From: Cloacibacterium normanense
Lineage (GTDB): Bacteria > Bacteroidota > Bacteroidia > Flavobacteriales > Weeksellaceae
Length of the DNA: 64,000 nucleotides
NCBI RefSeq assembly: GCF_002943105.1
Contig: NZ_PTPZ01000003.1
Coordinates: 1-64,000 of the forward strand
Direction of reading: 5' to 3'
Shown here: positions 1 through 64,000 of the stretch, in pieces
How the letters are laid out: each line of letters opens with the position of its first letter
Position numbering within the stretch: position 1 is the first letter of the stretch
The notes under the pieces: generated by a model
What the model saw: only the letters and a program-made list of their open reading frames with translations
The model's database searches: none
Told to the model about the DNA's origin: nothing
Program-made: the position numbers and the translations under genes

Positions 1-96
1 AGCTGTAATCTTTCTGTGTTCGCTTAATATAAAGCGGTTCTTGATGTTCTTTCATAACGATGTTTTTTTTGTGTATCGCTATTTCAGGACTAGACA
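1..96 (-). mobile_element. Possible right end of an IS3-type insertion sequence (partial, runs off window)
   Basis: A minus-strand reading frame opens with ATG at 55-53 and stays open to the window edge; its 18 visible residues are MKEHQEPLYIKRTQKDYS. From memory, the RTQKDYS stretch resembles the N-terminus of OrfA of IS3-family transposases in Bacteroidetes. Upstream of this start, the minus strand reads TGTCTAGTCCTGAAAT from position 96, a plausible IS end beginning with TG. Only 96 bases are visible, so the family and element length cannot be confirmed. It could be an unrelated gene start. Confidence 0.4.
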
Positions 97-110
97 AAAT
101 ATAAAATTAA

Positions 111-138
111 AAACTTCGGAACTATCTGAAGTTTTTTT
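111..138. terminator. Hairpin terminator left of mrp
   Basis: The arms AAACTTC (111-117) and GAAGTTT (128-134) enclose a 10-nt loop and are followed by a T-run. It points rightward but also has A residues on its left side. No right-pointing gene lies to its left inside the window, so it may belong to a gene displaced by the element at the left edge. Confidence 0.5.
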
Positions 139-206
139 ATTGTAAATCAATTCTATCAATTACCATTATTGTTATTTTTATTCATTCCAAATTAATTATT
201 TTTACG

Positions 207-214
207 TAAATTTG
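207..214 (+). promoter_or_regulatory. Promoter -7 box for mrp
   Basis: TAAATTTG matches the Bacteroidetes sigma factor -7 consensus TAnnTTTG. It lies 24 nt upstream of the mrp start codon. No clear -33 TTG was identified. Confidence 0.6.
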
Positions 215-238
215 TATCTCAAAAAATTTCAATAAATT

Positions 239-1342
239 ATGTTGACGAAAACCAGAGTTCAGGAGTTTCTGAAAGAAATAGAAGTTGATGATTTAGTACA
301 AAACTTCCAAGTAATGGGTGATGATGTGTACATTGATATGATTGCACATTCTCCAGCAATGCACGAAAAAAAGAAGCTAGAAGCAGCCATGAAGCAGGCT
401 TTTGCTACGGAATTTGGTGACCAAGTAGTGCTGAAACTCAAAATTACTTCACCTGAACCTTCGCAAGTTCAACAAAACCAAATTAAAGGAAAAGAAATTC
501 CAGGAATTCAAAATATTATCGCCATTGCTTCTGGTAAAGGTGGCGTAGGAAAATCTACGGTAACTGCAAACTTAGCCGTGACTTTACAAAAAATGGGATT
601 CTCTGTAGGTGTTCTAGATGCAGATATTTACGGACCATCTGTTCCTACCATGTTTGATACCGAAGCAGAAAAGCCAATTTCTGTAGAAGTTGAAGGTAAA
701 AATATGATGAAACCTATCGAAAATTACGGCGTGAAAATGCTTTCCATTGGTTATTTCTCTGGTGCGAATCAAGCAGTAGTGTGGAGAGGACCTATGGCAA
801 GTAAAGCATTGAACCAAATGCTTCGTGATGCAGCTTGGGGAAATCTAGATTTCTTATTGATTGACCTTCCTCCAGGAACTGGAGATATTCACCTTTCGAT
901 TATTCAAGAAGTTCCTGTAACGGGGGCTGTAATCGTTTCTACACCGCAACACGTAGCTTTAGCAGACGTGAAAAAAGGAATCGCTATGTTTACGATGGAA
1001 AGCATTAACATTCCAGTTTTAGGTTTAATTGAAAATATGGCGTATTTTACACCAGAAGAATTGCCAGAAAATAAATATTACATCTTCGGAAAACAAGGCG
1101 CTCAGTTTATGGCAGAAGATTTAGGAATTCCAGTTTTAGGTGAAATTCCTTTAATTCAAAGCATCAGAGAAGCGGGAGATGTTGGTAGACCAGTAGCATT
1201 GCAAGAAGGTTCTAAAATTGCAGAAATCTATAAAGAAACTGCTCAAAAAATGATAGAAAGTTTAGTGGAAAGAAATAAAAATCTACCACCAACTGAAGCG
1301 GTAAAAATCACAACAATGGCAGGTTGTTCGCCTAAGAAATAA
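239..1342 (+). CDS. mrp: Mrp/ApbC-family iron-sulfur carrier ATPase
   Basis: This 367-residue P-loop ATPase is predicted to carry or insert iron-sulfur clusters in the cytoplasm. Residues 1-75 form a MIP18-like N-terminal domain. The deviant Walker A motif GKGGVGKST (99-107) and DADIYGPSVP follow, then the Walker B region DLPPGTGD. The cluster-binding CxxC expected after ENMAYF is absent: the sequence reads TPEELPENKYYIFG there. The only cysteine is C363, near the C-terminus in MAGCSPKK. I recall the same replacement in other Bacteroidetes Mrp proteins. An Nfu-type scaffold follows 42 nt downstream, probably co-transcribed, which supports a shared Fe-S role. The ATG sits 24 nt after a promoter box. 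Confidence 0.92.
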   Translation: MLTKTRVQEFLKEIEVDDLVQNFQVMGDDVYIDMIAHSPAMHEKKKLEAAMKQAFATEFGDQVVLKLKITSPEPSQVQQNQIKGKEIPGIQNIIAIASGKGGVGKSTVTANLAVTLQKMGFSVGVLDADIYGPSVPTMFDTEAEKPISVEVEGKNMMKPIENYGVKMLSIGYFSGANQAVVWRGPMASKALNQMLRDAAWGNLDFLLIDLPPGTGDIHLSIIQEVPVTGAVIVSTPQHVALADVKKGIAMFTMESINIPVLGLIENMAYFTPEELPENKYYIFGKQGAQFMAEDLGIPVLGEIPLIQSIREAGDVGRPVALQEGSKIAEIYKETAQKMIESLVERNKNLPPTEAVKITTMAGCSPKK

Positions 1343-1384
1343 TTGGAGCAATTACAATTTTTGAATACAAATTTTGAATAAATT

Positions 1385-1636
1385 ATGAATAAAGATAAAC
1401 TCACTCACGAAGAAATAGTAACCAAAGTAATGGAAGCTTTGGAAAGTATTCGTCCGTTTCTAAATAATGATGGTGGTGATATAGAATTGGTAGATGTTAT
1501 TGACAATAGAGTAATGGTAAAACTGCAAGGAAATTGTTCTGGTTGTCCTATGAGTTTTTCTACCATGAAACTAGGTGTAGAAAATACCATCAAACAATTT
1601 GTACCAAGCATCAAAGAAGTGGTGAGTGTAGACTAA
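1385..1636 (+). CDS. NifU-like C-terminal domain (Nfu) Fe-S scaffold protein
   Basis: This 83-residue protein is a stand-alone NifU C-terminal domain. The cluster-ligating CxxC is visible as CSGCPMS near residue 57, preceded by the family signature LNNDGGDIELV. Such proteins dimerise through one 4Fe-4S cluster and pass it to apo-proteins. It follows mrp by 42 nt with no terminator between, and a strong terminator closes the pair, so the two probably form one Fe-S maturation transcript. Confidence 0.92.
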   Translation: MNKDKLTHEEIVTKVMEALESIRPFLNNDGGDIELVDVIDNRVMVKLQGNCSGCPMSFSTMKLGVENTIKQFVPSIKEVVSVD

Positions 1637-1662
1637 TCTTTTTTACAATAAAAATAAACGAA

Positions 1663-1686
1663 GGCTGCAATTTTGCAGCCTTTTGT
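1663..1686 (+). terminator. Terminator of mrp-nfu
   Basis: Perfect 8-bp stem GGCTGCAA (1663-1670) / TTGCAGCC (1673-1680) followed by TTTTG. It lies in the convergent gap with the acyl-CoA synthetase and may act in both directions. Confidence 0.85.
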
Positions 1687-1702
1687 TATTGAATATTTCG
1701 AT

Positions 1703-3328
1703 TTATTTTTTGCCTAAACCGAGTTCTTTAATTGCCATTTCGCGCATTTCTACTTTTCTTACTTTCCCCGAAATCGTCATTGGGAATTCTTGTACGAATT
1801 TCCAGTATTTGGGAACTTTATAATGGGCAATTTGTCCTTTGCAGAAGTTGACAAGTTCTTCTTCGGTTAAAGAAAATCCTTCTCTTACTTTAATCCAAGC
1901 CATTACTTCCTCCCCGAATTTTTCACTCGGAACGCCAATAACTTGAGCGTCTAAAACATTAGGATATTGATATAAAAAATCTTCAATTTCTTTAGGAGAA
2001 ATGTTTTCCCCTCCTCTGATAATCAAGTCTTTAATTCTTCCAGAAATATGAATGTAGCCTTCTTCGTCCATCATGGCAAGATCGCCAGTATGCATCCATC
2101 TTGCGCTATCTAAAACTTGATTGGTTGCTTCTGGATTATCCCAATATTTCAACATTACAGAGTAACCTCTGGTACAGAGTTCTCCATTTTCGCCTCTGTT
2201 CACTATTTTACCGGTTTCTGGATTGATAATTTTAATTTCTAAGTGGTCATGAATGGTTCCTACTGAGTGAATTTGTTTTTCAAAAGGAGTTCCAATTTTA
2301 GTCTGGGTAGAAACTGGCGAAGTCTCCGTCATTCCATAGCAAATGGTCACTTCTTTCATGTTCATTTGGTTTTCTACTCTTTTCATGACTTCTGGCGGAC
2401 AAACTGCTCCTGCCATCACGCCCGTTCTAAGGCTTGAAAGATCATATTTTTTTAAGTCCAGTTCATGCAAAGTAGCGATAAACATCGTAGGAACGCCATA
2501 AAGGGATGTGCATTTTTCTTTTTCTACCACTTCTAGCGTAAGTTTTGGGTCAAAACTATCATTAGGAATCACCATTGTAGAACCGTGAGCGGTACAACAT
2601 AAATTTCCAATCACCATTCCGAAGCAATGATAAAAAGGAACAGGAATACAAACTCGGTCTTTTTCGGTATAATGAAGTCTTATGCCAATGAAATATCCAT
2701 TATTTAAAATATTATGATGAGATAACGTAACTCCTTTTGGGAAACCTGTAGTCCCAGAAGTATATTGAATATTTACAGGGTCGTCAAACTGAATTTGACT
2801 TTCATAATTTTGAAGTTCTTCATCAGAAATATGAGCCGCTCCTTTTAGAAAATCATCCCAGTTTTCATCAAAAAATACTTCATCTAGTAGCGTAGAGGTA
2901 AATTCTCGAGCATCGTCTACCATTTTTTTATAATTGCTGGTTTTGAAACTCAAGGAAGCAAAAATATATTTGATTTGAGATTGATTTAATACAAAAATAA
3001 GCTCACTGGTTCTGTAAGCAGGATTAATATTAACCAAAATCACCCCAATTCTGGCAGTTGCATATTGTAATAAAACCCATTCATAACGATTGGGAGACCA
3101 AATTCCAACTCTATCACCTGGTTTTGCACCTAGATGTAGAATCGCTTTGGCAACTTGCGAAGTTTGCTCGTAAAATTCTTCGTAGGTAGCTCGATAATTT
3201 TGATGTGAACAAATCAGAGCATCATTTTTAGGAAATTTATTTACTGTTTTCTTTAGATTTTCGCCAATAGTTTCTCCTAAAAGTGGAATAGAAGAATCGC
3301 CGTGAACATAGGATAATTGAGTATTCAT
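1703..3328 (-). CDS. AMP-binding acyl-CoA synthetase
   Basis: This 541-residue ANL-superfamily enzyme should activate a carboxylic acid with ATP and ligate it to CoA. The AMP-binding motif YTSGTTGFPKGV is at 189-200. The later motifs include CYGMTETSPVS, the adenylate-binding HTGDLAMMDEEGY, and the hinge GRIKDLIIRGGENISPKEIE. The C-terminal domain carries the expected catalytic lysine in ISGKVRK. Length and motif set fit medium- or long-chain fatty acid ligases (FadD-like). The substrate cannot be read from sequence. It is a single-gene unit, separated from ppx by a terminator. Confidence 0.9.
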   Translation of the reverse strand: MNTQLSYVHGDSSIPLLGETIGENLKKTVNKFPKNDALICSHQNYRATYEEFYEQTSQVAKAILHLGAKPGDRVGIWSPNRYEWVLLQYATARIGVILVNINPAYRTSELIFVLNQSQIKYIFASLSFKTSNYKKMVDDAREFTSTLLDEVFFDENWDDFLKGAAHISDEELQNYESQIQFDDPVNIQYTSGTTGFPKGVTLSHHNILNNGYFIGIRLHYTEKDRVCIPVPFYHCFGMVIGNLCCTAHGSTMVIPNDSFDPKLTLEVVEKEKCTSLYGVPTMFIATLHELDLKKYDLSSLRTGVMAGAVCPPEVMKRVENQMNMKEVTICYGMTETSPVSTQTKIGTPFEKQIHSVGTIHDHLEIKIINPETGKIVNRGENGELCTRGYSVMLKYWDNPEATNQVLDSARWMHTGDLAMMDEEGYIHISGRIKDLIIRGGENISPKEIEDFLYQYPNVLDAQVIGVPSEKFGEEVMAWIKVREGFSLTEEELVNFCKGQIAHYKVPKYWKFVQEFPMTISGKVRKVEMREMAIKELGLGKK

Positions 3329-3345
3329 TCTTTATATTTTTGTAA

Positions 3346-3373
3346 GAAAAAAAACCTTTCTTTTCAGAAAGGT
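3346..3373 (-). terminator. Terminator of sixA-ppx
   Basis: On the minus strand ACCTTTC (3373-3367) pairs with GAAAGGT (3360-3354) and is followed by eight T residues. It ends the ppx transcript just before the acyl-CoA synthetase start. Confidence 0.8.
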
Positions 3374-3438
3374 AGAATAAAGGTATAAAGAATTCTTAAA
3401 TGATTTTTGAAATGTATATTAATTTAGCAAAATTATAA

Positions 3439-4323
3439 CTATTTCTTTTTCACTTTATCATAAATACTGTGAATTAATCCATCTGCAACAGAAATTTTAG
3501 GAACGAAAATTTGTGAAATTTCTGCCCAACCTAGTACTTTATTGAAAATCTCTAGCGCTGGAACAATTACATCTGCTCTGTCTTCTCTCAAATTATGTTT
3601 CAGCATTCTTTCTTCTACGGTAAGTTCTTTTAAATCTTTATAAAAAGTTTTGAGCATGTTTGCAGACATTGGTTTTCCGTCTTTGGTTTTGCTCATGCTA
3701 AAAATTTTATTGATATTACCGCCAGAACCAATCGCAACCATAGGTTTTTTGCTCACAATTTTGGTTTTGATTTGGGTTTTCATTTCTTCCCAGTTTTCTT
3801 TGGTTACCAAATTATTGAGTAATCTAATCGTACCAATATTGAAAGAATGTTCGTATTTCATTTTGCCATTTTCGTAGTATGTCAATTCTGTAGAACCACC
3901 ACCAACATCAATGTATAAATATCCAAAATTTTTGTCAAGTCCTTCTGCTACGTGATTTTCGTAGATAAGCGTAGCTTCTTCATCGCCAGAAATAATTTCA
4001 ATCTGTATTCCTGATTCCTTTTTGACCAAATCTATAATTTCTTTGCCATTTTTAGCATCTCTCATCGCACTGGTAGCACAAGCTCGGTAATGTTCTACAC
4101 CATAAATTTCCATCAATTGAGAGAAAACTTTCATAGATTTAATGACCATTTCCTTTCTTTCTTTGCCAATTTCGCCAGTGGTAAAAACGTCTATTCCCAA
4201 TCTAAAAGGAATTCTCAGAAGATTCAGTTTTACGAATTCTGGCTTTCCTTTTTTAGGTTCTTTTACTTCATTGATGAGCAATCTTGCTGCATTACTCCCG
4301 ATGTCTATTGCTGCAATTTTCAT
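3439..4323 (-). CDS. ppx: Ppx/GppA-family exopolyphosphatase
   Basis: This is a 294-residue ASKHA-fold phosphatase that would cleave terminal phosphate from polyphosphate, or possibly from pppGpp. The phosphate-1 loop DIGSNAARLLI is at 6-16, CATSAMRDAKNG is near residue 62, and the phosphate-2 loop DVGGGSTEL follows. It is short compared with the roughly 500-residue E. coli Ppx and lacks its C-terminal HD-type region, as is common for GppA/Ppx proteins of about 300 residues. It starts 3 nt after the sixA stop codon, so the two genes form an operon. Confidence 0.88.
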   Translation of the reverse strand: MKIAAIDIGSNAARLLINEVKEPKKGKPEFVKLNLLRIPFRLGIDVFTTGEIGKERKEMVIKSMKVFSQLMEIYGVEHYRACATSAMRDAKNGKEIIDLVKKESGIQIEIISGDEEATLIYENHVAEGLDKNFGYLYIDVGGGSTELTYYENGKMKYEHSFNIGTIRLLNNLVTKENWEEMKTQIKTKIVSKKPMVAIGSGGNINKIFSMSKTKDGKPMSANMLKTFYKDLKELTVEERMLKHNLREDRADVIVPALEIFNKVLGWAEISQIFVPKISVADGLIHSIYDKVKKK

Positions 4324-4326
4324 GTT

Positions 4327-4809
4327 TTATATTTCTTTTGGCTTGTGGAAGAATAAGAAATTTTTCTCTGCGTTTTTAAACTCTTTCCAACTTTCGGCAG
4401 AAATTTTAAAAGCTACCACAGAACAAGTTGGCATGTTTTCTATATTTTCATTGGTTAGAGAATTAGCAAAATAGGTAATCCCGTTATTATGAGAAAAAAT
4501 GGCAACATGATCTAAAGAATCGTTCAGATGTTCTATCACTTCTAAAAATTCTGTAGGCGAAGCATTGTATAATTCTTCTATTTTTTGAATGTTTTTATTT
4601 TCGAACACTTCGGCGAAATATCTGCAAGTAGTCAATGCTCTTTTTGCAGGACTGGTCACAAATGCATCTATGTTTACAGAAATTTCTTTGAGGAATTTCG
4701 CCATTTTAGGGGCATCTTTGTGTCCGCGCTCATTCAGTGGTCGGTCAAAATCATCTACGTTTGTTGGACAATCACTTTTGGCATGTCTTATTAAAAGAAG
4801 TGTTTTCAT
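4327..4809 (-). CDS. sixA: SixA-type histidine phosphatase
   Basis: This 160-residue histidine phosphatase superfamily member has the catalytic LIRHAKS at 6-12, RPLNERGHKDA, and TSPAKRALTT. These features fit the SixA phosphohistidine phosphatase branch. It is translationally close to ppx, with a 3-nt gap. It is divergent from ruvX, sharing an 81-nt intergenic region. The actual substrate is not evident; small-molecule phosphatase activity is possible. Confidence 0.82.
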   Translation of the reverse strand: MKTLLLIRHAKSDCPTNVDDFDRPLNERGHKDAPKMAKFLKEISVNIDAFVTSPAKRALTTCRYFAEVFENKNIQKIEELYNASPTEFLEVIEHLNDSLDHVAIFSHNNGITYFANSLTNENIENMPTCSVVAFKISAESWKEFKNAEKNFLFFHKPKEI

Positions 4810-4876
4810 AGGGTAGAAAAGTTTCTGAGTTTAAAATTAGCAAAAATTTGAATTTCTACAAGCTGAAAAATTTTAG

Positions 4877-4884
4877 TAAATTTG
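4877..4884 (+). promoter_or_regulatory. Promoter -7 box for ruvX, 6 nt before the ATG
   Basis: TAAATTTG lies only 6 nt upstream of the ATG at 4891. With a start site 5-7 nt downstream of the box, the mRNA would be leaderless. The TTG of the box (4882) is in frame with ruvX but lies inside the promoter, so it is not the translation start. Confidence 0.65.
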
Positions 4885-4890
4885 CAAACT

Positions 4891-5307
4891 ATGAGTCAAG
4901 TAGTTGCTATTGATTACGGAAAAGTGCGTTGCGGAATTGCAGTTACAGATGATATGCAGTTGATTGCTAGCGCATTAACTACTGTAGAAACCAAAAATAT
5001 ATTTTCTTTTTTAGAAAAATATTTTTCAGAAAATAAAGTTGAAACTTTGGTAATAGGTTTACCTACTGATTTGAAGGGGAATTTATCAGAAATAGAGACG
5101 GATATTTTAAAATTTATAGAAAAAGTGAAAGAACTTTTTCCCGAAGTAGAAATTCATCGGTTTGATGAACGTTTTACCTCAAAAATGGCTTCGTTTTTTA
5201 TCTCTCAAAGTGGGAAAAATAAAAAACAGAGACAAGAAAAAGCGCTTATTGATAAAGTGAGTGCTACCATAATTTTACAGAATTTTTTAGAACAAAAACA
5301 AAGATGA
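4891..5307 (+). CDS. ruvX: RuvX/YqgF pre-16S rRNA nuclease
   Basis: This 138-residue RNase H-fold nuclease processes the 5' end of 16S rRNA in E. coli and was once annotated as a Holliday junction resolvase. Visible motifs are AIDYGKVRCGIAVTD with the first catalytic aspartate, VIGLPTDLKGN, FDERFTS, and KALIDKVSA carrying the last aspartate. I chose the ATG at 4891 because the upstream in-frame TTG at 4882 lies inside the promoter box. The stop codon overlaps the def start as ATGA, indicating translational coupling. Confidence 0.9.
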   Translation: MSQVVAIDYGKVRCGIAVTDDMQLIASALTTVETKNIFSFLEKYFSENKVETLVIGLPTDLKGNLSEIETDILKFIEKVKELFPEVEIHRFDERFTSKMASFFISQSGKNKKQRQEKALIDKVSATIILQNFLEQKQR

Positions 5308-5876
5308 TTTTACCAATCAGAGCATACGGAGACACAGTTTTAAGAAAAAAAGCCCATGATATTTCGCCAGATTATCCTGAGCTTAAAGAACTTATAGACA
5401 ATATGTTCGAAACCATGAACGCAGCACATGGAATAGGTCTTGCTGCGCCTCAAATTGGCTTAGACATTCGTCTTTTCATCGTAGATGTAACTCCATTAGC
5501 TGATGATGAAGATTATGAAGATATTGCAGATGAATTGAAAGATTTCAAAAAAGTGTTCATCAACGCTAGAATTTTAGAAGAAAGCGGTAATGAATGGAAA
5601 TTTAATGAAGGTTGTCTTTCAATTCCAGATGTGAGAGAAGATGTAAGCAGAAAAGAAACGATTTTGATAGAATATTTTGACGAAAATTTCGTTAAACATA
5701 CCGAAACTTTCTCAGACATTAGAGCCAGAGTAATTCAGCATGAGTATGACCATATTGAAGGCATACTTTTTACGGATAAACTCAGTCCATTAAAGAAAAA
5801 GATAATCAAAGGAAAATTAACTAAAATTACTTCAGGAGATATTCACGTAGGATATAAAATGAGATTTCCGAAGTAA
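5304..5876 (+). CDS. def: Peptide deformylase
   Basis: This 190-residue metalloenzyme removes the formyl group from nascent N-terminal methionine. All three diagnostic motifs are present: GIGLAAPQ (43-50), EGCLSIP with the metal-binding cysteine, and QHEYDHIEG with the HExxH-type metal site. It overlaps ruvX by 4 nt and is followed after 82 nt by the DUF5606 gene. An acidic insertion (ADDEDYEDIADELKD, near 70-85) is longer than in E. coli Def and resembles Bacteroidetes type enzymes. Confidence 0.95.
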   Translation: MILPIRAYGDTVLRKKAHDISPDYPELKELIDNMFETMNAAHGIGLAAPQIGLDIRLFIVDVTPLADDEDYEDIADELKDFKKVFINARILEESGNEWKFNEGCLSIPDVREDVSRKETILIEYFDENFVKHTETFSDIRARVIQHEYDHIEGILFTDKLSPLKKKIIKGKLTKITSGDIHVGYKMRFPK

Positions 5877-5958
5877 CAAATATCTCAAGTTCGAGACTTA
5901 TTGAATCAGCAAAAAATCTTGAACACAACTCTATTGAACTTAAAAAAATAAAAATAAA

Positions 5959-6525
5959 ATGCAGTTAGAAAAAATAATTTCGATTTCTGGGAAACCAGGT
6001 TTGTTTACCCTAGTAACGCAATTAAGATCAGGTTTTATCGTAGAAGATATTTCTACAGGAAAAAAAGCAAGCATTTCTAATACTTCTCAAGTAAGTTTAT
6101 TAGACAATATTGCGATTTATACTTTTGACCAAGAAGTTCCACTTTTTGAAGTAATGAAAAACATTGCTGAAAAATTTGACTATAAAGAAGCCATTAATCA
6201 CAAATCTTCTGATAATGAACTAAAATCTTTCATGTCTTCAGTTTTACCAAACTATGACGTAGATAGAGTTTATGGTTCAGATATCAAGAAATTGGTACAA
6301 TGGTATAACTTATTACAAAAAGCAGGATATATTAAGCCAGAAGCTTTTGTAAAAGCAGAAGAACCAGCAGTAGAAGACGCTGAAATAGTAGAAGAAAAAT
6401 CTGTAGAAAAGAAAGCAGCAGCTAAAAAAGCGGCTCCAAAAGCAGAAAAACCTGCTGCGCCAAAAGCGAAAGCATCTACATCTGCTAAAACTACCGTAAA
6501 ATCTACACAAAGAAAACAAGGATAA
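5959..6525 (+). CDS. DUF5606-domain protein with Ala/Lys-rich tail
   Basis: The protein has 188 residues. Residues 1-130 match my memory of DUF5606, a Bacteroidetes-specific domain of unknown function, starting MQLEKIISISGKPGLF. Residues 131-188 are low-complexity: first acidic, then a repetitive Ala-Lys-Pro tail ending QRKQG, which is likely disordered and could bind nucleic acid. No signal peptide or membrane segment is seen. It follows def in the same direction, and a terminator lies 38 nt after its stop. Function is unknown; proximity to ruvX and def hints at a translation-related role. Confidence 0.8.
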   Translation: MQLEKIISISGKPGLFTLVTQLRSGFIVEDISTGKKASISNTSQVSLLDNIAIYTFDQEVPLFEVMKNIAEKFDYKEAINHKSSDNELKSFMSSVLPNYDVDRVYGSDIKKLVQWYNLLQKAGYIKPEAFVKAEEPAVEDAEIVEEKSVEKKAAAKKAAPKAEKPAAPKAKASTSAKTTVKSTQRKQG

Positions 6526-6560
6526 TCTCACTTTTTGCTTTTAGCAATAAGTAATTTGCA

Positions 6561-6568
6561 TAGCTTTG
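6561..6568 (+). promoter_or_regulatory. Possible promoter -7 box for mazG
   Basis: TAGCTTTG fits TAnnTTTG, but it overlaps the 5' arm of the terminator hairpin that follows. If it is used, the mazG transcript would start inside the hairpin and so escape termination. Confidence 0.3.
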
Positions 6569-6600
6569 TCAAAGTTCCGAACTTTGACAAAGTTTTTTTT
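6564..6600 (+). terminator. Strong terminator after the DUF5606 gene
   Basis: Perfect 13-bp stem CTTTGTCAAAGTT (6564-6576) / AACTTTGACAAAG (6580-6592) with a 3-nt loop and eight T residues. It separates ruvX-def-DUF5606 from mazG. Confidence 0.9.
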
Positions 6601-6627
6601 ATCACATAATCACATCCACACATCATC

Positions 6628-7395
6628 ATGAATTCCAAAGAACAAAAACTAGAAGCTTTCTCTAAATTACTCGATATTATGGACGATTTGAGAGAAAAAT
6701 GTCCTTGGGATAAAAAGCAAGATTTGCAATCTTTGAGACATTTGACGCTAGAAGAAGTCTACGAACTTTCTGATGCTTTGCTCGAAGAAAATCTCACCGA
6801 AATTAAGAAAGAACTAGGCGATGTTTTGTTGCATTTGGTTTTTTATGCTAAAATTGGTTCCGAAAAGCAGAGTTTTGATATTGCAGATGTGATTAATTCA
6901 CTTAACGAGAAACTCATTTTCCGTCATCCTCACATTTATGGAAATGTAGAAGTGAAAGACGAAGAAGAAGTGAAACAAAATTGGGAAAAACTGAAGCTGA
7001 AAGAAGGAAACAAGTCTATTTTAGCAGGAGTTCCGAAAAGTTTGCCACCGATTATTAAAGCATACAGAATTCAGGAAAAAGTAAAAGGAATCGGTTTTGA
7101 ATTTGCTTCTGCCGAAGATGCTTGGAAAAAAGTAGATGAAGAACTTGCCGAATTTCACGCCGAAACCAATCCCGAAAAAAAGGAACAAGAATTAGGAGAT
7201 ATTTTCTTTTCGCTGATTAATTATGCTAGAATTTCTGGGCTTAATGCTGATTCTGCTCTGGAACGAACCAATCTAAAGTTCATCAAACGTTTCCAAACGT
7301 TAGAAAAATTGGCTTTAGAAAAGAATCTTAACCTTGCAGAAATGTCTTTAGAAGAAATGGATATTCTTTGGGAAGAAGCTAAGAAAACGGTTTAA
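6628..7395 (+). CDS. mazG: Nucleoside triphosphate pyrophosphohydrolase MazG
   Basis: This 255-residue protein has two tandem MazG domains. It hydrolyses NTPs and dNTPs to monophosphates and is thought to sanitise the nucleotide pool. The N-terminal domain starts at CPWDKKQDLQSLRHLTLEEVYE and includes ELGDVLLHLVF. The second includes WKKVDEELAEF and ELGDIFFSLINYAR, the EExxE plus D metal sites. Length matches E. coli MazG (about 263). The stop codon directly abuts that of the convergent DUF202 gene, with no spacer. Confidence 0.92.
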   Translation: MNSKEQKLEAFSKLLDIMDDLREKCPWDKKQDLQSLRHLTLEEVYELSDALLEENLTEIKKELGDVLLHLVFYAKIGSEKQSFDIADVINSLNEKLIFRHPHIYGNVEVKDEEEVKQNWEKLKLKEGNKSILAGVPKSLPPIIKAYRIQEKVKGIGFEFASAEDAWKKVDEELAEFHAETNPEKKEQELGDIFFSLINYARISGLNADSALERTNLKFIKRFQTLEKLALEKNLNLAEMSLEEMDILWEEAKKTV

Positions 7396-7794
7396 TTATT
7401 TCGCATAAGATTCTACGCTGGTAATCAAATACCAAATGAGAATTAAGGTGAAAACAATTAATATAATGGTTGAAAGCCCGATTAAAAAAGAATTGTTTTT
7501 AAATGTATCTTCATTAATCTGTTTTTCAGTTTTTTTATAACGGAAGTATCCAAAAATGGAAATTATAAGTCCAAAAACGACCAGTAAAATCCCAATTTCT
7601 GCTGAATAACCTTTGCTATGAATGATGTTTTGGTTTCCAAATATCAATGAAAATTGTTTCAAAAAAAGAGAGAATTTTACCACTACAAAACCGAACGCCA
7701 TTACTCCAATTCCCGTTCTTAACCATGCTAAATAAGTTCTTTCATTAGCAAGATGGTCATTAAGGTTTTTAGGTTTATCGGGTTGCATAACCAA
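7396..7794 (-). CDS. DUF202 (YidH-like) inner membrane protein
   Basis: The protein has 132 residues and three predicted membrane segments, near 32-55, 70-90 and 105-125. The DUF202 signature NERTYLAWLRTGIGVMAFGFVV is at the start of the first. Function is unknown in general. A second in-frame ATG at 7788 is an equally good start. It is convergent with mazG and separated from the CocE hydrolase by a terminator. Confidence 0.82.
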   Translation of the reverse strand: MVMQPDKPKNLNDHLANERTYLAWLRTGIGVMAFGFVVVKFSLFLKQFSLIFGNQNIIHSKGYSAEIGILLVVFGLIISIFGYFRYKKTEKQINEDTFKNNSFLIGLSTIILIVFTLILIWYLITSVESYAK

Positions 7795-7836
7795 TTTTTC
7801 TTGACAAGTTAGCGATTATTTTTGATTGAAAATAAA

Positions 7837-7860
7837 TTGGCAGAAGATTTCTTCTGCCAA
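7837..7860 (-). terminator. Terminator of the CocE-type hydrolase gene
   Basis: TTGGCAGAAG (7837-7846) and CTTCTGCCAA (7851-7860) form a perfect 10-bp stem with a 4-nt loop. On the minus strand it is followed by TTTATTTTC. Confidence 0.8.
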
Positions 7861-7873
7861 TTCTACATTTTTC

Positions 7874-9733
7874 TTATTTTAAAATCTCCACTTCAATTAC
7901 TGAGTTGTTGAAGATTTTTTGGAAAGCTTTAGTATAATCAGATTTTTCTGCTTTGTAAGGATTTTCTAAAAATTTCTGAGGATTTACCGCAAACAAAGGA
8001 TACGCTGTACTCTGCACTTGAATTTGGATTTTGTGACCTTTTTTGAAAGTGTGCAATACATCTTGAAGGTTAAAAACCACTTCTGTTTCTTGATTAGGAA
8101 CCAATGCTTCTGGTTTTTCAAAAGAATTTCTAAATCTCGCAGGCATAATTTCGCTTCTTACCATTTGGTGATAATTTCCGTAGATAACGCCTGGTTTTTC
8201 TTTGATGCCTTTTTCATCTGCAGGATAAATATCAATCAGTTTTACGAAGAAATCTGCATCTGTTCCTGTAGTCGCTATTTTTAATTTTACCTTAATTTCT
8301 CCAGCCAAAGTAAGGTCTTCTGCAAGAATTTCTGTGGTAAAAGAAGCTACATCTGGTCTATTTTCCGCAAATCTTTGGTCTTCACTCATGTAATTTCTAG
8401 GCGTAAAACCATTGAATTCTTTCAAATTGGTACTGCTCGGAACTGGTTTATTGGGGTCAGAAAAATATTCTGTGAAAGAAGCAGAAGCAGGTAATTCTGT
8501 GCTAAATTGTCCGTTTTCTCTTAAATAAAAAGCAGTTTTTTGAGCATTTTTCGGTGGCCATTCTGCAAATTGTTTCCATTCTTTTTTCCCAGTATCAAAC
8601 ATATAGGCTTCAGGAAGTTCAGTTGCAGATTTAGTATTCTTTAAATGATGATTAAAGAACGGAGTTTCTATATTTTTTTGATAAAAAGTTGCAATGCTAT
8701 CCCCGAAATATACTTCATTATGAAAATGTTTTCCCATTTCATAAGACCAACCACCATGAGAAAAAGGCCCCATTACAATAGAGTTTTTAGCTTTAGGATT
8801 GTTTTTTTCGATGGTTTTGTAAATGTGAAGCGGACCTCTCAAATCTTCTGCATCAAACCAACCGCCAACTGTCATTACCGCGTGTTTTATGTTTTTGAGA
8901 TGAGGTAAAAGGTCTCTTTTTTTCCAAAAATCATCATAATTAGGATGGTCTACAATTTCATTGATGAAAAAATTATCTCTTCCGTAATATTTGTCAATGC
9001 CTTCTTTTAAAGTTCCCATTTCATTGAAGAAAAGTGAACCATCTTCAGATTTTGCAGCTAAATTTTTGCTTTGTTCTGTGTACCAAGCAGAATTTTCTGG
9101 TTTAGATTTTTGTACTCCAAAAACAGGGAAAGTTCTAAAATATCCCATCATAAAAGCACCATTGTGATGAAAATCGTCAAACCAAAAATCAGAAATTGGA
9201 GCTTGAGGAGAAGAAGCTTTCAAAGCGGGATGATTTGCTAAAGCGCCAACTGCAGCGTAAAAACCTGGATAAGAAGTTCCGTATTGACCTACATTTCCGT
9301 TATTGTTTTCAATATTTTTGATGAGCCAATCAATCGTGTCATAAGTGTCGGTACTTTCGTCTACGTCTTTCTTGGTTTTATGGTCTACTTGAGGTGTCAT
9401 GTTGGTAAAGGTACCTTCGCTCATGTATCTTCCGCGAACGTCTTGATAGACGAAAATATATTTATCGTTTTGTAAAAATTTATTCGGACCAAGGCTTCTT
9501 TTATACTGATCTTCACCATAAGGCGCTACAGAATAGCAGGTTCTCTGCATTAAAAAAGGATATTTGTTTTTAGAAGAAATATCTTTTGGAATGTAGATGG
9601 AGGTGAATAATTTTACACCATCTCTCATGGTGATGTATACTTCTTTTTTGGTGTAATTGTCTTTTACAAAAGTGTTTTGGGCAGAAAGCCAGACAACACT
9701 AAAAATTGCTAAAAGCGCAAGTATTTTCTTCAT
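7874..9733 (-). CDS. Secreted CocE/NonD-family alpha/beta hydrolase (S15-type)
   Basis: This 619-residue protein belongs to the X-Pro dipeptidyl-peptidase S15 / CocE family, which includes cocaine esterase, alpha-amino acid ester hydrolases and glutaryl-7-ACA acylases. A signal peptide ends near residue 19 (VVWLSAQ). The nucleophile elbow GTSYPG places the catalytic serine at 154. A histidine in GPFSHGGW likely completes the triad. The C-terminal jelly-roll domain is evident from LKIATTGTDADFFVKLIDIYP. Export to the periplasm or outside is likely. The substrate, an acylated amino acid, dipeptide or ester, is open. Confidence 0.85.
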   Translation of the reverse strand: MKKILALLAIFSVVWLSAQNTFVKDNYTKKEVYITMRDGVKLFTSIYIPKDISSKNKYPFLMQRTCYSVAPYGEDQYKRSLGPNKFLQNDKYIFVYQDVRGRYMSEGTFTNMTPQVDHKTKKDVDESTDTYDTIDWLIKNIENNNGNVGQYGTSYPGFYAAVGALANHPALKASSPQAPISDFWFDDFHHNGAFMMGYFRTFPVFGVQKSKPENSAWYTEQSKNLAAKSEDGSLFFNEMGTLKEGIDKYYGRDNFFINEIVDHPNYDDFWKKRDLLPHLKNIKHAVMTVGGWFDAEDLRGPLHIYKTIEKNNPKAKNSIVMGPFSHGGWSYEMGKHFHNEVYFGDSIATFYQKNIETPFFNHHLKNTKSATELPEAYMFDTGKKEWKQFAEWPPKNAQKTAFYLRENGQFSTELPASASFTEYFSDPNKPVPSSTNLKEFNGFTPRNYMSEDQRFAENRPDVASFTTEILAEDLTLAGEIKVKLKIATTGTDADFFVKLIDIYPADEKGIKEKPGVIYGNYHQMVRSEIMPARFRNSFEKPEALVPNQETEVVFNLQDVLHTFKKGHKIQIQVQSTAYPLFAVNPQKFLENPYKAEKSDYTKAFQKIFNNSVIEVEILK

Positions 9734-9751
9734 AAGTCAAATAAATTTTAA

Positions 9752-9759
9752 CAAAAATA
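9752..9759 (-). promoter_or_regulatory. Promoter -7 box for the CocE-type gene
   Basis: On the minus strand TATTTTTG fits TAnnTTTG, 18 nt upstream of the ATG at 9733. Confidence 0.5.
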
Positions 9760-9867
9760 ATAATTAATCGTTATTATGATTGCTAAAACTGAATTTTATT
9801 TTAAAAAGATGAATTCTTTAACTTCAAAAAATGAAAAATAGTAAGAAAATCTAGATTTTTTTCCAAA

Positions 9868-10989
9868 TTATGATGTCTTTCTGTAATTCCAAACTGCCCA
9901 AGAGTTAAAGAAAACTGCCATTCCTAAAATGGAGATAAACTGAGGAATTAAATCTTTGAATCCAGAATTTTTAAGCATTATCAATCGAATCACTTCAATT
10001 AAATACGTAAGCGGATTAAGAAGCGTCAATTTTTGAGACCATTCTGGCATGCTTTCAATGGGCGTGTATAAACCGCTCATCATTATAAAAATCATCATGA
10101 AGAAAAATATGGTAAACATCGCCTGTTGCTGCGTTTCACTATAGGTGGAAATCAATAAGCCGAATCCTAAAATGGCTAAAAGATAAACTCCTACAAAGAA
10201 ATAAAGCAGTGGCAAACTCCCATAAATTTCTATTCCATAGACAAATCTGGAAACCAAAAGTCCCATGGTAAAAGCTACATTTGCCAAAATCCAAAAGGGA
10301 ATAAGTTTCCCGAGGATGAAGGTAGATTTTTTGATGGGTGAAACATTAATTTGTTCAATTGTGCCAATTTCTTTCTCAGAGACAATGTTTAGCGCAGAAA
10401 GCATTCCGCCAACTAGCGTCACAAGAAATGCTAAAATACCGGGAACAAGAGCCAATCTGTAGTTGTAAAATCTATTGAACCAAAGGGTAACATTGAGTTC
10501 TAATCCTGCATTTTTTTGAAATTCTACCAATTGTGGTGAGAGTTTCGTTTGGATATTTTGATTGTAATCTTGTAAAATTTGTGCTAGATAACTTCCTCCC
10601 AAACCTGCTTTAGTGCCGTTTATTGCATTAATAGCAACCAATACTTTTTGTTGATTTTCCCTCACCAAATATTGTTCAAATTTTGGTGGAATTTCTAGAA
10701 TAATATCTGATTTTTCACTTTCTATGGTTTCAAAGGCTTTTTGGTAGTCTTCTCCGTAATATTGTAATTTGAAATAGTTACTTGCGGTAATTTTTTGAAT
10801 TAATTCCCTTGAAAAACTAGAGTGGTCATGGTCTACCACAGATAAATTGATGTTTTTTATCTCATAACTTGCTGCTAAAGGCAAGATGATGAGCTGCATC
10901 ATCGGCGCAACAAAAATAATTGCCAATATAGATTTGTTCCGAAAAATTTGTCGGAATTCTTTACGAAGTAAGAAGAGTAGCTGTTTCAT
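9868..10989 (-). CDS. ABC-2 type transporter permease (second of pair)
   Basis: This 373-residue permease has the ABC-2 layout: one N-terminal membrane segment (about 20-42), a large extracytoplasmic domain (45-170), and five C-terminal segments. The conserved motif VSEKEIGTIEQINVSPIKKSTFILGK lies between segments 2 and 3. It resembles YbhR/YbhS/YhhJ of drug exporters. It is the last gene of the tetR-led efflux operon, 220 nt after the first permease; that gap holds dispersed repeats. It should pair with the 11210-12316 permease as a heterodimer. Confidence 0.88.
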   Translation of the reverse strand: MKQLLFLLRKEFRQIFRNKSILAIIFVAPMMQLIILPLAASYEIKNINLSVVDHDHSSFSRELIQKITASNYFKLQYYGEDYQKAFETIESEKSDIILEIPPKFEQYLVRENQQKVLVAINAINGTKAGLGGSYLAQILQDYNQNIQTKLSPQLVEFQKNAGLELNVTLWFNRFYNYRLALVPGILAFLVTLVGGMLSALNIVSEKEIGTIEQINVSPIKKSTFILGKLIPFWILANVAFTMGLLVSRFVYGIEIYGSLPLLYFFVGVYLLAILGFGLLISTYSETQQQAMFTIFFFMMIFIMMSGLYTPIESMPEWSQKLTLLNPLTYLIEVIRLIMLKNSGFKDLIPQFISILGMAVFFNSWAVWNYRKTS

Positions 10990-11006
10990 TTTAAATTTTA
11001 GCGTTT

Positions 11007-11043
11007 TGTCATTCTGAATGGAGCGTAGCGTAATGAAGAATCT
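11007..11043. repeat. Dispersed repeat, TCATTCTGAATG family, copy 1
   Basis: The sequence TCATTCTGAATGGAGCG followed by TAGCGTAATGAAGAATCT lies between the two permease genes. The same core recurs at 12327-12361 and, inverted, at 12373-12409. A degenerate fragment (TCATTTCGTTCAGAATGA) lies near 11174-11191. From memory, related repeats are common in Chryseobacterium-type genomes. Confidence 0.7.
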
Positions 11044-11209
11044 ATTCTATTTCTTTATTTAAAAATTTCCAATCAGGATTAACATCTTTTATCAAATTTT
11101 CTTTTTTAATCTTGTCTAACCTTTGAGTTGTCTTTCTCTTGCTATTGCAATTTCAACATTTTGATTCGTTCCTCATTTCGTTCAGAATGATAAAATGTAA
11201 TTTTTTGCA

Positions 11210-12316
11210 TCATTCCAATCTTATTTTAAATTTTTTCACAGCAATCGTGAAAAGAACCATCATCATTCCTGTTAAAATTAAAAGAGATTTCCAGATTACG
11301 GCGAGTCCTGTTCCTTTGATCATAATATTTTTAATCATGATATAATACCATTTTGCAGGGATAATATTAGACATCACTTGTAATGGAATGGGCATATTTT
11401 CGATAGGAAACATAAATCCGCTCAACATGAGTGTGGGAAGCATAGTTCCCATCATCGAAAAAAGCATAGCTTGTTGTTGAGTTTTTGAAAAAATAGAAAT
11501 TAAAATCCCGATAAGTAAATTGGTGATGATGAAAATAGTGCTCACAAAAAATAGCAAAATAATGCTTCCTTTTATGGGTAAATCCAGTAAAAAATAGCTT
11601 AATATCAAAATCACACTTAAAATTCCCATCGCTAAAATAAAGTAAGGAATTGCCTTAGAAATAATGATAAATTGAGGTTTCATAGGTGAAACCAATAGAA
11701 TTTCCATCGTTCCTGTTTCTTTTTCTTTTACGATGGCAATTGCAGTCATCATCACGCAAACAATCAATAAAACGAGTGCAACAACTCCCGGAACGAAATT
11801 AGGTGCTCCTTTCAGTTGAGGATTATAGAGCATTCTAATTTCTGGAGAAACAGAAAACGTTTGCAGTGTTTCTTTTTGTTGACTTTGATAGAAATCCAGG
11901 ACTATATTTTGGAAATAATTCGCGATTTGGTTTCCTAGGTTTACATCTGTTCCGTCAACTAAAATCTGCAATTTTGCTTTTTTCCCTTGCGTTAAATTTT
12001 CTGAGAAATCAGAAGGAATAACGAGAAGTAGCTTTGTTTTTCCGTCTTTAAAAGCGTTTTCAAAGTCTTTGTTAGAAGTCAGATTTTTTTCAATGTCAAA
12101 ATATTGATTTTCATGAATTTTAGAAACCAATTGTGCTGAAATAGTACTTTTATCTTGGTCAAAAACAGCTACTTTGGTGTTTTTAATCTCCGTAGAAAGC
12201 GCAAAACCGAACAGCAATACTTGTATAATTGGCATTGCAAGAAGAATGAATAAAGTTCTTCTATCACGCAGAAGGTGATAAAATTCTTTTTTGATAAATG
12301 GGAATAACTGTTTCAT
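11210..12316 (-). CDS. ABC-2 type transporter permease (first of pair)
   Basis: This 368-residue ABC-2 permease has the same architecture as its downstream paralogue: an N-terminal membrane segment (about 20-40), a large periplasmic domain and five C-terminal segments. The signature VKEKETGTMEILLVSPMKPQFIIISK is visible. It lies in the tetR-tolC-hlyD-ATPase operon and should form the transmembrane core with the 9868-10989 product. A 128-nt spacer carrying an inverted pair of dispersed repeats separates it from the ATPase gene. Confidence 0.88.
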   Translation of the reverse strand: MKQLFPFIKKEFYHLLRDRRTLFILLAMPIIQVLLFGFALSTEIKNTKVAVFDQDKSTISAQLVSKIHENQYFDIEKNLTSNKDFENAFKDGKTKLLLVIPSDFSENLTQGKKAKLQILVDGTDVNLGNQIANYFQNIVLDFYQSQQKETLQTFSVSPEIRMLYNPQLKGAPNFVPGVVALVLLIVCVMMTAIAIVKEKETGTMEILLVSPMKPQFIIISKAIPYFILAMGILSVILILSYFLLDLPIKGSIILLFFVSTIFIITNLLIGILISIFSKTQQQAMLFSMMGTMLPTLMLSGFMFPIENMPIPLQVMSNIIPAKWYYIMIKNIMIKGTGLAVIWKSLLILTGMMMVLFTIAVKKFKIRLE

Positions 12317-12326
12317 TTTTTATTTT

Positions 12327-12409
12327 TCATTCTGAATGAAGCGAAGCATAATGAAGAATCTTTTATTTAAACAGATTCTTCACTTCATTACATTACGTTC
12401 AGAATGACA
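12327..12409. repeat. Inverted pair of TCATTCTGAATG-family repeats
   Basis: One copy runs 12327-12361 and an inverted copy 12373-12409. Together they can fold into a long imperfect hairpin inside the efflux operon mRNA, between the second ATPase and the first permease. It could attenuate transcription or protect mRNA ends. It lacks a clean T-run and is not a typical terminator. Confidence 0.7.
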
Positions 12410-12444
12410 AGTGTTTATTTTATTTATTAATTTTCAATTCTTCA

Positions 12445-13191
12445 TTAATCAGCACTTCTTTTTGCGCCTCTGGCTAATTGATAAAATACTTCGTCCATGG
12501 TTTTGGCTTGAAAACTTTTTTTCAAATTTTCAGGAGAATCAATTGCTGCAATTTTTCCGTCAACCATGATGGAAACTCGGTTGCAATATTCGGCTTCGTC
12601 CATATAATGCGTAGTGACAAAAATGGTAATTCCTTGTTCTGAAGCATCATAAATTAAGTCCCAAAATTGTCTTCTAGTAATGGGGTCTACACCACCAGTT
12701 GGTTCGTCTAGAAAAACGATTTCGGGCTGATGAAAAATGGCGACTGAAAATGCCAGTTTCTGTTTCCATCCCAATGGAAGTTCAGAAACCATTTTGTTTT
12801 TTTCTTGTTCTAAACCTAATTTCTCAATGAGTTCTTTGCTTTTTTGTTTTATTTCCTTCATGCTTAAACCATAGATTCCGCCAAAGAATTCTAAATTTTC
12901 TAAAATGGATAAGTTTTCATACAAAGAAAACTTTTGACTCATGTAGCCTATGTTTTTTTTGATTTCTTCAGCGTTTTTGTAGACATCAAATCCTGCAACC
13001 ATTGCTTTACCAGAAGTGGGTGTGGAAAGTCCACAAAACATTCGCATTGCGGTGGTTTTTCCAGCGCCATTTGCACCTAGAAATCCGAAAATCTCTCCTT
13101 TTTTTACTTCAAAGGAAATATGGTCTACCGCAGTGAAATCTCCAAATGTTTTAGTGATTTGTTGGGCTTGTATGGCGATTTCTTTATTCAT
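12445..13191 (-). CDS. ABC transporter ATPase, second nucleotide-binding subunit
   Basis: This 248-residue ATPase has Walker A GANGAGKTT (39-47), Walker B IVFLDEPTGGVDP and an intact H-loop histidine in TTHYMDEA. Its signature loop is unusual: LPLGWKQKLA replaces LSGGQ. It overlaps the upstream ATPase gene by 8 nt, so the two are translationally coupled and probably heterodimerise. In E. coli YbhF the two domains are fused into one chain. Here it would supply the canonical Walker/H-loop half of the one fully active ATP site. Confidence 0.92.
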   Translation of the reverse strand: MNKEIAIQAQQITKTFGDFTAVDHISFEVKKGEIFGFLGANGAGKTTAMRMFCGLSTPTSGKAMVAGFDVYKNAEEIKKNIGYMSQKFSLYENLSILENLEFFGGIYGLSMKEIKQKSKELIEKLGLEQEKNKMVSELPLGWKQKLAFSVAIFHQPEIVFLDEPTGGVDPITRRQFWDLIYDASEQGITIFVTTHYMDEAEYCNRVSIMVDGKIAAIDSPENLKKSFQAKTMDEVFYQLARGAKRSAD

Positions 13192-14107
13192 GATTTGAGA
13201 GTAAAAGAATAAAACTATCTTCTATGGTAGCTTCTATTTTGTTGATTTCAATTTTGTTAAATCTTTTTTCTTGTAAAAATTTCTCCAAAGTTTCCTTTTT
13301 AAAATCTTTTTCTTTTTTAATCACCACATGTACAAATTCGCCAAAGGCATAAGTGTTTTTAGTGGTTTCGTATTCTTTGAGGATTTTGATGAGAGCAGGA
13401 ATATTTTCGGTTTTTACTTCGTATAAATCTTCAGGGAAGCTATTGCAAATGTTTTGAGGAGTGTCAATTTTTAAAATTTTCCCGTTTTGCATGAGCGCAA
13501 CTTTGTCACAGAGTGTGGCTTCATCCATGTAAGGAGTGGCTACCACGATGGTGATGCCTTGTTGTTTTAAGCGCTTCAGCATCTCCCAAAATTCTTTTCT
13601 CGAAACAGGGTCTACTCCTGTTGTAGATTCGTCTAGAAATAGTACTTTTGGTTTGTGAATGAGAGCACAAGAAAGCGCTAATTTTTGTTTCATTCCTCCA
13701 GAAAGTTTCCCTGCTTTTCTGTCTTTAAATGGTTCAATCTGCTGATAAATATCTTTGATTAAATCATAATTTTCTTGAATACTTGTATTGAACACACTAG
13801 CGAAAAATTCTAGATTTTCTTCTACAGTTAAATCTTGATACAGAGAAAATTTTCCTGGCATATAACCAAGAATCTTTCGGATTTTTTTGTAGTCTTTAAC
13901 CACATCAAGTCCTTCAATTTCAGCAGAACCAGAATCTGGATGTAGAAGAGTAGTCAGCATTCGGAAAATAGAGGTTTTGCCACTTCCATCGGGACCAATC
14001 AACCCGAAAATTTCTCCATTTTCTACCGAAAAGGAAATATTATCTACCGCCAGAATTTTTTGTTTTTTTTCGCCGTAAGATTTTGATATGTTTTCTACTT
14101 TTATCAT
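13184..14107 (-). CDS. ABC transporter ATPase, first nucleotide-binding subunit (H-loop His missing)
   Basis: This 307-residue ATPase has Walker A GPDGSGKTS (38-46), a canonical signature LSGGMKQKLA and Walker B VLFLDESTTGVDP. The H-loop histidine is replaced: the sequence reads VVATPYMDEA, with proline where its partner has histidine. A C-terminal extension of about 75 residues is present. Overlap with the next ATPase gene and YbhF-like features point to an asymmetric pair in which this subunit's own ATP site is impaired while its signature loop serves the partner. Confidence 0.92.
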   Translation of the reverse strand: MIKVENISKSYGEKKQKILAVDNISFSVENGEIFGLIGPDGSGKTSIFRMLTTLLHPDSGSAEIEGLDVVKDYKKIRKILGYMPGKFSLYQDLTVEENLEFFASVFNTSIQENYDLIKDIYQQIEPFKDRKAGKLSGGMKQKLALSCALIHKPKVLFLDESTTGVDPVSRKEFWEMLKRLKQQGITIVVATPYMDEATLCDKVALMQNGKILKIDTPQNICNSFPEDLYEVKTENIPALIKILKEYETTKNTYAFGEFVHVVIKKEKDFKKETLEKFLQEKRFNKIEINKIEATIEDSFILLLSNHE

Positions 14108-14123
14108 AATAAATGGAAAATTG

Positions 14124-14143
14124 AAAATTGAAAGTTGAAAATT
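14124..14143. repeat. Inverted repeat, right boundary of the four-helix-bundle gene
   Basis: The 20-mer AAAATTGAAAGTTGAAAATT is the exact reverse complement of 14525-14544. It ends 7 nt beyond the stop codon of the four-helix-bundle gene. Confidence 0.85.
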
Positions 14144-14150
14144 TTTTCAT

Positions 14151-14510
14151 TTACCTTCCTAAGCTTTCTTTTGTAGTTTTTACAATTTTCACTAATAGTT
14201 TTATAAGTTCCTTAATGTCAATTTCAAGAGAATCATATTCTTGTTGGTTTAAATATTCGCCTTTATAAAGAAGTAAAAACCAATAATCTGTTTCGTTCGC
14301 TTCTTTTAAAGCAATATTCATTTTATTAAGAAAATCTGCTTTTGATTGGGCATGTTCTGCTTCCCTGATTAGAGCACCTATTGAAGTTCCGCTTCTTAAC
14401 ATTTGTTTAGAAAGAATAAATTCTTTTCTATTTTCAATCAAAGTTTTGTAAACTTTAATAATTCTAATCGAAAATTCAATTGATTTATCAGCTACCAAAT
14501 TATTTTTCAT
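14151..14510 (-). CDS. Four-helix bundle protein (S23/IVP family)
   Basis: This 119-residue helical protein belongs to the family first described from 23S rRNA intervening sequences, which also contains the Avd accessory proteins of diversity-generating retroelements. Family cues are MLRSGTSIGALIREAEHAQSKADFLNKM and the later LKEANETDYWFLLL. No rRNA or retroelement lies nearby. It sits inside an efflux operon between hlyD and the first ATPase, where it has no evident role. It is flanked within 7 and 14 nt by a perfect 20-bp inverted repeat, suggesting insertion as a cassette. Its biochemical function is unknown. Confidence 0.88.
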   Translation of the reverse strand: MKNNLVADKSIEFSIRIIKVYKTLIENRKEFILSKQMLRSGTSIGALIREAEHAQSKADFLNKMNIALKEANETDYWFLLLYKGEYLNQQEYDSLEIDIKELIKLLVKIVKTTKESLGR

Positions 14511-14524
14511 AAGATTTGAATTTC

Positions 14525-14544
14525 AATTTTCAACTTTCAATTTT
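14525..14544. repeat. Inverted repeat, left (5') boundary of the four-helix-bundle gene
   Basis: The 20-mer AATTTTCAACTTTCAATTTT is the exact reverse complement of 14124-14143. It lies 14 nt upstream of the four-helix-bundle start and touches the hlyD stop codon. Confidence 0.85.
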
Positions 14545-15518
14545 TAATTTATTTTCACTTCTCCGTACATTCCAATTTTTAGAAAGCCATCATTTTTAAC
14601 ATGTATTTTGGTAGCGTAAACAAGATTGGCTCTTTCATCTTTGGTTTGAATGGTTTTGGGAGTGAATTCAGATTTTTGTGAAATCCAGTAGATTTTTCCG
14701 TTCATTTCTTTGGTTTCGCCATTTCCTGCGTCAACTAAAATTTTTACATTTTGTCCGACTTTTACTTTTGCCAATTGGTCTCCTGTAATGTAAGCTCTGA
14801 GAGTCATTTCATCTAAATTTGCCATTTTATAAATTGGTTTTCCAATGGTGGCAAACTCGCCTTTATTCATGTATTTGGTAAGTACAATTCCTTTAATGGG
14901 CGAAGAAATAACATTATGTTTCAATTGTTCATCTATTTGTAGAACTTTCTTCTCGGTAGGATTTTTTTCACTTAAAATAGCTCTATTTTGAATTTTTACT
15001 TGTTCTAAAGTAGAAGAAATCTGTTGTTTTAAAATTTCTGATTGTGATTTTGCAGTTGCTATTTGTTTTTGAATCACCACAACATTTCCGTTTAAATCAT
15101 CTAATTGCTTGTGCGTTGCAGCATCTAATTTTACGAGATTTGCGGTTCTGTTTCTTTCTCTCACTGCATTGTTTAATTGTTCATTCAGCACAGCAATTTG
15201 AGCATTTTGTGTAGCCAACTGAGATTGCAGAACTGCAATTTGAGGTGCTGCATCATTGGTTTTTTGTTCGATGGCATTGATAGAAGCCAAAACCTGTTCT
15301 TTTTGTAATTCTACGCCTTTTCCGTCGATTAAACCTAAGTTTTGATTGGCTGTTAATGCATCTCCTTCATTGAGATTGAGTTCAAGGATTTTTCCTGTAG
15401 CTTCCGCCGTAACGATGATTTCATCTGCTTCGAAAGTTCCAGAAGCATCATAATCTTGGTCTGCTCTTTTGCAAGAGAAAATGGTCAAAACTAGGAGAGG
15501 AAGAATATATTTTTTCAT
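14544..15518 (-). CDS. HlyD-family periplasmic adaptor lipoprotein
   Basis: This 324-residue membrane fusion protein would bridge the ABC transporter and the TolC-type channel. The N-terminus is a lipoprotein signal with lipobox IFSC (Cys at about 16). It has a biotinyl-lipoyl-like half-motif (LELNLNEGDALTANQ), a long alpha-helical hairpin (about 65-190), and the second half ISSPIKGIVLTKYMNKGEF. It resembles YbhG. The gene order tolC-hlyD-ATPases-permeases supports a tripartite efflux pump. Confidence 0.9.
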   Translation of the reverse strand: MKKYILPLLVLTIFSCKRADQDYDASGTFEADEIIVTAEATGKILELNLNEGDALTANQNLGLIDGKGVELQKEQVLASINAIEQKTNDAAPQIAVLQSQLATQNAQIAVLNEQLNNAVRERNRTANLVKLDAATHKQLDDLNGNVVVIQKQIATAKSQSEILKQQISSTLEQVKIQNRAILSEKNPTEKKVLQIDEQLKHNVISSPIKGIVLTKYMNKGEFATIGKPIYKMANLDEMTLRAYITGDQLAKVKVGQNVKILVDAGNGETKEMNGKIYWISQKSEFTPKTIQTKDERANLVYATKIHVKNDGFLKIGMYGEVKIN

Positions 15519-15584
15519 TTTTTATTTTTTGTAAAGTTGTACAATCGTGAAGTTGTTAAGAAGTTTAATTTTCCCTTTCCATTT

Positions 15585-16835
15585 TCAATTATTTAGTTGA
15601 GCTTTCAAATTATATTGTGTCAATAAATATTGAATTTCGTGGGTAATTTTTGTGAGAATTGCTTGTTCTTCGGCGGTTACTTCTCGCAGATAATCATTAG
15701 TATTGATAACGCCATTTTCTAATTGGGCAAGACTTGCTGTTTTGATGTTTTTTCTTAGTTCAATCAGTTCATTGTCTTTGTCGATTAAATTTTGAATCTT
15801 TTCAAGGTCATTTCTTTGTTGGATTTCAATAAAATTTTGGTTAAACAAGAAGTTTTCTCTTTGGATTTCGATTTCTTGTGACTGATTTTCTAACAAAGCC
15901 AAATCGTTTTTCTGAGTGTAAAATCCAGAAATCGGGATATTAAGTCTAATTCCGCCAATATAGAAAATGTCAAACTCATTTTTCAGCATATTGAAGCCCG
16001 GTTTTCCGTAACCACCTTGGAAAAAAGCTCCTAATTTTGGAATGTTTTTAGTGTTGATGATTTTTCTTTGCGTTTCTAGAAGTTGTTTCTGTGCATCAAA
16101 AATTTTTAGTTCTGAGCGATTATTATTCTTCGTTAATAGAATTTTTTCAGGAGTTTCAAGCTGAGTATTTTCGTCGATATTTTTCTTGATGAAGTAAGAA
16201 AGCATTTGCACGAAATTTTGCTTTATGGCTTGAAGTTCAATTTCTTTTTGTTCAATTTTTACCAATTCTGCTTTTAAAACATCTAAATTACTTCTGAAAA
16301 TAACCCCATTTTTCAATTGAGCTTCTGCTTTTTTGATACCTTCTTTGATGTCGAGCTTTGTGAATTGCAGTTGAGTCCATTGTTTATTGGTTTGAAGAAT
16401 CCCAAAATAGAGTTGATTAATTCGCTCTTTCAATTTATCTAATTCCACTTCAGTTTGTATGGTTTGAACTTCTGACTGGATTTTTGCTAAATTTTTCTGA
16501 TTTCTAATGTTTCCGCCATCGTAAATGGTTTGAGAAACGTCTGCAAATATTTTGTATTGGTCTTTGCTGAGTGGTTCTACATTCATGTTTGGCAATTTCA
16601 CGGGAAATTGAGTCACATCATTTTGGTAAGTAGCTTGCGCAGTAATATTGACTTGAGGAAGCCAGCCTTTCAGTGCATTTTCTGTAGTGTATTGCTCTGC
16701 TTTTTTAATCAATTCTTTTTTTTTGATTAAAGGATAATTTTCTCGTGACCATTGGTAACATTGTTCAAGGGTAACGGTTTCTTGTGCATTGATGAGCCCT
16801 ATGAATAAGAGGAAAATGTATTTAAGTTTTTCCAT
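15585..16835 (-). CDS. TolC-family outer membrane efflux protein
   Basis: This 416-residue outer membrane factor begins with a signal peptide ending at INAQ (about residue 17). The first structural repeat starts at TLEQCYQWSRENYPLIKK, and long heptad-like helices follow, as in TolC periplasmic tunnels. It starts 4 nt after the tetR stop codon, so regulator and channel are co-transcribed. It would form the exit duct for the efflux pump encoded downstream. Confidence 0.9.
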   Translation of the reverse strand: MEKLKYIFLLFIGLINAQETVTLEQCYQWSRENYPLIKKKELIKKAEQYTTENALKGWLPQVNITAQATYQNDVTQFPVKLPNMNVEPLSKDQYKIFADVSQTIYDGGNIRNQKNLAKIQSEVQTIQTEVELDKLKERINQLYFGILQTNKQWTQLQFTKLDIKEGIKKAEAQLKNGVIFRSNLDVLKAELVKIEQKEIELQAIKQNFVQMLSYFIKKNIDENTQLETPEKILLTKNNNRSELKIFDAQKQLLETQRKIINTKNIPKLGAFFQGGYGKPGFNMLKNEFDIFYIGGIRLNIPISGFYTQKNDLALLENQSQEIEIQRENFLFNQNFIEIQQRNDLEKIQNLIDKDNELIELRKNIKTASLAQLENGVINTNDYLREVTAEEQAILTKITHEIQYLLTQYNLKAQLNN

Positions 16836-16839
16836 CGTT

Positions 16840-17469
16840 TTAAAGATTTTCAGTTTTTATTTCTAAAAGTTGTTTCATCCAGATTGGAACGAGTTTTCTT
16901 CTTTCGCTAATGAATTGGTGGTATTCATCTTCATTAGTCAGTTCAAAAGCGTTAAAAACGGGTTTTGCTACAAAAGGAAAAATAGTCATCGCTAAGAAAT
17001 TGACTAAATAATGCAATGGATTGATTTCTGGTCTTTTTTCTTTGATTTGTTTGATGATGACAGAATTTTCAAAAATTTTATTTACAGGAATAATTTTCGT
17101 GATGTTAGAATTTTTTTTCTGAATTTCACTGATTACAAAAAGAGGAAGATTAGGATTTTTAGATAAAATTTCGAAATATTTTTCTGAAGCTAAGTCTATT
17201 TTTTCTTCTAAAGATGTTTTCTCGTTGCTTAAAATAGGGAAAATCTTCCCGAAGAGTAGCACAACTTTTATCTTCATCACTTGTTCAAAAAGTTTTTCTT
17301 TACTTCGGAAATAGTAATTAAGTAGCGCCAGATTTATTCCTGCTTTTTCGGCAATATCTCTGGTTCTGGTTCCTGCAAATCCTTTTTCGGTAAAGACTTC
17401 TGAAGCTGCTTCTAAAATTTTTTCTTCAGTGGTTTGTTCTTGTTCATTCATCTGTTTTTCACATTTCAT
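16840..17469 (-). CDS. TetR/AcrR-family repressor of the efflux operon
   Basis: The N-terminal helix-turn-helix is clear: EKILEAASEVF, then GTRTRDIAEKAGINLALLNYYFRSKEKLF. The C-terminal ligand domain is divergent. It is the first gene of the efflux operon and lies directly below a 30-bp palindrome, so it probably represses its own transcript. The longest open frame starts with TTG at 17484, but that lies upstream of and overlapping the promoter box. The ATG at 17469 begins 4 nt after the box, and a further ATG at 17451 is also possible. I used 17469, giving 209 residues. Confidence 0.9.
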   Translation of the reverse strand: MKCEKQMNEQEQTTEEKILEAASEVFTEKGFAGTRTRDIAEKAGINLALLNYYFRSKEKLFEQVMKIKVVLLFGKIFPILSNEKTSLEEKIDLASEKYFEILSKNPNLPLFVISEIQKKNSNITKIIPVNKIFENSVIIKQIKEKRPEINPLHYLVNFLAMTIFPFVAKPVFNAFELTNEDEYHQFISERRKLVPIWMKQLLEIKTENL

Positions 17470-17473
17470 AAAA

Positions 17474-17481
17474 CAAATGTA
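17474..17481 (-). promoter_or_regulatory. Promoter -7 box of the efflux operon
   Basis: On the minus strand TACATTTG fits TAnnTTTG and ends 4 nt before the ATG at 17469. The adjacent palindrome at 17491-17520 covers the -33 region. Confidence 0.65.
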
Positions 17482-17490
17482 CAATTAAAT

Positions 17491-17520
17491 ATTTGATTTA
17501 AACAAATTATTTAATCAAAT
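17491..17520. promoter_or_regulatory. Putative TetR operator (palindrome)
   Basis: ATTTGATT (17491-17498) and AATCAAAT (17513-17520) are perfect inverted 8-mers separated by 14 AT-rich bases. The 30-bp span fits TetR-dimer operators and occupies the region between -10 and -45 of the tetR promoter. Confidence 0.6.
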
Positions 17521-17543
17521 GATTAAAAATTATTTTGAATTTT

Positions 17544-17562
17544 GGCGCGAGCGAAGCGAGCG
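17544..17562. repeat. Short relative of the GCTCGCG repeat family
   Basis: GGCGCGAGC followed by GAAGCGAGCG matches, in inverse orientation, the ends of the 43-bp repeats at 56478-56520 and 56747-56789. The central part is missing. It lies between the efflux promoter and the MBL-gene terminator. Confidence 0.4.
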
Positions 17563-17580
17563 TTAATTGTTTTCAAAGAA

Positions 17581-17608
17581 AAACGCAACTCATTGCTGAA
17601 TTGCGTTT
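17581..17608 (-). terminator. Terminator of the MBL-fold hydrolase gene
   Basis: AAACGCAA (17581-17588) pairs with TTGCGTTT (17601-17608), loop 12 nt. T-rich sequence follows on the minus strand, and a weaker T-rich tail on the plus strand. Confidence 0.75.
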
Positions 17609-17611
17609 CTT

Positions 17612-18727
17612 TTATTTATATTCTTCCCACCATTTTGGGTAAATTTTGTTGTCATCTTGCCAAAAGACTTTTTCTCCAATTTTTGGAGTGATTACTCGTA
17701 AATTCTCTCTGTTGAGTTCGTGGAGTTTTTCCATTGGTTCATACCAAGAATGAAGAGCCAATTTGAATTTAGAATTATGAACTGCAATCATTCTTTGCGC
17801 GTTGAGGTCTTTCATTACTTGTAATTGCTCACCAGGAAGCATGTGAATGTATTTCCAAGCAGCGTTATATTGTCCGGTTTCTAGAATTGCTAAATCTAAT
17901 TTTCCGTACTTTTCTCCAATTTTTTTGAAGTGATTGTCATAACCAGAATCTCCGCCGATATAAATTTTAGAATTTGGTGTTTCCAAAACAAAACTTGCCC
18001 AAATTGCTTGGTCTCTTTTGAATCCTCTACCAGAAAAATGTCTGGCTGGTTCTGCATTAATTTTAAAACCGTTTCCTAAGTTAGTACTTTCGAACCAGTC
18101 TAATTCTATAATTTTGGATGGTTCATAATCCCAAGATTCTAAATGCGCGCTAGTTCCTAAACCTGTGATGACTTGTTTTACTTTCGGACGAAGTTGGGTA
18201 ACCGTTTCGTAGTCTAAATGATCCCAATGATCATGTGTAATCACCAAATAGTCTAATTCAGGAATATCATTTGCGGTGTAAATATCTGTTCCCTCAAAAG
18301 CTTTATTGGTGATTTTTAAAGGAGAAACGCTACCGCTGAAAACAGGATCAACTAATATTTTTTTTCCATCAATTTGAAGAAAATAAGAGGAATGTCCCAT
18401 CCAAATATAGATATTTTCGTTTGGTTTTAAATTTTTTAAATCGGTTTTTGTGAAATTGAATTTCTTTTTTGGTACCGCATTTTCAACTTGAGCAAAGAAA
18501 AAATTGAATAAAACTTGTGTCATAGAAGTTCCTTCTGCCAATTGTGGAGTAGGATTCAGGTTTTGGAATTTTCCGTTTTTGTAATGAGGTGATTTTAGAA
18601 TTCTTTCTAATCTTTTTCCAGAAGGTAACTCTCCGAATTGTTTGCCTTGCATAAAAAGATATGTTCCTATTGCAATAGTTGCAATGAGTATGGTAAATGT
18701 AATTATCATTTTTTTAAAGAATTTCAT
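17612..18727 (-). CDS. MBL-fold metallo-hydrolase (UlaG/NAPE-PLD-like), membrane-anchored
   Basis: The 371-residue protein has an N-terminal membrane segment or signal anchor (about 8-27). The metallo-beta-lactamase fold follows: GHSSYFLQIDGKKILVDPVFSG, then the metal-binding THDHWDHLDY (HxHxDH), and ARHFSGRGF. The motif IGGDSGYD supplies the bridging aspartate, and VHNSKF resembles the last ligand. The GHSSYFLQ and HMLPGEQ segments resemble NAPE-PLD-type phosphodiesterases and UlaG-like lactonases, so a lipid or phosphodiester substrate is possible. It is flanked by terminators and forms its own unit. Confidence 0.85.
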   Translation of the reverse strand: MKFFKKMIITFTILIATIAIGTYLFMQGKQFGELPSGKRLERILKSPHYKNGKFQNLNPTPQLAEGTSMTQVLFNFFFAQVENAVPKKKFNFTKTDLKNLKPNENIYIWMGHSSYFLQIDGKKILVDPVFSGSVSPLKITNKAFEGTDIYTANDIPELDYLVITHDHWDHLDYETVTQLRPKVKQVITGLGTSAHLESWDYEPSKIIELDWFESTNLGNGFKINAEPARHFSGRGFKRDQAIWASFVLETPNSKIYIGGDSGYDNHFKKIGEKYGKLDLAILETGQYNAAWKYIHMLPGEQLQVMKDLNAQRMIAVHNSKFKLALHSWYEPMEKLHELNRENLRVITPKIGEKVFWQDDNKIYPKWWEEYK

Positions 18728-18785
18728 ATAAATATTGATAAGCTAGAGTTTTTTATTTACTTTAATATTAATAAAATAAAAACAA

Positions 18786-18813
18786 AAACACAACCCATTT
18801 CTGAATTGTGTTT
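18786..18813 (-). terminator. Terminator of the nuo operon
   Basis: AAACACAA (18786-18793) pairs with TTGTGTTT (18806-18813), loop 12 nt. On the minus strand T-rich sequence follows. It lies 23 nt beyond the nuoN stop codon. Confidence 0.75.
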
Positions 18814-18836
18814 ATTTTATGATTAAGACTTGCTAA

Positions 18837-20216
18837 TTAAAGTCCGAATTGTAATTTGAAAAGGTCTGGATAAATACCTATTGCAAGAATTGCTACAATG
18901 ATGAAAACTGCAATAATATTATACGTAATGCTTACTTTTTCTGAACTTTTAAATGTAGTTTCTGTATGGAAAAACATTGAAATAATCAGTTTTAAATAAT
19001 AAGCGATACTTAGTGCAGAACCAATTACAGCAATCAAAACTAGGAAAGCAGCTCCATTCATCGCTTGAGCAAAAATGTTAAATTTCGCTACGAATCCTGC
19101 TGTTAATGGAATTCCTGCCATTGATAATAATGAAACTGCTGTTACAACTGCTAATAAAGGTTCAGATTTTGCCAATCCTTTAAACGCTTCGAATGAGGTT
19201 TCTCTTTTTAGTTTTTCTACCCAAATTAAAGTCATAAATACTCCAACTGTAGCGAGTGAATAAGCGAATAAGTAAAATGCTAAATTATATACAGATAAGC
19301 TGTTTGCTCCAAAGAAAATTAAACTTAAATAACCTGCATGAGAAACAGAAGAATAAGCAAGCATTCTCTTAGCATTGGTTTGTGCTAATCCCATTGCATT
19401 GGCTAATAAAAGCGTGATGATGACTAAAACGCCTAGAATGTTAATCCATTCTTTGATGCTTCCTGCAAAAGCAAGATTCATAACTTTGAAGAAGGCAAAG
19501 AATGCAGCAATTTTTACTACAGAAGCCATGAATGCTGTAATCAATGATGGAGCACCTTGGTAAACATCTGGACTCCACATGTGGAAAGGAGCTAGAGAAA
19601 CCTTAAATGCCATTGCTACCAACATTAACATGATTCCCATTACGAACATTAAGTCTTTAGGATTTGTTACGCTGAAAGTATTGATTACATGAACATCAAA
19701 ACTACCTGTGCTTCCATAAATTAAAGCAATCCCGAAAAGAAGAAATCCTGTAGCAAATGCTCCCATTAAGAAATACTTAATTGAAGCTTCGTTTGAGCGT
19801 AAATCAGTCTTGTTGCTTCCAGCCATTACATATAGCGGAATAGATAAGATTTCGATTCCTAAGAATAGTGTTACTAAATTTGTAAAACTGAAAAGAATTA
19901 CTGCTCCGATTAATGAAAATAACATTAACGAATATAATTCTGATTGGTGACTACGGTGATTGTTAAATGCAAAACCTCCTAAGAAGAAAATTAACAATGT
20001 AACCACTAAAGAAATTTTGGTAAATAAAGCCGCATTCTCATTAAAATCAAACATAGATTTGTATTGATTAAAAAATGCTAACTCAGGAGAGAAGCTTACA
20101 CAAAGTGCAACCAAAAGTCCCAAAATTCCGATATATCTTGCAAATTTTCCTTGATTATAAACTCCAGAAAATAATGCTAATACTGCCGTAAGGAATAAAA
20201 CTACTAAAACACTCAT
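18837..20216 (-). CDS. nuoN: NADH-quinone oxidoreductase subunit N
   Basis: This 459-residue antiporter-like membrane subunit is one of three proton-pumping modules of complex I. About 14 hydrophobic segments are visible. The discontinuous-helix region FKVSLAPFHMWSPDVYQGAPS and the lysine-bearing KRMLAYSSVSHAGYL are typical. It is the last gene of the operon. The 73-nt spacer to nuoM holds AGATTTG-type short repeats. Confidence 0.96.
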   Translation of the reverse strand: MSVLVVLFLTAVLALFSGVYNQGKFARYIGILGLLVALCVSFSPELAFFNQYKSMFDFNENAALFTKISLVVTLLIFFLGGFAFNNHRSHQSELYSLMLFSLIGAVILFSFTNLVTLFLGIEILSIPLYVMAGSNKTDLRSNEASIKYFLMGAFATGFLLFGIALIYGSTGSFDVHVINTFSVTNPKDLMFVMGIMLMLVAMAFKVSLAPFHMWSPDVYQGAPSLITAFMASVVKIAAFFAFFKVMNLAFAGSIKEWINILGVLVIITLLLANAMGLAQTNAKRMLAYSSVSHAGYLSLIFFGANSLSVYNLAFYLFAYSLATVGVFMTLIWVEKLKRETSFEAFKGLAKSEPLLAVVTAVSLLSMAGIPLTAGFVAKFNIFAQAMNGAAFLVLIAVIGSALSIAYYLKLIISMFFHTETTFKSSEKVSITYNIIAVFIIVAILAIGIYPDLFKLQFGL

Positions 20217-20221
20217 TATTT

Positions 20222-20260
20222 ATAGATTTGAGATTTAAGATTTGAGATTTGAGATTCTCA
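20222..20260. repeat. AGATTTG short repeats between nuoM and nuoN
   Basis: Several imperfect AGATTTG/AGATTTA units follow one another in this AT-rich spacer. Similar runs occur at 25064-25091 and 26231-26265. Confidence 0.6.
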
Positions 20261-20289
20261 AAAAACAAATTCTAAAATTTATTATTTTT

Positions 20290-21774
20290 TTAACCCTTAA
20301 TAGAAGAGTAGATAAACTTCAACGAACTATTCACCATTTCTAAAACACCGCTTGGGAAAACTCCTAATACGATTACCACTACAGCCAAACTTGCCAATAC
20401 TACAAATTCTACATTAGAAATGTCTTTTAAGGTACTTACCACTCTTTCATCACCGGTTCCAAACATGGCTTTTCCATAAATTCTAAGCAGATAAACTGCG
20501 GCTAGAATAATAGTAAGACCTGCAAAAACGACTACCACTTTATCATAATCAAAAATAGATTTTAATAAAATAAATTCTCCGATGAATCCATTCGTTAATG
20601 GAACTCCCATAGAACCAAGTAATAAAATCATGAAAAGTGTAGCAAATTTAGGAGCCGCTTTAGCGTAACCTCCCATTTGTCTGATGTCTCTTGTTTTGAA
20701 TTGTTTGATTAAAATATCAGCACAGTAGAATAAACCTACCACATTAATACCGTGTGCAAAAGTTTGAACTAAAGCTCCTTGTGCTCCTTCGAAAGTAAAA
20801 TTTCCTTGAGCGGTAAGAATAGCAGAAGCAAAAATACCTGCCACCATTAATCCAACGTGTGAAAGTGATGAGTAAGCGATAATTTTCTTAATATCATGGT
20901 GTACAATCGCAATAAGCGCTCCGTAAACCACTCCAAGAATAGAAAGAATCATCACTACTTGCCCTGAAGTTCCGAGTAAAGCAGTTGGTGCAATTGGTAA
21001 TAAATATCTTAAAACACCATAAATAGCCATTTTAAGCATGATACCAGAAAGCAACATCGTTCCTTGAGTAGGAGAGAATGTGTATGTATCTGGTTGCCAA
21101 TTGTGAAGTGGAAAAATCGGTAATTTTACAGCAAAAGCTAAGAAAATTAACCAGAAAACCACTACTTGTTGTACTTCGTTTAAGTTAGCATTATATAAAT
21201 CTGTGAGTTCAAAAGATGCAGCATGGTTGTATACATAAATCAAACCAATGAACATAAATAATGAACCTACAAAAGTATATACGAAAAACTTGGTGGTAAC
21301 TTTAATTCTTTTTTCTTCGTCTCCCCAAAGTCCAGCGATGAACCAAATTGGGATAAGCGTTACTTCCCAGAAAACGTAGAATAATAATCCGTCTAAAGCG
21401 GTGAAAACACCTACTAAACCAAACTGCATTAATAGAATTAACGCGTAGAAATTATTATTGTATTTCTTGTTTTCATTGAAAGAAGAAAGAATAATTAATG
21501 GAACTAAAATGTTTGTTAATAATAACAAAAGCATGCTCATTCCGTCTACACCGAAGTGTAATGTGCTTTTAATATAGGATGACCACGGCTTGATAATCTC
21601 AAATTGTAATGGAGAGTCTACCGTAGGTACATTATTAAATTGTGATAGCATGTAGAATGTTAAAAACATCTGCACGAAAGCAATTCCTACTGCTAAATAT
21701 TTGCTATTAGAGTTTCTAAACGCAAAAACTAATCCTGAACCAATTAAAGGTAAAAGTAACAGTGCTTCTAACAT
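20290..21774 (-). CDS. nuoM: NADH-quinone oxidoreductase subunit M
   Basis: This 494-residue antiporter-like subunit has the motif WEVTLIPIWFIAGLWG with the essential glutamate, FAVKLPIFPLHNWQPDTYTFSPTQG with the central lysine and histidine, and KKIIAYSSLSHVGLM. It starts 3 nt after the nuoL stop. Length is close to E. coli NuoM (509). Confidence 0.97.
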   Translation of the reverse strand: MLEALLLLPLIGSGLVFAFRNSNSKYLAVGIAFVQMFLTFYMLSQFNNVPTVDSPLQFEIIKPWSSYIKSTLHFGVDGMSMLLLLLTNILVPLIILSSFNENKKYNNNFYALILLMQFGLVGVFTALDGLLFYVFWEVTLIPIWFIAGLWGDEEKRIKVTTKFFVYTFVGSLFMFIGLIYVYNHAASFELTDLYNANLNEVQQVVVFWLIFLAFAVKLPIFPLHNWQPDTYTFSPTQGTMLLSGIMLKMAIYGVLRYLLPIAPTALLGTSGQVVMILSILGVVYGALIAIVHHDIKKIIAYSSLSHVGLMVAGIFASAILTAQGNFTFEGAQGALVQTFAHGINVVGLFYCADILIKQFKTRDIRQMGGYAKAAPKFATLFMILLLGSMGVPLTNGFIGEFILLKSIFDYDKVVVVFAGLTIILAAVYLLRIYGKAMFGTGDERVVSTLKDISNVEFVVLASLAVVVIVLGVFPSGVLEMVNSSLKFIYSSIKG

Positions 21775-21777
21775 TTG

Positions 21778-23676
21778 CTATTGTAATAAAAAGTTAACAA
21801 TTAAAATTAAACCGATTGCCAAAGACATAATGAGAACATAATTTTCTACATTACCATCTTGGAATTTTTTAAACGATCTTCCAGATTCTACTGCTCCGAA
21901 ACCTAAAAAATTGAAGAATCTATCCATCAGTTTATCAAACATTCTGGTGCCTTTTCCAAGACCTTCTACAGGTTTCACTACCGTAGCATTATAAAGTTCG
22001 TCTATTAATAATTTTTTAGCTGAAAGTCTTTCCCAGCCTTTATAATTTTCTTCTGGTTGAGCCATTTTGTTTTTAGTAACATAGATATTTCTTACAATGA
22101 AGAATACCGCTGCTACCATTACTAAGGTAATCGCCAAAAGAATCATTTCAATATTAAATGGAACTTCTGCATGTTTCGCTCCATATACGTAAAGTGGTTC
22201 TAACCAATGTGCTAAATTTTGATATTCTCCATGACCTATGAAATGAGGTAAATTAATGAAACCTCCAACCACTGATAATACAGCTAATACTACTAATGGT
22301 AAAGTCATAGAGATAGGACTTTCGTGTAAATGATGTTTTTGATCTTCTGTTCCTCTGAAATTTCCAAAGAAAGTTAAGAATAACAATCTGAACATATAAA
22401 TTCCAGTTAACGCAGCACTGAACAATGTTAAGCCCCAAATTACTGGAGATTTTGCCCAAAGTGCAACTAAAATTTCGTCTTTAGAAATCATACCAGACAA
22501 TGGCGGAATTCCAGCAATGGCTAATGTTCCGATTAAGAAAGTCCAATAGGTTACAGGAATTTTAGATTTTAAGCCTCCCATAAATCTCATATCTTGTTCT
22601 CCACTCATGGCGTGAATTACCGAACCAGCTCCTAAGAATAACAATGCTTTGAAGAAAGCGTGCGTCATTAAGTGGAACATAGCAGAAGTATAAGCTTCTA
22701 CACCTAGTGCTATAAACATAAGACCTAACTGAGAAACAGTAGAGTAAGCTAACACTTTTTTGATATCATTTTGTCTTAAACCGATGAATGCTGCAATTAA
22801 TGAAGTTGCAAGACCTATTACAAGAATAAAGTCTAAAGTACTCGGTGAAAGATGATATAAGAAATTAGAACGTACTACTAAATAAATACCAGCCGTAACC
22901 ATGGTTGCCGCGTGAATTAACGCTGAAACCGGAGTAGGACCAGCCATCGCATCTGGTAGCCATGTAAATAAAGGAATCTGTGCAGATTTACCCATAGCTC
23001 CAATGAATAAACTAAGTGTGATAAACATAATCACTACTCCGTCAAATTCAAATTTTGAAGCGTTTTGTGCTACAGAAAGATAATCTAGTGCATTGGTTTG
23101 TGAAGCGATTAGGAAAATACCAATCAATAAACCAAGGTCACCAATTCTGTTCATAATGAAAGCTTTTCTAGCAGCTTTACCATATTCTGTATTTTCGTAC
23201 CAGAAACCAATCAGTAAGTAAGAACAAAGACCTACACCTTCCCAACCGATGAAAAGAATAAGGTAATTGCTTCCCATTACCAAAAGAAGCATGGAGAAAA
23301 TAAATAAATTCAGATAAGTGAAAAACTTGTAGAAACCTTTGTCATGGCTCATGTAACCAATAGAGTACAAGTGAATCAAAGAACCAATTCCTGTAACAAT
23401 CATCATCATCATTAATGATAATTGGTCTATTTGGAACCCGAAATTCACTTGAATTCCACCAATGGTGAACCATTCAAATGCTTTTACAATAACTGGTGTT
23501 CCGTTTGCAGGAAAACCTATATAAATACTTACAGAAATTAGAAAAGCCGCGAATACTACTAATGTAGCTAATCCGCCAACCAAAGCTTTTGGTAAGCGCT
23601 TTCCGAATAATCCGTTGATTACAAATCCAATTAAAGGAAGTAAAACGATTGCGTATACTAAATTTTCCATCTGCAT
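21778..23676 (-). CDS. nuoL: NADH-quinone oxidoreductase subunit L
   Basis: This 632-residue distal antiporter-like subunit carries GWEGVGLCSYLLIGFW, GKSAQIPLFTWLPDAMAGPTPVSALIHAATMV and KKVLAYSTVSQLGLM. The C-terminal region (about 490-632) contains the segment that forms the long lateral helix. The ATG at 23676 overlaps the nuoK stop codon by one base; a second ATG two codons later (23670) is also possible. Confidence 0.97.
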   Translation of the reverse strand: MQMENLVYAIVLLPLIGFVINGLFGKRLPKALVGGLATLVVFAAFLISVSIYIGFPANGTPVIVKAFEWFTIGGIQVNFGFQIDQLSLMMMMIVTGIGSLIHLYSIGYMSHDKGFYKFFTYLNLFIFSMLLLVMGSNYLILFIGWEGVGLCSYLLIGFWYENTEYGKAARKAFIMNRIGDLGLLIGIFLIASQTNALDYLSVAQNASKFEFDGVVIMFITLSLFIGAMGKSAQIPLFTWLPDAMAGPTPVSALIHAATMVTAGIYLVVRSNFLYHLSPSTLDFILVIGLATSLIAAFIGLRQNDIKKVLAYSTVSQLGLMFIALGVEAYTSAMFHLMTHAFFKALLFLGAGSVIHAMSGEQDMRFMGGLKSKIPVTYWTFLIGTLAIAGIPPLSGMISKDEILVALWAKSPVIWGLTLFSAALTGIYMFRLLFLTFFGNFRGTEDQKHHLHESPISMTLPLVVLAVLSVVGGFINLPHFIGHGEYQNLAHWLEPLYVYGAKHAEVPFNIEMILLAITLVMVAAVFFIVRNIYVTKNKMAQPEENYKGWERLSAKKLLIDELYNATVVKPVEGLGKGTRMFDKLMDRFFNFLGFGAVESGRSFKKFQDGNVENYVLIMSLAIGLILIVNFLLQ

Positions 23677-24002
23677 TATCCTTTTAATTTGTTAAAAATA
23701 CTTACATCTACATTTCTGGTATTTCTATACATCATAGTGATAATCGCTAGACCTACTGCAACTTCTGCAGCAGCCACTACCATGATAAAGAATACCAAAA
23801 TTTGTCCGTGTCCATCTCCTTTATAAGCAGAAAATGCAGCCAAAAGTAGATTTACAGAATTAAGCATTAATTCTACACATCCTAAAATGATGATGGCATT
23901 TTTACGAACGAGAACTCCTAAAACTCCTAAACAAAACAATGTAGTACTTAAAATGATGTACCAATTGAGCGGTATGTTTTGTAAAAATGAATTGACTTCC
24001 AT
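23676..24002 (-). CDS. nuoK: NADH-quinone oxidoreductase subunit K
   Basis: This 108-residue three-helix subunit carries the two conserved membrane glutamates in LGCVELMLNSVNLLL and VVAAAEVAVGLAI. I chose the ATG at 24002, which lies 4 nt after the nuoJ stop and gives MEVNSFLQNIPLNWY. A longer frame from 24026 would overlap nuoJ and add eight residues foreign to the family. Confidence 0.96.
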   Translation of the reverse strand: MEVNSFLQNIPLNWYIILSTTLFCLGVLGVLVRKNAIIILGCVELMLNSVNLLLAAFSAYKGDGHGQILVFFIMVVAAAEVAVGLAIITMMYRNTRNVDVSIFNKLKG

Positions 24003-24006
24003 AATT

Positions 24007-24501
24007 CTATAAATCTTTTTTACCAATTAATACTGCACTTACAATACCTGCTAAAATCAGGATAGAAGCGAGTTCGAATGGTAATACATATTCGTTAAAC
24101 AATAATTTTCCAAGGTTTTTAGTCAAACCGATGCTGCTATCAATATTATCAACAACATTCGATTGAGAAAGACCTTTATAAGCTCCTAACATTCCCACGA
24201 AAAGGATTCCGGCAGAAAAAATACCGATAAATTTCGTAAGGTTTTGTTTTTTGCTTTCGTCTTTAGCATTAAGATTAAGCATCATTAATACATAAAGGAA
24301 TAACACCATGATGGCTCCTGTATACACGATAATTTGTACAATTCCTAAGAACTGCGCATTCAGTAAAACATATAATGCGGCAATGCTAAAGAAAGTAACA
24401 ATTAATGATAAAATTGCATACAAAGGATTTCTTGCAAATACAAAGTAAACAGCACTTGCAACCGCTACTAAAGCGATAAAAAAGAATAAGAACTGTTCCA
24501 T
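24007..24501 (-). CDS. nuoJ: NADH-quinone oxidoreductase subunit J
   Basis: This 164-residue membrane subunit has five hydrophobic segments and the typical IVQIIVYTGAIMVLFLYVLMML. It begins directly after the nuoI stop codon with no spacer. Confidence 0.96.
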   Translation of the reverse strand: MEQFLFFFIALVAVASAVYFVFARNPLYAILSLIVTFFSIAALYVLLNAQFLGIVQIIVYTGAIMVLFLYVLMMLNLNAKDESKKQNLTKFIGIFSAGILFVGMLGAYKGLSQSNVVDNIDSSIGLTKNLGKLLFNEYVLPFELASILILAGIVSAVLIGKKDL

Positions 24502-25056
24502 TTATTTAAGAGCTTTTTTTTGTGATTCTGTTTGTCTTTCAGAAATATCTATTCTGTTTTCCATGCTTTCTACCAAAAGATCTTTGCCGTAGATAAATGA
24601 GCCTCTGTTTTGTTCTGGTTTTACAATTCTATCGGTAAGATAAATTGCAGATTTTGGACAAGCTTCTTCGCATAATCCACAGAAGATACATCTTAGCATA
24701 TTGATTTCATATACTTCGGCATATTTTTCTTCTCTGTAAAGATGTTTTTGCTCTTTGGTACGTTCTCCCGCCGTCATGGTAATGGCTTCAGCTGGACAAG
24801 CTACCGCACATAATCCACAAGCAGTACATCTTTCTCTGCCTTCATCATCACGCTTCAGAACGTGTAAGCCACGATAAATTTTAGAAAATTCTCTTTGCTC
24901 TTCAGGATAGCTTACCGTAGGTAATTTCCCAGTAAGAGTCATTATCGCATGTTTTCCGGTAATTCCCATTCCTTTGATGATTGCAGGGAGATAAATTTTC
25001 TCTGCAAAAGTCATCTTTTTGTTAGAAGCTACCTTTGATCTATTGGTTAGTTTCAT
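24502..25056 (-). CDS. nuoI: NADH-quinone oxidoreductase subunit I (two 4Fe-4S clusters)
   Basis: This 184-residue peripheral subunit holds clusters N6a and N6b. The two ferredoxin motifs are CTACGLCAVACP and CIFCGLCEEACP. It passes electrons from NuoG to NuoB. A 115-nt AT-rich spacer with a 14-bp tandem duplication separates it from nuoH. Confidence 0.97.
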   Translation of the reverse strand: MKLTNRSKVASNKKMTFAEKIYLPAIIKGMGITGKHAIMTLTGKLPTVSYPEEQREFSKIYRGLHVLKRDDEGRERCTACGLCAVACPAEAITMTAGERTKEQKHLYREEKYAEVYEINMLRCIFCGLCEEACPKSAIYLTDRIVKPEQNRGSFIYGKDLLVESMENRIDISERQTESQKKALK

Positions 25057-25063
25057 ATAAATT

Positions 25064-25091
25064 AGATTTGAGATGTGAGATTTGAGATGTG
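25064..25091. repeat. 14-bp tandem duplication upstream of nuoI
   Basis: AGATTTGAGATGTG occurs twice in perfect tandem at 25064-25077 and 25078-25091. Confidence 0.8.
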
Positions 25092-25171
25092 AGGTTTTTC
25101 TCTACTCAAACTTTATCTTAAATTTTTAATTTTTTTATAATTTCAAATTTCAAATAATCAATTTCAAATGA

Positions 25172-26221
25172 TTAAATCCATTGATAATGTTGGTTCAGAA
25201 GAACTAAAGCTCCAGTTACCAACAAGTTTACTAATGCAAGCGGAATTAATGATTTCCAGCCAAGGTGCATTAATTGGTCATATCTAAATCTTGGTAAAGT
25301 CCATCTAATCCACATAAAGGTAAGGATTACGGCAATGGTTTTAGCCAAGAATGCTAAAATACTTGCAATTCCAGCAGCATTTTCTCCCCAGTTTTCACCA
25401 ATCCATGCTAATCCTGGGAAATTGTAACTTCCTAAGAAAAGGGTAGTGATTAATGCTGAAGAAATAAATAAGTTTACATATTCACCAAATAAGAAAAGTC
25501 CTAGTTTCATCGCAGAATATTCTGTGTGGAAACCTCCTACTAATTCTGTTTCACATTCTGGTAAATCAAAAGGAGCTCTATTGGTTTCTGCTAATGCTGC
25601 TACAAAGAAGATGATAAATGCTAATGGTTGGAAGAAGATATTCCATTTCATACCATACCATCCACTTTGAGATTCTGCAATTACCTTAAGGTCTAGAGAA
25701 CTATTCATCATGATGATCGCTAATAGAGATAATCCCATTGCTAATTCGTAAGAAATCATTTGAGATGAAGCTCTAATTGCTCCGATTAATGAATATTTAT
25801 TGTTAGAAGCCCAGCCTCCAATCATAATTCCGTAAACACCGATAGAAACCATTCCCATTAAGTAGAGAACACCTACATCTAGATTGGCTACTTGTAAATC
25901 GAATGATTCTCCGCCAATATTCAGAGATTTTCCCCAAGGAATTACTGCTCCCGTAATGAGTGAAATAAACATTACTAAACCAGGCCCGAAGAAAAATAAG
26001 AATTTTTCTGCTTTTTCTGGGATAAAGTCTTCTTTGAAGAAGAATTTTCCACCGTCAGCTAATGGTTGAAGTAAACCGAACTTCCAGCTTCTGTTGGGAC
26101 CAATTCTGTCTTGCATAATGGCAGCCACTTTTCTCTCTGCCCAAGTAGAGTAGGCTGCTACAGCCATAGAAAGGGCGAAAAGTGATACTACAAGTATTGT
26201 TTTGAAAAGTATTAAATCCAT
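25172..26221 (-). CDS. nuoH: NADH-quinone oxidoreductase subunit H
   Basis: This 349-residue membrane subunit forms much of the quinone cavity. Family motifs are TWAERKVAAIMQDRIGPNR, ETNRAPFDLPECETELVGGFHTEYSAMK and RWTLPRFRYDQLMHLGWK. A 75-nt spacer with five tandem AGATTTT units lies between it and nuoG. Confidence 0.97.
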   Translation of the reverse strand: MDLILFKTILVVSLFALSMAVAAYSTWAERKVAAIMQDRIGPNRSWKFGLLQPLADGGKFFFKEDFIPEKAEKFLFFFGPGLVMFISLITGAVIPWGKSLNIGGESFDLQVANLDVGVLYLMGMVSIGVYGIMIGGWASNNKYSLIGAIRASSQMISYELAMGLSLLAIIMMNSSLDLKVIAESQSGWYGMKWNIFFQPLAFIIFFVAALAETNRAPFDLPECETELVGGFHTEYSAMKLGLFLFGEYVNLFISSALITTLFLGSYNFPGLAWIGENWGENAAGIASILAFLAKTIAVILTFMWIRWTLPRFRYDQLMHLGWKSLIPLALVNLLVTGALVLLNQHYQWI

Positions 26222-26230
26222 TTCTTTATG

Positions 26231-26265
26231 AGATTTTAGATTTTAGATTTTAGATTTTAGATTTT
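26231..26265. repeat. Five tandem AGATTTT units between nuoG and nuoH
   Basis: The heptamer AGATTTT is repeated five times without interruption, followed by GAGAATCT. Such arrays are prone to slippage. Confidence 0.85.
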
Positions 26266-26296
26266 GAGAATCTTTAACCATTCATCTTTCTCCAAA

Positions 26297-27301
26297 TTAT
26301 TCTAAATTATCTTTTTTGCTAATTTCTTTAGCGTTTTCATATTCTAATTTTTCCACTTCAGTATCTTCTGGTTTCTGATAGTGGTTTAGAGAAATTACAG
26401 AATGTCTGCTGATGTGTCTTGGTCCTTCTATGTTCCATTGTTTTACATCTTTTTTCTCGAATCTACATTCGTTGCAGATAAATTCTTCTACTTCTCCGTA
26501 TTGATCTTTTCTAGCAGTTACTCTTACGATTTCGTCTCCTTTCATCCAAAGAACTGCTTTACCAGAACATTTAGAACAAGTACAAGTTGCGTCTACTGGT
26601 TTTGTAAACCAAACTCTGCTTGCAAATCTTGCCGTTCTATCTGTTAATGCTCCTACTGGACAAACGTCTATCACGTTTCCAATAAAATCATTATCTAAAG
26701 CTTTATTAAGATAAGTAGAGATTTCTGCATGCTCACCTCTGAAAAGAATTCCGTGTTCACGAGTATTCGTCAATTGATTAGCCACCAAAACGCATCTTGC
26801 ACACAAGATACATCTGTTCATGTTTAGCTTAATGTTTGGTCCTAAATCATCAGCATCATACGTATTTTTTTCAAAATCATTTCTGGTTTGCTGAAGACCA
26901 TGTTCGTAACCTAAATCTTGAAGGTGACATTCACCAGCTTGGTCACAAATAGGGCAATCTAGTGGGTGATTGAGTAAAAGGAATTCGGTAACGGCTTTTC
27001 TTGCTTCTTGCGTTTTTTCAGAAGTAAGGTTTTTCACTTCCATACCGTCCATTACTGTGGTTCTACAGCTTGCCACTAATTTTGGCATAGGACGAGGATC
27101 TGCTTCAGAGCCTTTAGAAACTTCTACTAAGCAAGTTCTGCATCTACCGCCACTGTTTTCTAATTTGCTGTAATAACACATTGCCGGAGGTACAGATTTT
27201 CCACCAATCTGGCGCGCTGCGTTTAGAATGGTAGTACCTGGTTCTACTTCCGTAGTTTGCCCGTCAATGGTTACTTTAAATTTTTTAATTTCTTCGCTCA
27301 T
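26297..27301 (-). CDS. nuoG: NADH-quinone oxidoreductase subunit G, short form
   Basis: The protein has 334 residues, against roughly 700-900 in most bacteria. It retains the N-terminal 2Fe-2S ferredoxin domain (CYYSKLENSGGRCRTC), the HPLDCPICDQAGECHLQD segment, and CILCARCVLVANQ with a following CPVGAL. After these comes CTCSKC with a later FICNECRF, a 4Fe-4S site at the start of the molybdopterin-type domain, and the rest of that domain is missing. From memory this short form is usual in Flavobacteriia. It should still relay electrons from NuoF to NuoI. Confidence 0.93.
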   Translation of the reverse strand: MSEEIKKFKVTIDGQTTEVEPGTTILNAARQIGGKSVPPAMCYYSKLENSGGRCRTCLVEVSKGSEADPRPMPKLVASCRTTVMDGMEVKNLTSEKTQEARKAVTEFLLLNHPLDCPICDQAGECHLQDLGYEHGLQQTRNDFEKNTYDADDLGPNIKLNMNRCILCARCVLVANQLTNTREHGILFRGEHAEISTYLNKALDNDFIGNVIDVCPVGALTDRTARFASRVWFTKPVDATCTCSKCSGKAVLWMKGDEIVRVTARKDQYGEVEEFICNECRFEKKDVKQWNIEGPRHISRHSVISLNHYQKPEDTEVEKLEYENAKEISKKDNLE

Positions 27302-27346
27302 TTCTATGTATTATGAATTAAGCTTTAGCTTTATTAATGTCTAATA

Positions 27347-28699
27347 TTATTGTTTTTCAACTACCGGAAGTGGATCTGCATAATGTGCAATTCCATAATT
27401 TCTGGTTAAGCATTCTGGATTATTGATATGCCATTCGAATTCATCTCTAAAATGACGAATTGCTGCTGCTACAGGCCAAGCTGCTGCATCTCCTAATGGA
27501 CAAATGGTGTTTCCTTCAATTTTTCTCTGAATATCCCATAACAAGTCGATGTCTTTCATTTCGCCTTGTCCTGATTCTATTTTTTTCAGAATTTTATACA
27601 TCCATCCTGTTCCTTCACGGCAAGGTGTACATTGTCCGCAACTTTCATGGTTGTAGAAATGTGCTAAGGTCATGGTGTGTTTTACCACACATTGGTCCTC
27701 ATCTAAAACAATGAAACCACCAGAACCCATCATAGTTCCTGTAGCGAAACCGCCATCAGAAAGAGATTCGTAGTTCATGTATCTTGGTTCGCCTGAAGCT
27801 GTTTTAAGCAATAAATTTGCTGGAACAATTGGAACTGAAGATCCTCCAGGAATACATGCTTTTAATTTTTTACCGTTCGGAATTCCTCCACAATATTCAT
27901 CAGAGTAGATAAATTCTTCTACAGTGATGGTCATGTCTATTTCGTAAACTCCTGGTTTATTGATGTTTCCACAAGCGGAAATTAATTTAGTACCTGTAGA
28001 ACGACCTACGCCAATTTTAGCGTATTCTGCTCCTGTAATATCTATAATTGGAACTACTGCAGCGATGGTTTCTACGTTATTTACCACAGTTGGACACTGC
28101 CAAAGACCTTTTACCGCAGGGAAAGGTGGTTTTAATCTAGGATTTCCACGTTTTCCTTCTAGTGATTCTAGAAGTGCAGTTTCTTCTCCACAGATATAAG
28201 CACCAGCTCCTCTCTGAACATAAATTTCTAAATCGAAACCACTGCCTAAAATATTTTTACCAAGGAAACCTGCTTTTTTAGCTTCGTCAATTGCTTGTTC
28301 TAGAATATCTGGAATCCATGCATATTCTCCTCTGATGTAGATGTAAGAAGTGTTAGAACCTAATGCATAAGATGCGATAATCATTCCTTCGATCAAAAGA
28401 TGAGGAAGAAACTCCATCAAATATCTGTCTTTAAAAGTTCCAGGTTCTGATTCGTCTGCATTTACGACCAAATATCTAGGCACACCTTCTGGTTTTGCTA
28501 GGAAGCTCCATTTCATTCCTGTAGGGAAACCAGCACCACCACGACCTCTAAGACCAGAAGTTTTTACTTCTTCTACAATTTGGTCCGGAGTCATTTTCAA
28601 TGCTTTTTCTACAGATTGGTAACCACCATGTTCTCTGTAAGTATCAAAATATCTGATACCTTCTATGTGTGCGTTTTTAAGTAAAAGTTTTTTACTCAT
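27347..28699 (-). CDS. nuoF: NADH-quinone oxidoreductase subunit F (NADH/FMN site)
   Basis: This 450-residue subunit oxidises NADH with FMN and holds cluster N3. Motifs are SGLRGRGGAGFPTGMKW for NADH, NADESEPGTFKDR and GAGAYICGEETALLESLEGKRG for FMN, and SCGQCTPCREGTGW plus a distal CPLGDAAAWP for the 4Fe-4S cluster. It starts 12 nt after the nuoE stop. Confidence 0.97.
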   Translation of the reverse strand: MSKKLLLKNAHIEGIRYFDTYREHGGYQSVEKALKMTPDQIVEEVKTSGLRGRGGAGFPTGMKWSFLAKPEGVPRYLVVNADESEPGTFKDRYLMEFLPHLLIEGMIIASYALGSNTSYIYIRGEYAWIPDILEQAIDEAKKAGFLGKNILGSGFDLEIYVQRGAGAYICGEETALLESLEGKRGNPRLKPPFPAVKGLWQCPTVVNNVETIAAVVPIIDITGAEYAKIGVGRSTGTKLISACGNINKPGVYEIDMTITVEEFIYSDEYCGGIPNGKKLKACIPGGSSVPIVPANLLLKTASGEPRYMNYESLSDGGFATGTMMGSGGFIVLDEDQCVVKHTMTLAHFYNHESCGQCTPCREGTGWMYKILKKIESGQGEMKDIDLLWDIQRKIEGNTICPLGDAAAWPVAAAIRHFRDEFEWHINNPECLTRNYGIAHYADPLPVVEKQ

Positions 28700-28711
28700 A
28701 ACTGTTATTTA

Positions 28712-29221
28712 TTAATCAAGAGCGATTTGTCCTTGTCTGCAAAGCTCAAGGATTTCGTCTACTTTTTCTTTAGTTAAATTTTCGTGATAGAATTTTCCAA
28801 GTTGCATCATTGGTGCATAACCGCAAGCTCCAAGACATTCTGCAGGTTTTAGAGTAAATAAACCATCTGCAGTAGTTTCGCCAGCTTGAATGCCTAATTT
28901 TTCTTTGATATAATTTACGATATCATCACTTCCTCTTAACATACAAGGTCCTGTAACGCAAACTTCTAAAACGTATTTTCCTACAGGTTGCATATTAAAC
29001 ATGGTGTAGAAAGTAGCTACTTCATACACTTCTATTGGAGTAATTTCTAAAACACTTGCTACATAATCCATCACAGGAACGTCTAACCAACCTCCAAATT
29101 CCTTCTGCGCTAAGTGAAGCACAGGAATTAATGCAGATTTTTGTTTTCCTTCTGGATATCTTGCAATGATTTGTTTTACTTTTTCTAAAGTTTCTGGTTT
29201 AAAAGCAATTGTTTCGCTCAC
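28712..29221 (-). CDS. nuoE: NADH-quinone oxidoreductase subunit E (2Fe-2S)
   Basis: This 169-residue thioredoxin-fold subunit holds cluster N1a. The ligands appear as CVTGPCMLRG and CLGACGYAP. The N-terminal YPEGKQKSALIPVLHLAQKEFG is typical. A 124-nt AT-rich spacer separates it from nuoD. Confidence 0.96.
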   Translation of the reverse strand: MSETIAFKPETLEKVKQIIARYPEGKQKSALIPVLHLAQKEFGGWLDVPVMDYVASVLEITPIEVYEVATFYTMFNMQPVGKYVLEVCVTGPCMLRGSDDIVNYIKEKLGIQAGETTADGLFTLKPAECLGACGYAPMMQLGKFYHENLTKEKVDEILELCRQGQIALD

Positions 29222-29345
29222 TTCTTTAAAAATTTTAAATTTTAAATTCTGAATTTTAGATTTTAAATATCTTTAATTCAAATAATTAACTATGGATTTT
29301 TTAGATTAATAATTTAAAATTTATAATCTAAAATTTATAATCTTT

Positions 29346-30569
29346 TTATCCGTCTAATTCTCCAGCAATCACGTTCATGCTACTCATCGTAACGATTGCA
29401 TCAGAAATTACGGCGCCTTTAATCATTTCAGGATACGCTTGATAATAGATAAAACAAGGTCTTCTAAAGTGCAATCTGTATGGAGTTCTACCGCCATCAC
29501 TTACTAAATAGAAACCAAGTTCACCGTTTCCTCCTTCTACAGAATGATAAACTTCACCAGCAGGAATATCAGTTTCGCCCATCACGATTTTGAAGTGATA
29601 GATTAATGCTTCCATATTATTGTACACTTCTGCTTTTTCTGGTAAGAAAAATTCTGGTACATCTGCATGGAAATCTCCTTCTGGTAAATTATTATATGCT
29701 TGGTTAATGATTTTCAAACTTTCCCAAATTTCCTGTTGACGAACCATGAATCTATCATAAGTATCTCCTGCAGTACCAATTGGAATATTGAAATCAAAAT
29801 CTTGGTATGATGAATAAGGACTTGCTACTCTCACGTCATAATCTACACCTGCAGCTCTTAAGTTAGGACCTACAAAACTGTAGTTTAAAGCACGTTCTGC
29901 ACTGATAGGACCAGCACCGATGGTTCTGTCCATGAAGATTCTGTTTCTTTCTACTAAATTTGAAAATTCTTGGAATCTAGCAGGGAAATTTTTTAAGAAA
30001 TCTTTTAATAATTCGTGGAATTTAGGAGTGAAATCTCTGTCGAAACCACCAATTCTACCCATGTTTGTAGTCATTCTAGCTCCACAAACCTGTTCATAGA
30101 TATCGTAAATTTTTTCTCTGTCTTGGAAAACGTAGGTGAAACCGGTTAAAGCACCTGTATCTACAGCAATTACGGAGTTACAAACCAAGTGGTCTGCAAT
30201 ACGAGCCAATTCCATCATGATTACACGCATGTAATCTACTCTTTTTGGCATTTCTATACCAAGAAGTTTTTCTACTGTCATGTGCCAACCAATGTTATTG
30301 ATAGGTGCAGAACAATAATTTAAACGGTCTGTAAGAGTGGTAATTTGCGTGAAATTTCTACGTTCAGCAATTTTTTCAAAAGCTCTGTGAATATAACCTA
30401 CGGTTTGTTCAGAATGAAGAATTCTTTCGCCATCCATAGTTAACACATTTTGGAAAATTCCGTGTGTAGCAGGGTGAGTAGGACCAAGGTTCAGTGTATA
30501 TAATTGACCATCTACTTGCTCTTGAGCATCGTATTGGCTAAGTATATTGGATAGTTGATTGTCTTTCAT
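29346..30569 (-). CDS. nuoD: NADH-quinone oxidoreductase subunit D
   Basis: This 407-residue subunit, related to NiFe hydrogenase large subunits, lines the quinone pocket with NuoB. Visible motifs are NLGPTHPATHG with the quinone-binding histidine, GYIHRAFEKIAERR, and TTNMGRIGGFDRD. The C-terminus VTMSSMNVIAGELDG is the expected ending. NuoC and NuoD are separate genes here, unlike the fused form in E. coli. Confidence 0.97.
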   Translation of the reverse strand: MKDNQLSNILSQYDAQEQVDGQLYTLNLGPTHPATHGIFQNVLTMDGERILHSEQTVGYIHRAFEKIAERRNFTQITTLTDRLNYCSAPINNIGWHMTVEKLLGIEMPKRVDYMRVIMMELARIADHLVCNSVIAVDTGALTGFTYVFQDREKIYDIYEQVCGARMTTNMGRIGGFDRDFTPKFHELLKDFLKNFPARFQEFSNLVERNRIFMDRTIGAGPISAERALNYSFVGPNLRAAGVDYDVRVASPYSSYQDFDFNIPIGTAGDTYDRFMVRQQEIWESLKIINQAYNNLPEGDFHADVPEFFLPEKAEVYNNMEALIYHFKIVMGETDIPAGEVYHSVEGGNGELGFYLVSDGGRTPYRLHFRRPCFIYYQAYPEMIKGAVISDAIVTMSSMNVIAGELDG

Positions 30570-30591
30570 AATAATTTAGATTTCAGAATTT

Positions 30592-31086
30592 TTATCTACC
30601 GAACATAGAGTCGTCTTTGTCAGTTCTTGTTCCATCTTCTAGCGCATATTCTTTTAGAAGAGGGTGATACCCTAATTCTTCCATGTTTAGAATAACTCTT
30701 AAATCTGGGTGACCTTTAAACGTAATTCCGTAGAAATCATATGTTTCTCTTTCCATCCAATTGGCTCCTGAATACAAGTCTGTAATAGAATCTACCTCGG
30801 CGTTATCTTTTGGGAAAAAGCTTTTGATTCTTATTCTAAAATTTTCTTGTAAATTATGAAGGTGATAGATTACTCCAAGTTCCTTCTCCTTATGGTCTGG
30901 ATAATGAATGCCACAAATATCTGTAAGGAACATAAAATTAAGAGAAGACTCTTTAAGGTGATGAATCACTTTTTTAAGCTCTTCTTTTTTTACTTCTACA
31001 GTAAGAAATCCATAAGGTTCAGACGAAGAAATCACTGCTTCTGGAAATTCTCTATTGATGGCTTCTAAAACAAATTCGCTTGTCAT
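30592..31086 (-). CDS. nuoC: NADH-quinone oxidoreductase subunit C
   Basis: This 164-residue hydrophilic subunit carries the signature ERETYDFYGITFKGHPDLRVILN and ends in the GYHPLLKEY region. It lies 22 nt upstream of nuoD. Confidence 0.96.
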   Translation of the reverse strand: MTSEFVLEAINREFPEAVISSSEPYGFLTVEVKKEELKKVIHHLKESSLNFMFLTDICGIHYPDHKEKELGVIYHLHNLQENFRIRIKSFFPKDNAEVDSITDLYSGANWMERETYDFYGITFKGHPDLRVILNMEELGYHPLLKEYALEDGTRTDKDDSMFGR

Positions 31087-31211
31087 ATTATTAATTTGAA
31101 AATTTGAAATCGAGGTAAATTACATCGCCTTCAAAAATTTGTTTCTATTATTGTTTCAAATTTATTTTTGATAAACGCAAGACTTGAAATTCAAATCTTT
31201 ACATTTTCAAA

Positions 31212-31769
31212 TTACTTAATTCCGTAGCTTTCTAGTAAAGCTTTGTATTCTGGTAAATCTCTTCTTCTTAAGCTTTCGTTTTCTGCCAAAGCTTGTACTT
31301 GCATGTAGCCTTCTAGAATTTGTTCTGGTCTTGGTGGGCATCCTGGAACATATACATCTACAGGAATAATTTTATCAATTCCTTGTAAAACAGAATAAGT
31401 ATCAAAAATACCACCGCTACTTGCACAAGCACCTACAGCAACTACCCATCTTGGTTCTGCCATCTGTGTATAAACTTGTTTAAGAACTGGAGCTAATTTT
31501 TTAGAAATAGTACCACAAACCAGTAGGATATCTGCTTGTCTTGGCGAGAAACTCATTCTCTCTGCCCCAAATCTAGATAAATCATAGTTAGGAGCCATAG
31601 TTGCCATAAATTCGATACCACAACAAGAAGTAGCAAATGGTAATGGCCAAAGCGAAAACTTACGCGCCATACCGATAATATCGCTTAATTTTCCTGCGAA
31701 AAAACCTTCACCCTCAATTCCTGGAGGCGCAGGTGCATTAGTATTGATTACAGGTTTATTATCTGACAT
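31212..31769 (-). CDS. nuoB: NADH-quinone oxidoreductase subunit B (cluster N2)
   Basis: This 185-residue subunit holds the terminal 4Fe-4S cluster N2 next to quinone. The tandem cysteines are visible in TSCCGIEFMA, with further ligands in VVAVGACASSGG and YVPGCPPRPE. A 125-nt spacer separates it from nuoC. Confidence 0.97.
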   Translation of the reverse strand: MSDNKPVINTNAPAPPGIEGEGFFAGKLSDIIGMARKFSLWPLPFATSCCGIEFMATMAPNYDLSRFGAERMSFSPRQADILLVCGTISKKLAPVLKQVYTQMAEPRWVVAVGACASSGGIFDTYSVLQGIDKIIPVDVYVPGCPPRPEQILEGYMQVQALAENESLRRRDLPEYKALLESYGIK

Positions 31770-31838
31770 TTTTAATTTTTTTAAAGTTTTTTTTGAAAAA
31801 TCTTACTCTAATGTGTAAAACACTTTAGCGGTATAAAT

Positions 31839-32210
31839 TTACTTATTCCAATCTAAAGCTCCTCGTTTTAGTACATAGAAAAATCCTATGAAGAAGATTG
31901 CTATAAACGTAGTTACAGCAAGGAATCCTTCAAATCCTAATTCTTTAAAATTTACAGCATAAGGATAGAAAAAAACAATTTCTATGTCGAATAAAACGAA
32001 TAAAATAGCGGTAAGAAAATATTTTACAGAAAACGGAGTTCTTGCATTTCCTTCTACTTCAATTCCACACTCGAAAGTGTCATCTTTAGTAGCTCCAGAA
32101 GTATGTCTTTTAGGACCCCAATTGTGTGATGCATATAATGTAAATAACACAAAACCTAAACCTACTGCCGCCTGAATAAGAACAGGGATATAATTATCAG
32201 GTAAATTCAT
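31839..32210 (-). CDS. nuoA: NADH-quinone oxidoreductase subunit A
   Basis: This 123-residue subunit has three membrane segments. The quinone-loop motif TFECGIEVEGNAR and the FDIEIVFFYPYAV helix are typical. It is the first gene of the fourteen-gene operon and follows a promoter box by 23 nt. Confidence 0.96.
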   Translation of the reverse strand: MNLPDNYIPVLIQAAVGLGFVLFTLYASHNWGPKRHTSGATKDDTFECGIEVEGNARTPFSVKYFLTAILFVLFDIEIVFFYPYAVNFKELGFEGFLAVTTFIAIFFIGFFYVLKRGALDWNK

Positions 32211-32233
32211 CTCTATTAAGTATTTCTAACTGG

Positions 32234-32241
32234 CAAATTTA
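32234..32241 (-). promoter_or_regulatory. Promoter -7 box of the nuo operon
   Basis: On the minus strand TAAATTTG fits TAnnTTTG, 23 nt upstream of the nuoA ATG. It is the clearest promoter candidate upstream of nuoA. I did not recognise an internal nuo promoter. Confidence 0.6.
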
Positions 32242-32327
32242 CGAAATATAAATAGAAAAGAGAAGTATTTTTTATGACTTTTGTAGATAAAAAAGGGTTT
32301 TTCGCAATTTAGAATTAATAAAAATAA

Positions 32328-32507
32328 CTATTTATTTTTAAGATTTTTTAAAACCTTAAAAACAATGAATGCAATGTACCCAAAAAGAAAACTCGCAAAC
32401 AAAATATTAATGATAGCATTAGTTTTCTCATCTTTTACTTGGAAAAACTGATTGTACATCACGTACATGATGATAATGCCAATGTAATAATAAAGTTGAG
32501 TTTTCAT
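32328..32507 (-). CDS. Small membrane protein, 59 residues
   Basis: A 59-residue frame starts MKTQLYYYIGIIIMYVMYNQ and ends VLKNLKNK. Two hydrophobic segments (about 6-18 and 31-51) are separated by the charged QVKDEKTN, and the C-terminus is basic. It starts 10 nt after the stop codon of the GNAT-like gene on the same strand, so it probably shares that transcript. I do not recognise a family. The coding call rests on the intact frame, operon spacing and protein-like composition. Confidence 0.7.
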   Translation of the reverse strand: MKTQLYYYIGIIIMYVMYNQFFQVKDEKTNAIINILFASFLFGYIAFIVFKVLKNLKNK

Positions 32508-32517
32508 TTCTAAATTT

Positions 32518-33642
32518 TTAAAATTCTAAAGTGTAAGTTCTACGTCTCTTGTGGTTTACAGGATTATAATCTTGCCAAAGTAATTGGATGTTTTTGTTCT
32601 CTTCTAATTCTGGATTGGTCTCTAAAAATTTGACCCCTTTTTTCTTAAAAGTTTTCCAGATTTCTTTGAAAATAATAGCGGTAACTCCTCTTCTTTGGTA
32701 TTCTGGATGAATTCCTATCAAATAAAAGTTAGCTCTTTCGTTTTTTCTTCCAGCGTTTAGTAAATGATACCATCCGAATGGTAATAAACTTCCATTGGCT
32801 TTTTGCAAAGCTCTGGAATATGAAGGCATGGTAATCGCAAAAGAAATCAATTTGTCATCTTTATCAGTAATGCAGATAATGTAGTCTTTGTCTATAAAAC
32901 CGAAATATTTTTCTTTGTAATGCAAGATTTGCTTATCGGTAATAGGGGTGTAAGTAGAAAGATTTTTGTATGTTTCGTCTAGTAACTTAAACATCGGTTC
33001 TACTAAAGGAAGAATTTCTTCTTTAGAATTGAATTTTATGGTTTTTAGTTGATATTTTTCTGCGATGAGTTGGCTAAATTTTTCAACTTTATCTGGTAAA
33101 ACATCAGGAAACATAATTTCGAATTCTACCCATTCTTTTTCTTTCACCAATCCCAATTTTTCTAAATGTTTTGGATAATAGCTGAAATTGTAAATGCCAA
33201 TCATCGTTGCCAATCTGTCAAACCCGAAAGTGAGCATTCCTGCCTTGTCTAGATTGGTAAAACCCATCGGTCCTTCTATTTTTTTGATATTTTTTTCTTT
33301 AGCATAGGCTATAGCCGTATCAATGAGTGCTTTAGAAACGTCTTCATCATCTATAAAATCTAACCACCCAAATCTTACTTTTTCTATGCCGAGTTCTTGG
33401 GCTTCTTTGTGATTAATCATCACCGCAATTCTTCCTACGATTTCATCATCTCTGTAAGCCAAAAATTGCTTAGCTTCTGAATAAGAAAGAGCAGGGTTTT
33501 CTTCTTTGTTCCAAATGCTTTTCTCATCTTTGATTAAAGATGGTACATAATTTTGATTATTTTTGTACAGATTCATCGGGAATTTGATAAAATCTGATAA
33601 TTGTTTTTCGGTAGTAACTTGAATGATTTTTACTTCAGACAT
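32518..33642 (-). CDS. GNAT-like acetyltransferase-fold protein
   Basis: The chosen 374-residue form starts MSEVKIIQVTTEKQL. The C-terminal part has an acetyl-CoA-binding motif A, LIGIHPEYQRRGVTAIIFKEI. The N-terminal half (AKQFLAYRDDEIVGRIAVMIN) also looks GNAT-like, so two GNAT-type units may be present. The acceptor is unknown. A longer frame reaches 33702, but a promoter box lies at 33663-33670, so the ATG at 33642 is preferred. It is divergent from the zinc peptidase gene and is followed by the 59-residue membrane protein. Confidence 0.75.
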   Translation of the reverse strand: MSEVKIIQVTTEKQLSDFIKFPMNLYKNNQNYVPSLIKDEKSIWNKEENPALSYSEAKQFLAYRDDEIVGRIAVMINHKEAQELGIEKVRFGWLDFIDDEDVSKALIDTAIAYAKEKNIKKIEGPMGFTNLDKAGMLTFGFDRLATMIGIYNFSYYPKHLEKLGLVKEKEWVEFEIMFPDVLPDKVEKFSQLIAEKYQLKTIKFNSKEEILPLVEPMFKLLDETYKNLSTYTPITDKQILHYKEKYFGFIDKDYIICITDKDDKLISFAITMPSYSRALQKANGSLLPFGWYHLLNAGRKNERANFYLIGIHPEYQRRGVTAIIFKEIWKTFKKKGVKFLETNPELEENKNIQLLWQDYNPVNHKRRRTYTLEF

Positions 33643-33662
33643 GTTGATAAAAATTAGAAAAA

Positions 33663-33670
33663 CAAAGATA
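33663..33670 (-). promoter_or_regulatory. Promoter -7 box for the GNAT-like gene
   Basis: On the minus strand TATCTTTG, with a TTG about 17 nt upstream, 20 nt before the ATG at 33642. It lies inside the longer open frame and so argues against the upstream start. Confidence 0.65.
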
Positions 33671-33751
33671 GCGTAAAAGATGACAATGCCCAAGTTTGGC
33701 ACAGTTTTTACTTCAAAAAGGGTAAATAAAAATAAAAAAGAAAATAAAAAT

Positions 33752-34462
33752 ATGACAGGTTATTATTTAATTTTAGGAGCGTTAATGCTCGTGAGTTGGT
33801 TGGTTTCGGCCAGATTGAAGTCGAAATTCGAACATTATTCTAAACTTCATCTCAGAAATGGTATGTCTGGGAAAGAAATTGCCGAAAAAATGCTTCGCGA
33901 TAATGGAATTCATGATGTGCAAGTGATTTCGGTTCCTGGTCAATTAACGGATCATTATAATCCAGTAAATAAAACAGTGAACTTATCGGAAGGTGTTTAC
34001 ATGCAGAGAAATGCAGCTGCAGCAGCAGTTGCCGCTCACGAATGTGGACATGCTGTACAACATGCAGTTGGCTATTCTATGTTGCAACTTCGTTCTAAAT
34101 TGGTTCCGTTGGTAAATATTAGTTCTACGCTTTCTCAGTTTGTAATTTTTGCGGGGATTTCTGTAATGATTGCTTCTAGAAGTATTCAGAATCCGCAAGG
34201 AAATACTACAGTTTTGGCAATTGGTGTTTTACTTTTTGCGGTAACTACACTTTTTGCTTTCATCACTTTACCAGTAGAATATGACGCGAGTAAAAGAGCG
34301 CTAGCTTGGTTAGAAAATTCTGGAACCTTAGGTAGAGAAGAGCATGCAGCAGCAGAAGATTCTCTAAAATGGGCAGCGAGAACTTATGTGGTAGCAGCGC
34401 TAGGTTCATTAGCACAATTGCTTTATTGGGCATCAATGCTTTTCGGAGGAAGAAGAGAGTAA
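33752..34462 (+). CDS. Membrane zinc metallopeptidase (YugP-like)
   Basis: This 236-residue integral membrane protein has the zinc motif HECGH in AAHECGHAVQHAVGYSML, about residue 90. The hydrophobic segments are one at the N-terminus (1-20), two central (about 118-165), and one near the C-terminus. This is the neutral zinc metallopeptidase / YugP family, whose substrates are unknown. I chose the ATG at 33752, giving MTGYYLILGALM. The longer frame from 33680 adds 24 basic, non-conserved residues. Confidence 0.85.
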   Translation: MTGYYLILGALMLVSWLVSARLKSKFEHYSKLHLRNGMSGKEIAEKMLRDNGIHDVQVISVPGQLTDHYNPVNKTVNLSEGVYMQRNAAAAAVAAHECGHAVQHAVGYSMLQLRSKLVPLVNISSTLSQFVIFAGISVMIASRSIQNPQGNTTVLAIGVLLFAVTTLFAFITLPVEYDASKRALAWLENSGTLGREEHAAAEDSLKWAARTYVVAALGSLAQLLYWASMLFGGRRE

Positions 34463-34464
34463 TC

Positions 34465-35070
34465 TTATTCTAAAAATTTAAATTTTACATATTGAATCTC
34501 GGACAAAAGTTCCGAGATTTTTTCTTTTTCAGACAAATTGAGCCTTGCTGTAATTGTACAGTCTTCTTGTGCATCGAAATTCAAGACATTCGCATCAAAT
34601 TTATTGAGAAGAGAAAAAATGATGTTTTGTTGAGAAAATTTAAAATGAATTTCTAGTTCGGTTTCTAGTTCTTTGGTAATGATTTCTGCGTGTTCCAAAG
34701 TATATTTGGTGCTTTCTTTGTAGGTTTTTACCAAGCCAGAAACGCCTAATTTGGTTCCGCCATAATAACGAATGATTACTACTAAAATATTGGTAAGATT
34801 ATGAGCGAGAAGTTGATTGTAAATAGGTAAGCCAGCACTTCCTGAAGGCTCTCCGTCATCATTTGCGCGGTAATTTTCACCATTAATTCCTATTCTGAAA
34901 GCATAACAGTGATGCGTAGCTTTTGGATGTTCTTCTTTTAAGCTTTCTAAAGCAATTTTGAGTTCCTTTTCGTTATTGACAGGAAATGCAAAGCCGATAA
35001 ATTTGCTCCCTTTTTCTTTGAGCAAAATATCTCGAACTTCAGATTTTATGGTGGTGTAATTGTATTGCAT
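34465..35070 (-). CDS. yigZ: YigZ/IMPACT-family protein
   Basis: This 201-residue protein has the IMPACT/UPF0029 N-terminal domain, with GSKFIGFAFPV, THHCYAF, and the diagnostic DDGEPSGSAGLPI and VVIIRYYGGTKLG. The C-terminal DUF1949-type domain follows. A role linked to ribosomes or translation is suspected for the family but not established. It begins 4 nt after the ribD stop. Its 3' end contains the intrinsic terminator of the convergent zinc peptidase gene. Confidence 0.9.
   Translation of the reverse strand: MQYNYTTIKSEVRDILLKEKGSKFIGFAFPVNNEKELKIALESLKEEHPKATHHCYAFRIGINGENYRANDDGEPSGSAGLPIYNQLLAHNLTNILVVIIRYYGGTKLGVSGLVKTYKESTKYTLEHAEIITKELETELEIHFKFSQQNIIFSLLNKFDANVLNFDAQEDCTITARLNLSEKEKISELLSEIQYVKFKFLE
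34495..34525 (+). terminator. Terminator of the zinc peptidase gene, inside the yigZ coding end
   Basis: AATCTCGGA (34495-34503) pairs perfectly with TCCGAGATT (34511-34519), followed by five T residues. It lies within the last 61 nt of the yigZ coding sequence. Confidence 0.8.
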
Positions 35071-35074
35071 TACA

Positions 35075-36097
35075 TTACAGATTTCTATAAATAGAAACTA
35101 CATTATTTCTAAAAAGTTTTTCTTCAGCCATTTCCCCATTAAATTTAGGAGCTTTTGTGCCATTTTCTAATAGGAGATTTTCATTTTTTATGATGATGGT
35201 TTCGTCCCAAAGATTTTGGTCAATAAAAGTTTGTAAAGTTCTGCTTCCTCCTTCTACTAAAACCGATTGAATCTGATTTTCGTAAAGTTTCTGCATGAGT
35301 TCTTCCATGAAATTTTCTTTAGAAATTTTGATGAATTTTACATTTCCTTCTTCTGCCTCTTTTTCTTGATTGAAAACCAAAGTAGGCGCTTCATCATTAT
35401 AAATTTTAAAATTTCTGGGAACTTTTATATCAAAATCAATCAAAATCCTCACAGGATTTCTACCTTCCACTAATCGAGTAGTTAAGCTAGGGTTGTCATT
35501 CAAAGCAGTTTGAGTTCCTACCAAAATAGCATGTTCTTCGCTTCTGATTTGATGTACAAATTGAGAAGCTAATTCGTTGGATATTTTTGTAGGTTTAAAG
35601 TTTTGGTCAATAAAACCGTCTTTGCTTTCAGCCCATTTTAGAATCAGATAAGGACGCTTTTTCTCATGGAAAGTGAAAAATCTTTTGTTTAAATCTCTGC
35701 ATTCTTCTTCCAAAATTCCAGAAACGGTTTCTATTCCTGCATCCATAAGGATTTTTTTGCCTTTTCCGTTTACTTTATCATGGCTGTCCATTGCACCAAT
35801 CACTACTTTCTTAAAACCAATTTCTTTTAATTTCAATGAACACGGAGGTGTTTTCCCGAAATGTGCACAAGGTTCCAAGGAAACATAAATCGTAGATTTA
35901 TGTAAAAGTTCTGGATTTTGTACAGAATTAATCGCGTTGATTTCTGCATGAGGTTCACCTGCTTTTTGGTGAAAACCTTCACCGATGATGACATCGTTAT
36001 GAACAATTACTGCGCCGACTAAAGGATTTGGATATGTTTTCCCAGTCGCTTTTTTGGCAAGTTCTATGCAGCGTTTTATGTAAGTTTCGTGATTCAT
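35075..36097 (-). CDS. ribD: Bifunctional riboflavin deaminase/reductase RibD
   Basis: This 340-residue enzyme performs the second and third steps of riboflavin synthesis. The N-terminal deaminase has the zinc site HAEINAI and PCAHFGKTPPCS. The C-terminal reductase domain starts at RPYLILKWAESKDGFI and includes VEGGSRTLQTFID. It is followed closely by yigZ. A hairpin with a T-run lies just upstream of the start and separates it from the secreted-protein gene. No FMN riboswitch is seen in the short upstream region. Confidence 0.93.
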   Translation of the reverse strand: MNHETYIKRCIELAKKATGKTYPNPLVGAVIVHNDVIIGEGFHQKAGEPHAEINAINSVQNPELLHKSTIYVSLEPCAHFGKTPPCSLKLKEIGFKKVVIGAMDSHDKVNGKGKKILMDAGIETVSGILEEECRDLNKRFFTFHEKKRPYLILKWAESKDGFIDQNFKPTKISNELASQFVHQIRSEEHAILVGTQTALNDNPSLTTRLVEGRNPVRILIDFDIKVPRNFKIYNDEAPTLVFNQEKEAEEGNVKFIKISKENFMEELMQKLYENQIQSVLVEGGSRTLQTFIDQNLWDETIIIKNENLLLENGTKAPKFNGEMAEEKLFRNNVVSIYRNL

Positions 36098-36103
36098 TTT
36101 ATT

Positions 36104-36135
36104 TGAAAAAAAATTCCGAAAGAAATTCCGGAATT
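36104..36135 (-). terminator. Hairpin with T-run between the 199-residue secreted protein and ribD
   Basis: AATTCCG (36112-36118) pairs with CGGAATT (36129-36135), and eight T residues follow on the minus strand. It overlaps the stop codon of the upstream gene and ends 7 nt before the ribD ATG, so it could be a terminator or an attenuator of ribD-yigZ. Confidence 0.65.
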
Positions 36136-36733
36136 AGTTAGTTTTTAGAGTTACAGAAGGAATGGTCATGGTAATAATTCCTTCTAAAAGTTTATTTCTT
36201 TTTTTGCCGATTGATTTTTCAAAACCTTTAGCGTCTCCTGTAGATTTTTCTTTGTAGGCAACTATCATAAAAGTGCTTTCTTCGCCTAACAGTGTATTTC
36301 TGAATCTGTAGATGTTATAATCTGCAAATTCTTCTTCTGGTGCTTCCGCTTTTTTATCTTTTGGAACATTGGTGGTAATAAAATCTACTACGAATTCGGT
36401 TCCATTAGGATTTTCGGTAACATTGTAAGTGCAATATTTATCAGTTTCTGCTCTTCGGTCGAGTTCTTCTGTTTTTTGATAAGTAGCTTCTTTAGCGTCT
36501 ATACTTTTATTGAAAAAATAAATGGTAATTACCGCTGAAGCATCTTCAATCCTTTCGTCTTCTAAAATGTATTCTTGTACAAATTGGACTTTAGATTTTT
36601 GCTGAGCAGAAGCCAATACATATTTACTTTCGTTAAAAGTAAGTTCTGGCACACCAATTAAGTCTTCGGTATTTTGTGAATAAAAAATCCCCGAAAATAG
36701 TAAAAGTACAACTATCGAAAACAGTTTATGCAT
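36134..36733 (-). CDS. Secreted protein of unknown function, 199 residues
   Basis: A signal peptide (about 1-19, ending IFYSQN) precedes a 180-residue domain of alternating beta-strand-like and charged segments. I recognise no family. It starts 4 nt after the DUF349 gene stop, so the two share a transcript. No lipobox or T9SS signal is visible. Periplasmic or secreted location is inferred. Confidence 0.75.
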   Translation of the reverse strand: MHKLFSIVVLLLFSGIFYSQNTEDLIGVPELTFNESKYVLASAQQKSKVQFVQEYILEDERIEDASAVITIYFFNKSIDAKEATYQKTEELDRRAETDKYCTYNVTENPNGTEFVVDFITTNVPKDKKAEAPEEEFADYNIYRFRNTLLGEESTFMIVAYKEKSTGDAKGFEKSIGKKRNKLLEGIITMTIPSVTLKTN

Positions 36734-36737
36734 AATG

Positions 36738-38522
36738 TTATTCTCCCGAAATAATGTGGTGAAGGCTTTGTTTTAACATTTCTAACTGAGCTTTTTTGTC
36801 ATCAATCTTATCAAAAGTATCTTTCAATAAAGGATTATCACGAGATACTTTGCCAAAGAAACCTAAGTTGTTTTCTAGTTTTACAATTTCTGCTTCTAAA
36901 TCAGCTACTTGATTTTTGATTTTTCTAGCTTTATCAGTTAATTGAGATTCGGTAAGACCTTCTTCTTTCAAATCAAATTCATTGATTTTGTTTAGTCTTA
37001 ATTTCTCTCTCATCGTTTTATTAAACTCTGTATTGATAGCCATTTTATCTCTTGGTACTTTTCCGATGTTGTTCCAAGCAGTTTTAATATTTTCAATTTT
37101 TTCTACGCTTCCTTCTTCGTCGCCAATTTCTTTTAATTCATCTAAAAGCGCACGTTTTTGTTTGTAATTTTCTTTCCAGTCGTCTGTTACAGCGTTGTTT
37201 TTAGTTCTGTAATTGTTGAAAAACGTGTTGCAAGCTTCACGGAAATCATCCCAAACTTTATTGGTCATACTTCTAGGAACGTGACCTATTTTTTTCCAGT
37301 CTTCTTGTAATTTTTTAAATAGCGGAACTGCAATTTCCCAATCTTCAGAATTCATATTATCCTGAGCAGTTTGTATGAGCTTCAGTTTTTCTTCTAAATT
37401 GGTATGCTGAGAGTTTTTAAGCCCTTTGTAGAATTCATTTTTCTTCGCGTTAAAAGCTCTAAGCGCTAATTTGAATTCGTTCCAGTTCTGGTTAGAGATT
37501 TTTCTAGGAACACTTCCTAATTTTAAGAAATCTGCTCTTAAACTTTCTACGGTGTTTATGGCGTTTTGCCAGTAATTATGATTCGGAGCTTTATCAGGAG
37601 AAGTCAGTTTTTTAATCGTTTCGATGATTTGATTTTTCTTCTCAAGATTTGTTTGCTGTTCTCCTTCGATTACGGCTAATAATTCTGATTTTCTTTCGTG
37701 GATTTTGTTTGAAATTTCTTTGAACTCTTCCCAAGTTTTATCACGGAATTCTTCAGCAACTGGTTCTGCTTCTTCTTTCCAAAGCTTGTGCAAAAACTGT
37801 AATTCGTTTAATGCTTTTTGTACTACAGGTTCGTTTTGTAATTCTTTGGCTCTGGCAATAATATGCTGTCTTTTTTCTAGATTATGAGCGTATTCTTGCT
37901 CTCTGTATTCTTTATTTAAATCTAACATTTGATAGAAATTATTCAAATGGTAGAAATAATTATTGTTAAGATTTTTGAATTCTGATTTTGCTACTTGTCC
38001 AGCGTTGCTCCATTCTTCTTTAATTTCTCTGATGGCGCGGAAAAGATTAGTGTTTGGTTCAGAATGCGTGTAAAGATTTTTTAATTTTTCTATGATTGAG
38101 ATTCTCTTTTCGAGATTGTCTTTTTGCTCAGATTCTTGTTTTCTGTGGAAAACATCATATTTTTCTTTGAAAATATTGCTCAGTGCAGAAACTTTTGATT
38201 GAAGAGGATGTTCATAATGTGCATCTGCTTCTTTTTGGTCTTCACTTTCTAGGTTTATTTTGTGAAGAATCATTTCTTTTACTGCATTAAATTTTTTATG
38301 ATTAGCTCCTGCATCTTCTGCATTAATCAGTGCTTCTAACTTGGTCATTAATTCTCCCGAAGTCATTTTTTCATGTTCGTGGTGTTCTACCATATCATGA
38401 GTTTCTTCTTCATGAACTTCTGAATCATGGCTTTCTTGAGGAGCAACAGATTGATTAGCAGTTTCTTCGTTTGGATTTACAAAGTTCTCTTGAGCTTCAG
38501 AATTAGGGTTATCTGTAATCAT
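36738..38522 (-). CDS. DUF349 repeat protein, coiled coil
   Basis: This 594-residue, highly charged helical protein has about five DUF349 repeats (about 130-540), each with a W-x-x-x-G-x-V-P/A-type core such as WKKIGHVPRSMTNKVWDDFR. An acidic, glutamate-rich N-terminus with histidines (about 20-55) and a C-terminal coiled coil (about 545-594) flank them. The molecular function is not established. No signal peptide is seen. Confidence 0.85.
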   Translation of the reverse strand: MITDNPNSEAQENFVNPNEETANQSVAPQESHDSEVHEEETHDMVEHHEHEKMTSGELMTKLEALINAEDAGANHKKFNAVKEMILHKINLESEDQKEADAHYEHPLQSKVSALSNIFKEKYDVFHRKQESEQKDNLEKRISIIEKLKNLYTHSEPNTNLFRAIREIKEEWSNAGQVAKSEFKNLNNNYFYHLNNFYQMLDLNKEYREQEYAHNLEKRQHIIARAKELQNEPVVQKALNELQFLHKLWKEEAEPVAEEFRDKTWEEFKEISNKIHERKSELLAVIEGEQQTNLEKKNQIIETIKKLTSPDKAPNHNYWQNAINTVESLRADFLKLGSVPRKISNQNWNEFKLALRAFNAKKNEFYKGLKNSQHTNLEEKLKLIQTAQDNMNSEDWEIAVPLFKKLQEDWKKIGHVPRSMTNKVWDDFREACNTFFNNYRTKNNAVTDDWKENYKQKRALLDELKEIGDEEGSVEKIENIKTAWNNIGKVPRDKMAINTEFNKTMREKLRLNKINEFDLKEEGLTESQLTDKARKIKNQVADLEAEIVKLENNLGFFGKVSRDNPLLKDTFDKIDDKKAQLEMLKQSLHHIISGE

Positions 38523-38694
38523 AGCAAATTAATTTTAAAAGTAATATGCTTTTTCAAACACTTTTTTGAATGTTTGAACGCATTTCGGCACTAAATTAAG
38601 GGTTTTTTATGAAATGTGCAATTTTTTTGAAAGCGATAATTGTGCTCACTTTCAAAAAATACATCAGTCTAAATCTGTGATGGCTAAGAAGTGT

Positions 38695-39429
38695 TTACAG
38701 TTCTTCTTTCCAAATTTCCCAAGCTTTTTCGGCTTGTTGTTCTAGCATGAAATAACCGTTAATGGTTTTTGCGCCTTTTTCGGCAGCGTTTTTTAAAAAT
38801 TTAGAAAGAGTAGGGTTGTAAATTAAATCGATAACGAGATGATTTTCTGTAATATTTTCAAATGGGAAGTGAAGCGTTTCTTCTACATTAGGAAAAGTCC
38901 CTACTGGTGTACATTGTATGATGATGAGGTTTTCTAGGACTTGATTTTCAGTGAGATTTTGATAATTGATTTCCGTAGTTCTAGAAACGGTAATAAACGG
39001 AATATTATTCTTTTTTAATACAAATTGAACGGCTTTTGCAGCGCCGCCATTTCCTAAAACGATGGCAGATTTTTGGTGTGGTTTTTTGTGCAGAAGAAGT
39101 GTTTTTTCAAATCCAAATGCATCGGTGTTGAAACCTTTTGTTTTTCCGTTTTTGATGGAAATACAGTTGATGGCGCCAATTTCTTGGGCTTCTTCGCTCA
39201 ATTCATCTAAATAAGGAATAATTTGTTCTTTGTATGGAATGGTCACATTAAGTCCTACAAGATTTTCGGTCTGAAAAATTTCAGGAATATTCTGAAGATT
39301 TTCGATGTCAAATACTTCATAGGAATGGTTTTTCAAGAAAAGTTTTTGAAATTTGTGTTCGAAATATTTTTTTGAAAACGAGTAGGAGATATTTCTTCCT
39401 ACCAAACCTAATTTTACTGATTTTTCCAT
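38695..39429 (-). CDS. aroE: Shikimate dehydrogenase
   Basis: This 244-residue NADP-dependent enzyme reduces 3-dehydroshikimate in aromatic amino acid synthesis. The shikimate-binding SYSFSKKYF is at the N-terminus, with NVTIPYKEQI and the catalytic lysine next. The glycine-rich nucleotide loop is VLGNGGAAKAV, and GFNTDAFGF holds the catalytic aspartate. It is slightly shorter than the E. coli enzyme (272). A promoter box ends 4 nt before the ATG, so the mRNA is probably leaderless. Confidence 0.92.
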   Translation of the reverse strand: MEKSVKLGLVGRNISYSFSKKYFEHKFQKLFLKNHSYEVFDIENLQNIPEIFQTENLVGLNVTIPYKEQIIPYLDELSEEAQEIGAINCISIKNGKTKGFNTDAFGFEKTLLLHKKPHQKSAIVLGNGGAAKAVQFVLKKNNIPFITVSRTTEINYQNLTENQVLENLIIIQCTPVGTFPNVEETLHFPFENITENHLVIDLIYNPTLSKFLKNAAEKGAKTINGYFMLEQQAEKAWEIWKEEL

Positions 39430-39433
39430 AATT

Positions 39434-39441
39434 CAAAGGTA
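39434..39441 (-). promoter_or_regulatory. Promoter -7 box for aroE, 4 nt before the ATG
   Basis: On the minus strand TACCTTTG fits TAnnTTTG and sits directly after the T-run of the upstream terminator. Confidence 0.55.
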
Positions 39442-39471
39442 ATAAAAAAGGCTGGAAATTCTTCCAGCCTT
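39442..39471 (-). terminator. Terminator of the T9SS endonuclease gene
   Basis: AAGGCTGGAA (39448-39457) pairs with TTCCAGCCTT (39462-39471). On the minus strand the stem is followed by a T-run. Confidence 0.85.
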
Positions 39472-39490
39472 GCAATGATTTGTATCAAGT

Positions 39491-41284
39491 TTATTCTACT
39501 ACAAATTTCTGAGCATTATCATCAAATTTTGCAAAATAAATTCCTTTTGGTAAGTTTTTAAGAACTAAGTAATTTTTATTCAAAAAGGGTTTTTCTGCCA
39601 CTTGAACTAAAACTCCGCTTGTGTTGTAAATCTCTACTTTTTTAATTTTACTTAAATTTTCACTTTTAACAAAAAGCATGTTGTTCTTAATAGGATTCGG
39701 ATAAATGCTGAATTTGTTAGATTTTATTTCTGAGGTAGCTAAATCGTTATAGCAAGTCCAACTTAAATCATCAAAAGCCACTCTGTTAGAGGTTGTGCTA
39801 TTATTTTGTATGCTAATCGTTACATTTCCTGAAACATTGATGTTTGAAATGGTAGTGGTAGTTACAGTGTCTGAGTATGGGATTGTTCCTTTTTCAACAC
39901 CATTAATAAATAATTTAAAACTTCCATTTGTTCCAGAGAATTTAAGTTGTGTAGTTACTGTTAAACTTCCTATTCCTCCTGAAATAGATGAAGAGCTTAA
40001 TTTACCATTCTTTACCGTAATTGCTTTATTATTAATTGTTTGGTCTGATCTAGAATCCGTTGCTGTCCATGTAATTCCAGCGCTGGTCCAATTTATGGTT
40101 TCATAGGTATTAGGAGTTCCGCTAATTCCCTCGAAATTTTCTGTGCCACAAGTGGTATTATTGTTATTTCCACCGCCGCCAGTATTTTCTGTGGTAGTTC
40201 CAGTAGCAGTATTACTTTGATTGGATGTATTGCCTGCAGCGTCTTTGGCTTTTATAAAAAATGTATATGTTGTAGATGGATTAAGGCCTGTTACAGTTGC
40301 GCTATTTGTGGCCGAAGATGTTTTAAGTGTTCCATCAACATAAATGTCATATGCAGCAACTATAATGTTATCAGTGGAAGCTGTCCAAGATAAAGATATT
40401 GTGCTAGAAGTACTTCCCGTAACGGCTAGGTTTGTTGGTGTAGTAGGTGCTTCTGTGTCAGGAGTTGTAGTTCCCCATATTAAAGCAACATATTCTGGGT
40501 GGTCAATAAATGGGTTTCTATTGCCTTGGTATGCATATGCTGCATTGTTTCTGTCTATTTCTCTTTGAGAGACAGGGTCATTAGTGTGCCATTCTTTGAG
40601 AACCGCCAATTCCCAAGCTTCTACTCCAGGAAATGCAGAGTTTGTAAGTATATCATTTTCATTAAAGGTAGAAAGTTTAGATTCATATCTTGTAGCAAAA
40701 TATAAAATCATTCTTGCAATATCTCCTTTAAATTCATCTATAGGTTCGAATACTGTTCCAGTATAATTAGGTGATGCACTGGTTCCTCTTTTAGATCCGT
40801 TGGCTGAAACAAAATTAGCAGTTCCTACTTTTCCAAAAGGAAAATTACTTCTATTTCCGTTTACTTTTCCATCAGTTGGTACAATGTGATGAATATCCGA
40901 AACCATAGGAGACGCAGAATTAAAATATCCTTGTGGAAAAACGTGCTCTCTGTTATAGCAGTCACCTTCTACTTTATAGCTACCACATTGTTTAGAGCCA
41001 TGTTGATAGACATAAGGGTCAGTTCCTTTAGGATTTTCTGAATATATGTCTAAAACTGAACCGTCTTTTTCGTAGTAATTGTCAGTATCTGTCGAGGGAT
41101 ATCCGTTGTACAAATTGTCGTAGGACTTCGTCTGATGACCATTTGTAATAATTTGGCTTAATTTTGTTTTTAATGCAGCGCCAGTTAGGCCAGCTGCTCC
41201 GTCATAGTAACCTGTAGGTATCTGTGCGAAAATGTTTGCAACAGAAAATAGTAATCCTACAATTAGTAAAGTTTTAATCTTCAT
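39491..41284 (-). CDS. Secreted endonuclease I with fibronectin III domain and T9SS signal
   Basis: This 597-residue exported nuclease has a signal peptide ending near IFAQ (about 21). The endonuclease I domain (about 25-275) contains CYNREHVFPQGYFNS and DIHHIVPTDGKVNGNRSN, which hold the catalytic and metal-binding residues. A fibronectin type III domain follows at about 280-365 (PTNLAVTGSTSSTISLSW). Next come a glycine/asparagine linker, a beta-rich domain of about 110 residues, and a C-terminal T9SS type A sorting domain starting SIYPNPIKNN. It would be released or surface-bound and degrade extracellular DNA or RNA. Confidence 0.92.
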   Translation of the reverse strand: MKIKTLLIVGLLFSVANIFAQIPTGYYDGAAGLTGAALKTKLSQIITNGHQTKSYDNLYNGYPSTDTDNYYEKDGSVLDIYSENPKGTDPYVYQHGSKQCGSYKVEGDCYNREHVFPQGYFNSASPMVSDIHHIVPTDGKVNGNRSNFPFGKVGTANFVSANGSKRGTSASPNYTGTVFEPIDEFKGDIARMILYFATRYESKLSTFNENDILTNSAFPGVEAWELAVLKEWHTNDPVSQREIDRNNAAYAYQGNRNPFIDHPEYVALIWGTTTPDTEAPTTPTNLAVTGSTSSTISLSWTASTDNIIVAAYDIYVDGTLKTSSATNSATVTGLNPSTTYTFFIKAKDAAGNTSNQSNTATGTTTENTGGGGNNNNTTCGTENFEGISGTPNTYETINWTSAGITWTATDSRSDQTINNKAITVKNGKLSSSSISGGIGSLTVTTQLKFSGTNGSFKLFINGVEKGTIPYSDTVTTTTISNINVSGNVTISIQNNSTTSNRVAFDDLSWTCYNDLATSEIKSNKFSIYPNPIKNNMLFVKSENLSKIKKVEIYNTSGVLVQVAEKPFLNKNYLVLKNLPKGIYFAKFDDNAQKFVVE

Positions 41285-41309
41285 AATGTTAAAGTAATAA
41301 AAAGGGACA

Positions 41310-41317
41310 CAAAGTTA
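41310..41317 (-). promoter_or_regulatory. Promoter -7 box for the endonuclease gene
   Basis: On the minus strand TAACTTTG, 25 nt before the ATG at 41284. An AT-rich inverted repeat AATTAT/ATAATT (41322-41340) lies just upstream. Confidence 0.55.
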
Positions 41318-41338
41318 TAATAATTATCAATAAGATAA

Positions 41339-42553
41339 TTAATTATTTTCAATAATGTTCTCTTTATTAATTTTTGAGAAGATCCAAGAAACAGAAATAC
41401 CAAAGAAAAGTCCTATTAAAGCCACATAGAAATAATTAGGCCAGAAAATTTTTACAGGGAAAGGTAATGTTTCAGTAGCTTTGAAAATGCCAGTTTGTAT
41501 TTGGACAACACAAATAATCGTCCCCAAAATCAAGCCCGAAATCACTCCAAACAGTACAATAAGTAAACCAGTATTGAAATAAGTCTTTCGTAAATCACTA
41601 ATCGTAAAACCTAAAGAAATCAATGATTTAGCTTGGTCTTTTTTGTCGAGTTGAAGAATAATAATAGCACCTGCAAGGTTAAATGTAGTAATGAAAATTA
41701 CCAAAGCAAAGATGAGGTAAATCATCAGTTTTTCGGTGTTAATCATTTTCCAGAAGGCAGCGTTTTCTTCTGCTTTTGTTTTTATGGTGATTTGATTGCC
41801 GAGTTTTTTTTGTAAATTTTCTTTTACAGCGTCTGCTTTTTCAGGATTTTTTAGTTTTATGGCAATTTCGTAAGCAGAATTTTTAGGCAAGTTTAGTAAC
41901 TCCGAAGTCAGTTCCAGCGGAGCGATAATGTAATTGTTCAATTGGTCATTTCCAGGGAAAATTCCAGTAACGTAAATATCTTTTTTGTTGAAAATATCTT
42001 CTTCTTTATTGATGATTCCTTTGCCTGGTTTTGGCATAAAAAGAGTTGCTACGTTTACATCATTAGCTACGGGAATTGCCAATCTGTTGTTCAGTTGAGC
42101 TTCCATAATCACTTCATTCATAAATTTAAATGAAGGATAACTTCCGTAGAAAATATTTTTGTCAATAGGGTTTACTTTTACATAAGCAGAGTCTACGCCT
42201 CTTATGTAAGCAATTTCTCCTGTGTTTTTGTAATCGATATATACTTTTTCTTCAATCATTTTAGAAAAATGACTGATTTCGTTTTCAGATTTCAGGGTAG
42301 AAGTTACTTTTTGAATATTAGGAATAACTTTTCCTTGAGTGCTTTTCAGCGTAAGATCAGCATGAAGGTTAGAAATAAAATCTTTGTTGAGGTCTTCTAA
42401 TCCAGAAAAAACCGAAATAATAATAAACATAGCGGCTACCGCAACCATCATAGCAAAAGCAGCCAATCCTGTAATAAAACTTACAGCTTGGCTTCCTTTT
42501 TTAGCAATGAGATATCTTCTCGCGATATAAAAAGCGGTATTTCCTTTGGCCAT
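41339..42553 (-). CDS. FtsX-like ABC permease (LolC/LolE-type)
   Basis: This 404-residue MacB/FtsX-fold permease has one N-terminal membrane segment (about 24-50), a large periplasmic domain, and three C-terminal segments (about 277-300, 325-350, 370-392). It resembles LolC/LolE of the lipoprotein-release system. No LolD ATPase gene is adjacent, so it must use an ATPase encoded elsewhere. It starts 3 nt after the rbfA stop and is co-transcribed with it. Confidence 0.85.
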   Translation of the reverse strand: MAKGNTAFYIARRYLIAKKGSQAVSFITGLAAFAMMVAVAAMFIIISVFSGLEDLNKDFISNLHADLTLKSTQGKVIPNIQKVTSTLKSENEISHFSKMIEEKVYIDYKNTGEIAYIRGVDSAYVKVNPIDKNIFYGSYPSFKFMNEVIMEAQLNNRLAIPVANDVNVATLFMPKPGKGIINKEEDIFNKKDIYVTGIFPGNDQLNNYIIAPLELTSELLNLPKNSAYEIAIKLKNPEKADAVKENLQKKLGNQITIKTKAEENAAFWKMINTEKLMIYLIFALVIFITTFNLAGAIIILQLDKKDQAKSLISLGFTISDLRKTYFNTGLLIVLFGVISGLILGTIICVVQIQTGIFKATETLPFPVKIFWPNYFYVALIGLFFGISVSWIFSKINKENIIENN

Positions 42554-42556
42554 TTT

Positions 42557-42919
42557 TTATAAAATAGGATTGTCTCCTAGACCTTTTAGTTCTTTTTCTA
42601 TACGTTCTACATCATCTAATGTAGTGTCTAAATAGAAATTAAGTTCAGGAATAATTCGCACTTGTTTTGCCATTTTCTGACCAATAAAATTTCTGTAGAA
42701 AGACTTATTTTCGTCTATCTCCTTCATAATTGGCGTTCTAAATTCTTGCGGAAAGATGCTCAAATAAATTTTAGCAATGCTTAAGTCAGCCGTTACCTTT
42801 ACATCAGAAACGGTAATTAGAAAATTTTGTTTGCTCTCTGAAGCGAGTTTTCTAAAAAGTTCAGCAAAATCTTCTTGAATAATCTGTGCTACTTTTCTTT
42901 GTCTGTTACTTTCATTCAT
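42557..42919 (-). CDS. rbfA: Ribosome-binding factor A
   Basis: This 120-residue KH-like protein assists 30S maturation. Family features are RQRKVAQIIQEDFAEL at the N-terminus, ITVSDVKVTADLSIAKIYLS in the centre and IIPELNFYLDTTLDDVERIE near the end. A promoter box ends 4 nt before the ATG, so the transcript is probably leaderless. It is followed by the LolE-type permease. Confidence 0.93.
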   Translation of the reverse strand: MNESNRQRKVAQIIQEDFAELFRKLASESKQNFLITVSDVKVTADLSIAKIYLSIFPQEFRTPIMKEIDENKSFYRNFIGQKMAKQVRIIPELNFYLDTTLDDVERIEKELKGLGDNPIL

Positions 42920-42923
42920 GTTG

Positions 42924-42931
42924 CAAATTTA
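42924..42931 (-). promoter_or_regulatory. Promoter -7 box for rbfA, 4 nt before the ATG
   Basis: On the minus strand TAAATTTG fits TAnnTTTG. Confidence 0.6.
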
Positions 42932-42959
42932 GTATTTTTGTTTGAGATTTTGGGCGTGT

Positions 42960-43081
42960 CCTTTTCTTTTTGCCAATCGCAAGGTCTTGACCATAAAAAG
43001 AAAAGGTCGGTATTCGGCTCCCACTTTTTTCTAAATTTTTTATCAAAACCTATGCCTTTGCAATAAAAATTTAGAAAAAGA
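42960..43081. repeat. Double-hairpin dispersed repeat between rbfA and mce
   Basis: CCTTTTCTTTTT (42960-42971) pairs with AAAAAGAAAAGG (42995-43006). A second pair, TTTTTTCTAAATTTTT and its near-complement, occupies about 43026-43041 and 43066-43081. From memory, related GTGTCCTTTTC / GGTCGG elements are common in Flavobacteriia. I see no gene here. Confidence 0.6.
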
Positions 43082-43148
43082 GTTCCGCCTACTCCCTCAC
43101 GCAAACTAAGATTTTAATAGAAATTAAGTAAAAAATTACCACATCATC

Positions 43149-43547
43149 ATGAAAATAGAACACTTAGGAATCGCCATTAAAAGTCTAGAAACATCAGACA
43201 ATCTTTTTGCAAAACTTCTTGGGAAAAGCAACTATAAACAAGAATCGGTAGAAAGAGAAGGTGTAACTACCTCTTTTTATCAATTAGGAGAAAGCAAAAT
43301 AGAACTTTTGGAAGCCACCAATCCAGAAAGTCCTATTGCGAAGTTTATCGACAAAAAAGGAGAAGGAATTCACCATATTGCTTTCGGAGTAGAAGATATT
43401 AGAGCAGAAATAGAAAGATTAAAAGAAGAAGGTTTTGTTTTTATCTCCGAAGAGCCAAAAGATGGCGCAGATAATAAGTTGGTGGTTTTCTTACATCCTA
43501 AGTCTACAAATGGAGTTTTGGTAGAATTGTGTCAAGAAAAACCTTAA
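43149..43547 (+). CDS. mce: Methylmalonyl-CoA epimerase
   Basis: This 132-residue vicinal-oxygen-chelate enzyme interconverts (R)- and (S)-methylmalonyl-CoA in propionate metabolism. Metal ligands are in IEHLGIAI (H5), GIHHIAFGV and the C-terminal VLVELCQ (Glu). The mutase genes are not in the window. It stands alone, 76 nt before the tRNA. Confidence 0.9.
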   Translation: MKIEHLGIAIKSLETSDNLFAKLLGKSNYKQESVEREGVTTSFYQLGESKIELLEATNPESPIAKFIDKKGEGIHHIAFGVEDIRAEIERLKEEGFVFISEEPKDGADNKLVVFLHPKSTNGVLVELCQEKP

Positions 43548-43623
43548 TTTTTTTTTGAATTTTCCGAAAAAATCTTACATTTGCACACCCAATTGAAATA
43601 AAGATATTTTATCATAAATATTT

Positions 43624-43697
43624 GGCCTTGTAACTCAGTTGGTTAGAGTAGCTGACTCATAATCAGCAAGTCCTTGGTTCGAGCCCAAGCTGGGCCA
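43624..43697 (+). tRNA. tRNA with CAU anticodon (elongator Met, or Ile2)
   Basis: The cloverleaf is complete. The acceptor GGCCTTG/CTGGGCC has one T-T mismatch; D stem ACTC/GAGT; anticodon stem GCTGA/TCAGC with loop CTCATAA; T arm CTTGG TTCGAGC CCAAG; discriminator A. No CCA is encoded. It lacks the initiator features (no GGG run in the anticodon stem). The C4-G69 pair also fits an Ile2 tRNA whose C34 is modified to lysidine, so the amino acid is not settled. Confidence 0.92.
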
Positions 43698-43700
43698 CAA

Positions 43701-43733
43701 AATCCTCAGAATTTCTGAGGATTTTGTTTTTTT
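43701..43733 (+). terminator. Terminator of the tRNA gene
   Basis: AATCCTCAGAA and TTCTGAGGATT form a long stem (43701-43723), followed by TTGTTTTTTT. Confidence 0.85.
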
Positions 43734-43759
43734 AAGAGAATTTTTTTTTCAACCTTAAA

Positions 43760-43778
43760 TGTAATAAAATTTGTTACA
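43760..43778. promoter_or_regulatory. Palindromic operator upstream of the rrf2-type gene
   Basis: The 19-mer TGTAATAAAATTTGTTACA has inverted ends TGTAA/TTACA. It overlaps the -33 TTG (43771) of the promoter. A second copy lies at 44237-44255, before the next gene. The two match at 15 of 19 positions. Confidence 0.7.
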
Positions 43779-43792
43779 ATTAAAAATTTTTA

Positions 43793-43800
43793 TATCTTTG
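43793..43800 (+). promoter_or_regulatory. Promoter -7 box for the rrf2-type gene
   Basis: TATCTTTG, with TTG 19 nt upstream at 43771-43773, lies 8 nt before the ATG at 43809. Confidence 0.65.
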
Positions 43801-43808
43801 CAACATAA

Positions 43809-44219
43809 ATGAACAATACTCGATTTTCCACAGCGCTTCATATTATGACTATTCTTGGTTCTAAACCAGAAGAATGGCATACTTCTGATTGGTTAGCTGG
43901 AAGCATCAATGTAAATCCTGTAATCGTAAGAAAAGAAATATCTGTGCTTAGAGAAGCAGGTTTGGTAGAGAGTAAAAAAGGTAAAGAAGGCGGCACTAGA
44001 TTAGGGAAAAACCTCAACCAAATTACGATTGCCGAAATTTACAATGCCGTAAAAAACTCAGAGGTTTTAGGTAAAAAAAATCAACATCCTAATCCGAAAT
44101 GTGAAGTAGGAAAAGTGATTAATCAGCATTTGGATCTTCTTTTTTCTGAAACAGATATGGTAGTGGTGAATTTCTTAAAAGAAAAATCTTTGAAAAATTT
44201 TATAGAACAATTCAAATAA
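43809..44219 (+). CDS. Rrf2-family transcriptional regulator (YwnA-like)
   Basis: This 136-residue winged-helix protein has the Rrf2 layout: FSTALHIMTILG, then the recognition region WLAGSINVNPVIVRKEISVLREAGLV, a wing (KGKEGGTRLGK), and a C-terminal dimerisation helix. It has one cysteine (in NPKCEVG) rather than the three of IscR/NsrR, so an Fe-S cluster is unlikely; it resembles B. subtilis YwnA. It is flanked by two copies of a palindrome, suggesting autorepression and control of the next gene. Confidence 0.88.
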   Translation: MNNTRFSTALHIMTILGSKPEEWHTSDWLAGSINVNPVIVRKEISVLREAGLVESKKGKEGGTRLGKNLNQITIAEIYNAVKNSEVLGKKNQHPNPKCEVGKVINQHLDLLFSETDMVVVNFLKEKSLKNFIEQFK

Positions 44220-44236
44220 AATTTTTTAAGCATAAA

Positions 44237-44255
44237 TGTAACATAAATTATTACA
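44237..44255. promoter_or_regulatory. Second copy of the Rrf2-type operator
   Basis: TGTAACATAAATTATTACA, with inverted ends TGTAA/TTACA, lies 17 nt upstream of the NAD(P)-binding protein gene. It matches the copy at 43760-43778 at 15 of 19 positions. Confidence 0.7.
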
Positions 44256-44272
44256 ATTTAAATTATATAAAA

Positions 44273-44926
44273 ATGAAAAAAGTCGCAGTCATTGGTGCAA
44301 CAGGTTTTGTTGGCACTCAAGTAGTAAAAGAATTAGCAAATAGAGGATATTTTGTAAATGCTTTGGCTAGAAATACTTCTAAAATCGAAGAATCAGAAAA
44401 TGTAAAAGCAGTAACTGCAGATATTTATAATACAGCTGAATTGTCAGAAATCCTAAAAGGAAATGATGCGGTGATTAGTACTTTCAACCCAGGTTGGACG
44501 AATCCAAATATTTTTGAAGATTTCTTAAAAGGAGCAGAAAGCATCGAAAAAGCGGTAGAAGAATCTGGTGTAAAAAGATTTATTACTGTTGGTGGAGCAG
44601 GAAGTTTATATATTGCTGAAAACCTTCAATTAATAGATACTCCAGAATTTCCAGCGGAGATTAAACCAGGCGCAGAAGCAGCCAGACAATATTTAGAAAT
44701 GATTAAAAAGAATGAGAAGCTAGATTGGACATTCTTTTCTCCAGCCATAGAAATGCATCAAGGAACAGCAGGAGTTAGAAAAGGAACCTATAGAACAGCG
44801 CTAGAAAATCCTGTTTTTGATGAAAGCGGTAGAAGTGTTCTTTCTGTAGAAGATGTAGCAGTAGCTCTGGTAGACGAATTAGAAAATAATCAGTTTGTGA
44901 AGCAAAGATTTACTGCGGCTTATTAA
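44273..44926 (+). CDS. NAD(P)-binding Rossmann-fold protein (YwnB-like)
   Basis: The 217-residue protein starts with the nucleotide motif GATGFVGTQVVKELANRG (8-25) and belongs to the atypical SDR/NmrA-like group. The YxxxK catalytic pair of classical SDRs is not evident; GVKRFITVGGAGSLY takes that region. B. subtilis ywnA and ywnB pair the same two families. The shared operator suggests induction by the signal sensed by the Rrf2 protein, possibly electrophile or oxidative stress. Substrate unknown. Confidence 0.85.
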   Translation: MKKVAVIGATGFVGTQVVKELANRGYFVNALARNTSKIEESENVKAVTADIYNTAELSEILKGNDAVISTFNPGWTNPNIFEDFLKGAESIEKAVEESGVKRFITVGGAGSLYIAENLQLIDTPEFPAEIKPGAEAARQYLEMIKKNEKLDWTFFSPAIEMHQGTAGVRKGTYRTALENPVFDESGRSVLSVEDVAVALVDELENNQFVKQRFTAAY

Positions 44927-44944
44927 TTCAATAAAACTATTATA

Positions 44945-44977
44945 AAACTGATTCTTTAATTAGAGTCAGTTTTTTTA
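44945..44977 (+). terminator. Terminator of the rrf2-ywnB-like pair
   Basis: AAACTGA (44945-44951) pairs with TCAGTTT (44966-44972), with additional pairing TTCT/AGAG inside, followed by a T-run. It overlaps the stop codon of the convergent small gene. Confidence 0.75.
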
Positions 44978-45118
44978 TTGGTATTCGTCTCTTATTTCTT
45001 TACTTTTAGCAAAACAAACTGGCGAAGAATTTTCATTGATAATGATTTCCTTCTTTTCGGTTGAATTCTTTTTTTTAGACTTCTCTTTAGCTTTTTTAGG
45101 AACTTTGTCTTTTTTCAT
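44975..45118 (-). CDS. Small lysine-rich protein, 47 residues
   Basis: A 47-residue frame begins MKKDKVPKKAKEKSKKKN and ends SKEIRDEYQ. The first 23 residues are strongly basic. The rest is less charged and has a single cysteine in SSPVCFAKS. It has no membrane segment. A non-random reading frame with a basic head and mixed tail suggests a real small gene, perhaps nucleic-acid- or ribosome-associated. I recognise no family. It is convergent with the ywnB-like gene. Confidence 0.6.
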   Translation of the reverse strand: MKKDKVPKKAKEKSKKKNSTEKKEIIINENSSPVCFAKSKEIRDEYQ

Positions 45119-45145
45119 GACCCAAAATTTTCACTAAAGTTAAAT

Positions 45146-45175
45146 AAAAAAAGCATCCAATCAAGTGGATGCTTT
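45146..45175 (-). terminator. Terminator of the M23 peptidase gene
   Basis: AAAGCATCCA (45150-45159) pairs with TGGATGCTTT (45166-45175). On the minus strand a T-run follows. Confidence 0.85.
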
Positions 45176-45198
45176 CTTCAAATTTTATATTTCGATTT

Positions 45199-46089
45199 TT
45201 ATAAATTCAGAAATAATTTAGGGTTTACAGGTGTATTGTTCTTATGAACTTCGTAATGCAAATGTGGACCGGTGCTTCTTCCAGAATTGCCAGATTGTGC
45301 GATTACTTCTCCTGCTTTTACACTTTGGTTGGCTTTTACATTAATTTTAGAAAGGTGAGCGTAAAGCGTTGCTAAACCATTACCATGACTGATGATTACA
45401 CAGCTCCCGTAACCACTTTTTTGACCTGCAAAAATCACTTTTCCAGTAGCAGTACACATTACATCGCTACCATAACTTACGCCATAATCTATTCCTTTGT
45501 GGAATTGCATTTGGTCTTTTTCAGCAGGAGCAGCGTTTTTTGATGCTACGTTAACGTTGCTTTTGTTGATTACATTTCCAGCGCTGTCTTTTTCTATTTT
45601 TTCAGATGAAATAGCAAGAGGTCTTGCAGAAGCGAGTAGGATTTTCTTAGACGGAATAGGATTTTTTCTCATCCCAAAATTAGAAGAAAGAAAACCGTTA
45701 TTTATTGGGTGACCAACTGGAACTTGCTGTAAACGTTTTTCTAATTCTACAAGATATTCAGAATATCTAGAACTTTGATTAGACAGATAAACCGAACTAG
45801 ATAAGCTGTCTCTAGATAGTGCTTCTATACTTAGATTAGAGGCGTTTTTTGCCTTTAAATAATTGTTGATTGTTCTTACTGTATTGTCTACAGCGGCTAA
45901 ATCATTTTTTAATTTAAAGAAATCTAAGCTGTCTTTTTGGGTGTTGATTTTTACTAAATTGACTTGATAATTTTTGTCATCTTTTTCTGAATATAATTTT
46001 GCAATAACAAAACTTTGCAGAAGGATAACGAAAAGAAGAGCGCCCATGAATAGCTGAACATTCTTCTTTTTTATAAAAAATTTCTTCAT
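45199..46089 (-). CDS. M23 (LytM-type) cell-wall peptidase, membrane-anchored
   Basis: This 296-residue protein has an N-terminal membrane segment (about 12-31), a helical linker (about 40-130), and a C-terminal peptidase M23 domain. The zinc site is visible as QFHKGIDYG, with the second histidine motif HLHYEVH, preceded by GRSTGP. It should cleave peptidoglycan cross-links in the periplasm or regulate other hydrolases. A promoter box lies 35 nt upstream. Confidence 0.92.
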   Translation of the reverse strand: MKKFFIKKKNVQLFMGALLFVILLQSFVIAKLYSEKDDKNYQVNLVKINTQKDSLDFFKLKNDLAAVDNTVRTINNYLKAKNASNLSIEALSRDSLSSSVYLSNQSSRYSEYLVELEKRLQQVPVGHPINNGFLSSNFGMRKNPIPSKKILLASARPLAISSEKIEKDSAGNVINKSNVNVASKNAAPAEKDQMQFHKGIDYGVSYGSDVMCTATGKVIFAGQKSGYGSCVIISHGNGLATLYAHLSKINVKANQSVKAGEVIAQSGNSGRSTGPHLHYEVHKNNTPVNPKLFLNL

Positions 46090-46124
46090 TACTTTTTTCT
46101 CAGTTTTTCAATTTTTAGCGACGC

Positions 46125-46132
46125 CAAAATTA
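46125..46132 (-). promoter_or_regulatory. Promoter -7 box for the M23 peptidase gene
   Basis: On the minus strand TAATTTTG fits TAnnTTTG. Confidence 0.5.
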
Positions 46133-46347
46133 ATTAAAATATTTTAAATCAATGTTTTTGCTCATCCAAAAACGATGAATTATGATAAAAATTATGCCAA
46201 AGTATTGTTAATAAAAGTATAAATTTGTTAAAAATAATTGATTATTATTGCTTTTATTATACTTGAAACTCAGTAGGTAAAGTCAATCTGTGAAATCTAT
46301 TTTTGTTAATATGATTTTTTTAAGGTTTAGCTTCTCACTATAATTTG

Positions 46348-46355
46348 TATCTTTG
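46348..46355 (+). promoter_or_regulatory. Promoter -7 box for gpsA
   Basis: TATCTTTG lies 22 nt before the ATG at 46378 and falls within the longer open frame from 46345, which argues for the later start. Confidence 0.65.
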
Positions 46356-46377
46356 TTTTTCTACCAAATTTTTTAAA

Positions 46378-47388
46378 ATGGCTAAAAAGAAAGGCAAAGA
46401 ATTGCCAACTGTTGGGGTTGTAGGAAGCGGCAGTTTCGCTACGGCAATTGTAAAAATGCTATTAGAAAATGCGAAATTGGTGCATTGGTGCGTAAGGAAT
46501 GAGTTTGTAAAAGGAGCTCTAGAATTGCGCGGCCATAATCCTAATTACCTTACTGCGGTTGCTTTTGATATAAAAAAACTGAAAATCACTACAGATATTA
46601 ATGAGTTGGTTTCTGCTTGTGATATCGTAGTTTTGGCAACTCCTTCTATCTATCTTGCAGATGCAATAGAAAAAATGACTTGCGATTACGAAGGAAAATT
46701 ATTCGTTTCTGCAATCAAAGGGATTGTTCCTAAACATAATGATGTAGTAGCACATTATTTAAGAGATGTTTTTAAAATTGGTTTCAGAAGTCAAGCGGTA
46801 ATTGCAGGACCTTGTCACGCAGAAGAAGTGGCGATGGAAAGATTGTCTTATCTTACCATTGCAGCAGCAGAAAAAGAACATATTGATGCGCTTAGAGAAC
46901 TTTTTACTTCGGATTATATCAAAGTAAGCTGTTCCAAAGATATTCTAGGCAATGAATACAGTGCTATTCTTAAAAATATTTATGCTATTGCAGCAGGAAT
47001 TGCAAGTGGATTAGGTTATGGTGATAACTTTAATGCGGTTTTGGTTTCTAATGCGATTAGAGAAATGGAATTGTTTTTAGATGCAGTCTATCCAGAGCAT
47101 AGAGAAGTGAATGATAGTGCATATTTGGGAGACTTATTGGTAACGGCTTATTCGCTTTTTTCTAGGAATAGAAATTTAGGAAATCTTATTGGTAAAGGAT
47201 ACACTGTGAAATCTGCGGTACAATCTATGAGCATGGTTGCAGAAGGGTATTACGCCACTCGCGGAATTTACGAAATTGCTTACGAAAAGAAACTGAAAAC
47301 GCCAATCATCAACACAGTTTTCAGTATTTTATATGAAGGAAAAGATGCCGAAAAACAATTTAAAAAATTAACGGAAAAATTAACGTAA
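46378..47388 (+). CDS. gpsA: Glycerol-3-phosphate dehydrogenase [NAD(P)+]
   Basis: This 336-residue enzyme reduces dihydroxyacetone phosphate to sn-glycerol-3-phosphate for phospholipid synthesis. The Rossmann loop is GVVGSGSFA (13-21). Later motifs are VSAIKGIVPK, AVIAGPCHAEEV and the catalytic lysine in EYSAILKNIYAIAAGI. I chose the ATG at 46378 because the upstream in-frame start lies in the promoter box. Confidence 0.94.
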   Translation: MAKKKGKELPTVGVVGSGSFATAIVKMLLENAKLVHWCVRNEFVKGALELRGHNPNYLTAVAFDIKKLKITTDINELVSACDIVVLATPSIYLADAIEKMTCDYEGKLFVSAIKGIVPKHNDVVAHYLRDVFKIGFRSQAVIAGPCHAEEVAMERLSYLTIAAAEKEHIDALRELFTSDYIKVSCSKDILGNEYSAILKNIYAIAAGIASGLGYGDNFNAVLVSNAIREMELFLDAVYPEHREVNDSAYLGDLLVTAYSLFSRNRNLGNLIGKGYTVKSAVQSMSMVAEGYYATRGIYEIAYEKKLKTPIINTVFSILYEGKDAEKQFKKLTEKLT

Positions 47389-47461
47389 AATTAATGGTGC
47401 TAAAGCCTTATCGCTTTTTTCAAAATTCATTAACTTTACCACACTTTCTAATTTTCATACA

Positions 47462-48760
47462 ATGACAACTAAATACGAACAAATTTCTAGTTCACTTTTT
47501 ATCAAAAATCGTAAAAAGTTTGTAGAAAAAATGCAGCCTAATTCTTTGGCTATTTTTAATTCTAATGACATCTATCCAGTAAGTTCAGACTCTACCATGC
47601 CTTTTGCGCAACACAGAGATATTTTTTATCTGAGCGGAGTAGATCAAGAAGAAAGCATTTTGTTGATTTTTCCTGATGCTTACAATGAAGAACACCGCGA
47701 AATTCTTTTCTTAAGAGAAACCAATGAACATATCGCTGTTTGGGAAGGCGAAAAATTAACCAAAGAAAAAGCAACTGAAGTTTCTGGAGTAAAAACAGTA
47801 CTTTGGTTATCAGATTTTGATAGAATTTTCTATAATCTGATGAACGAAGCCGAGAATATTTATCTCAATAGAAACGAGCATTATAGAGCGGTTTTAGAAG
47901 TGCAAACTCGTGAAGACAGATTCATCGAAAGAGTAAAAAGAGAGTTTCCGCTTCATAAAATTTTAAGAAGTAATCCTATTCTTCAGCATTTGAGAAGCAT
48001 CAAAGAGCCAGAAGAAATAGAATTATTACAAAAAGCATGTAACATTACCGAAAAAGGCGTGAGAAGATTGCTTTCTTTCGTGAAACCTGGAGTTTGGGAA
48101 TACGAAATTGAAGCAGAACTCATGCACGAATTTTTGAGAAATAGAAGTAAAGGTTTTGCGTATACGCCAATTATTGCAAGTGGCGAAAACGCAAATGTAC
48201 TGCACTATATTGCCAATAATATGCAATGTAAAGATGGAGATTTAATTTTACTAGATGTAGGTGCGGAATATGCTAATTATTCATCTGACCTTACCAGAAT
48301 GATTCCTGTGAATGGTAAATTTACAGCGAGACAAAAAGAGATTTATAATGCAGTTTTAGACATGAAAAACTTTGCGACTTCTCTTTTAGTTACTGGAAAC
48401 AACTGGTACGATTATCACAAAGAATGTGGAGAATTCTACACGTCTAAATTCTTAGAATTAGGACTTCTTGACAAAGCTGATGTTCAAAACCAAGATAAAA
48501 ATTGGCCAGCTTACAAAAAATACATGATGCACGGAACGTCTCACCATTTAGGTCTTGATACACATGATTACGGAATTTTAAAAGATAAATTTGTGGAAAA
48601 TATGGTGTTTACCGTAGAACCTGGAATTTATCTTCCTGCAGAAGGTTTCGGGGTGAGAATAGAAGATGATATGGTCATTCAGAATTCTGGACCTGCTTTT
48701 AATCTGATGAAAAACATTCCGATTGAAGTAGAAGAAATAGAAGAATTGATGAATTCTTAA
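47462..48760 (+). CDS. pepP: Xaa-Pro aminopeptidase (M24B)
   Basis: This 432-residue metallopeptidase removes N-terminal residues that precede proline. The N-terminal AMP_N domain starts near residue 10 (LFIKNRKKFVEKM). The catalytic pita-bread fold carries all five metal ligands: the two aspartates in LLDVGAEYANYSSDLTR, the histidine in HGTSHHLGLD, and the glutamates in VFTVEPGIY and VRIEDD. No signal peptide is seen, so it is cytoplasmic. Confidence 0.94.
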   Translation: MTTKYEQISSSLFIKNRKKFVEKMQPNSLAIFNSNDIYPVSSDSTMPFAQHRDIFYLSGVDQEESILLIFPDAYNEEHREILFLRETNEHIAVWEGEKLTKEKATEVSGVKTVLWLSDFDRIFYNLMNEAENIYLNRNEHYRAVLEVQTREDRFIERVKREFPLHKILRSNPILQHLRSIKEPEEIELLQKACNITEKGVRRLLSFVKPGVWEYEIEAELMHEFLRNRSKGFAYTPIIASGENANVLHYIANNMQCKDGDLILLDVGAEYANYSSDLTRMIPVNGKFTARQKEIYNAVLDMKNFATSLLVTGNNWYDYHKECGEFYTSKFLELGLLDKADVQNQDKNWPAYKKYMMHGTSHHLGLDTHDYGILKDKFVENMVFTVEPGIYLPAEGFGVRIEDDMVIQNSGPAFNLMKNIPIEVEEIEELMNS

Positions 48761-48770
48761 AAAATATTAA

Positions 48771-48800
48771 GGTGTTTCTAAGTCAGAAACACCTTTTTTT
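48771..48800 (+). terminator. Terminator of pepP (possibly bidirectional)
   Basis: GGTGTTTCT (48771-48779) pairs with AGAAACACC (48785-48793), followed by seven T residues. The convergent esterase gene ends at 48799. Confidence 0.85.
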
Positions 48801-49431
48801 ATGATTTAAAGAAATTAATTAAATCCATGTAATTTTTTTGATTCACGCCATGTCCGTTCATGTATTCTCTAAAAGTGAAAAATGCACCCAGTTCATACAA
48901 GAAATCTGCTGCTTTTCTTCCCCAATCTAATGGGATTACAGCGTCTTCGGTTCCATGAGAAATAAAAAATCTAAGATGCTGAATTTCTTTTTTGCCTTTA
49001 ATGTTTTTAAGGATTTTAGGTTCTGGATAAGCACTTAAACAAGCTATTTTATTGAAAAATTCCGGGTAAGTAAGCGTCATAGCATACGTAAGAATTCCGC
49101 CTTGTGAAAATCCCATCATATTGGTTTTTCCTTCTAACTGATAATGATGTTTTAGGTTGTCAATAGATTTCATAATCGCTTTCATAGAATCTACCGCCTG
49201 TTCTACATCTATAAATTTTTCAGCATCGTTAAAATCAATGTCGTACCAAGAAAAACCATTGTAGTCGGTCATTTTTGGAGCTCTATAACTCACGATAATC
49301 CAATCTTCTGGTAAATCATGACGAAAAGAAAATAAATCTTCTTCATTACTTCCATAACCATGAATCATCACCAAGAGTTGAGAATTTGGCGTAATATTTT
49401 CGGGTTCTCTTACGATAAATTGTAAATCCAT
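48799..49431 (-). CDS. Carboxylesterase/phospholipase-type alpha/beta hydrolase
   Basis: This 210-residue esterase has the oxyanion segment LVMIHGYGSNEEDLF, the nucleophile elbow GFSQGG, an aspartate in GTEDAVIP and a histidine in MNGHGV. Substrate is not predictable. A longer frame reaches 49491, but a promoter box at 49436-49443 ends 4 nt before the ATG at 49431. The shorter start (MDLQFIVREPEN) is therefore correct and the mRNA is probably leaderless. Confidence 0.88.
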   Translation of the reverse strand: MDLQFIVREPENITPNSQLLVMIHGYGSNEEDLFSFRHDLPEDWIIVSYRAPKMTDYNGFSWYDIDFNDAEKFIDVEQAVDSMKAIMKSIDNLKHHYQLEGKTNMMGFSQGGILTYAMTLTYPEFFNKIACLSAYPEPKILKNIKGKKEIQHLRFFISHGTEDAVIPLDWGRKAADFLYELGAFFTFREYMNGHGVNQKNYMDLINFFKS

Positions 49432-49435
49432 ATTG

Positions 49436-49443
49436 CAAAGATA
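49436..49443 (-). promoter_or_regulatory. Promoter -7 box for the esterase gene, 4 nt before the ATG
   Basis: On the minus strand TATCTTTG is followed by four bases and then ATG. Confidence 0.65.
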
Positions 49444-49494
49444 ATTTTTTAAATTTTGATAAGGAGCAAGACGTTTTGTAAATTCTTTCAAGTT

Positions 49495-49580
49495 CAGTCC
49501 AGCTTTCCGCTACAATCTTTTTTCAAGAAAAAAGGATTTACGCTTCAATCTGGGCTATAAACTGGCTTCCGTTTCTTTTC
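49495..49580. repeat. Degenerate CTTTCCGCT-type dispersed repeat
   Basis: The stretch CAGCTTTCCGCTACAATC, then TTTTTTC/GAAAAAA arms, resembles the degenerate repeats at 56283-56400. It lies between the esterase promoter and the terminator of the PLP enzyme gene. No gene is seen. Confidence 0.45.
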
Positions 49581-49604
49581 ACTTTACCAATATTTTGCCA
49601 AATA

Positions 49605-49631
49605 AAAAAAAACTGACACAAGGTCAGTTTT
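49605..49631 (-). terminator. Terminator of the trans-sulfuration enzyme gene
   Basis: AAAACTGAC (49610-49618) pairs with GTCAGTTTT (49623-49631), followed by T residues on the minus strand. It lies about 100 nt after the stop codon. Confidence 0.75.
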
Positions 49632-49676
49632 ATAAATTATCAAAATTATTTTTCTAGATGAATGAAAATGGACATT

Positions 49677-49692
49677 GCGTTCCTACGGAACG
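49677..49692. repeat. REP-like hairpin, GCGTTCCTACGGAACG
   Basis: A 6-bp stem CGTTCC/GGAACG encloses a 3-nt loop. The 20-mer CATTGCGTTCCTACGGAACG (49673-49692) recurs in inverse orientation at 56591-56610. Confidence 0.75.
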
Positions 49693-49729
49693 AAAAATCA
49701 CCTAATTATCGCATCATCACATCGCCAAA

Positions 49730-50938
49730 TTATCGCATCAAAATCCCCACTTTTACCATACAAGTTTTCATTTTTTGGTAAGTTCTTTCAATGTCATGGT
49801 CTAAACCAATTGAAAATCTAATCAATCCATCAGAAAGTCCCATGGAAATTCTCTCTTCTTCAGGAATTTCAGATGAGGTAGAACTTCCGCTGCAAGAGAA
49901 TAATGTTTTGTAAAAACCTAAACTTACAGCAAGGTAACCCAAGTTTTCCTGTTGCATCATTTCCATTAATTCATTGGCTTTGTCTACGGTTCCAGCGTCT
50001 AAAGTTAATAACCCGCCAAAGCCATATTCTTGGTGCATCATAGACTTCATGAGTTCATGATTTCTGTGAGATTTTAAACCAGGATAATTTACTTTCAGAC
50101 CGTCTTTTTCGAATCTTTCGGCGAGATAAATTGCGTTTTCGCTGTGTTTTTTCATTCTGATGTGCAAAGTTCTTAGGTTTTTCAAAATACTTGCCGAACG
50201 AAAACTGTCCATAGTTGGACCGAGAAGCATACAACTTCCGTTATTTACATTTTTAGTATCGTCTATAAATTGTTGAGAAGCGCAATAAACGCCGCCCACT
50301 GTATCGCTGCTTCCGTTAATAAATTTTGTTAAACTGTGAATCACAATATCTGCACCTAATTGTATAGGCGAAATCTGCAACGGAGAAAATGTATTGTCTA
50401 CAATTAATTTTAAATTATGTTTTTTACAAATTTCAGATAGTTTTCTCAAGTCTGCTACTTCCAATAAAGGATTGCTTACGCTTTCGCAATAAATCACCTT
50501 CGTATTAGGTTTGATGGCGTTTTCTATCGCTTCAAAATTATTAATGTCTACAAAGCTTGTCTCAATGTTAAAAGGAGGCAGGAAGTTTTTTAAGAATGCG
50601 TAAGTTCCACCATAAATCGTTCTTGCTGAAACAATGTGGTCGCCACTTTTACAAATTTGAAGTAGGGTAGAAGTAATCGCGCCCATTCCAGATGCAGTAA
50701 CATTCGCCGCTTCTGTTCCTTCCATTTTTGCTAACGCTTGAGCTAAATATAAATTCATCGGAGATGAATGTCTTGAGTACAAATAGCAACCTTCTGCATT
50801 GCCTTCGAAAGTATCGAACATGGTTTTTGCAGATAAAAAAGTGTAGGTAGAACTGTCAGAAATTGAAGGGTTTACTCCACCAAATTCCCCGAAATATTGT
50901 AAGTCTTGAATTGCATTTGCTGCATCGAAATTTTCCAT
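49730..50938 (-). CDS. PLP-dependent trans-sulfuration enzyme (methionine gamma-lyase / cystathionine lyase type)
   Basis: This 402-residue Cys/Met metabolism PLP enzyme has YSRHSSPMNLYLAQALAKMEG at the phosphate-binding start, DNTFSPLQISPIQLGADIVIHSLTKFINGSSD with the PLP lysine in SLTK, and the C-terminal SCSGSSTSSEIPEEE with SIGLDHD. Whether it is a methionine gamma-lyase, cystathionine synthase or lyase cannot be decided. The divergent Lrp/AsnC regulator suggests amino acid-responsive catabolism, which favours methionine gamma-lyase. Confidence 0.87.
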   Translation of the reverse strand: MENFDAANAIQDLQYFGEFGGVNPSISDSSTYTFLSAKTMFDTFEGNAEGCYLYSRHSSPMNLYLAQALAKMEGTEAANVTASGMGAITSTLLQICKSGDHIVSARTIYGGTYAFLKNFLPPFNIETSFVDINNFEAIENAIKPNTKVIYCESVSNPLLEVADLRKLSEICKKHNLKLIVDNTFSPLQISPIQLGADIVIHSLTKFINGSSDTVGGVYCASQQFIDDTKNVNNGSCMLLGPTMDSFRSASILKNLRTLHIRMKKHSENAIYLAERFEKDGLKVNYPGLKSHRNHELMKSMMHQEYGFGGLLTLDAGTVDKANELMEMMQQENLGYLAVSLGFYKTLFSCSGSSTSSEIPEEERISMGLSDGLIRFSIGLDHDIERTYQKMKTCMVKVGILMR

Positions 50939-51098
50939 AATATTTAATGTTAATGTAAGAAATTTTCCGTCCTTTAGGATTGAGGAAAAGAAAATTTCTG
51001 GTAATAAAATTCTAATAATTCCAACTTTTTTACAATGATTATTTTTAATTATAGAAAATAAATCTACTTAAATTTAAATTATTAGAAAAATTTATGAT

Positions 51099-51106
51099 TA
51101 TATTTG
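51099..51106 (+). promoter_or_regulatory. Promoter -7 box for the Lrp-type gene
   Basis: TATATTTG fits TAnnTTTG, 31 nt before the ATG at 51138. Confidence 0.55.
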
Positions 51107-51137
51107 ATTTTTGTAAACTTTTTCCAAAAAATAATCT

Positions 51138-51596
51138 ATGGAACTCGACTCAATTGATAAAAAATTGCTCTACTTTCTTCAGGAAGATAGCAAACAAACA
51201 ACTAAAGAATTGTCTCACAAGTTAGATTTGTCTGTGACAGCAGTTTATGAACGCATCAAAAAATTAGAAAAGCAAGGTGTTATTTCTAAATATGTAGCGC
51301 TGATTGATAAACATAAAGTGGAGAAAAATTTCATCGTGCTCTGTCATGTGAAATTAACGCAACACAAAAAAGAATACGTGTTACAGTTTGAAAAAGAGAT
51401 TATGACTTTGCCAGAAGTAACGGAATGTTTTCACGTGAGTGGCGATTACGATTATATCTTAAAAATCTGTGTAAAAAACATGGAAGAATACCGAGATTTT
51501 ATGGTTAAAAAACTCACTACTTTACAACATATCGGCTCTACACACAGTTCTTTTATGATTGCCGAAGTGAAAAATACTACAACGATTGAGGTGTAG
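51138..51596 (+). CDS. Lrp/AsnC-family regulator
   Basis: This 152-residue regulator has an N-terminal helix-turn-helix (LDSIDKKLLYFLQEDSK, then LSHKLDLSVTAVYERIKKLEKQGVI) and a C-terminal RAM/ligand domain (EVTECFHVSGDYDYILKI). It is divergent from the PLP enzyme gene with a 199-nt shared region, so it probably controls that gene and itself in response to an amino acid. Confidence 0.92.
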   Translation: MELDSIDKKLLYFLQEDSKQTTKELSHKLDLSVTAVYERIKKLEKQGVISKYVALIDKHKVEKNFIVLCHVKLTQHKKEYVLQFEKEIMTLPEVTECFHVSGDYDYILKICVKNMEEYRDFMVKKLTTLQHIGSTHSSFMIAEVKNTTTIEV

Positions 51597-51599
51597 AAA

Positions 51600-51630
51600 A
51601 ACCTTCAAGGATTCAAAATCCTTGAAGGTT
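51600..51630. repeat. Hairpin repeat AACCTTCAAGGATT, copy 1
   Basis: AACCTTCAAGGATT (51600-51613) and AATCCTTGAAGGTT (51617-51630) form a perfect 14-bp stem with a 3-nt loop but no T-run. A near-identical hairpin lies at 56427-56459. It follows the Lrp-type gene by 3 nt and may stop or stabilise its mRNA. Confidence 0.75.
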
Positions 51631-51640
51631 TGGTTAGAGA

Positions 51641-51666
51641 AAAAAAACACGCAAATCTCTGCGTGT
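51641..51666 (-). terminator. Terminator of the desaturase gene
   Basis: ACACGCA (51647-51653) pairs with TGCGTGT (51660-51666). On the minus strand a long T-run follows. Confidence 0.8.
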
Positions 51667-51683
51667 ATTCTATTTTGTAAATT

Positions 51684-52439
51684 TTAGATTTCTCTTTTTG
51701 GAGTGGCCATCACTCGGTTCATTTTAATCCAACCTAATTTCTCTAAGAGCAACATAATCATGTAAGTCACATCTATTTCGTGCCATCTCACGCCACCGAA
51801 ATTAGCTCTTCCCCCGAATTTATGATGATTGTTGTGATAACCTTCGCCAAGCATTAGCCAATCAAAACGGAATAAATTTTTAGAAGTGTCGTTCACTTTG
51901 AAATTTACATAACCGTAAATGTGACCAAACCAATTGATAATCATTCCGTGAATTGGAGCCATTAAAATAGCGATAGGTAATAATAGCCAATGCCACCAAT
52001 ATTCAGCAAAAATAATAAAGAAGACGGTGTAGAAAGCTCCCCAACCAATTCTTGAGTACCATGAACTGGCAAACTTATCGAATGATTTCCATTGAGGAAC
52101 GTTTTTCGTGAATTTTTCTTCAATGGCAATTTTTTGCTTATTGATTTGTTGGTAAACATTTTTCGTTCTCCACATCATTGCCAGTGGATTTGGGTCGTAT
52201 TTTGGAGAATGCGGGTCTTTTTCTGTATCGGCAAAAGCGTGATGCATTCTGTGCATTACACCATAACCATACGCTGAAAGATAATTAGAACCTTGGGTAA
52301 TCCAAGTAAGAATAAAACACAGTTTTTCACCAAATTTAGACATGGTGTAAGTTTGATGCGCTGCGTAACGATGAAGGAAAAAAGTTTGAAAAAATAGTCC
52401 TGAATACCATAGGACGATGATGAAAATAATAATAACCAT
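51684..52439 (-). CDS. Membrane fatty acid (acyl-CoA/lipid) desaturase
   Basis: This 251-residue integral membrane di-iron enzyme has the three histidine boxes HRYAAH, HRMHH and HNNHH, with membrane segments at about 2-22, 37-55, 120-140 and 145-165. It should introduce a double bond into acyl chains, probably delta-9, to adjust membrane fluidity. A TTG start at 52463 is ruled out because it is the end of the promoter box. The ATG at 52439 gives MVIIIFIIVLWYSG. Confidence 0.9.
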   Translation of the reverse strand: MVIIIFIIVLWYSGLFFQTFFLHRYAAHQTYTMSKFGEKLCFILTWITQGSNYLSAYGYGVMHRMHHAFADTEKDPHSPKYDPNPLAMMWRTKNVYQQINKQKIAIEEKFTKNVPQWKSFDKFASSWYSRIGWGAFYTVFFIIFAEYWWHWLLLPIAILMAPIHGMIINWFGHIYGYVNFKVNDTSKNLFRFDWLMLGEGYHNNHHKFGGRANFGGVRWHEIDVTYMIMLLLEKLGWIKMNRVMATPKREI

Positions 52440-52460
52440 TAATAAGAATTTATAAAGGCA

Positions 52461-52468
52461 CAAATGTA
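52461..52468 (-). promoter_or_regulatory. Promoter -7 box for the desaturase gene
   Basis: On the minus strand TACATTTG fits TAnnTTTG, 21 nt before the ATG at 52439. Confidence 0.6.
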
Positions 52469-52489
52469 GACATTTGAAAACCGAATGAT

Positions 52490-52517
52490 AACAAAAAACA
52501 CGCTCTAGAGCGTGTTT
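52490..52517 (-). terminator. Terminator of tyrS
   Basis: AACACGCTC (52497-52505) pairs with GAGCGTGTT (52508-52516). On the minus strand TTTTTTG follows. Confidence 0.8.
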
Positions 52518-52557
52518 TATAATTTATTTAACTATGCAAAGCGTTGTAAATTTAATT

Positions 52558-53853
52558 TTAGACCGCTTTTACAATAAAATATTGTTTTTTACCTTTTTGA
52601 AGGAGTAAAAATTTACCGTCAATTAAATCTTTTTCGGCAGCTACGAAATCGTCTTTTACTTTTTCTTTGTTTACAGAAATAGCATTTCCTTGTAATTCGC
52701 GTTTTGCTTCGCCTTTAGATTTTAGGAAACCAGATTTTTCTGATAATAAATCGATAATGTTGCTTCCTAAAACGTTTGATTTTGCTACTTCAGCTTGCGG
52801 AACTCCATCAAAAATCTGTAAGAATAATTCTTCGTCTAAGCTTACCAAATCTTCGGCAGTACTTCTTCCGAAAAGAATTTCAGAGGCTTTTAATGCCTTT
52901 TCGTATTCTGCTTTTCCATGAACCCAAACTGTAACTTCTTCAGCTAATTTTTTCTGCAATTTTCTCTCGTGTGGAGCAGTTTGGTGTTCTTCAACCAAAG
53001 CTTCTATTTCTTCTTTTGGTAAGAAAGTATAGTATTTAATGAATCTTTCAGCATCTACATCAGAAGAATTTAACCAAAATTGGTAAAATTTATACGGAGA
53101 AGTTCTTTTGGCGTCTAACCAATAATTTTCTCCCGCTTCAGATTTCCCGAATTTAGAACCATCAGCTTTTGTAATCAACGGAACAGTTAATGCATAAGCT
53201 TCACCTTGTGCTTTTCTACGGATTAATTCTGTACCTGTGGTAATGTTTCCCCATTGATCAGAACCTCCCATTTGTAGTTTTACACCGTTATTTTTGTATA
53301 AATGTAAGAAGTCGTAACCTTGTAATAATTGGTAGGTAAATTCTGTAAAACTCATTCCGTCAACTCCAGCTTCGCCAGAGAAACGTTTTTTCACAGAATC
53401 TTTCGCCATCATATAATTTACGGTAAGGTGCTTCCCTATATCACGCACGAAATCCAGAAAGGTAAAGGTTTTCATCCAATCGTAATTGTTTACCAATTCC
53501 GCTTTATTTGGTTCGTTTCCTTCAAAATTTAAAAATCTGGAAAGTTGCCCTTTTATACAATCTACATAATGATTAAGCGTAGCTTCGTCTAATAAATTTC
53601 TCTCCGAAGATTTACCAGAAGGGTCGCCAATCATACCTGTTGCACCACCAACCAGAGCAATAGGTTTATGACCGTGTTGCTGAAAATGTGCCAAAACTTT
53701 TATCGGAATTAAACTCCCAATGTGAAGTGAATCTGCGGTAGGATCAAAACCAATATAAGCAGTCGTCATTTCCTTATTCAGTTGTTCATCCGTTCCGGGC
53801 ATCATATCAGCGTACAAACCGCGCCATTTTAGTTCTTCAATAAAAGCGTTCAT
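52558..53853 (-). CDS. tyrS: Tyrosyl-tRNA synthetase
   Basis: This 431-residue class I synthetase charges tRNA-Tyr. The HIGH-type motif is HIGSLIPI and the KMSKS-type loop is [21 protein letters not shown] and [12 protein letters not shown] are typical of TyrS. The C-terminal S4-like RNA-binding domain begins near residue 360. The longer frame from 53877 starts with a TTG inside the promoter box, so the ATG at 53853 ([12 protein letters not shown]) is preferred. Confidence 0.95.
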
Positions 53854-53874
53854 TTTCTTAAAAATTTTGAATGG

Positions 53875-53882
53875 CAAAGATA
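53875..53882 (-). promoter_or_regulatory. Promoter -7 box for tyrS
   Basis: On the minus strand TATCTTTG lies 21 nt before the ATG at 53853. I see no T-box or other leader structure in the short 5' region. Confidence 0.65.
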
Positions 53883-53941
53883 GGAAATTTGCGCGAAGTA
53901 GGAAGTTGGAAGTTTTTTAGATTTTAAATTCTTAATTAAAT

Positions 53942-53972
53942 AAAAATCCCACATTGTGAAAATGTAGGATTT
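53942..53972 (-). terminator. Terminator of the PD40 lipoprotein gene
   Basis: AAATCCCACATT (53944-53955) pairs with AATGTAGGATTT (53961-53972) with one mismatch. On the minus strand a T-run follows. Confidence 0.8.
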
Positions 53973-53993
53973 GTGATTTGATATGAAAATATT

Positions 53994-54962
53994 TTAAAGA
54001 TTTGGAATAAGTCTCCAAATGTCAAAATTATCCCAACTTCTTTTTGTATCGCTATTTCCAGCATTTGAACTGAAATAGATAGATCCATCAACTCCAAAAG
54101 ATGGTGTAGCATTCCAGGTATTTCCTGTGGTAAGTTGTTTTACATTTCCTCCATTTACATCCATCAAGAAGATATGAGATGAGATTTGTGTTCCTGATTT
54201 ATTTTTTTCTCGTTTACTGAATACAATCCATTTTCCGTCTGGCGCGTATTTAGGATGAACATAATCAAAATCTCCACTAGTTAGTTGAGTTTGCTGACCA
54301 GTTTCCAGATTGTAGATGAAAATTTGAGAAAAGTTACCCACTTTTTTACTAAAGAGGAACTCTTTATTATTTGGGTGTGGATTCGGAGAATCTCCAGCTC
54401 CTAATAACGTAAAATTTAATCCGCTAGGATCCATAGTGCAAAGTTGATAGTCTGTTCCTATTTTAGTGCTAAATAATATTTTATTAGTTGCTTTTAAAAA
54501 AGAAGCAGAATAATCATCATCACCATTAGAATTAGCAGACACATAATTTATTCCTCCTTGGTCAATTCTGGATTTTGCAATTACTGGTTTAGAAGGTACA
54601 GCATAAGTAAAGTAGAATCCTTTACTGTCTGCCATCCAAGAGGGGAACATGCAACCTTCTGTAAGTAGTGGAGTAGTTCCTTGTGTGCCAATAGTTTTAA
54701 GATCTATGTGAGATCTTTTAGAGCCAGTTTGGCTAGGGTCTATCGTGTGGTATAGTAATTTTTTTCCGTCTGGACTAAGAACTGGAAAGAAATTTTGTAA
54801 ATTATCATCAGTTACTCTTGTAAGTTCCTTAGCATCTGGAGTAACTGCTGGAGCTAGGTCTACTTGAATAATACTAGTCATTTTTTTTGCGCCACAATTG
54901 TGGAGAATCAGCGAAAAAACGAGTATGCTAAAAGCAATTTTAAAAAAAATAATTTTCTTCAT
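53994..54962 (-). CDS. TolB-like beta-propeller lipoprotein (PD40 repeats)
   Basis: This 322-residue lipoprotein has lipobox LHNC (Cys 23). The PD40-type repeats include NFFPVLSPDGKKLLYHT, MFPSWMADSKGFYF, HPKYAPDGKWIVFSK and TPSFGVDGSIYFSS. A periplasmic or outer-membrane-facing beta-propeller is likely, probably for protein or glycan binding. It is preceded by a small lipoprotein on the same strand. The ligand is unknown. Confidence 0.82.
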   Translation of the reverse strand: MKKIIFFKIAFSILVFSLILHNCGAKKMTSIIQVDLAPAVTPDAKELTRVTDDNLQNFFPVLSPDGKKLLYHTIDPSQTGSKRSHIDLKTIGTQGTTPLLTEGCMFPSWMADSKGFYFTYAVPSKPVIAKSRIDQGGINYVSANSNGDDDYSASFLKATNKILFSTKIGTDYQLCTMDPSGLNFTLLGAGDSPNPHPNNKEFLFSKKVGNFSQIFIYNLETGQQTQLTSGDFDYVHPKYAPDGKWIVFSKREKNKSGTQISSHIFLMDVNGGNVKQLTTGNTWNATPSFGVDGSIYFSSNAGNSDTKRSWDNFDIWRLIPNL

Positions 54963-54999
54963 AGTCTTTTGTTTAAATGTTTTTTTATTTCTAAGTAAT

Positions 55000-55203
55000 T
55001 TAATTTGTTCTTACTGGTCCTGCAGCACTTCCAGATGAATTGTTAGGATTGTTTTTGTTAGAGTTGTTTTTCATTTGCTCATTGAGCATATTTAAATAAT
55101 TACTTCTTTGGTTCACACTGTTTTGTGGCACAGCACAATTTTGTAAACAGGTAATTATTAAGTATAACGCAAGTGATAGTTTTAAGGAATTGAGGATTTT
55201 CAT
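55000..55203 (-). CDS. Small lipoprotein, 67 residues
   Basis: A signal with lipobox LQNC (Cys 23) precedes a 44-residue tail rich in asparagine and serine that ends GSAAGPVRTN. It lies 37 nt upstream of the PD40 lipoprotein gene, so the two are likely co-expressed. I know no function or family. The lipobox supports its being a real gene. Confidence 0.7.
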   Translation of the reverse strand: MKILNSLKLSLALYLIITCLQNCAVPQNSVNQRSNYLNMLNEQMKNNSNKNNPNNSSGSAAGPVRTN

Positions 55204-55291
55204 ACTTGTTGTTTTATTTTGATAGAAAAATGAGAATTAAGTAGAATTAAGATATAATTTTCACAAAGTTGGCTGTTTTGATTTCAAAAAA

Positions 55292-55318
55292 AAATACCTA
55301 ATAGTAGGTATTTTTATA
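55292..55318. terminator. Orphan terminator-like hairpin between divergent genes
   Basis: AAATACCTA (55292-55300) pairs with TAGGTATTT (55305-55313), with T residues on both outer sides. It lies between two divergent genes (55203 minus, 55470 plus), where no known transcript should end. Confidence 0.65.
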
Positions 55319-55469
55319 ATTAATTTTTCACTAATAAGACAATTTTATTATATTTATATTAAGTTTATTGTTTTTATATTGATTAATTATTATGTTTTTT
55401 ATTGAAATGGTGATTGGGTTTCATTTTTAATTTCGAATATATAATTTAAAGTTTTTATACATCACGACT

Positions 55470-56246
55470 ATGGCAAAAGAAATAATTAAATTTGATGTCA
55501 TGAGAAAAACTTGGAATAAAATTTCAAAATTTCATGATGGTTTAGACGGTTCTAATTTTGAGCTTGAAGTATATAAAAAAATGTTTAATTTGTTTCATTT
55601 TGGGCATTACTATTACTATATTTTCAATGCTGCTACTGCAACTATAGAATGGATGAGCGAAGAAGTTAAGGATGTTTTAGGTGTTTCTGAACCCATTACT
55701 GCAGAATATATTTTTGAAAATATTCATCCTCAAGATAGAAAACGATTTATAGAACATGAGCATGCTGTTACGAAATTTTTTGAGCAATTGCCTCCAGAAA
55801 AAGTACTCAAGTATAAAGTAACTTATGATTATCGTTTAAAAGATTTTTTTGGGAACTATAAATGGATTCTTCAACAAGTTGTAACCATTCAGAGTGATGA
55901 AAATGGAGCGGTGATAAGAACTTTAGGAGTTCATACCGATATTTCATATTTAAAAAGAGATAATAAACCCTCGGGACTTTCTTTTTTAGGATTAGAAGGA
56001 GAGCCTTCGTATTATAATGTTGCTGTAGATAGGCTTATTTTTATTCCTTCTGATGAAATTTTCACTTCTAGAGAAAAACAGATACTCGAACTCGTTGTAC
56101 TAGGCAAAAGTTCAAAAGAAATCTCACAAAAATTACATATTTCAAAGTATACAGTAGATACACACCGAAAAAACATTCTTGCAAAATCTGGTTGTGAAAC
56201 AGTTCCAGAGCTTATTGCAAAAGCTATTCAGGAATCTTGGGTGTAA
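55470..56246 (+). CDS. PAS-domain LuxR-type transcriptional regulator
   Basis: In this 258-residue protein, residues about 40-160 form a PAS-type sensor region (FNAATATIEWMSEEVKDVLG, IHPQDRKRFIEHEH, RTLGVHTDISYLK). Residues about 195-255 form a LuxR/GerE helix-turn-helix (FTSREKQILELVVLGKSSKEISQKL, then KYTVDTHRKNIL). No histidine kinase is adjacent, so it may sense a small ligand directly. Targets are unknown; the divergent lipoprotein pair is a candidate. Confidence 0.88.
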   Translation: MAKEIIKFDVMRKTWNKISKFHDGLDGSNFELEVYKKMFNLFHFGHYYYYIFNAATATIEWMSEEVKDVLGVSEPITAEYIFENIHPQDRKRFIEHEHAVTKFFEQLPPEKVLKYKVTYDYRLKDFFGNYKWILQQVVTIQSDENGAVIRTLGVHTDISYLKRDNKPSGLSFLGLEGEPSYYNVAVDRLIFIPSDEIFTSREKQILELVVLGKSSKEISQKLHISKYTVDTHRKNILAKSGCETVPELIAKAIQESWV

Positions 56247-56426
56247 TTTTATGAGCACACGGTTCTGTATTTATTCACTTTCAGACACGCTTTCCGCACT
56301 CGCTTTTTAATTTTTTTTGCCAACGCTCAATCCTCAAAAAAATTAAAAGAGCTCAAACAATGCTCCAATCGTGGCTAAAATTCACGGGCAGTTTTTCTTT
56401 TCAATTTTCTTAAAGTTTGTTTATTC

Positions 56427-56459
56427 AAACCTTCCAGGATTTTAAATCCTTGAAGGTTT
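56427..56459. repeat. Hairpin repeat AACCTTCAAGGATT, copy 2
   Basis: AAACCTTCCAGGATT (56427-56441) faces AATCCTTGAAGGTTT (56445-56459), with one mismatch. It is a near copy of 51600-51630. Confidence 0.7.
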
Positions 56460-56477
56460 AATTAATTTGAGAACAAT

Positions 56478-56520
56478 CGACGCTCGTGAAGTTTATATTG
56501 AGCTTATCGAAATGCTCGCG
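56478..56520. repeat. 43-bp direct repeat, copy 1
   Basis: It begins CGACGCTCGTGAAG and ends GAAATGCTCGCG. It is identical to 56747-56789 and contains the internal inverted repeat GAGC/GCTC. Confidence 0.9.
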
Positions 56521-56538
56521 CCAGAAAAATTAAAAAAC

Positions 56539-56553
56539 GGTTCCAGAGGAACC
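56539..56553. repeat. REP-like hairpin, variant GGTTCC/GGAACC
   Basis: GGTTCCAGAGGAACC is a 6-bp stem with a 3-nt loop. Relative to the CGTTCC/GGAACG copies, the outer pair has changed from C-G to G-C on both arms. Confidence 0.6.
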
Positions 56554-56589
56554 AAATGTGTGTAATAAAAAATTACTAACAAAATTAAA

Positions 56590-56606
56590 GCGTTCCGTAG
56601 GAACGC
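56590..56606. repeat. REP-like hairpin, GCGTTCC/GGAACGC
   Basis: GCGTTCCGTAGGAACGC has a 7-bp stem with loop GTA. With its flank it repeats, in inverse orientation, the copy at 49673-49692. Confidence 0.7.
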
Positions 56607-56634
56607 AATGTTTTTTAGCATTATTAAGACATAA

Positions 56635-56649
56635 CGTTCCTACGGAACG
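56635..56649. repeat. REP-like hairpin, CGTTCC/GGAACG
   Basis: CGTTCCTACGGAACG has loop TAC and lies 28 nt after the previous copy, in opposite orientation. Confidence 0.7.
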
Positions 56650-56686
56650 CAACAGCCAATACAAAATAATTTCTATTACACAAATA

Positions 56687-56703
56687 TCGTTCCTATGGAA
56701 CGA
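56687..56703. repeat. REP-like hairpin, TCGTTCC/GGAACGA
   Basis: TCGTTCCTATGGAACGA has loop TAT. It pairs over 7 bp with a T-A outer pair. Confidence 0.65.
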
Positions 56704-56746
56704 TTTTTAAACTAGAAAATTTTACGTTTTCAACTTTGAAAATAAC

Positions 56747-56789
56747 CGACGCTCGTGAAGTTTATATTGAGCTTATCGAAATGCTCGCG
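56747..56789. repeat. 43-bp direct repeat, copy 2
   Basis: Identical to 56478-56520, in the same orientation, 226 bp downstream. Confidence 0.9.
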
Positions 56790-56859
56790 TCATAAATCTT
56801 ATAGACAAAATCTAATCATTTTTTACTTGGCTCTTTTTATTTGGCTCTTACAAAATCCT

Positions 56860-56867
56860 TATCTTTG
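56860..56867 (+). promoter_or_regulatory. Promoter -7 box for the sigma factor gene
   Basis: TATCTTTG, with TTG at 56841-56843 (16-nt spacer), lies 8 nt before the ATG at 56876. Confidence 0.65.
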
Positions 56868-56875
56868 CATTTGCA

Positions 56876-57424
56876 ATGGAAAAACCAGAACTTTTACAGC
56901 TCATCTTTTTGGCTAAAGAGAAGAATCAGAAAGCACAAACGAAACTGATTAATCAATTTTGGACAGACGTTTTTTCTTTTGTGATGAAAAAAGTTCATGA
57001 TGAAAACGCCGCAGATGAATTGACGGTTTCGGTGTTTTCTAAAGTATTGGCAAAATTAGATTTGTATGATGAGAATTTTCAGTTCAAAACTTGGGTTCTT
57101 ACCATCGCTCAAAACACAGTAATTGATTATTGGCGTAAAAAAAATCGAGAAACCGAAGAAACAATGGACGGTTTTCAGGATTTTAAAAATCAATTCGAAA
57201 AATCTCCTGAAGAAATTATGATTTCTGTGCAGGAAGAGAAAAAAATCATTGATGCAGTTGCCAAAATGGATCACAATTATCAAAAAATTATCCATTTGAG
57301 ATTTTTTGAAGAAAAAACCATCAAAGAAATTGCAGAAGAACTCAATCTTTCTGTTGCCAATACCAAAGTAAGAATTATGAGAGCCAAAAAAGTTTTGGCA
57401 GAATTGTTAAACGAAAACGAGTAA
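56876..57424 (+). CDS. Sigma-70 family (ECF-like) RNA polymerase sigma factor
   Basis: This 182-residue sigma factor has region 2 at about 20-90 (FWTDVFSFVMKKVHDENAADELTVSVFSKV, FQFKTWVLTIAQNTVIDYWRK) and region 4 at about 120-178 (KMDHNYQKIIHLRFFEEKTIKEIAEEL). No anti-sigma gene follows; lipA is the next gene. The signal is therefore unknown. Confidence 0.9.
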   Translation: MEKPELLQLIFLAKEKNQKAQTKLINQFWTDVFSFVMKKVHDENAADELTVSVFSKVLAKLDLYDENFQFKTWVLTIAQNTVIDYWRKKNRETEETMDGFQDFKNQFEKSPEEIMISVQEEKKIIDAVAKMDHNYQKIIHLRFFEEKTIKEIAEELNLSVANTKVRIMRAKKVLAELLNENE

Positions 57425-57428
57425 AATC

Positions 57429-57489
57429 TCTCGCTGATTATACCAGATTGAGCAGATGAAAATCAGCCGAATCAGCTTAATCTGCGAGA
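57429..57489. repeat. Imperfect long hairpin repeat between the sigma factor and lipA
   Basis: TCTCGC (57429-57434) and GCGAGA (57484-57489) bound a 61-nt stretch with internal complementary GATTA/TAATC-type segments. Similar TCTCGCTGATTA repeats are, from memory, frequent in Bacteroidetes. It could fold in the mRNA leader of lipA. Confidence 0.5.
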
Positions 57490-57505
57490 AAAATTTTAGA
57501 TATTT

Positions 57506-58372
57506 ATGGAAAATCAAATTCAAGATACCACTACCAATAAACCAAAATGGATTCGAGTAAAACTTCCTACAGGAAAAAATTACAGAGAACTCAGAACATT
57601 GGTTGATAAATATAAACTGAACACCATTTGTCAAAGTGGTTCTTGTCCTAACATGGGAGAATGTTGGGGAGAAGGAACCGCCACTTTTATGATTTTGGGA
57701 AATATCTGTACCAGAAGTTGTGGATTCTGTGGTGTAAAAACAGGAAAACCGCTTGATGTAAATTGGGATGAACCCGAAAAAGTAGCACGTTCAATCAAAT
57801 TAATGAAAATAAAACACGCCGTTTTGACTTCGGTTGATAGAGACGATTTGAAAGACATGGGTTCTATAATTTGGGCAGAAACAGTAAATGCAGTGCGCAG
57901 AATTTCTCCGGGAACGACTATGGAAACGTTGATTCCAGATTTTCAAGGAATTCATAAACACATTGATAGATTGGTAGAAGTAGCGCCAGAAGTGATTTCT
58001 CACAATATGGAAACCGTAAAAAGATTAACCAGAGAAGTGAGAATTCAGGCGAAGTACGAGCGTTCTTTAGAAGTTTTAAGATATTTAAAAGAAGCGGGAC
58101 AAAACCGTACCAAAACAGGAATTATGCTCGGTTTGGGCGAAACGAAAGAAGAAGTTTTTGAAACCATTCAGGATGTGAGAAATGCGAATGTAGATGTAAT
58201 TACGATTGGGCAATATCTTCAGCCAACTAAAAAACATTTGCCAGTAAAACGTTTCGTAGAGCTAGAAGAATTCGAAGAATACAGAATTTTCGCAGAACAG
58301 TTAGGTTTCCGTCATGTAGAAAGTTCACCTTTGGTGAGAAGTTCTTATCATGCAGAAAAACATATTCATTAA
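57506..58372 (+). CDS. lipA: Lipoyl synthase
   Basis: This 288-residue radical SAM enzyme inserts two sulfurs into octanoyl-lipoyl domains. The auxiliary cluster motif CQSGSCPNMGEC has cysteines at 42, 47 and 53. The radical SAM motif CTRSCGFC has C68, C72 and C75. The C-terminal SSPLVRSSYHAE carries the auxiliary-cluster serine. LipB is not in the window. Confidence 0.95.
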   Translation: MENQIQDTTTNKPKWIRVKLPTGKNYRELRTLVDKYKLNTICQSGSCPNMGECWGEGTATFMILGNICTRSCGFCGVKTGKPLDVNWDEPEKVARSIKLMKIKHAVLTSVDRDDLKDMGSIIWAETVNAVRRISPGTTMETLIPDFQGIHKHIDRLVEVAPEVISHNMETVKRLTREVRIQAKYERSLEVLRYLKEAGQNRTKTGIMLGLGETKEEVFETIQDVRNANVDVITIGQYLQPTKKHLPVKRFVELEEFEEYRIFAEQLGFRHVESSPLVRSSYHAEKHIH

Positions 58373-58373
58373 T

Positions 58374-58446
58374 TGAGTTACGGGATTCGAGTTATGAGAT
58401 TCGCATTTGGTAACTCGGAACTCGGAACTCGAAACTCGAAATTTTT
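58374..58446. repeat. ACTCG-rich short repeats between lipA and cinA
   Basis: The plus strand holds GAGTTACGGGATTCGAG on the left and ACTCGGAACTCGGAACTCG on the right, so the region can fold into several alternative hairpins. The pattern is direct, inverted and slippage-prone. Confidence 0.6.
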
Positions 58447-59703
58447 ATGAAAAACGCTGTCCTTATTACGATAGGAAACGAGGTTCTGTCTGGAACTACA
58501 GTAGATACTAACTCTAATTTTATTGCAAAAGAATTATCAAAAATTGGGATTTCTGTTTCGCAGATTTTTACCATTTCAGATGAAATAGAAATTATTAAAA
58601 ATACATTACAATCTGCCTTTCAATTGACTGATTTGGTGATTACAACAGGCGGACTTGGCCCGACTAAAGATGATAAAACCAAGAAAGCTTTTTGTGAATT
58701 TTTCAATGATGAAATCGTTTATGATGAAGAAACTTTTCAGCATCTGAAAACCAGATTAGAACGCATTGGAAGGTTAGAAATCATCGAAAGAAACAGAGAA
58801 CAAGCCATGATTCTTTCAAAAGCTAAAGTTTTCCAAAATCACAACGGAACTGCACCGAGTTTGATGGTAGAAGATAACGGCAAAATAGCGATTTGTCTTC
58901 CCGGTGTTCCTTATGAAGTGAAACCTCTAGTGAAAGACCAAATTATTCCTTACTTACAAAAAGAATTTGAATCTAATTTTTTGAAAATTAGAACCGTTTC
59001 TGTGGTGAATTATCCAGAAAGTTTATTGTCTGATGCTTTAGAAGAATGGGAGCTGAATTTGCCTGAAAATTTTTCACTTTCGTATTTGCCAATCGCCAAT
59101 AGAGTGAAGTTGAAATTAACGGCTTCAGGAAAGGATTTAGACGTTTTAGAAAATCAATTAGAAGAAGAGATTTCTAAAATAAGACCATTGCTGAAAGCAC
59201 ATATTATTTCTGAAAATGGTGATAAAATAGAAGAAATCTTACACGATTTTTTAATTTCTAGAAACTTGACGATTTCTACCGCCGAAAGTAGTACTGGTGG
59301 AGAATTATCACACTTAATTACAAGTGTTTCTGGAAGTTCTAATTACTTTTTAGGTGGAATTTGCACGTATCAAACGCAGAAAAAAACGGAAATTTTAGGT
59401 GTTTCACAAGATTTAATTCAAGAAAAAAGGGTGGTTTCTGCAGAAGTTGCTGAAGCGATGAGTTTGGGTTGCCAGCAATTATTTAAAACGGATGTTGCAC
59501 TTTCTACCACTGGAGTTGCAGGACCTAATTCAGATGAATTTAATTCAGAAATCGGCACTGTTTTTTATTCGATAAGAGTAAAAGATTTTGAAAAGACTTT
59601 CAGATTGTATCTTCCTCATTTAGAGCGTAAAGATTTTATGAATTTTGTTTCGCAGAAAGTTTTGCAGGATTTAATTCAAATTTTAATTCAAGAAAATCTT
59701 TAA
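58447..59703 (+). CDS. cinA: CinA-family protein (nucleotide/NMN amidase type)
   Basis: In this 418-residue two-domain protein, residues 1-170 form the MoCF-like COG1058 domain (GNEVLSGTTVDTNSNFIAKEL, TTGGLGPTKDDKTK). Residues about 255-418 form the CinA C-terminal domain (STAESSTGGELSHLIT, TTGVAGPN), which deamidates nicotinamide mononucleotide in characterised members. A link to NAD recycling or competence is possible. Confidence 0.92.
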   Translation: MKNAVLITIGNEVLSGTTVDTNSNFIAKELSKIGISVSQIFTISDEIEIIKNTLQSAFQLTDLVITTGGLGPTKDDKTKKAFCEFFNDEIVYDEETFQHLKTRLERIGRLEIIERNREQAMILSKAKVFQNHNGTAPSLMVEDNGKIAICLPGVPYEVKPLVKDQIIPYLQKEFESNFLKIRTVSVVNYPESLLSDALEEWELNLPENFSLSYLPIANRVKLKLTASGKDLDVLENQLEEEISKIRPLLKAHIISENGDKIEEILHDFLISRNLTISTAESSTGGELSHLITSVSGSSNYFLGGICTYQTQKKTEILGVSQDLIQEKRVVSAEVAEAMSLGCQQLFKTDVALSTTGVAGPNSDEFNSEIGTVFYSIRVKDFEKTFRLYLPHLERKDFMNFVSQKVLQDLIQILIQENL

Positions 59704-59746
59704 AAATCGCCTTTCTCATGTAATAAAATGGCGCAAACAATTGTTA

Positions 59747-59754
59747 TATCTTTA
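59747..59754 (+). promoter_or_regulatory. Possible promoter -7 box for the GIN-domain gene
   Basis: TATCTTTA departs from TAnnTTTG in the last base. It lies 16 nt before the conserved leader element at 59771. Confidence 0.4.
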
Positions 59755-59770
59755 AAATAATATAGAATGA

Positions 59771-59839
59771 AATCGCCATGATGAAAAAAAAAATCAAACA
59801 TCAATGAATGTTCAGCGATTCCATAAGACCTTAAAAAAA
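59771..59839 (+). promoter_or_regulatory. Conserved structured leader, copy 1
   Basis: AATCGC (59771-59776) pairs with GCGATT (59815-59820). Inside, AACAT (59797-59801) pairs with ATGTT (59808-59812) around the 6-nt loop CAATGA. The tail CATAAGACCTT is also conserved. A second copy at 62869-62935 shares the pairing, the loop and the tail. The element begins 82 nt before the ATG of the GIN-domain gene. Confidence 0.65.
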
Positions 59840-59852
59840 TAAATATCTATTT

Positions 59853-60515
59853 ATGAAAAAAATAATTTTTAGTTTCCTAGTTCTTTTGGTTCAGGTAGCT
59901 TATTCGCAAACTTCCAAAAATTTTGGAGATTTCAGCGCAGTAAAGGTTTATGATAGAATTAGTGTAACCCTTGTAAAATCCAGCGAAAATAAAATTCAGG
60001 TAAAAGGTGATGATCCAGATGTGGAAATTGTCAATAAAAATGGGGAACTCAAAATCAGAATGATTCCTACTAAGCTTATGCAAGGCGACAAAGCTGAAGT
60101 GACTGTTTTTTATGAAGATATAAACGAAATTCAAGCTAGTCAAGGTTCTAAAATCACTTCTGATGTAACTATTGATAGCAAAATGCTCAGCATTACTTCC
60201 AACGAAGGTTCTACGCTAAATTTACAGGTGGACGTGAATTTATTAAACTCTAAAGCCAATTCTGGTGGAATTATTAATGTGTCTGGAACTGCCGAAATTC
60301 AAGATGTTTTGGTGAATTCTGGCGCACAATTTTACGGGAGAGATTTAGATTCTGAAACCGTTACCATCACTGCAAATGCAGGTGGATTTGCAGAAGTAAA
60401 TGCCTCTAAAATCCTTAATGCCACAACTAGAGCAGGCGGAAATATAGACGTCTATGGTTCTCCAAAAGACAGAAATACCAAAAATGTTTTAGGCGGAAAG
60501 ATCACTTTCAAATAA
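59853..60515 (+). CDS. Secreted GIN-domain (DUF2807) protein
   Basis: This 220-residue protein has a signal peptide ending near VAYSQ (about 19). The DUF2807 head GIN domain (about 25-205) is a right-handed beta-helix of auto-transporter adhesin type, with repeating turns such as VNSGAQFYGRDLDSETVTITANAGGFAEV. It is probably periplasmic or surface-associated. The ligand is unknown. It is preceded by the conserved leader and followed by a terminator. Confidence 0.82.
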   Translation: MKKIIFSFLVLLVQVAYSQTSKNFGDFSAVKVYDRISVTLVKSSENKIQVKGDDPDVEIVNKNGELKIRMIPTKLMQGDKAEVTVFYEDINEIQASQGSKITSDVTIDSKMLSITSNEGSTLNLQVDVNLLNSKANSGGIINVSGTAEIQDVLVNSGAQFYGRDLDSETVTITANAGGFAEVNASKILNATTRAGGNIDVYGSPKDRNTKNVLGGKITFK

Positions 60516-60523
60516 ATAAATCG

Positions 60524-60552
60524 AAGCCAGAGTTTTAAACTTTGGCTTTTTT
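60524..60552 (+). terminator. Terminator of the GIN-domain gene
   Basis: AAGCCA (60524-60529) pairs with TGGCTT (60543-60548) with further AGTTT/AAACT pairing, followed by a T-run. Confidence 0.8.
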
Positions 60553-60616
60553 GATTTTAAAACGTAACAATTTCTTATAAATTTGTACTTATTCATCATT
60601 AATTAATCATATATAC

Positions 60617-62704
60617 ATGAAAAAAATATCAATCGCTGTGTTGGCTTTTTCAGGAATGCTCATTTTAGATTCTTGTGGCACTCAGAAACAAGCAACTACA
60701 GAACCTACATCTGCTCCAATCGAAGAATTAAAACCAGCAGAACTTCCAGAAAACGGAATTGCCATTGAACTGATGGACAAATCTGTTCGTCCGCAAGACG
60801 ATTTTTACAACTATGTAAACGGAACTTGGATGAAAACGGCTCAGATTCCTGCGGATAAAGCAAGCTGGGGAAGTTTCAATGAATTAAGAGAGAAAACTGA
60901 CCTTAATTCTCTTAAAATTTTAGACAATTTATTGAAAGAAACTTATGCTAAAGGAACTGAAGGTCAAAAAATTCAGGATATTTATGCTACTTACATGGAT
61001 ATGGATAAGCGTAATGCAGACGGAATTGCTCCTATTAAAGGTGATTTAGCGAAAATTGATGCCATTAAAACCATGGCAGATTTACAAAAATATTTAGTAG
61101 AAGCTACCAAAACTGGAGATAATCCATTTTATGGATGGGGAGTTTATGCAGACCTTAAAAATTCTACGGATAATGCAGTTTACATGGGAGATGTAAACCT
61201 TGGTTTAGGAAGAGATTATTATCAAAAAGATAATGAAGAAAACACTAAAACCATCGGTCAATACAAAGATTATTTAACCAAATTATATACAGTTTTAGGT
61301 TATAAAAATCCTGAAGTTGCTGCCCAAAAAGTAGTTGACTTTGAAAAAACTGCCGCTCAAACTTTAATCCCTAATGAAAAAATTAGAGATTCTAATCTTC
61401 AATACAATCCGAAGACGTTGTCAGAGTTAAAATCTTTAGTGAAAAATGTAGATTTACCATCTTATCTTAAAAACGCTGGTGTAAATACAGACAGAGTAAT
61501 CATCGGTGAATTAGAGTATTATAAAAATTTAGATAAATTTTTGAATGCTAAAAATTTACCATTCATCAAAGATTTCTTAAAAGTGAAATTATTGAACGGA
61601 AGCGCTTCTGTTTTAGACCAAAAATTAGACGATTTACAGTTTGATTTCTACGGAAGAACTTTGAGTGGACAAAAAGAACAACGCGCGATGAACAAACGTG
61701 CACTTTCTACCATTAATGGTGTTCTTGGTGAAGCTTTCGGGAAATTATATGTAGATAAATATTTTACTGCCGAAGCAAAAGCAGAAATGATAACTTTAAT
61801 TGATTATCTTAAAAAATCTTACGTTCAGCATATTTCTAATCTTTCTTGGATGAGTGATGAAACCAAAACGAAAGCTTTAGATAAATTATCAAAATTCACG
61901 GTAAAAGTAGGTTATCCAGATGAGTGGAAAGACTATTCTAAATTACAAGTGCTTTCTAAAAACGAAGGTGGAACATTATACGGAAATCTTAAAAACGTAG
62001 CAGATTGGGCTTATCAAAAAGAATTAGATAAAGTAGGAAAGAAAGTCGACAAAAAAGAGTGGGGAATGACTCCTCAAACGGTAAATGCTTACTACAACCC
62101 AGTAAATAACGAAATCGTTTTTCCAGCTGCGATTTTACAAGCGCCTTTCTTTGATTTCAAAGCAGATCCTGCCGTGAATTTTGGAGGAATCGGAGCGGTA
62201 ATTGGTCACGAAATTTCTCACGGTTTTGATGATTCTGGTGCGATGTTCGATGGAGATGGAAACCTTAAAAATTGGTGGACTGATGCTGATAAAAAGAACT
62301 TCGAAGAAGCGACTAAAAAATTAGCAGAACAATACAGCAAATATGAGCCAGTAAAAGGAACTTTCGTAAATGGTTTATTTACCAATGGCGAAAATATTGC
62401 AGATTTAGGTGGAGTTGCTATTGCTTATGACGCACTACAAATGTACCTTAAAGACAAAGGAAATCCAGGATTAATCAGTGGTTACAACCAAGATCAAAGA
62501 TTTTTCTTAAGTTGGGGAACCATTTGGAGAACTAAATCTACAGAAAAATACATGATTAATCAGGTGAAAACAGATCCGCATTCACCAGGTTTATACAGAG
62601 CTTTTGGTCCGTTGGTAAATGTAGAAGCATTCTACAACGCATTCGAAGTGAAAGAAGGTGACCAACATTATAAAAAACCAGAAGAAAGAATTAAAATCTG
62701 GTAA
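60617..62704 (+). CDS. pepO: M13-family zinc metallopeptidase (PepO-like lipoprotein), copy 1
   Basis: This 695-residue neprilysin-type endopeptidase has lipobox DSCG (Cys 20). The M13 N-terminal domain starts at SVRPQDDFYNYVNGTWMK. The zinc site HEISH is at about 531-535 and the third ligand is in ENIADLGG. The end of the chain (RIKIW) fits the family's usual C-terminal W. It probably degrades short peptides in the periplasm. A second, closely related gene follows in tandem. Confidence 0.95.
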   Translation: MKKISIAVLAFSGMLILDSCGTQKQATTEPTSAPIEELKPAELPENGIAIELMDKSVRPQDDFYNYVNGTWMKTAQIPADKASWGSFNELREKTDLNSLKILDNLLKETYAKGTEGQKIQDIYATYMDMDKRNADGIAPIKGDLAKIDAIKTMADLQKYLVEATKTGDNPFYGWGVYADLKNSTDNAVYMGDVNLGLGRDYYQKDNEENTKTIGQYKDYLTKLYTVLGYKNPEVAAQKVVDFEKTAAQTLIPNEKIRDSNLQYNPKTLSELKSLVKNVDLPSYLKNAGVNTDRVIIGELEYYKNLDKFLNAKNLPFIKDFLKVKLLNGSASVLDQKLDDLQFDFYGRTLSGQKEQRAMNKRALSTINGVLGEAFGKLYVDKYFTAEAKAEMITLIDYLKKSYVQHISNLSWMSDETKTKALDKLSKFTVKVGYPDEWKDYSKLQVLSKNEGGTLYGNLKNVADWAYQKELDKVGKKVDKKEWGMTPQTVNAYYNPVNNEIVFPAAILQAPFFDFKADPAVNFGGIGAVIGHEISHGFDDSGAMFDGDGNLKNWWTDADKKNFEEATKKLAEQYSKYEPVKGTFVNGLFTNGENIADLGGVAIAYDALQMYLKDKGNPGLISGYNQDQRFFLSWGTIWRTKSTEKYMINQVKTDPHSPGLYRAFGPLVNVEAFYNAFEVKEGDQHYKKPEERIKIW

Positions 62705-62736
62705 GAAACCAAATTTTTCTCAACATAAAAACCTCA

Positions 62737-62763
62737 AAACCACAGAATTTTCTGTGGTTTTTT
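62737..62763 (+). terminator. Terminator of the first M13 peptidase gene
   Basis: AAACCACAGA (62737-62746) pairs with TCTGTGGTTT (62751-62760), followed by more T residues. Confidence 0.85.
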
Positions 62764-62834
62764 ATTATTTATGAAGTCTATTGAAACAAATTCAAATTTT
62801 TATCAACTAATCATAATAAAACTGATGATTTTAT

Positions 62835-62842
62835 TAAATTTG
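62835..62842 (+). promoter_or_regulatory. Promoter -7 box for the second M13 peptidase gene
   Basis: TAAATTTG fits TAnnTTTG and lies 26 nt before the conserved leader element at 62869. Confidence 0.6.
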
Positions 62843-62868
62843 AACAATTAATAATGAACTATATAAGT

Positions 62869-62935
62869 AATCGCCGTGCTGAAAAATACAAACATCAAAG
62901 AATGTTCAGCGATTGCATATGACCTTTAAAAAAAA
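62869..62935 (+). promoter_or_regulatory. Conserved structured leader, copy 2
   Basis: AATCGC (62869-62874) pairs with GCGATT (62909-62914), and AACAT (62891-62895) pairs with ATGTT (62902-62906) around the loop CAAAGA. The tail CATATGACCTT matches copy 1 (CATAAGACCTT). The element begins 83 nt before the ATG of the second M13 gene. Confidence 0.65.
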
Positions 62936-62951
62936 TAATAAATAACTTCAT

Positions 62952-64000
62952 ATGAAAAAGGAACCTTTTCTAGTGATGGCTGCAGCTGCTGTGCTTACAG
63001 TAAGTTCATGTGCATCACAAAAACAATTACCAGAAAACGGAATTGCTCTTCAATTTATGGATACTTCAGTTCGTCCACAAGATGATTTCTTCACTTATGT
63101 AAACGGAAACTGGGTAAAAACAGTAGAAATTCCTTCGGACAAAGCAAGTTGGGGAAGTTTTAATGAACTTCGTGAGAAAACAGACGAAAACTCTTTAGCC
63201 ATTTTGAATAATATTTTGACAGAGAAATATGCAGAAGGAACTGAAGGCAAAAAAATTCAAGATTTATACTCTTCTTTCATGAATTGGGACAAGAGAAATG
63301 CAAACGGAATTAACCCAATTAAAGCAGATTTAGCAAAAATTGACGCGATAAAAACGGTAGCAGATTTACAAAAATATTTAGTAGAAGCTACACCAAATGG
63401 AGATAATATTTTCTACATGTGGAGAGTAGGAGCAGACCTTAAAGCGTCTAATGATAATGCAATTTATCTTGGCGGTCCAGCTTTAGGTTTAGGAAAAGAT
63501 TACTATCAAAAAGAAAACGAAGCCAATACCAAAACTCTTGCAGAATACACCAAATATGTTTCGAGCATGTTGACTGTTTTGGGGTATCAAAATGCAAATG
63601 AAACTGCAGCTAAAATTGTAGATTTAGAAAAGAGATTGGCTAAAACTTTATTAACCAACGAAGAAGGAAGAGATGCCAATAAGCGTTACAATCCTAAAAC
63701 TGTTTCAGAACTTTCTGGTTTGGTTAAAAATGTAGATTTAGCAGGATATTTAAATCAAGTTGGCGTAAAAACCGATAGAGTAATTCTTGGTGAACTAGGA
63801 TATTTTAAAAACTTTGATGCTTTCGTAAACGAAGCGAATCTTCCATTGTTAAAAGATTACATGAAATACCACATGCTTTCTGGAAACGCAGGAGTTTTAG
63901 ACAAAAAACTAGACGATATGCGTTTTGATTTCTACGGAAAATTCCTTCAAGGTCAAAAAGAACAACGTGCTATGAACAAGCGTGGACTAGAAGTAGTAAA
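62952..64000 (+). CDS. pepO: M13-family zinc metallopeptidase (PepO-like lipoprotein), copy 2, cut by window end
   Basis: The ATG at 62952 opens a frame that continues to the window edge, giving 349 full codons. The N-terminus MKKEPFLVMAAAAVLTV leads to lipobox SSCA (Cys 20). It is followed by SVRPQDDFFTYVNGNWVK, which is nearly the same as in copy 1. The linker between lipid anchor and domain is shorter than in copy 1. The zinc motif lies beyond the window, so catalytic integrity cannot be judged. Confidence 0.92.
   Translation, partial: MKKEPFLVMAAAAVLTVSSCASQKQLPENGIALQFMDTSVRPQDDFFTYVNGNWVKTVEIPSDKASWGSFNELREKTDENSLAILNNILTEKYAEGTEGKKIQDLYSSFMNWDKRNANGINPIKADLAKIDAIKTVADLQKYLVEATPNGDNIFYMWRVGADLKASNDNAIYLGGPALGLGKDYYQKENEANTKTLAEYTKYVSSMLTVLGYQNANETAAKIVDLEKRLAKTLLTNEEGRDANKRYNPKTVSELSGLVKNVDLAGYLNQVGVKTDRVILGELGYFKNFDAFVNEANLPLLKDYMKYHMLSGNAGVLDKKLDDMRFDFYGKFLQGQKEQRAMNKRGLEVV

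Follow-up and report, generated by a model that had tools for sequence, protein, structure and literature searches.

Two adjacent ABC ATPase genes of Cloacibacterium normanense encode nucleotide-binding domains (NBDs) whose ATP-site motifs depart from consensus at different positions. This raises the question of whether the two proteins would pair to form one canonical and one altered ATP site and, if so, whether such an asymmetry is maintained or instead marks a gene in decay. We addressed this question in a 64,000-nucleotide stretch of the genome (positions 1 to 64,000 of contig NZ_PTPZ01000003.1; hereafter, the window). Most work on degenerate ATP sites has dealt with eukaryotic ABCB, ABCC, and ABCG transporters and with a few bacterial type I exporters. 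The reading that we favor, with a probability of about 0.75, is that the two ATPases, ABC1 and ABC2, would join as a heterodimer to power a tripartite ABC-2 exporter with a split YbhF, with one site hydrolyzing ATP and the other holding it.

Gene Organization and Relationship to YbhF

ABC1 (NBD1) and ABC2 (NBD2) are encoded by two minus-strand open reading frames that overlap by 8 nt, with ABC1 upstream (Table 1). ABC1 aligns with the N-terminal half of Escherichia coli YbhF (39% identity over 292 columns) and carries a C-terminal extension of ~80 aa, and ABC2 aligns with the C-terminal half (49% identity over 241 columns). The reference gene, ybhF (NC_000913, 827245-828981), belongs to the YbhFSR-YbhG-CecR tripartite exporter. 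As in E. coli, an adaptor and two ABC-2 permeases accompany the ATPases in the same order. The E. coli stretch has no TolC gene, whereas the row in the window includes a TolC-like gene.

Two lines of evidence place the pair in the YbhF-type dual ATPase group: the matching halves together with separate NBD1 and NBD2 clades (SH-aLRT 99 and 89; see below), and a gene row with an HlyD-like adaptor and two different ABC-2 permeases, which are 31% identical to each other. The pair differs from a single fused YbhF-like chain in that its NBDs lie on two open reading frames. Scores against three NCBIfam models stayed below the respective cut-offs, namely the RbbA equivalog (NF033858; 231.8 for ABC1 and 306.5 for ABC2, cut-off 1050), YbhG (PRK03598; 105.3 for the adaptor, cut-off 393), and CecR (PRK11552; 33.4 for the regulator, cut-off 365). 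Judged by its sequence, the gene row encodes a tripartite exporter resembling YbhFSR, in which YbhF is divided between two genes.

Table 1. Genes of the putative exporter row and ATP-site motifs of ABC1 and ABC2, in window positions.
Feature	Position	Strand	Basis or assignment
TetR-family regulator	16840..17484	-	PF00440
TolC-family outer-membrane protein	15585..16835	-	TIGR01844, E 8e-12, under family cut-off
HlyD-family periplasmic adaptor, YbhG-like	14544..15518	-	profile matches
Small four-helix-bundle gene	14151..14510	-	between HlyD-like adaptor and ABC1
ABC1 (NBD1, N-half-of-YbhF type ATPase), 307 aa	13184..14107	-	ORF; PF00005; YbhF N-half alignment
ABC1 Walker A GPDGSGKTS, residues 38-46	13970..13996	-	site 1; position 3 Asn to Asp, Lys kept
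ABC1 Q-loop position Gly85	13853..13855	-	site 1; Gln lost
ABC1 signature LSGGM, residues 135-139	13691..13705	-	site 2, canonical
ABC1 Walker B Asp159-Glu160, with Ser161	13625..13633	-	site 1; catalytic Glu kept
ABC1 H-loop position Pro192	13532..13534	-	site 1; His lost
ABC2 (NBD2, C-half-of-YbhF type ATPase), 248 aa	12445..13191	-	ORF; PF00005; YbhF C-half alignment
ABC2 Walker A GANGAGKTT, residues 39-47	13051..13077	-	site 2
ABC2 Q-loop Gln86	12934..12936	-	site 2
ABC2 signature LPLGW, residues 138-142	12766..12780	-	site 1; Ser to Pro
ABC2 Walker B Asp162-Glu163	within 12700..12708	-	site 2
ABC2 H-loop His195	12607..12609	-	site 2, canonical
ABC-2 permease, YbhS/YbhR-like, 368 aa	11210..12316	-	PF12698
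Second ABC-2 permease, 373 aa	9868..10989	-	PF12698

Predicted Composite ATP Sites of ABC1 and ABC2

As described in excerpts of two papers, a composite ATP site combines the Walker A and B motifs, Q-loop, and H-loop of one NBD with the signature of the other (PMC7756269, PMC7544095). Site 1 would accordingly comprise the Walker A/B, Q-loop, and H-loop of ABC1 and the signature of ABC2, and site 2 the same four elements of ABC2 and the signature of ABC1. The earlier note had described ABC1 as having a normal LSGGM signature and Pro in place of the H-loop His, and the sequence bears out both, at the nucleotide positions given in Table 1. It had described ABC2 as having an intact H-loop His, which holds, and a deviant LPLGW signature, which is deviant through its Pro and not through its Leu, since position 3 commonly varies. 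Beyond these, ABC1 also departs from consensus in Walker A (Asn to Asp) and in the Q-loop (Gln to Gly). Because composite sites mix motifs of both NBDs, every deviation of ABC1 and ABC2 belongs to site 1, leaving site 2 intact.

Both ABC1 and ABC2 have the Walker A Lys and the catalytic Glu. Site 1, which we infer from the motifs to be defective, retains these two residues. Supply of the missing His from a neighboring position, which was raised as a potential objection, is not borne out by the sequence: the only histidines of ABC1 are at positions 56, 151, 260, and 306, and none adjoins position 192. Alignment with the two halves of YbhF, suggested earlier as a check, returned the same layout, with an NBD1 that lacks His and an NBD2 with LPLGF. 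The residue after the catalytic Glu of ABC1 is Ser161 (DES; 13625-13627, site 1), where the other 189 of 190 pairs surveyed below have Pro.

Comparison of the pair with other ABC domains of its own genome (21 stretches plus ABC1/ABC2, amounting to 26 of 36 ABC_tran matches with the 10 weakest left out) showed that, of the domains whose H-loop was fully aligned, ABC1 alone lacks the His, with the ABC-F type uncounted; alignments of L004, L279, L277, and part of L272 and L278 ended before or within the H-loop. ABC2 was the only transporter-type domain in which signature position 2 was changed (Ser to Pro). Deviations at signature position 3 were common (LSKGY, LSKGM, LSKGN, ISLGQ, and LSDGN), indicating that the Leu of LPLGW alone is no defect but that the Pro is. 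One of the other domains, an ABC exporter (L004, 370-2103), has the Walker B sequence IFDDSL, in which Asp replaces the catalytic Glu; this exporter, too, may be asymmetric or slow.

Distribution of the Asymmetry in the YbhF/RbbA-Like Group

Homologous pairs were compiled from six sources: (i) genomes related to that of the window (16 of 40 matched); (ii) genomes of the same phylum searched with an NBD1 profile (159 of 296 matched; 30 loci and 20 hand-chosen regions read); (iii) short peptide patterns, including LSGGM or a GxDG Walker A (the best 80 of 575 confirmed stretches); (iv) genomes searched with an NBD2 profile (85 of 148 matched; 30 loci and 40 hand-chosen regions read, some of the latter being single-ATPase outgroups); (v) plasmid records matching E. 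coli YbhF (19 regions taken from 229 records, 60 of them listed); and (vi) E. coli K-12. Removal of 37 duplicates and 7 pairs with incomplete motifs left 190 non-redundant NBD1/NBD2 pairs; none was dropped for gene order. Records of the family span five named phyla (Bacteroidota, Pseudomonadota, Bacillota, Cyanobacteriota, and Gemmatimonadota). Whole-genome sampling centered on a Desulfobulbaceae locus (L111) returned a Bacteroidota-like set again, with the same contig places recurring, and the cross-phylum evidence therefore comes from the plasmid records and E. coli. A DNA-level search of E. coli genomes with ABC2 gave no match at the sensitivity used.

Every scored element of site 2 was invariant: the Walker A Asn and Lys, the Q-loop Gln, the Walker B Asp-Glu, and the H-loop His of NBD2, as well as the LSGGM of NBD1, were each found in 190/190 pairs. 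Site 1 differed throughout. The NBD1 H-loop position was occupied by Pro (166), Ala (18), or Ser (6) and never by His, and Walker A position 3 was Asp in 190/190 NBD1s and Asn in 190/190 NBD2s. The NBD1 Q-loop position was Gly in 128 pairs, Gln in 59, and Glu in 3, such that Gln was lost in 131/190, and NBD2 signature position 2 was Pro in 178 and Ser in 12. Other site 1 residues were retained, including the NBD1 Walker A Lys (190/190) and the NBD1 Walker B (Asp-Glu in 189, Asp-Asp in 1). Five pairs had a motif gap (L101, L207, L211, L231, and L261), and the NBD1 H-loop His was absent in all five; NBD2 of L211 has a change at signature position 4 (LSGAV), and its H-loop is out of view.

Because some loci had been picked by the LSGGM or GxDG patterns themselves, we recounted without the 77 pattern-picked pairs, and all invariants held (113/113). 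Likewise, NBD1 lacked His in 42/42 pairs from the NBD2-profile lists and had LSGGM in 42/42. The sample is mostly from Bacteroidota, the NBD1 seeds were all His-less, and the matching genomes were read in part, so NBD1 orthologs that bear His could have been missed. Within the sampled YbhF/RbbA-like group, these sequences indicate that the asymmetry recurs throughout and is not special to the genome of the window. The earlier prediction that one composite site is canonical and the other degenerate is thereby upheld at the level of sequence, with site 2 canonical in 190/190 pairs and the deviations in site 1.

These counts also bear on whether ABC1 and ABC2 would pair at all. That the two act as separate homodimers with no mixed site is compatible with their separate genes and with the gene of ~440 aa that lies between the NBDs in one Bacteroidota group. 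However, the NBDs are fused in one chain in 19/190 pairs, including YbhF and RbbA, the operon encodes two different permeases, and homodimers of ABC2 would have two LPLGW sites and those of ABC1 two His-less sites, all of which makes separate homodimers unlikely.

Among the sampled loci, a second Bacteroidota branch (L226-L255, 29 pairs) has NBD1 and NBD2 1.5-2.1 kb apart. In the two of these loci that were inspected, L226 and L234, a TolC-like frame of ~440 aa lies between NBD1 and NBD2, and NBD2 is extended at its C terminus relative to ABC2. In addition, a contig from a viral collection (L266, 1-1563) starts inside a fused ybhF-like gene whose frame leaves the family right after SGVDP, ahead of the second H-loop, as if an element had inserted after SGVDP.

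Probable Maintenance of the Altered Site

The earlier note took the location of two defects in the same composite site as an argument for co-evolution. That argument does not hold for one pair, since two random defects share a site half of the time; the asymmetry is settled by the family counts. Covariation of the two defects was also considered as evidence and set aside, since the His loss is fixed in all pairs and leaves nothing to covary.

Within a Bacteroidota clade of 131 pairs, the H-loop position is Pro in 127 and the NBD2 signature is LPLGW in 119. All four Pro codons are used at this H-loop position (61/27/20/19), and CCT and CCC, which are one base from His codons, together account for 88/131; His never appears. 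The spread of Pro codons without a return to His, together with the invariance of the part of site 2 that NBD1 contributes, suggests selection to keep site 1 different. Conservation by itself was rejected as a weak argument, with the spread of synonymous codons being the better one: median column conservation is 0.88 in NBD1 and 0.85 in NBD2, and because the NBDs are conserved overall, the deviant residues rank only mid-to-upper (60th to 77th percentile), with Pro192 at the 64th percentile, above the column median but not extreme.

If NBD1 were decaying, its function would be fading because NBD2 suffices, and several NBD1 motifs are indeed non-canonical. Yet the signature LSGGM and the Walker A Lys of NBD1 are invariant and its catalytic Glu is nearly so, Pro192 is conserved over a wide spread of synonymous codons, and mean pairwise identity in the Bacteroidota clade is 0.69 for NBD1 versus 0.68 for NBD2. 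A decaying NBD1 should also lose its signature, and a decaying NBD2 its H-loop, Q-loop, or Glu, each of which is retained in 190/190 pairs. We therefore give decay of NBD1 very little weight. Related pumps, two of them in E. coli, keep one site intact and the other changed, and on this sequence evidence the asymmetry looks like an old, maintained design rather than a broken gene.

Probable Order of the Losses

A quick tree of 47 representative pairs and 13 single-ATPase outgroup rows, in which the deep forks are weak, recovered NBD1s as one clade (SH-aLRT 99) and NBD2s as another (89), with similar internal splits. This suggests that the pair predates the split of the lineages seen, although the deep forks are not firm. 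The outgroup ATPases retain an intact SGG in 12/13 and the H-loop His in 13/13, and the direction of change would accordingly be loss rather than gain.

In a second quick tree of 154 pairs with the motif columns removed, the NBD2 signature changed at least six times at position 2 and at least seven times at position 3, and the NBD1 H-loop letter changed at least eight times among Pro, Ala, and Ser; loss of the Q-loop Gln required one change. The site 2 positions that match the changed site 1 positions had zero variation in the 190 pairs, and all changes were on the site 1 side. Loss of the Q-loop Gln occurred only together with loss of the signature Ser (131/131). Conversely, 10/190 pairs combine an H-loop Pro in NBD1 with an intact SGG signature in NBD2, and in these the deviations are confined to the H-loop His and the Walker A Asn. 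A Firmicutes plasmid pair (L207) has the same combination but was uncounted, its NBD1 being split over two open frames. These pairs indicate that the H-loop and signature defects did not need each other.

The most likely order begins with loss of the H-loop His, which all members seen share, followed by repeated loss of the NBD2 signature Ser; the Q-loop Gln would have been lost last, once, in the Bacteroidota split-gene clade. The nesting of the losses (H-loop, signature, Q-loop) argues that they are old and sequential and not a co-evolution special to ABC1 and ABC2. The pattern thus reads, from these alignments, as a ratchet on one site and not as a joint change of two residues. Of the earlier proposal of a co-evolved asymmetry rather than decay, maintenance survives, and co-evolution gives way to one-sided, sequential loss.

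Comparison With Known Systems and Predicted Mechanism

Two E. coli proteins share the layout. YbhF has an NBD1 with LSGGM and without an H-loop His (STSYLDEA) and an NBD2 with LPLGF and TTHFMDEA; it differs from ABC1 and ABC2 in being a fused chain, in keeping the NBD1 Q-loop Gln (PQK), and in having Ser rather than Pro in the H-loop. RbbA, a ribosome-associated ATPase and putative transporter, likewise pairs LSGGM and ATAYMEEA in NBD1 with LPLGI and STHFMNEA in NBD2, but has its permease part on the same chain. Among solved structures, the best matches for both ABC1 and ABC2 were ABCA1, ABCA3, ABCA4, and ABCA7, and the NBDs of ABCA1 and ABCA3 that were inspected differ in that they keep the H-loop His and Ser-Gly-Gly. 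A PDB search with E. coli YbhF returned 13 sequences with E values of 1e-60 or lower, each of them an ABCA protein, and no YbhF or RbbA appeared by name among the best 60 PDB matches each for ABC1 and ABC2. Where the open text of Feng et al. (PMC7190983) and of a paper on Aliarcobacter (PMC9951867) treats YbhF, the motifs are given as present and an asymmetry goes unmentioned; the word 'degenerate' is absent from both main texts. We found no description of site asymmetry in the YbhF/RbbA family in the open literature, including the accessible part of PMC8277102; most subscription journals lie outside this scope.

Similar arrangements are described in other transporter classes. In Pdr5 and other asymmetric PDR transporters, the portions of the literature cited here place the deviant motifs all in one composite site, with the H-loop His of Pdr5 replaced by Tyr and a partner signature of LNVEQ (PMC7756269, PMC8421411). 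In contrast to ABC1, which keeps both, Pdr5 is also missing the Walker A Lys and the catalytic Glu. PatAB also has a deviant H-loop and partner signature in one site, according to the text available (PMC9541285), but PatA has Asp for the catalytic Glu, which ABC1 keeps, and in transporters of the PatAB and TM287/288 type, which are of another class, each ATPase chain carries a membrane domain. The pair resembles asymmetric transporters in that its non-canonical residues are confined to one composite site (the scored site 2 residues being canonical in 190/190). However, an excerpt of PMC7544095 treats absence of the catalytic Glu as a hallmark of the degenerate site, and this absence is not seen: Glu160 is present in ABC1 and Glu in 189/190 NBD1s. 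ABCG5/G8 is described as differing in pattern in the cited part of PMC7756269. Given the retained Glu, site 1 may act like the degenerate-site class without being a textbook member of it.

The ABC1 and ABC2 chains would pair head to tail, with site 2 predicted to hydrolyze ATP and drive the cycle. Site 1 would bind Mg-ATP and retain it over many cycles, serving as a hinge or clamp, in keeping with proposals for TM287/288, Pdr5, and ABCC1. Loss of the Q-loop Gln would weaken contact with the gamma-phosphate and signaling from NBD1 to the permease, on that side only. The division into a hydrolyzing site 2 and a holding site 1 is drawn by analogy with asymmetric transporters, in which the degenerate site keeps ATP bound according to excerpts of two papers (PMC7756269; for Pdr5, PMC8421411), and with PatAB.

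Because the catalytic Glu is kept in 189/190 NBD1s, slow turnover in site 1 is possible. Site 1 might even be a working, perhaps slow, ATPase in which the Glu is the general base and the His, Gln, and Ser losses are tolerated, such that both sites fire. Retention of the Walker A Lys (190/190) and Walker B Asp-Glu (189/190) of NBD1, and of the NBD2 SGG in 10/190 pairs, would fit such a motor. Nevertheless, four types of non-canonical position occur in site 1 and none among the scored site 2 positions, and hydrolysis by PatAB requires the consensus H-loop His, as reported in the portion of PMC9541285 cited here; we consider a working site 1 unlikely. A broader and tentative proposal, which we rate at somewhat under even odds, is that the group carries an ancient and unusual degenerate site (Glu kept, H-loop His excluded) that was built stepwise and one-sidedly through the H-loop, the partner signature, and, among Bacteroidota, the Q-loop connecting NBD1 with its permease. 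The motor would then have a single stroke, and its second ATP would serve as a structural clamp.

This group of bacterial ABC-2 exporters, to which two E. coli K-12 proteins belong, has the same one-sided layout as the asymmetric transporters and uncouples loss of the His from loss of the Glu. The natural signature intermediates within this one family (LSGG, LPGG, LPTG, and LPLG) make the order in which an ATP site is silenced, and what a silent site serves, testable.

A Four-Helix-Bundle Gene With Flanking Repeats

The small gene between the adaptor and ABC1 belongs to the 23S-rRNA-IVP/four-helix-bundle family, which has seven matches in the genome. It is flanked by a 26-nt inverted repeat (14118-14143 and 14525-14550; 96% complementary) composed, by eye, of 7-nt units (ATTGAAA), the right arm of which enters the end of the HlyD gene. 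Flanking inverted repeats of three copies, L281, L285 (the copy in the window), and L286, score 19-23, and by eye the 7-nt unit differs among the three; scores of the other copies are 12-13 (L280, L282, and L284) and 9 (L283). Among 150 random slots in the window, 5 scored at least 12 and 1 at least 18, the latter possibly being the place of the gene itself. The gene and its repeats resemble a small cassette whose heptamer ends are specific to each copy. A second Bacteroidota efflux operon (L234) has a frame that, by eye, resembles a four-helix bundle (2614-2898) between its TolC-like frame and NBD2.
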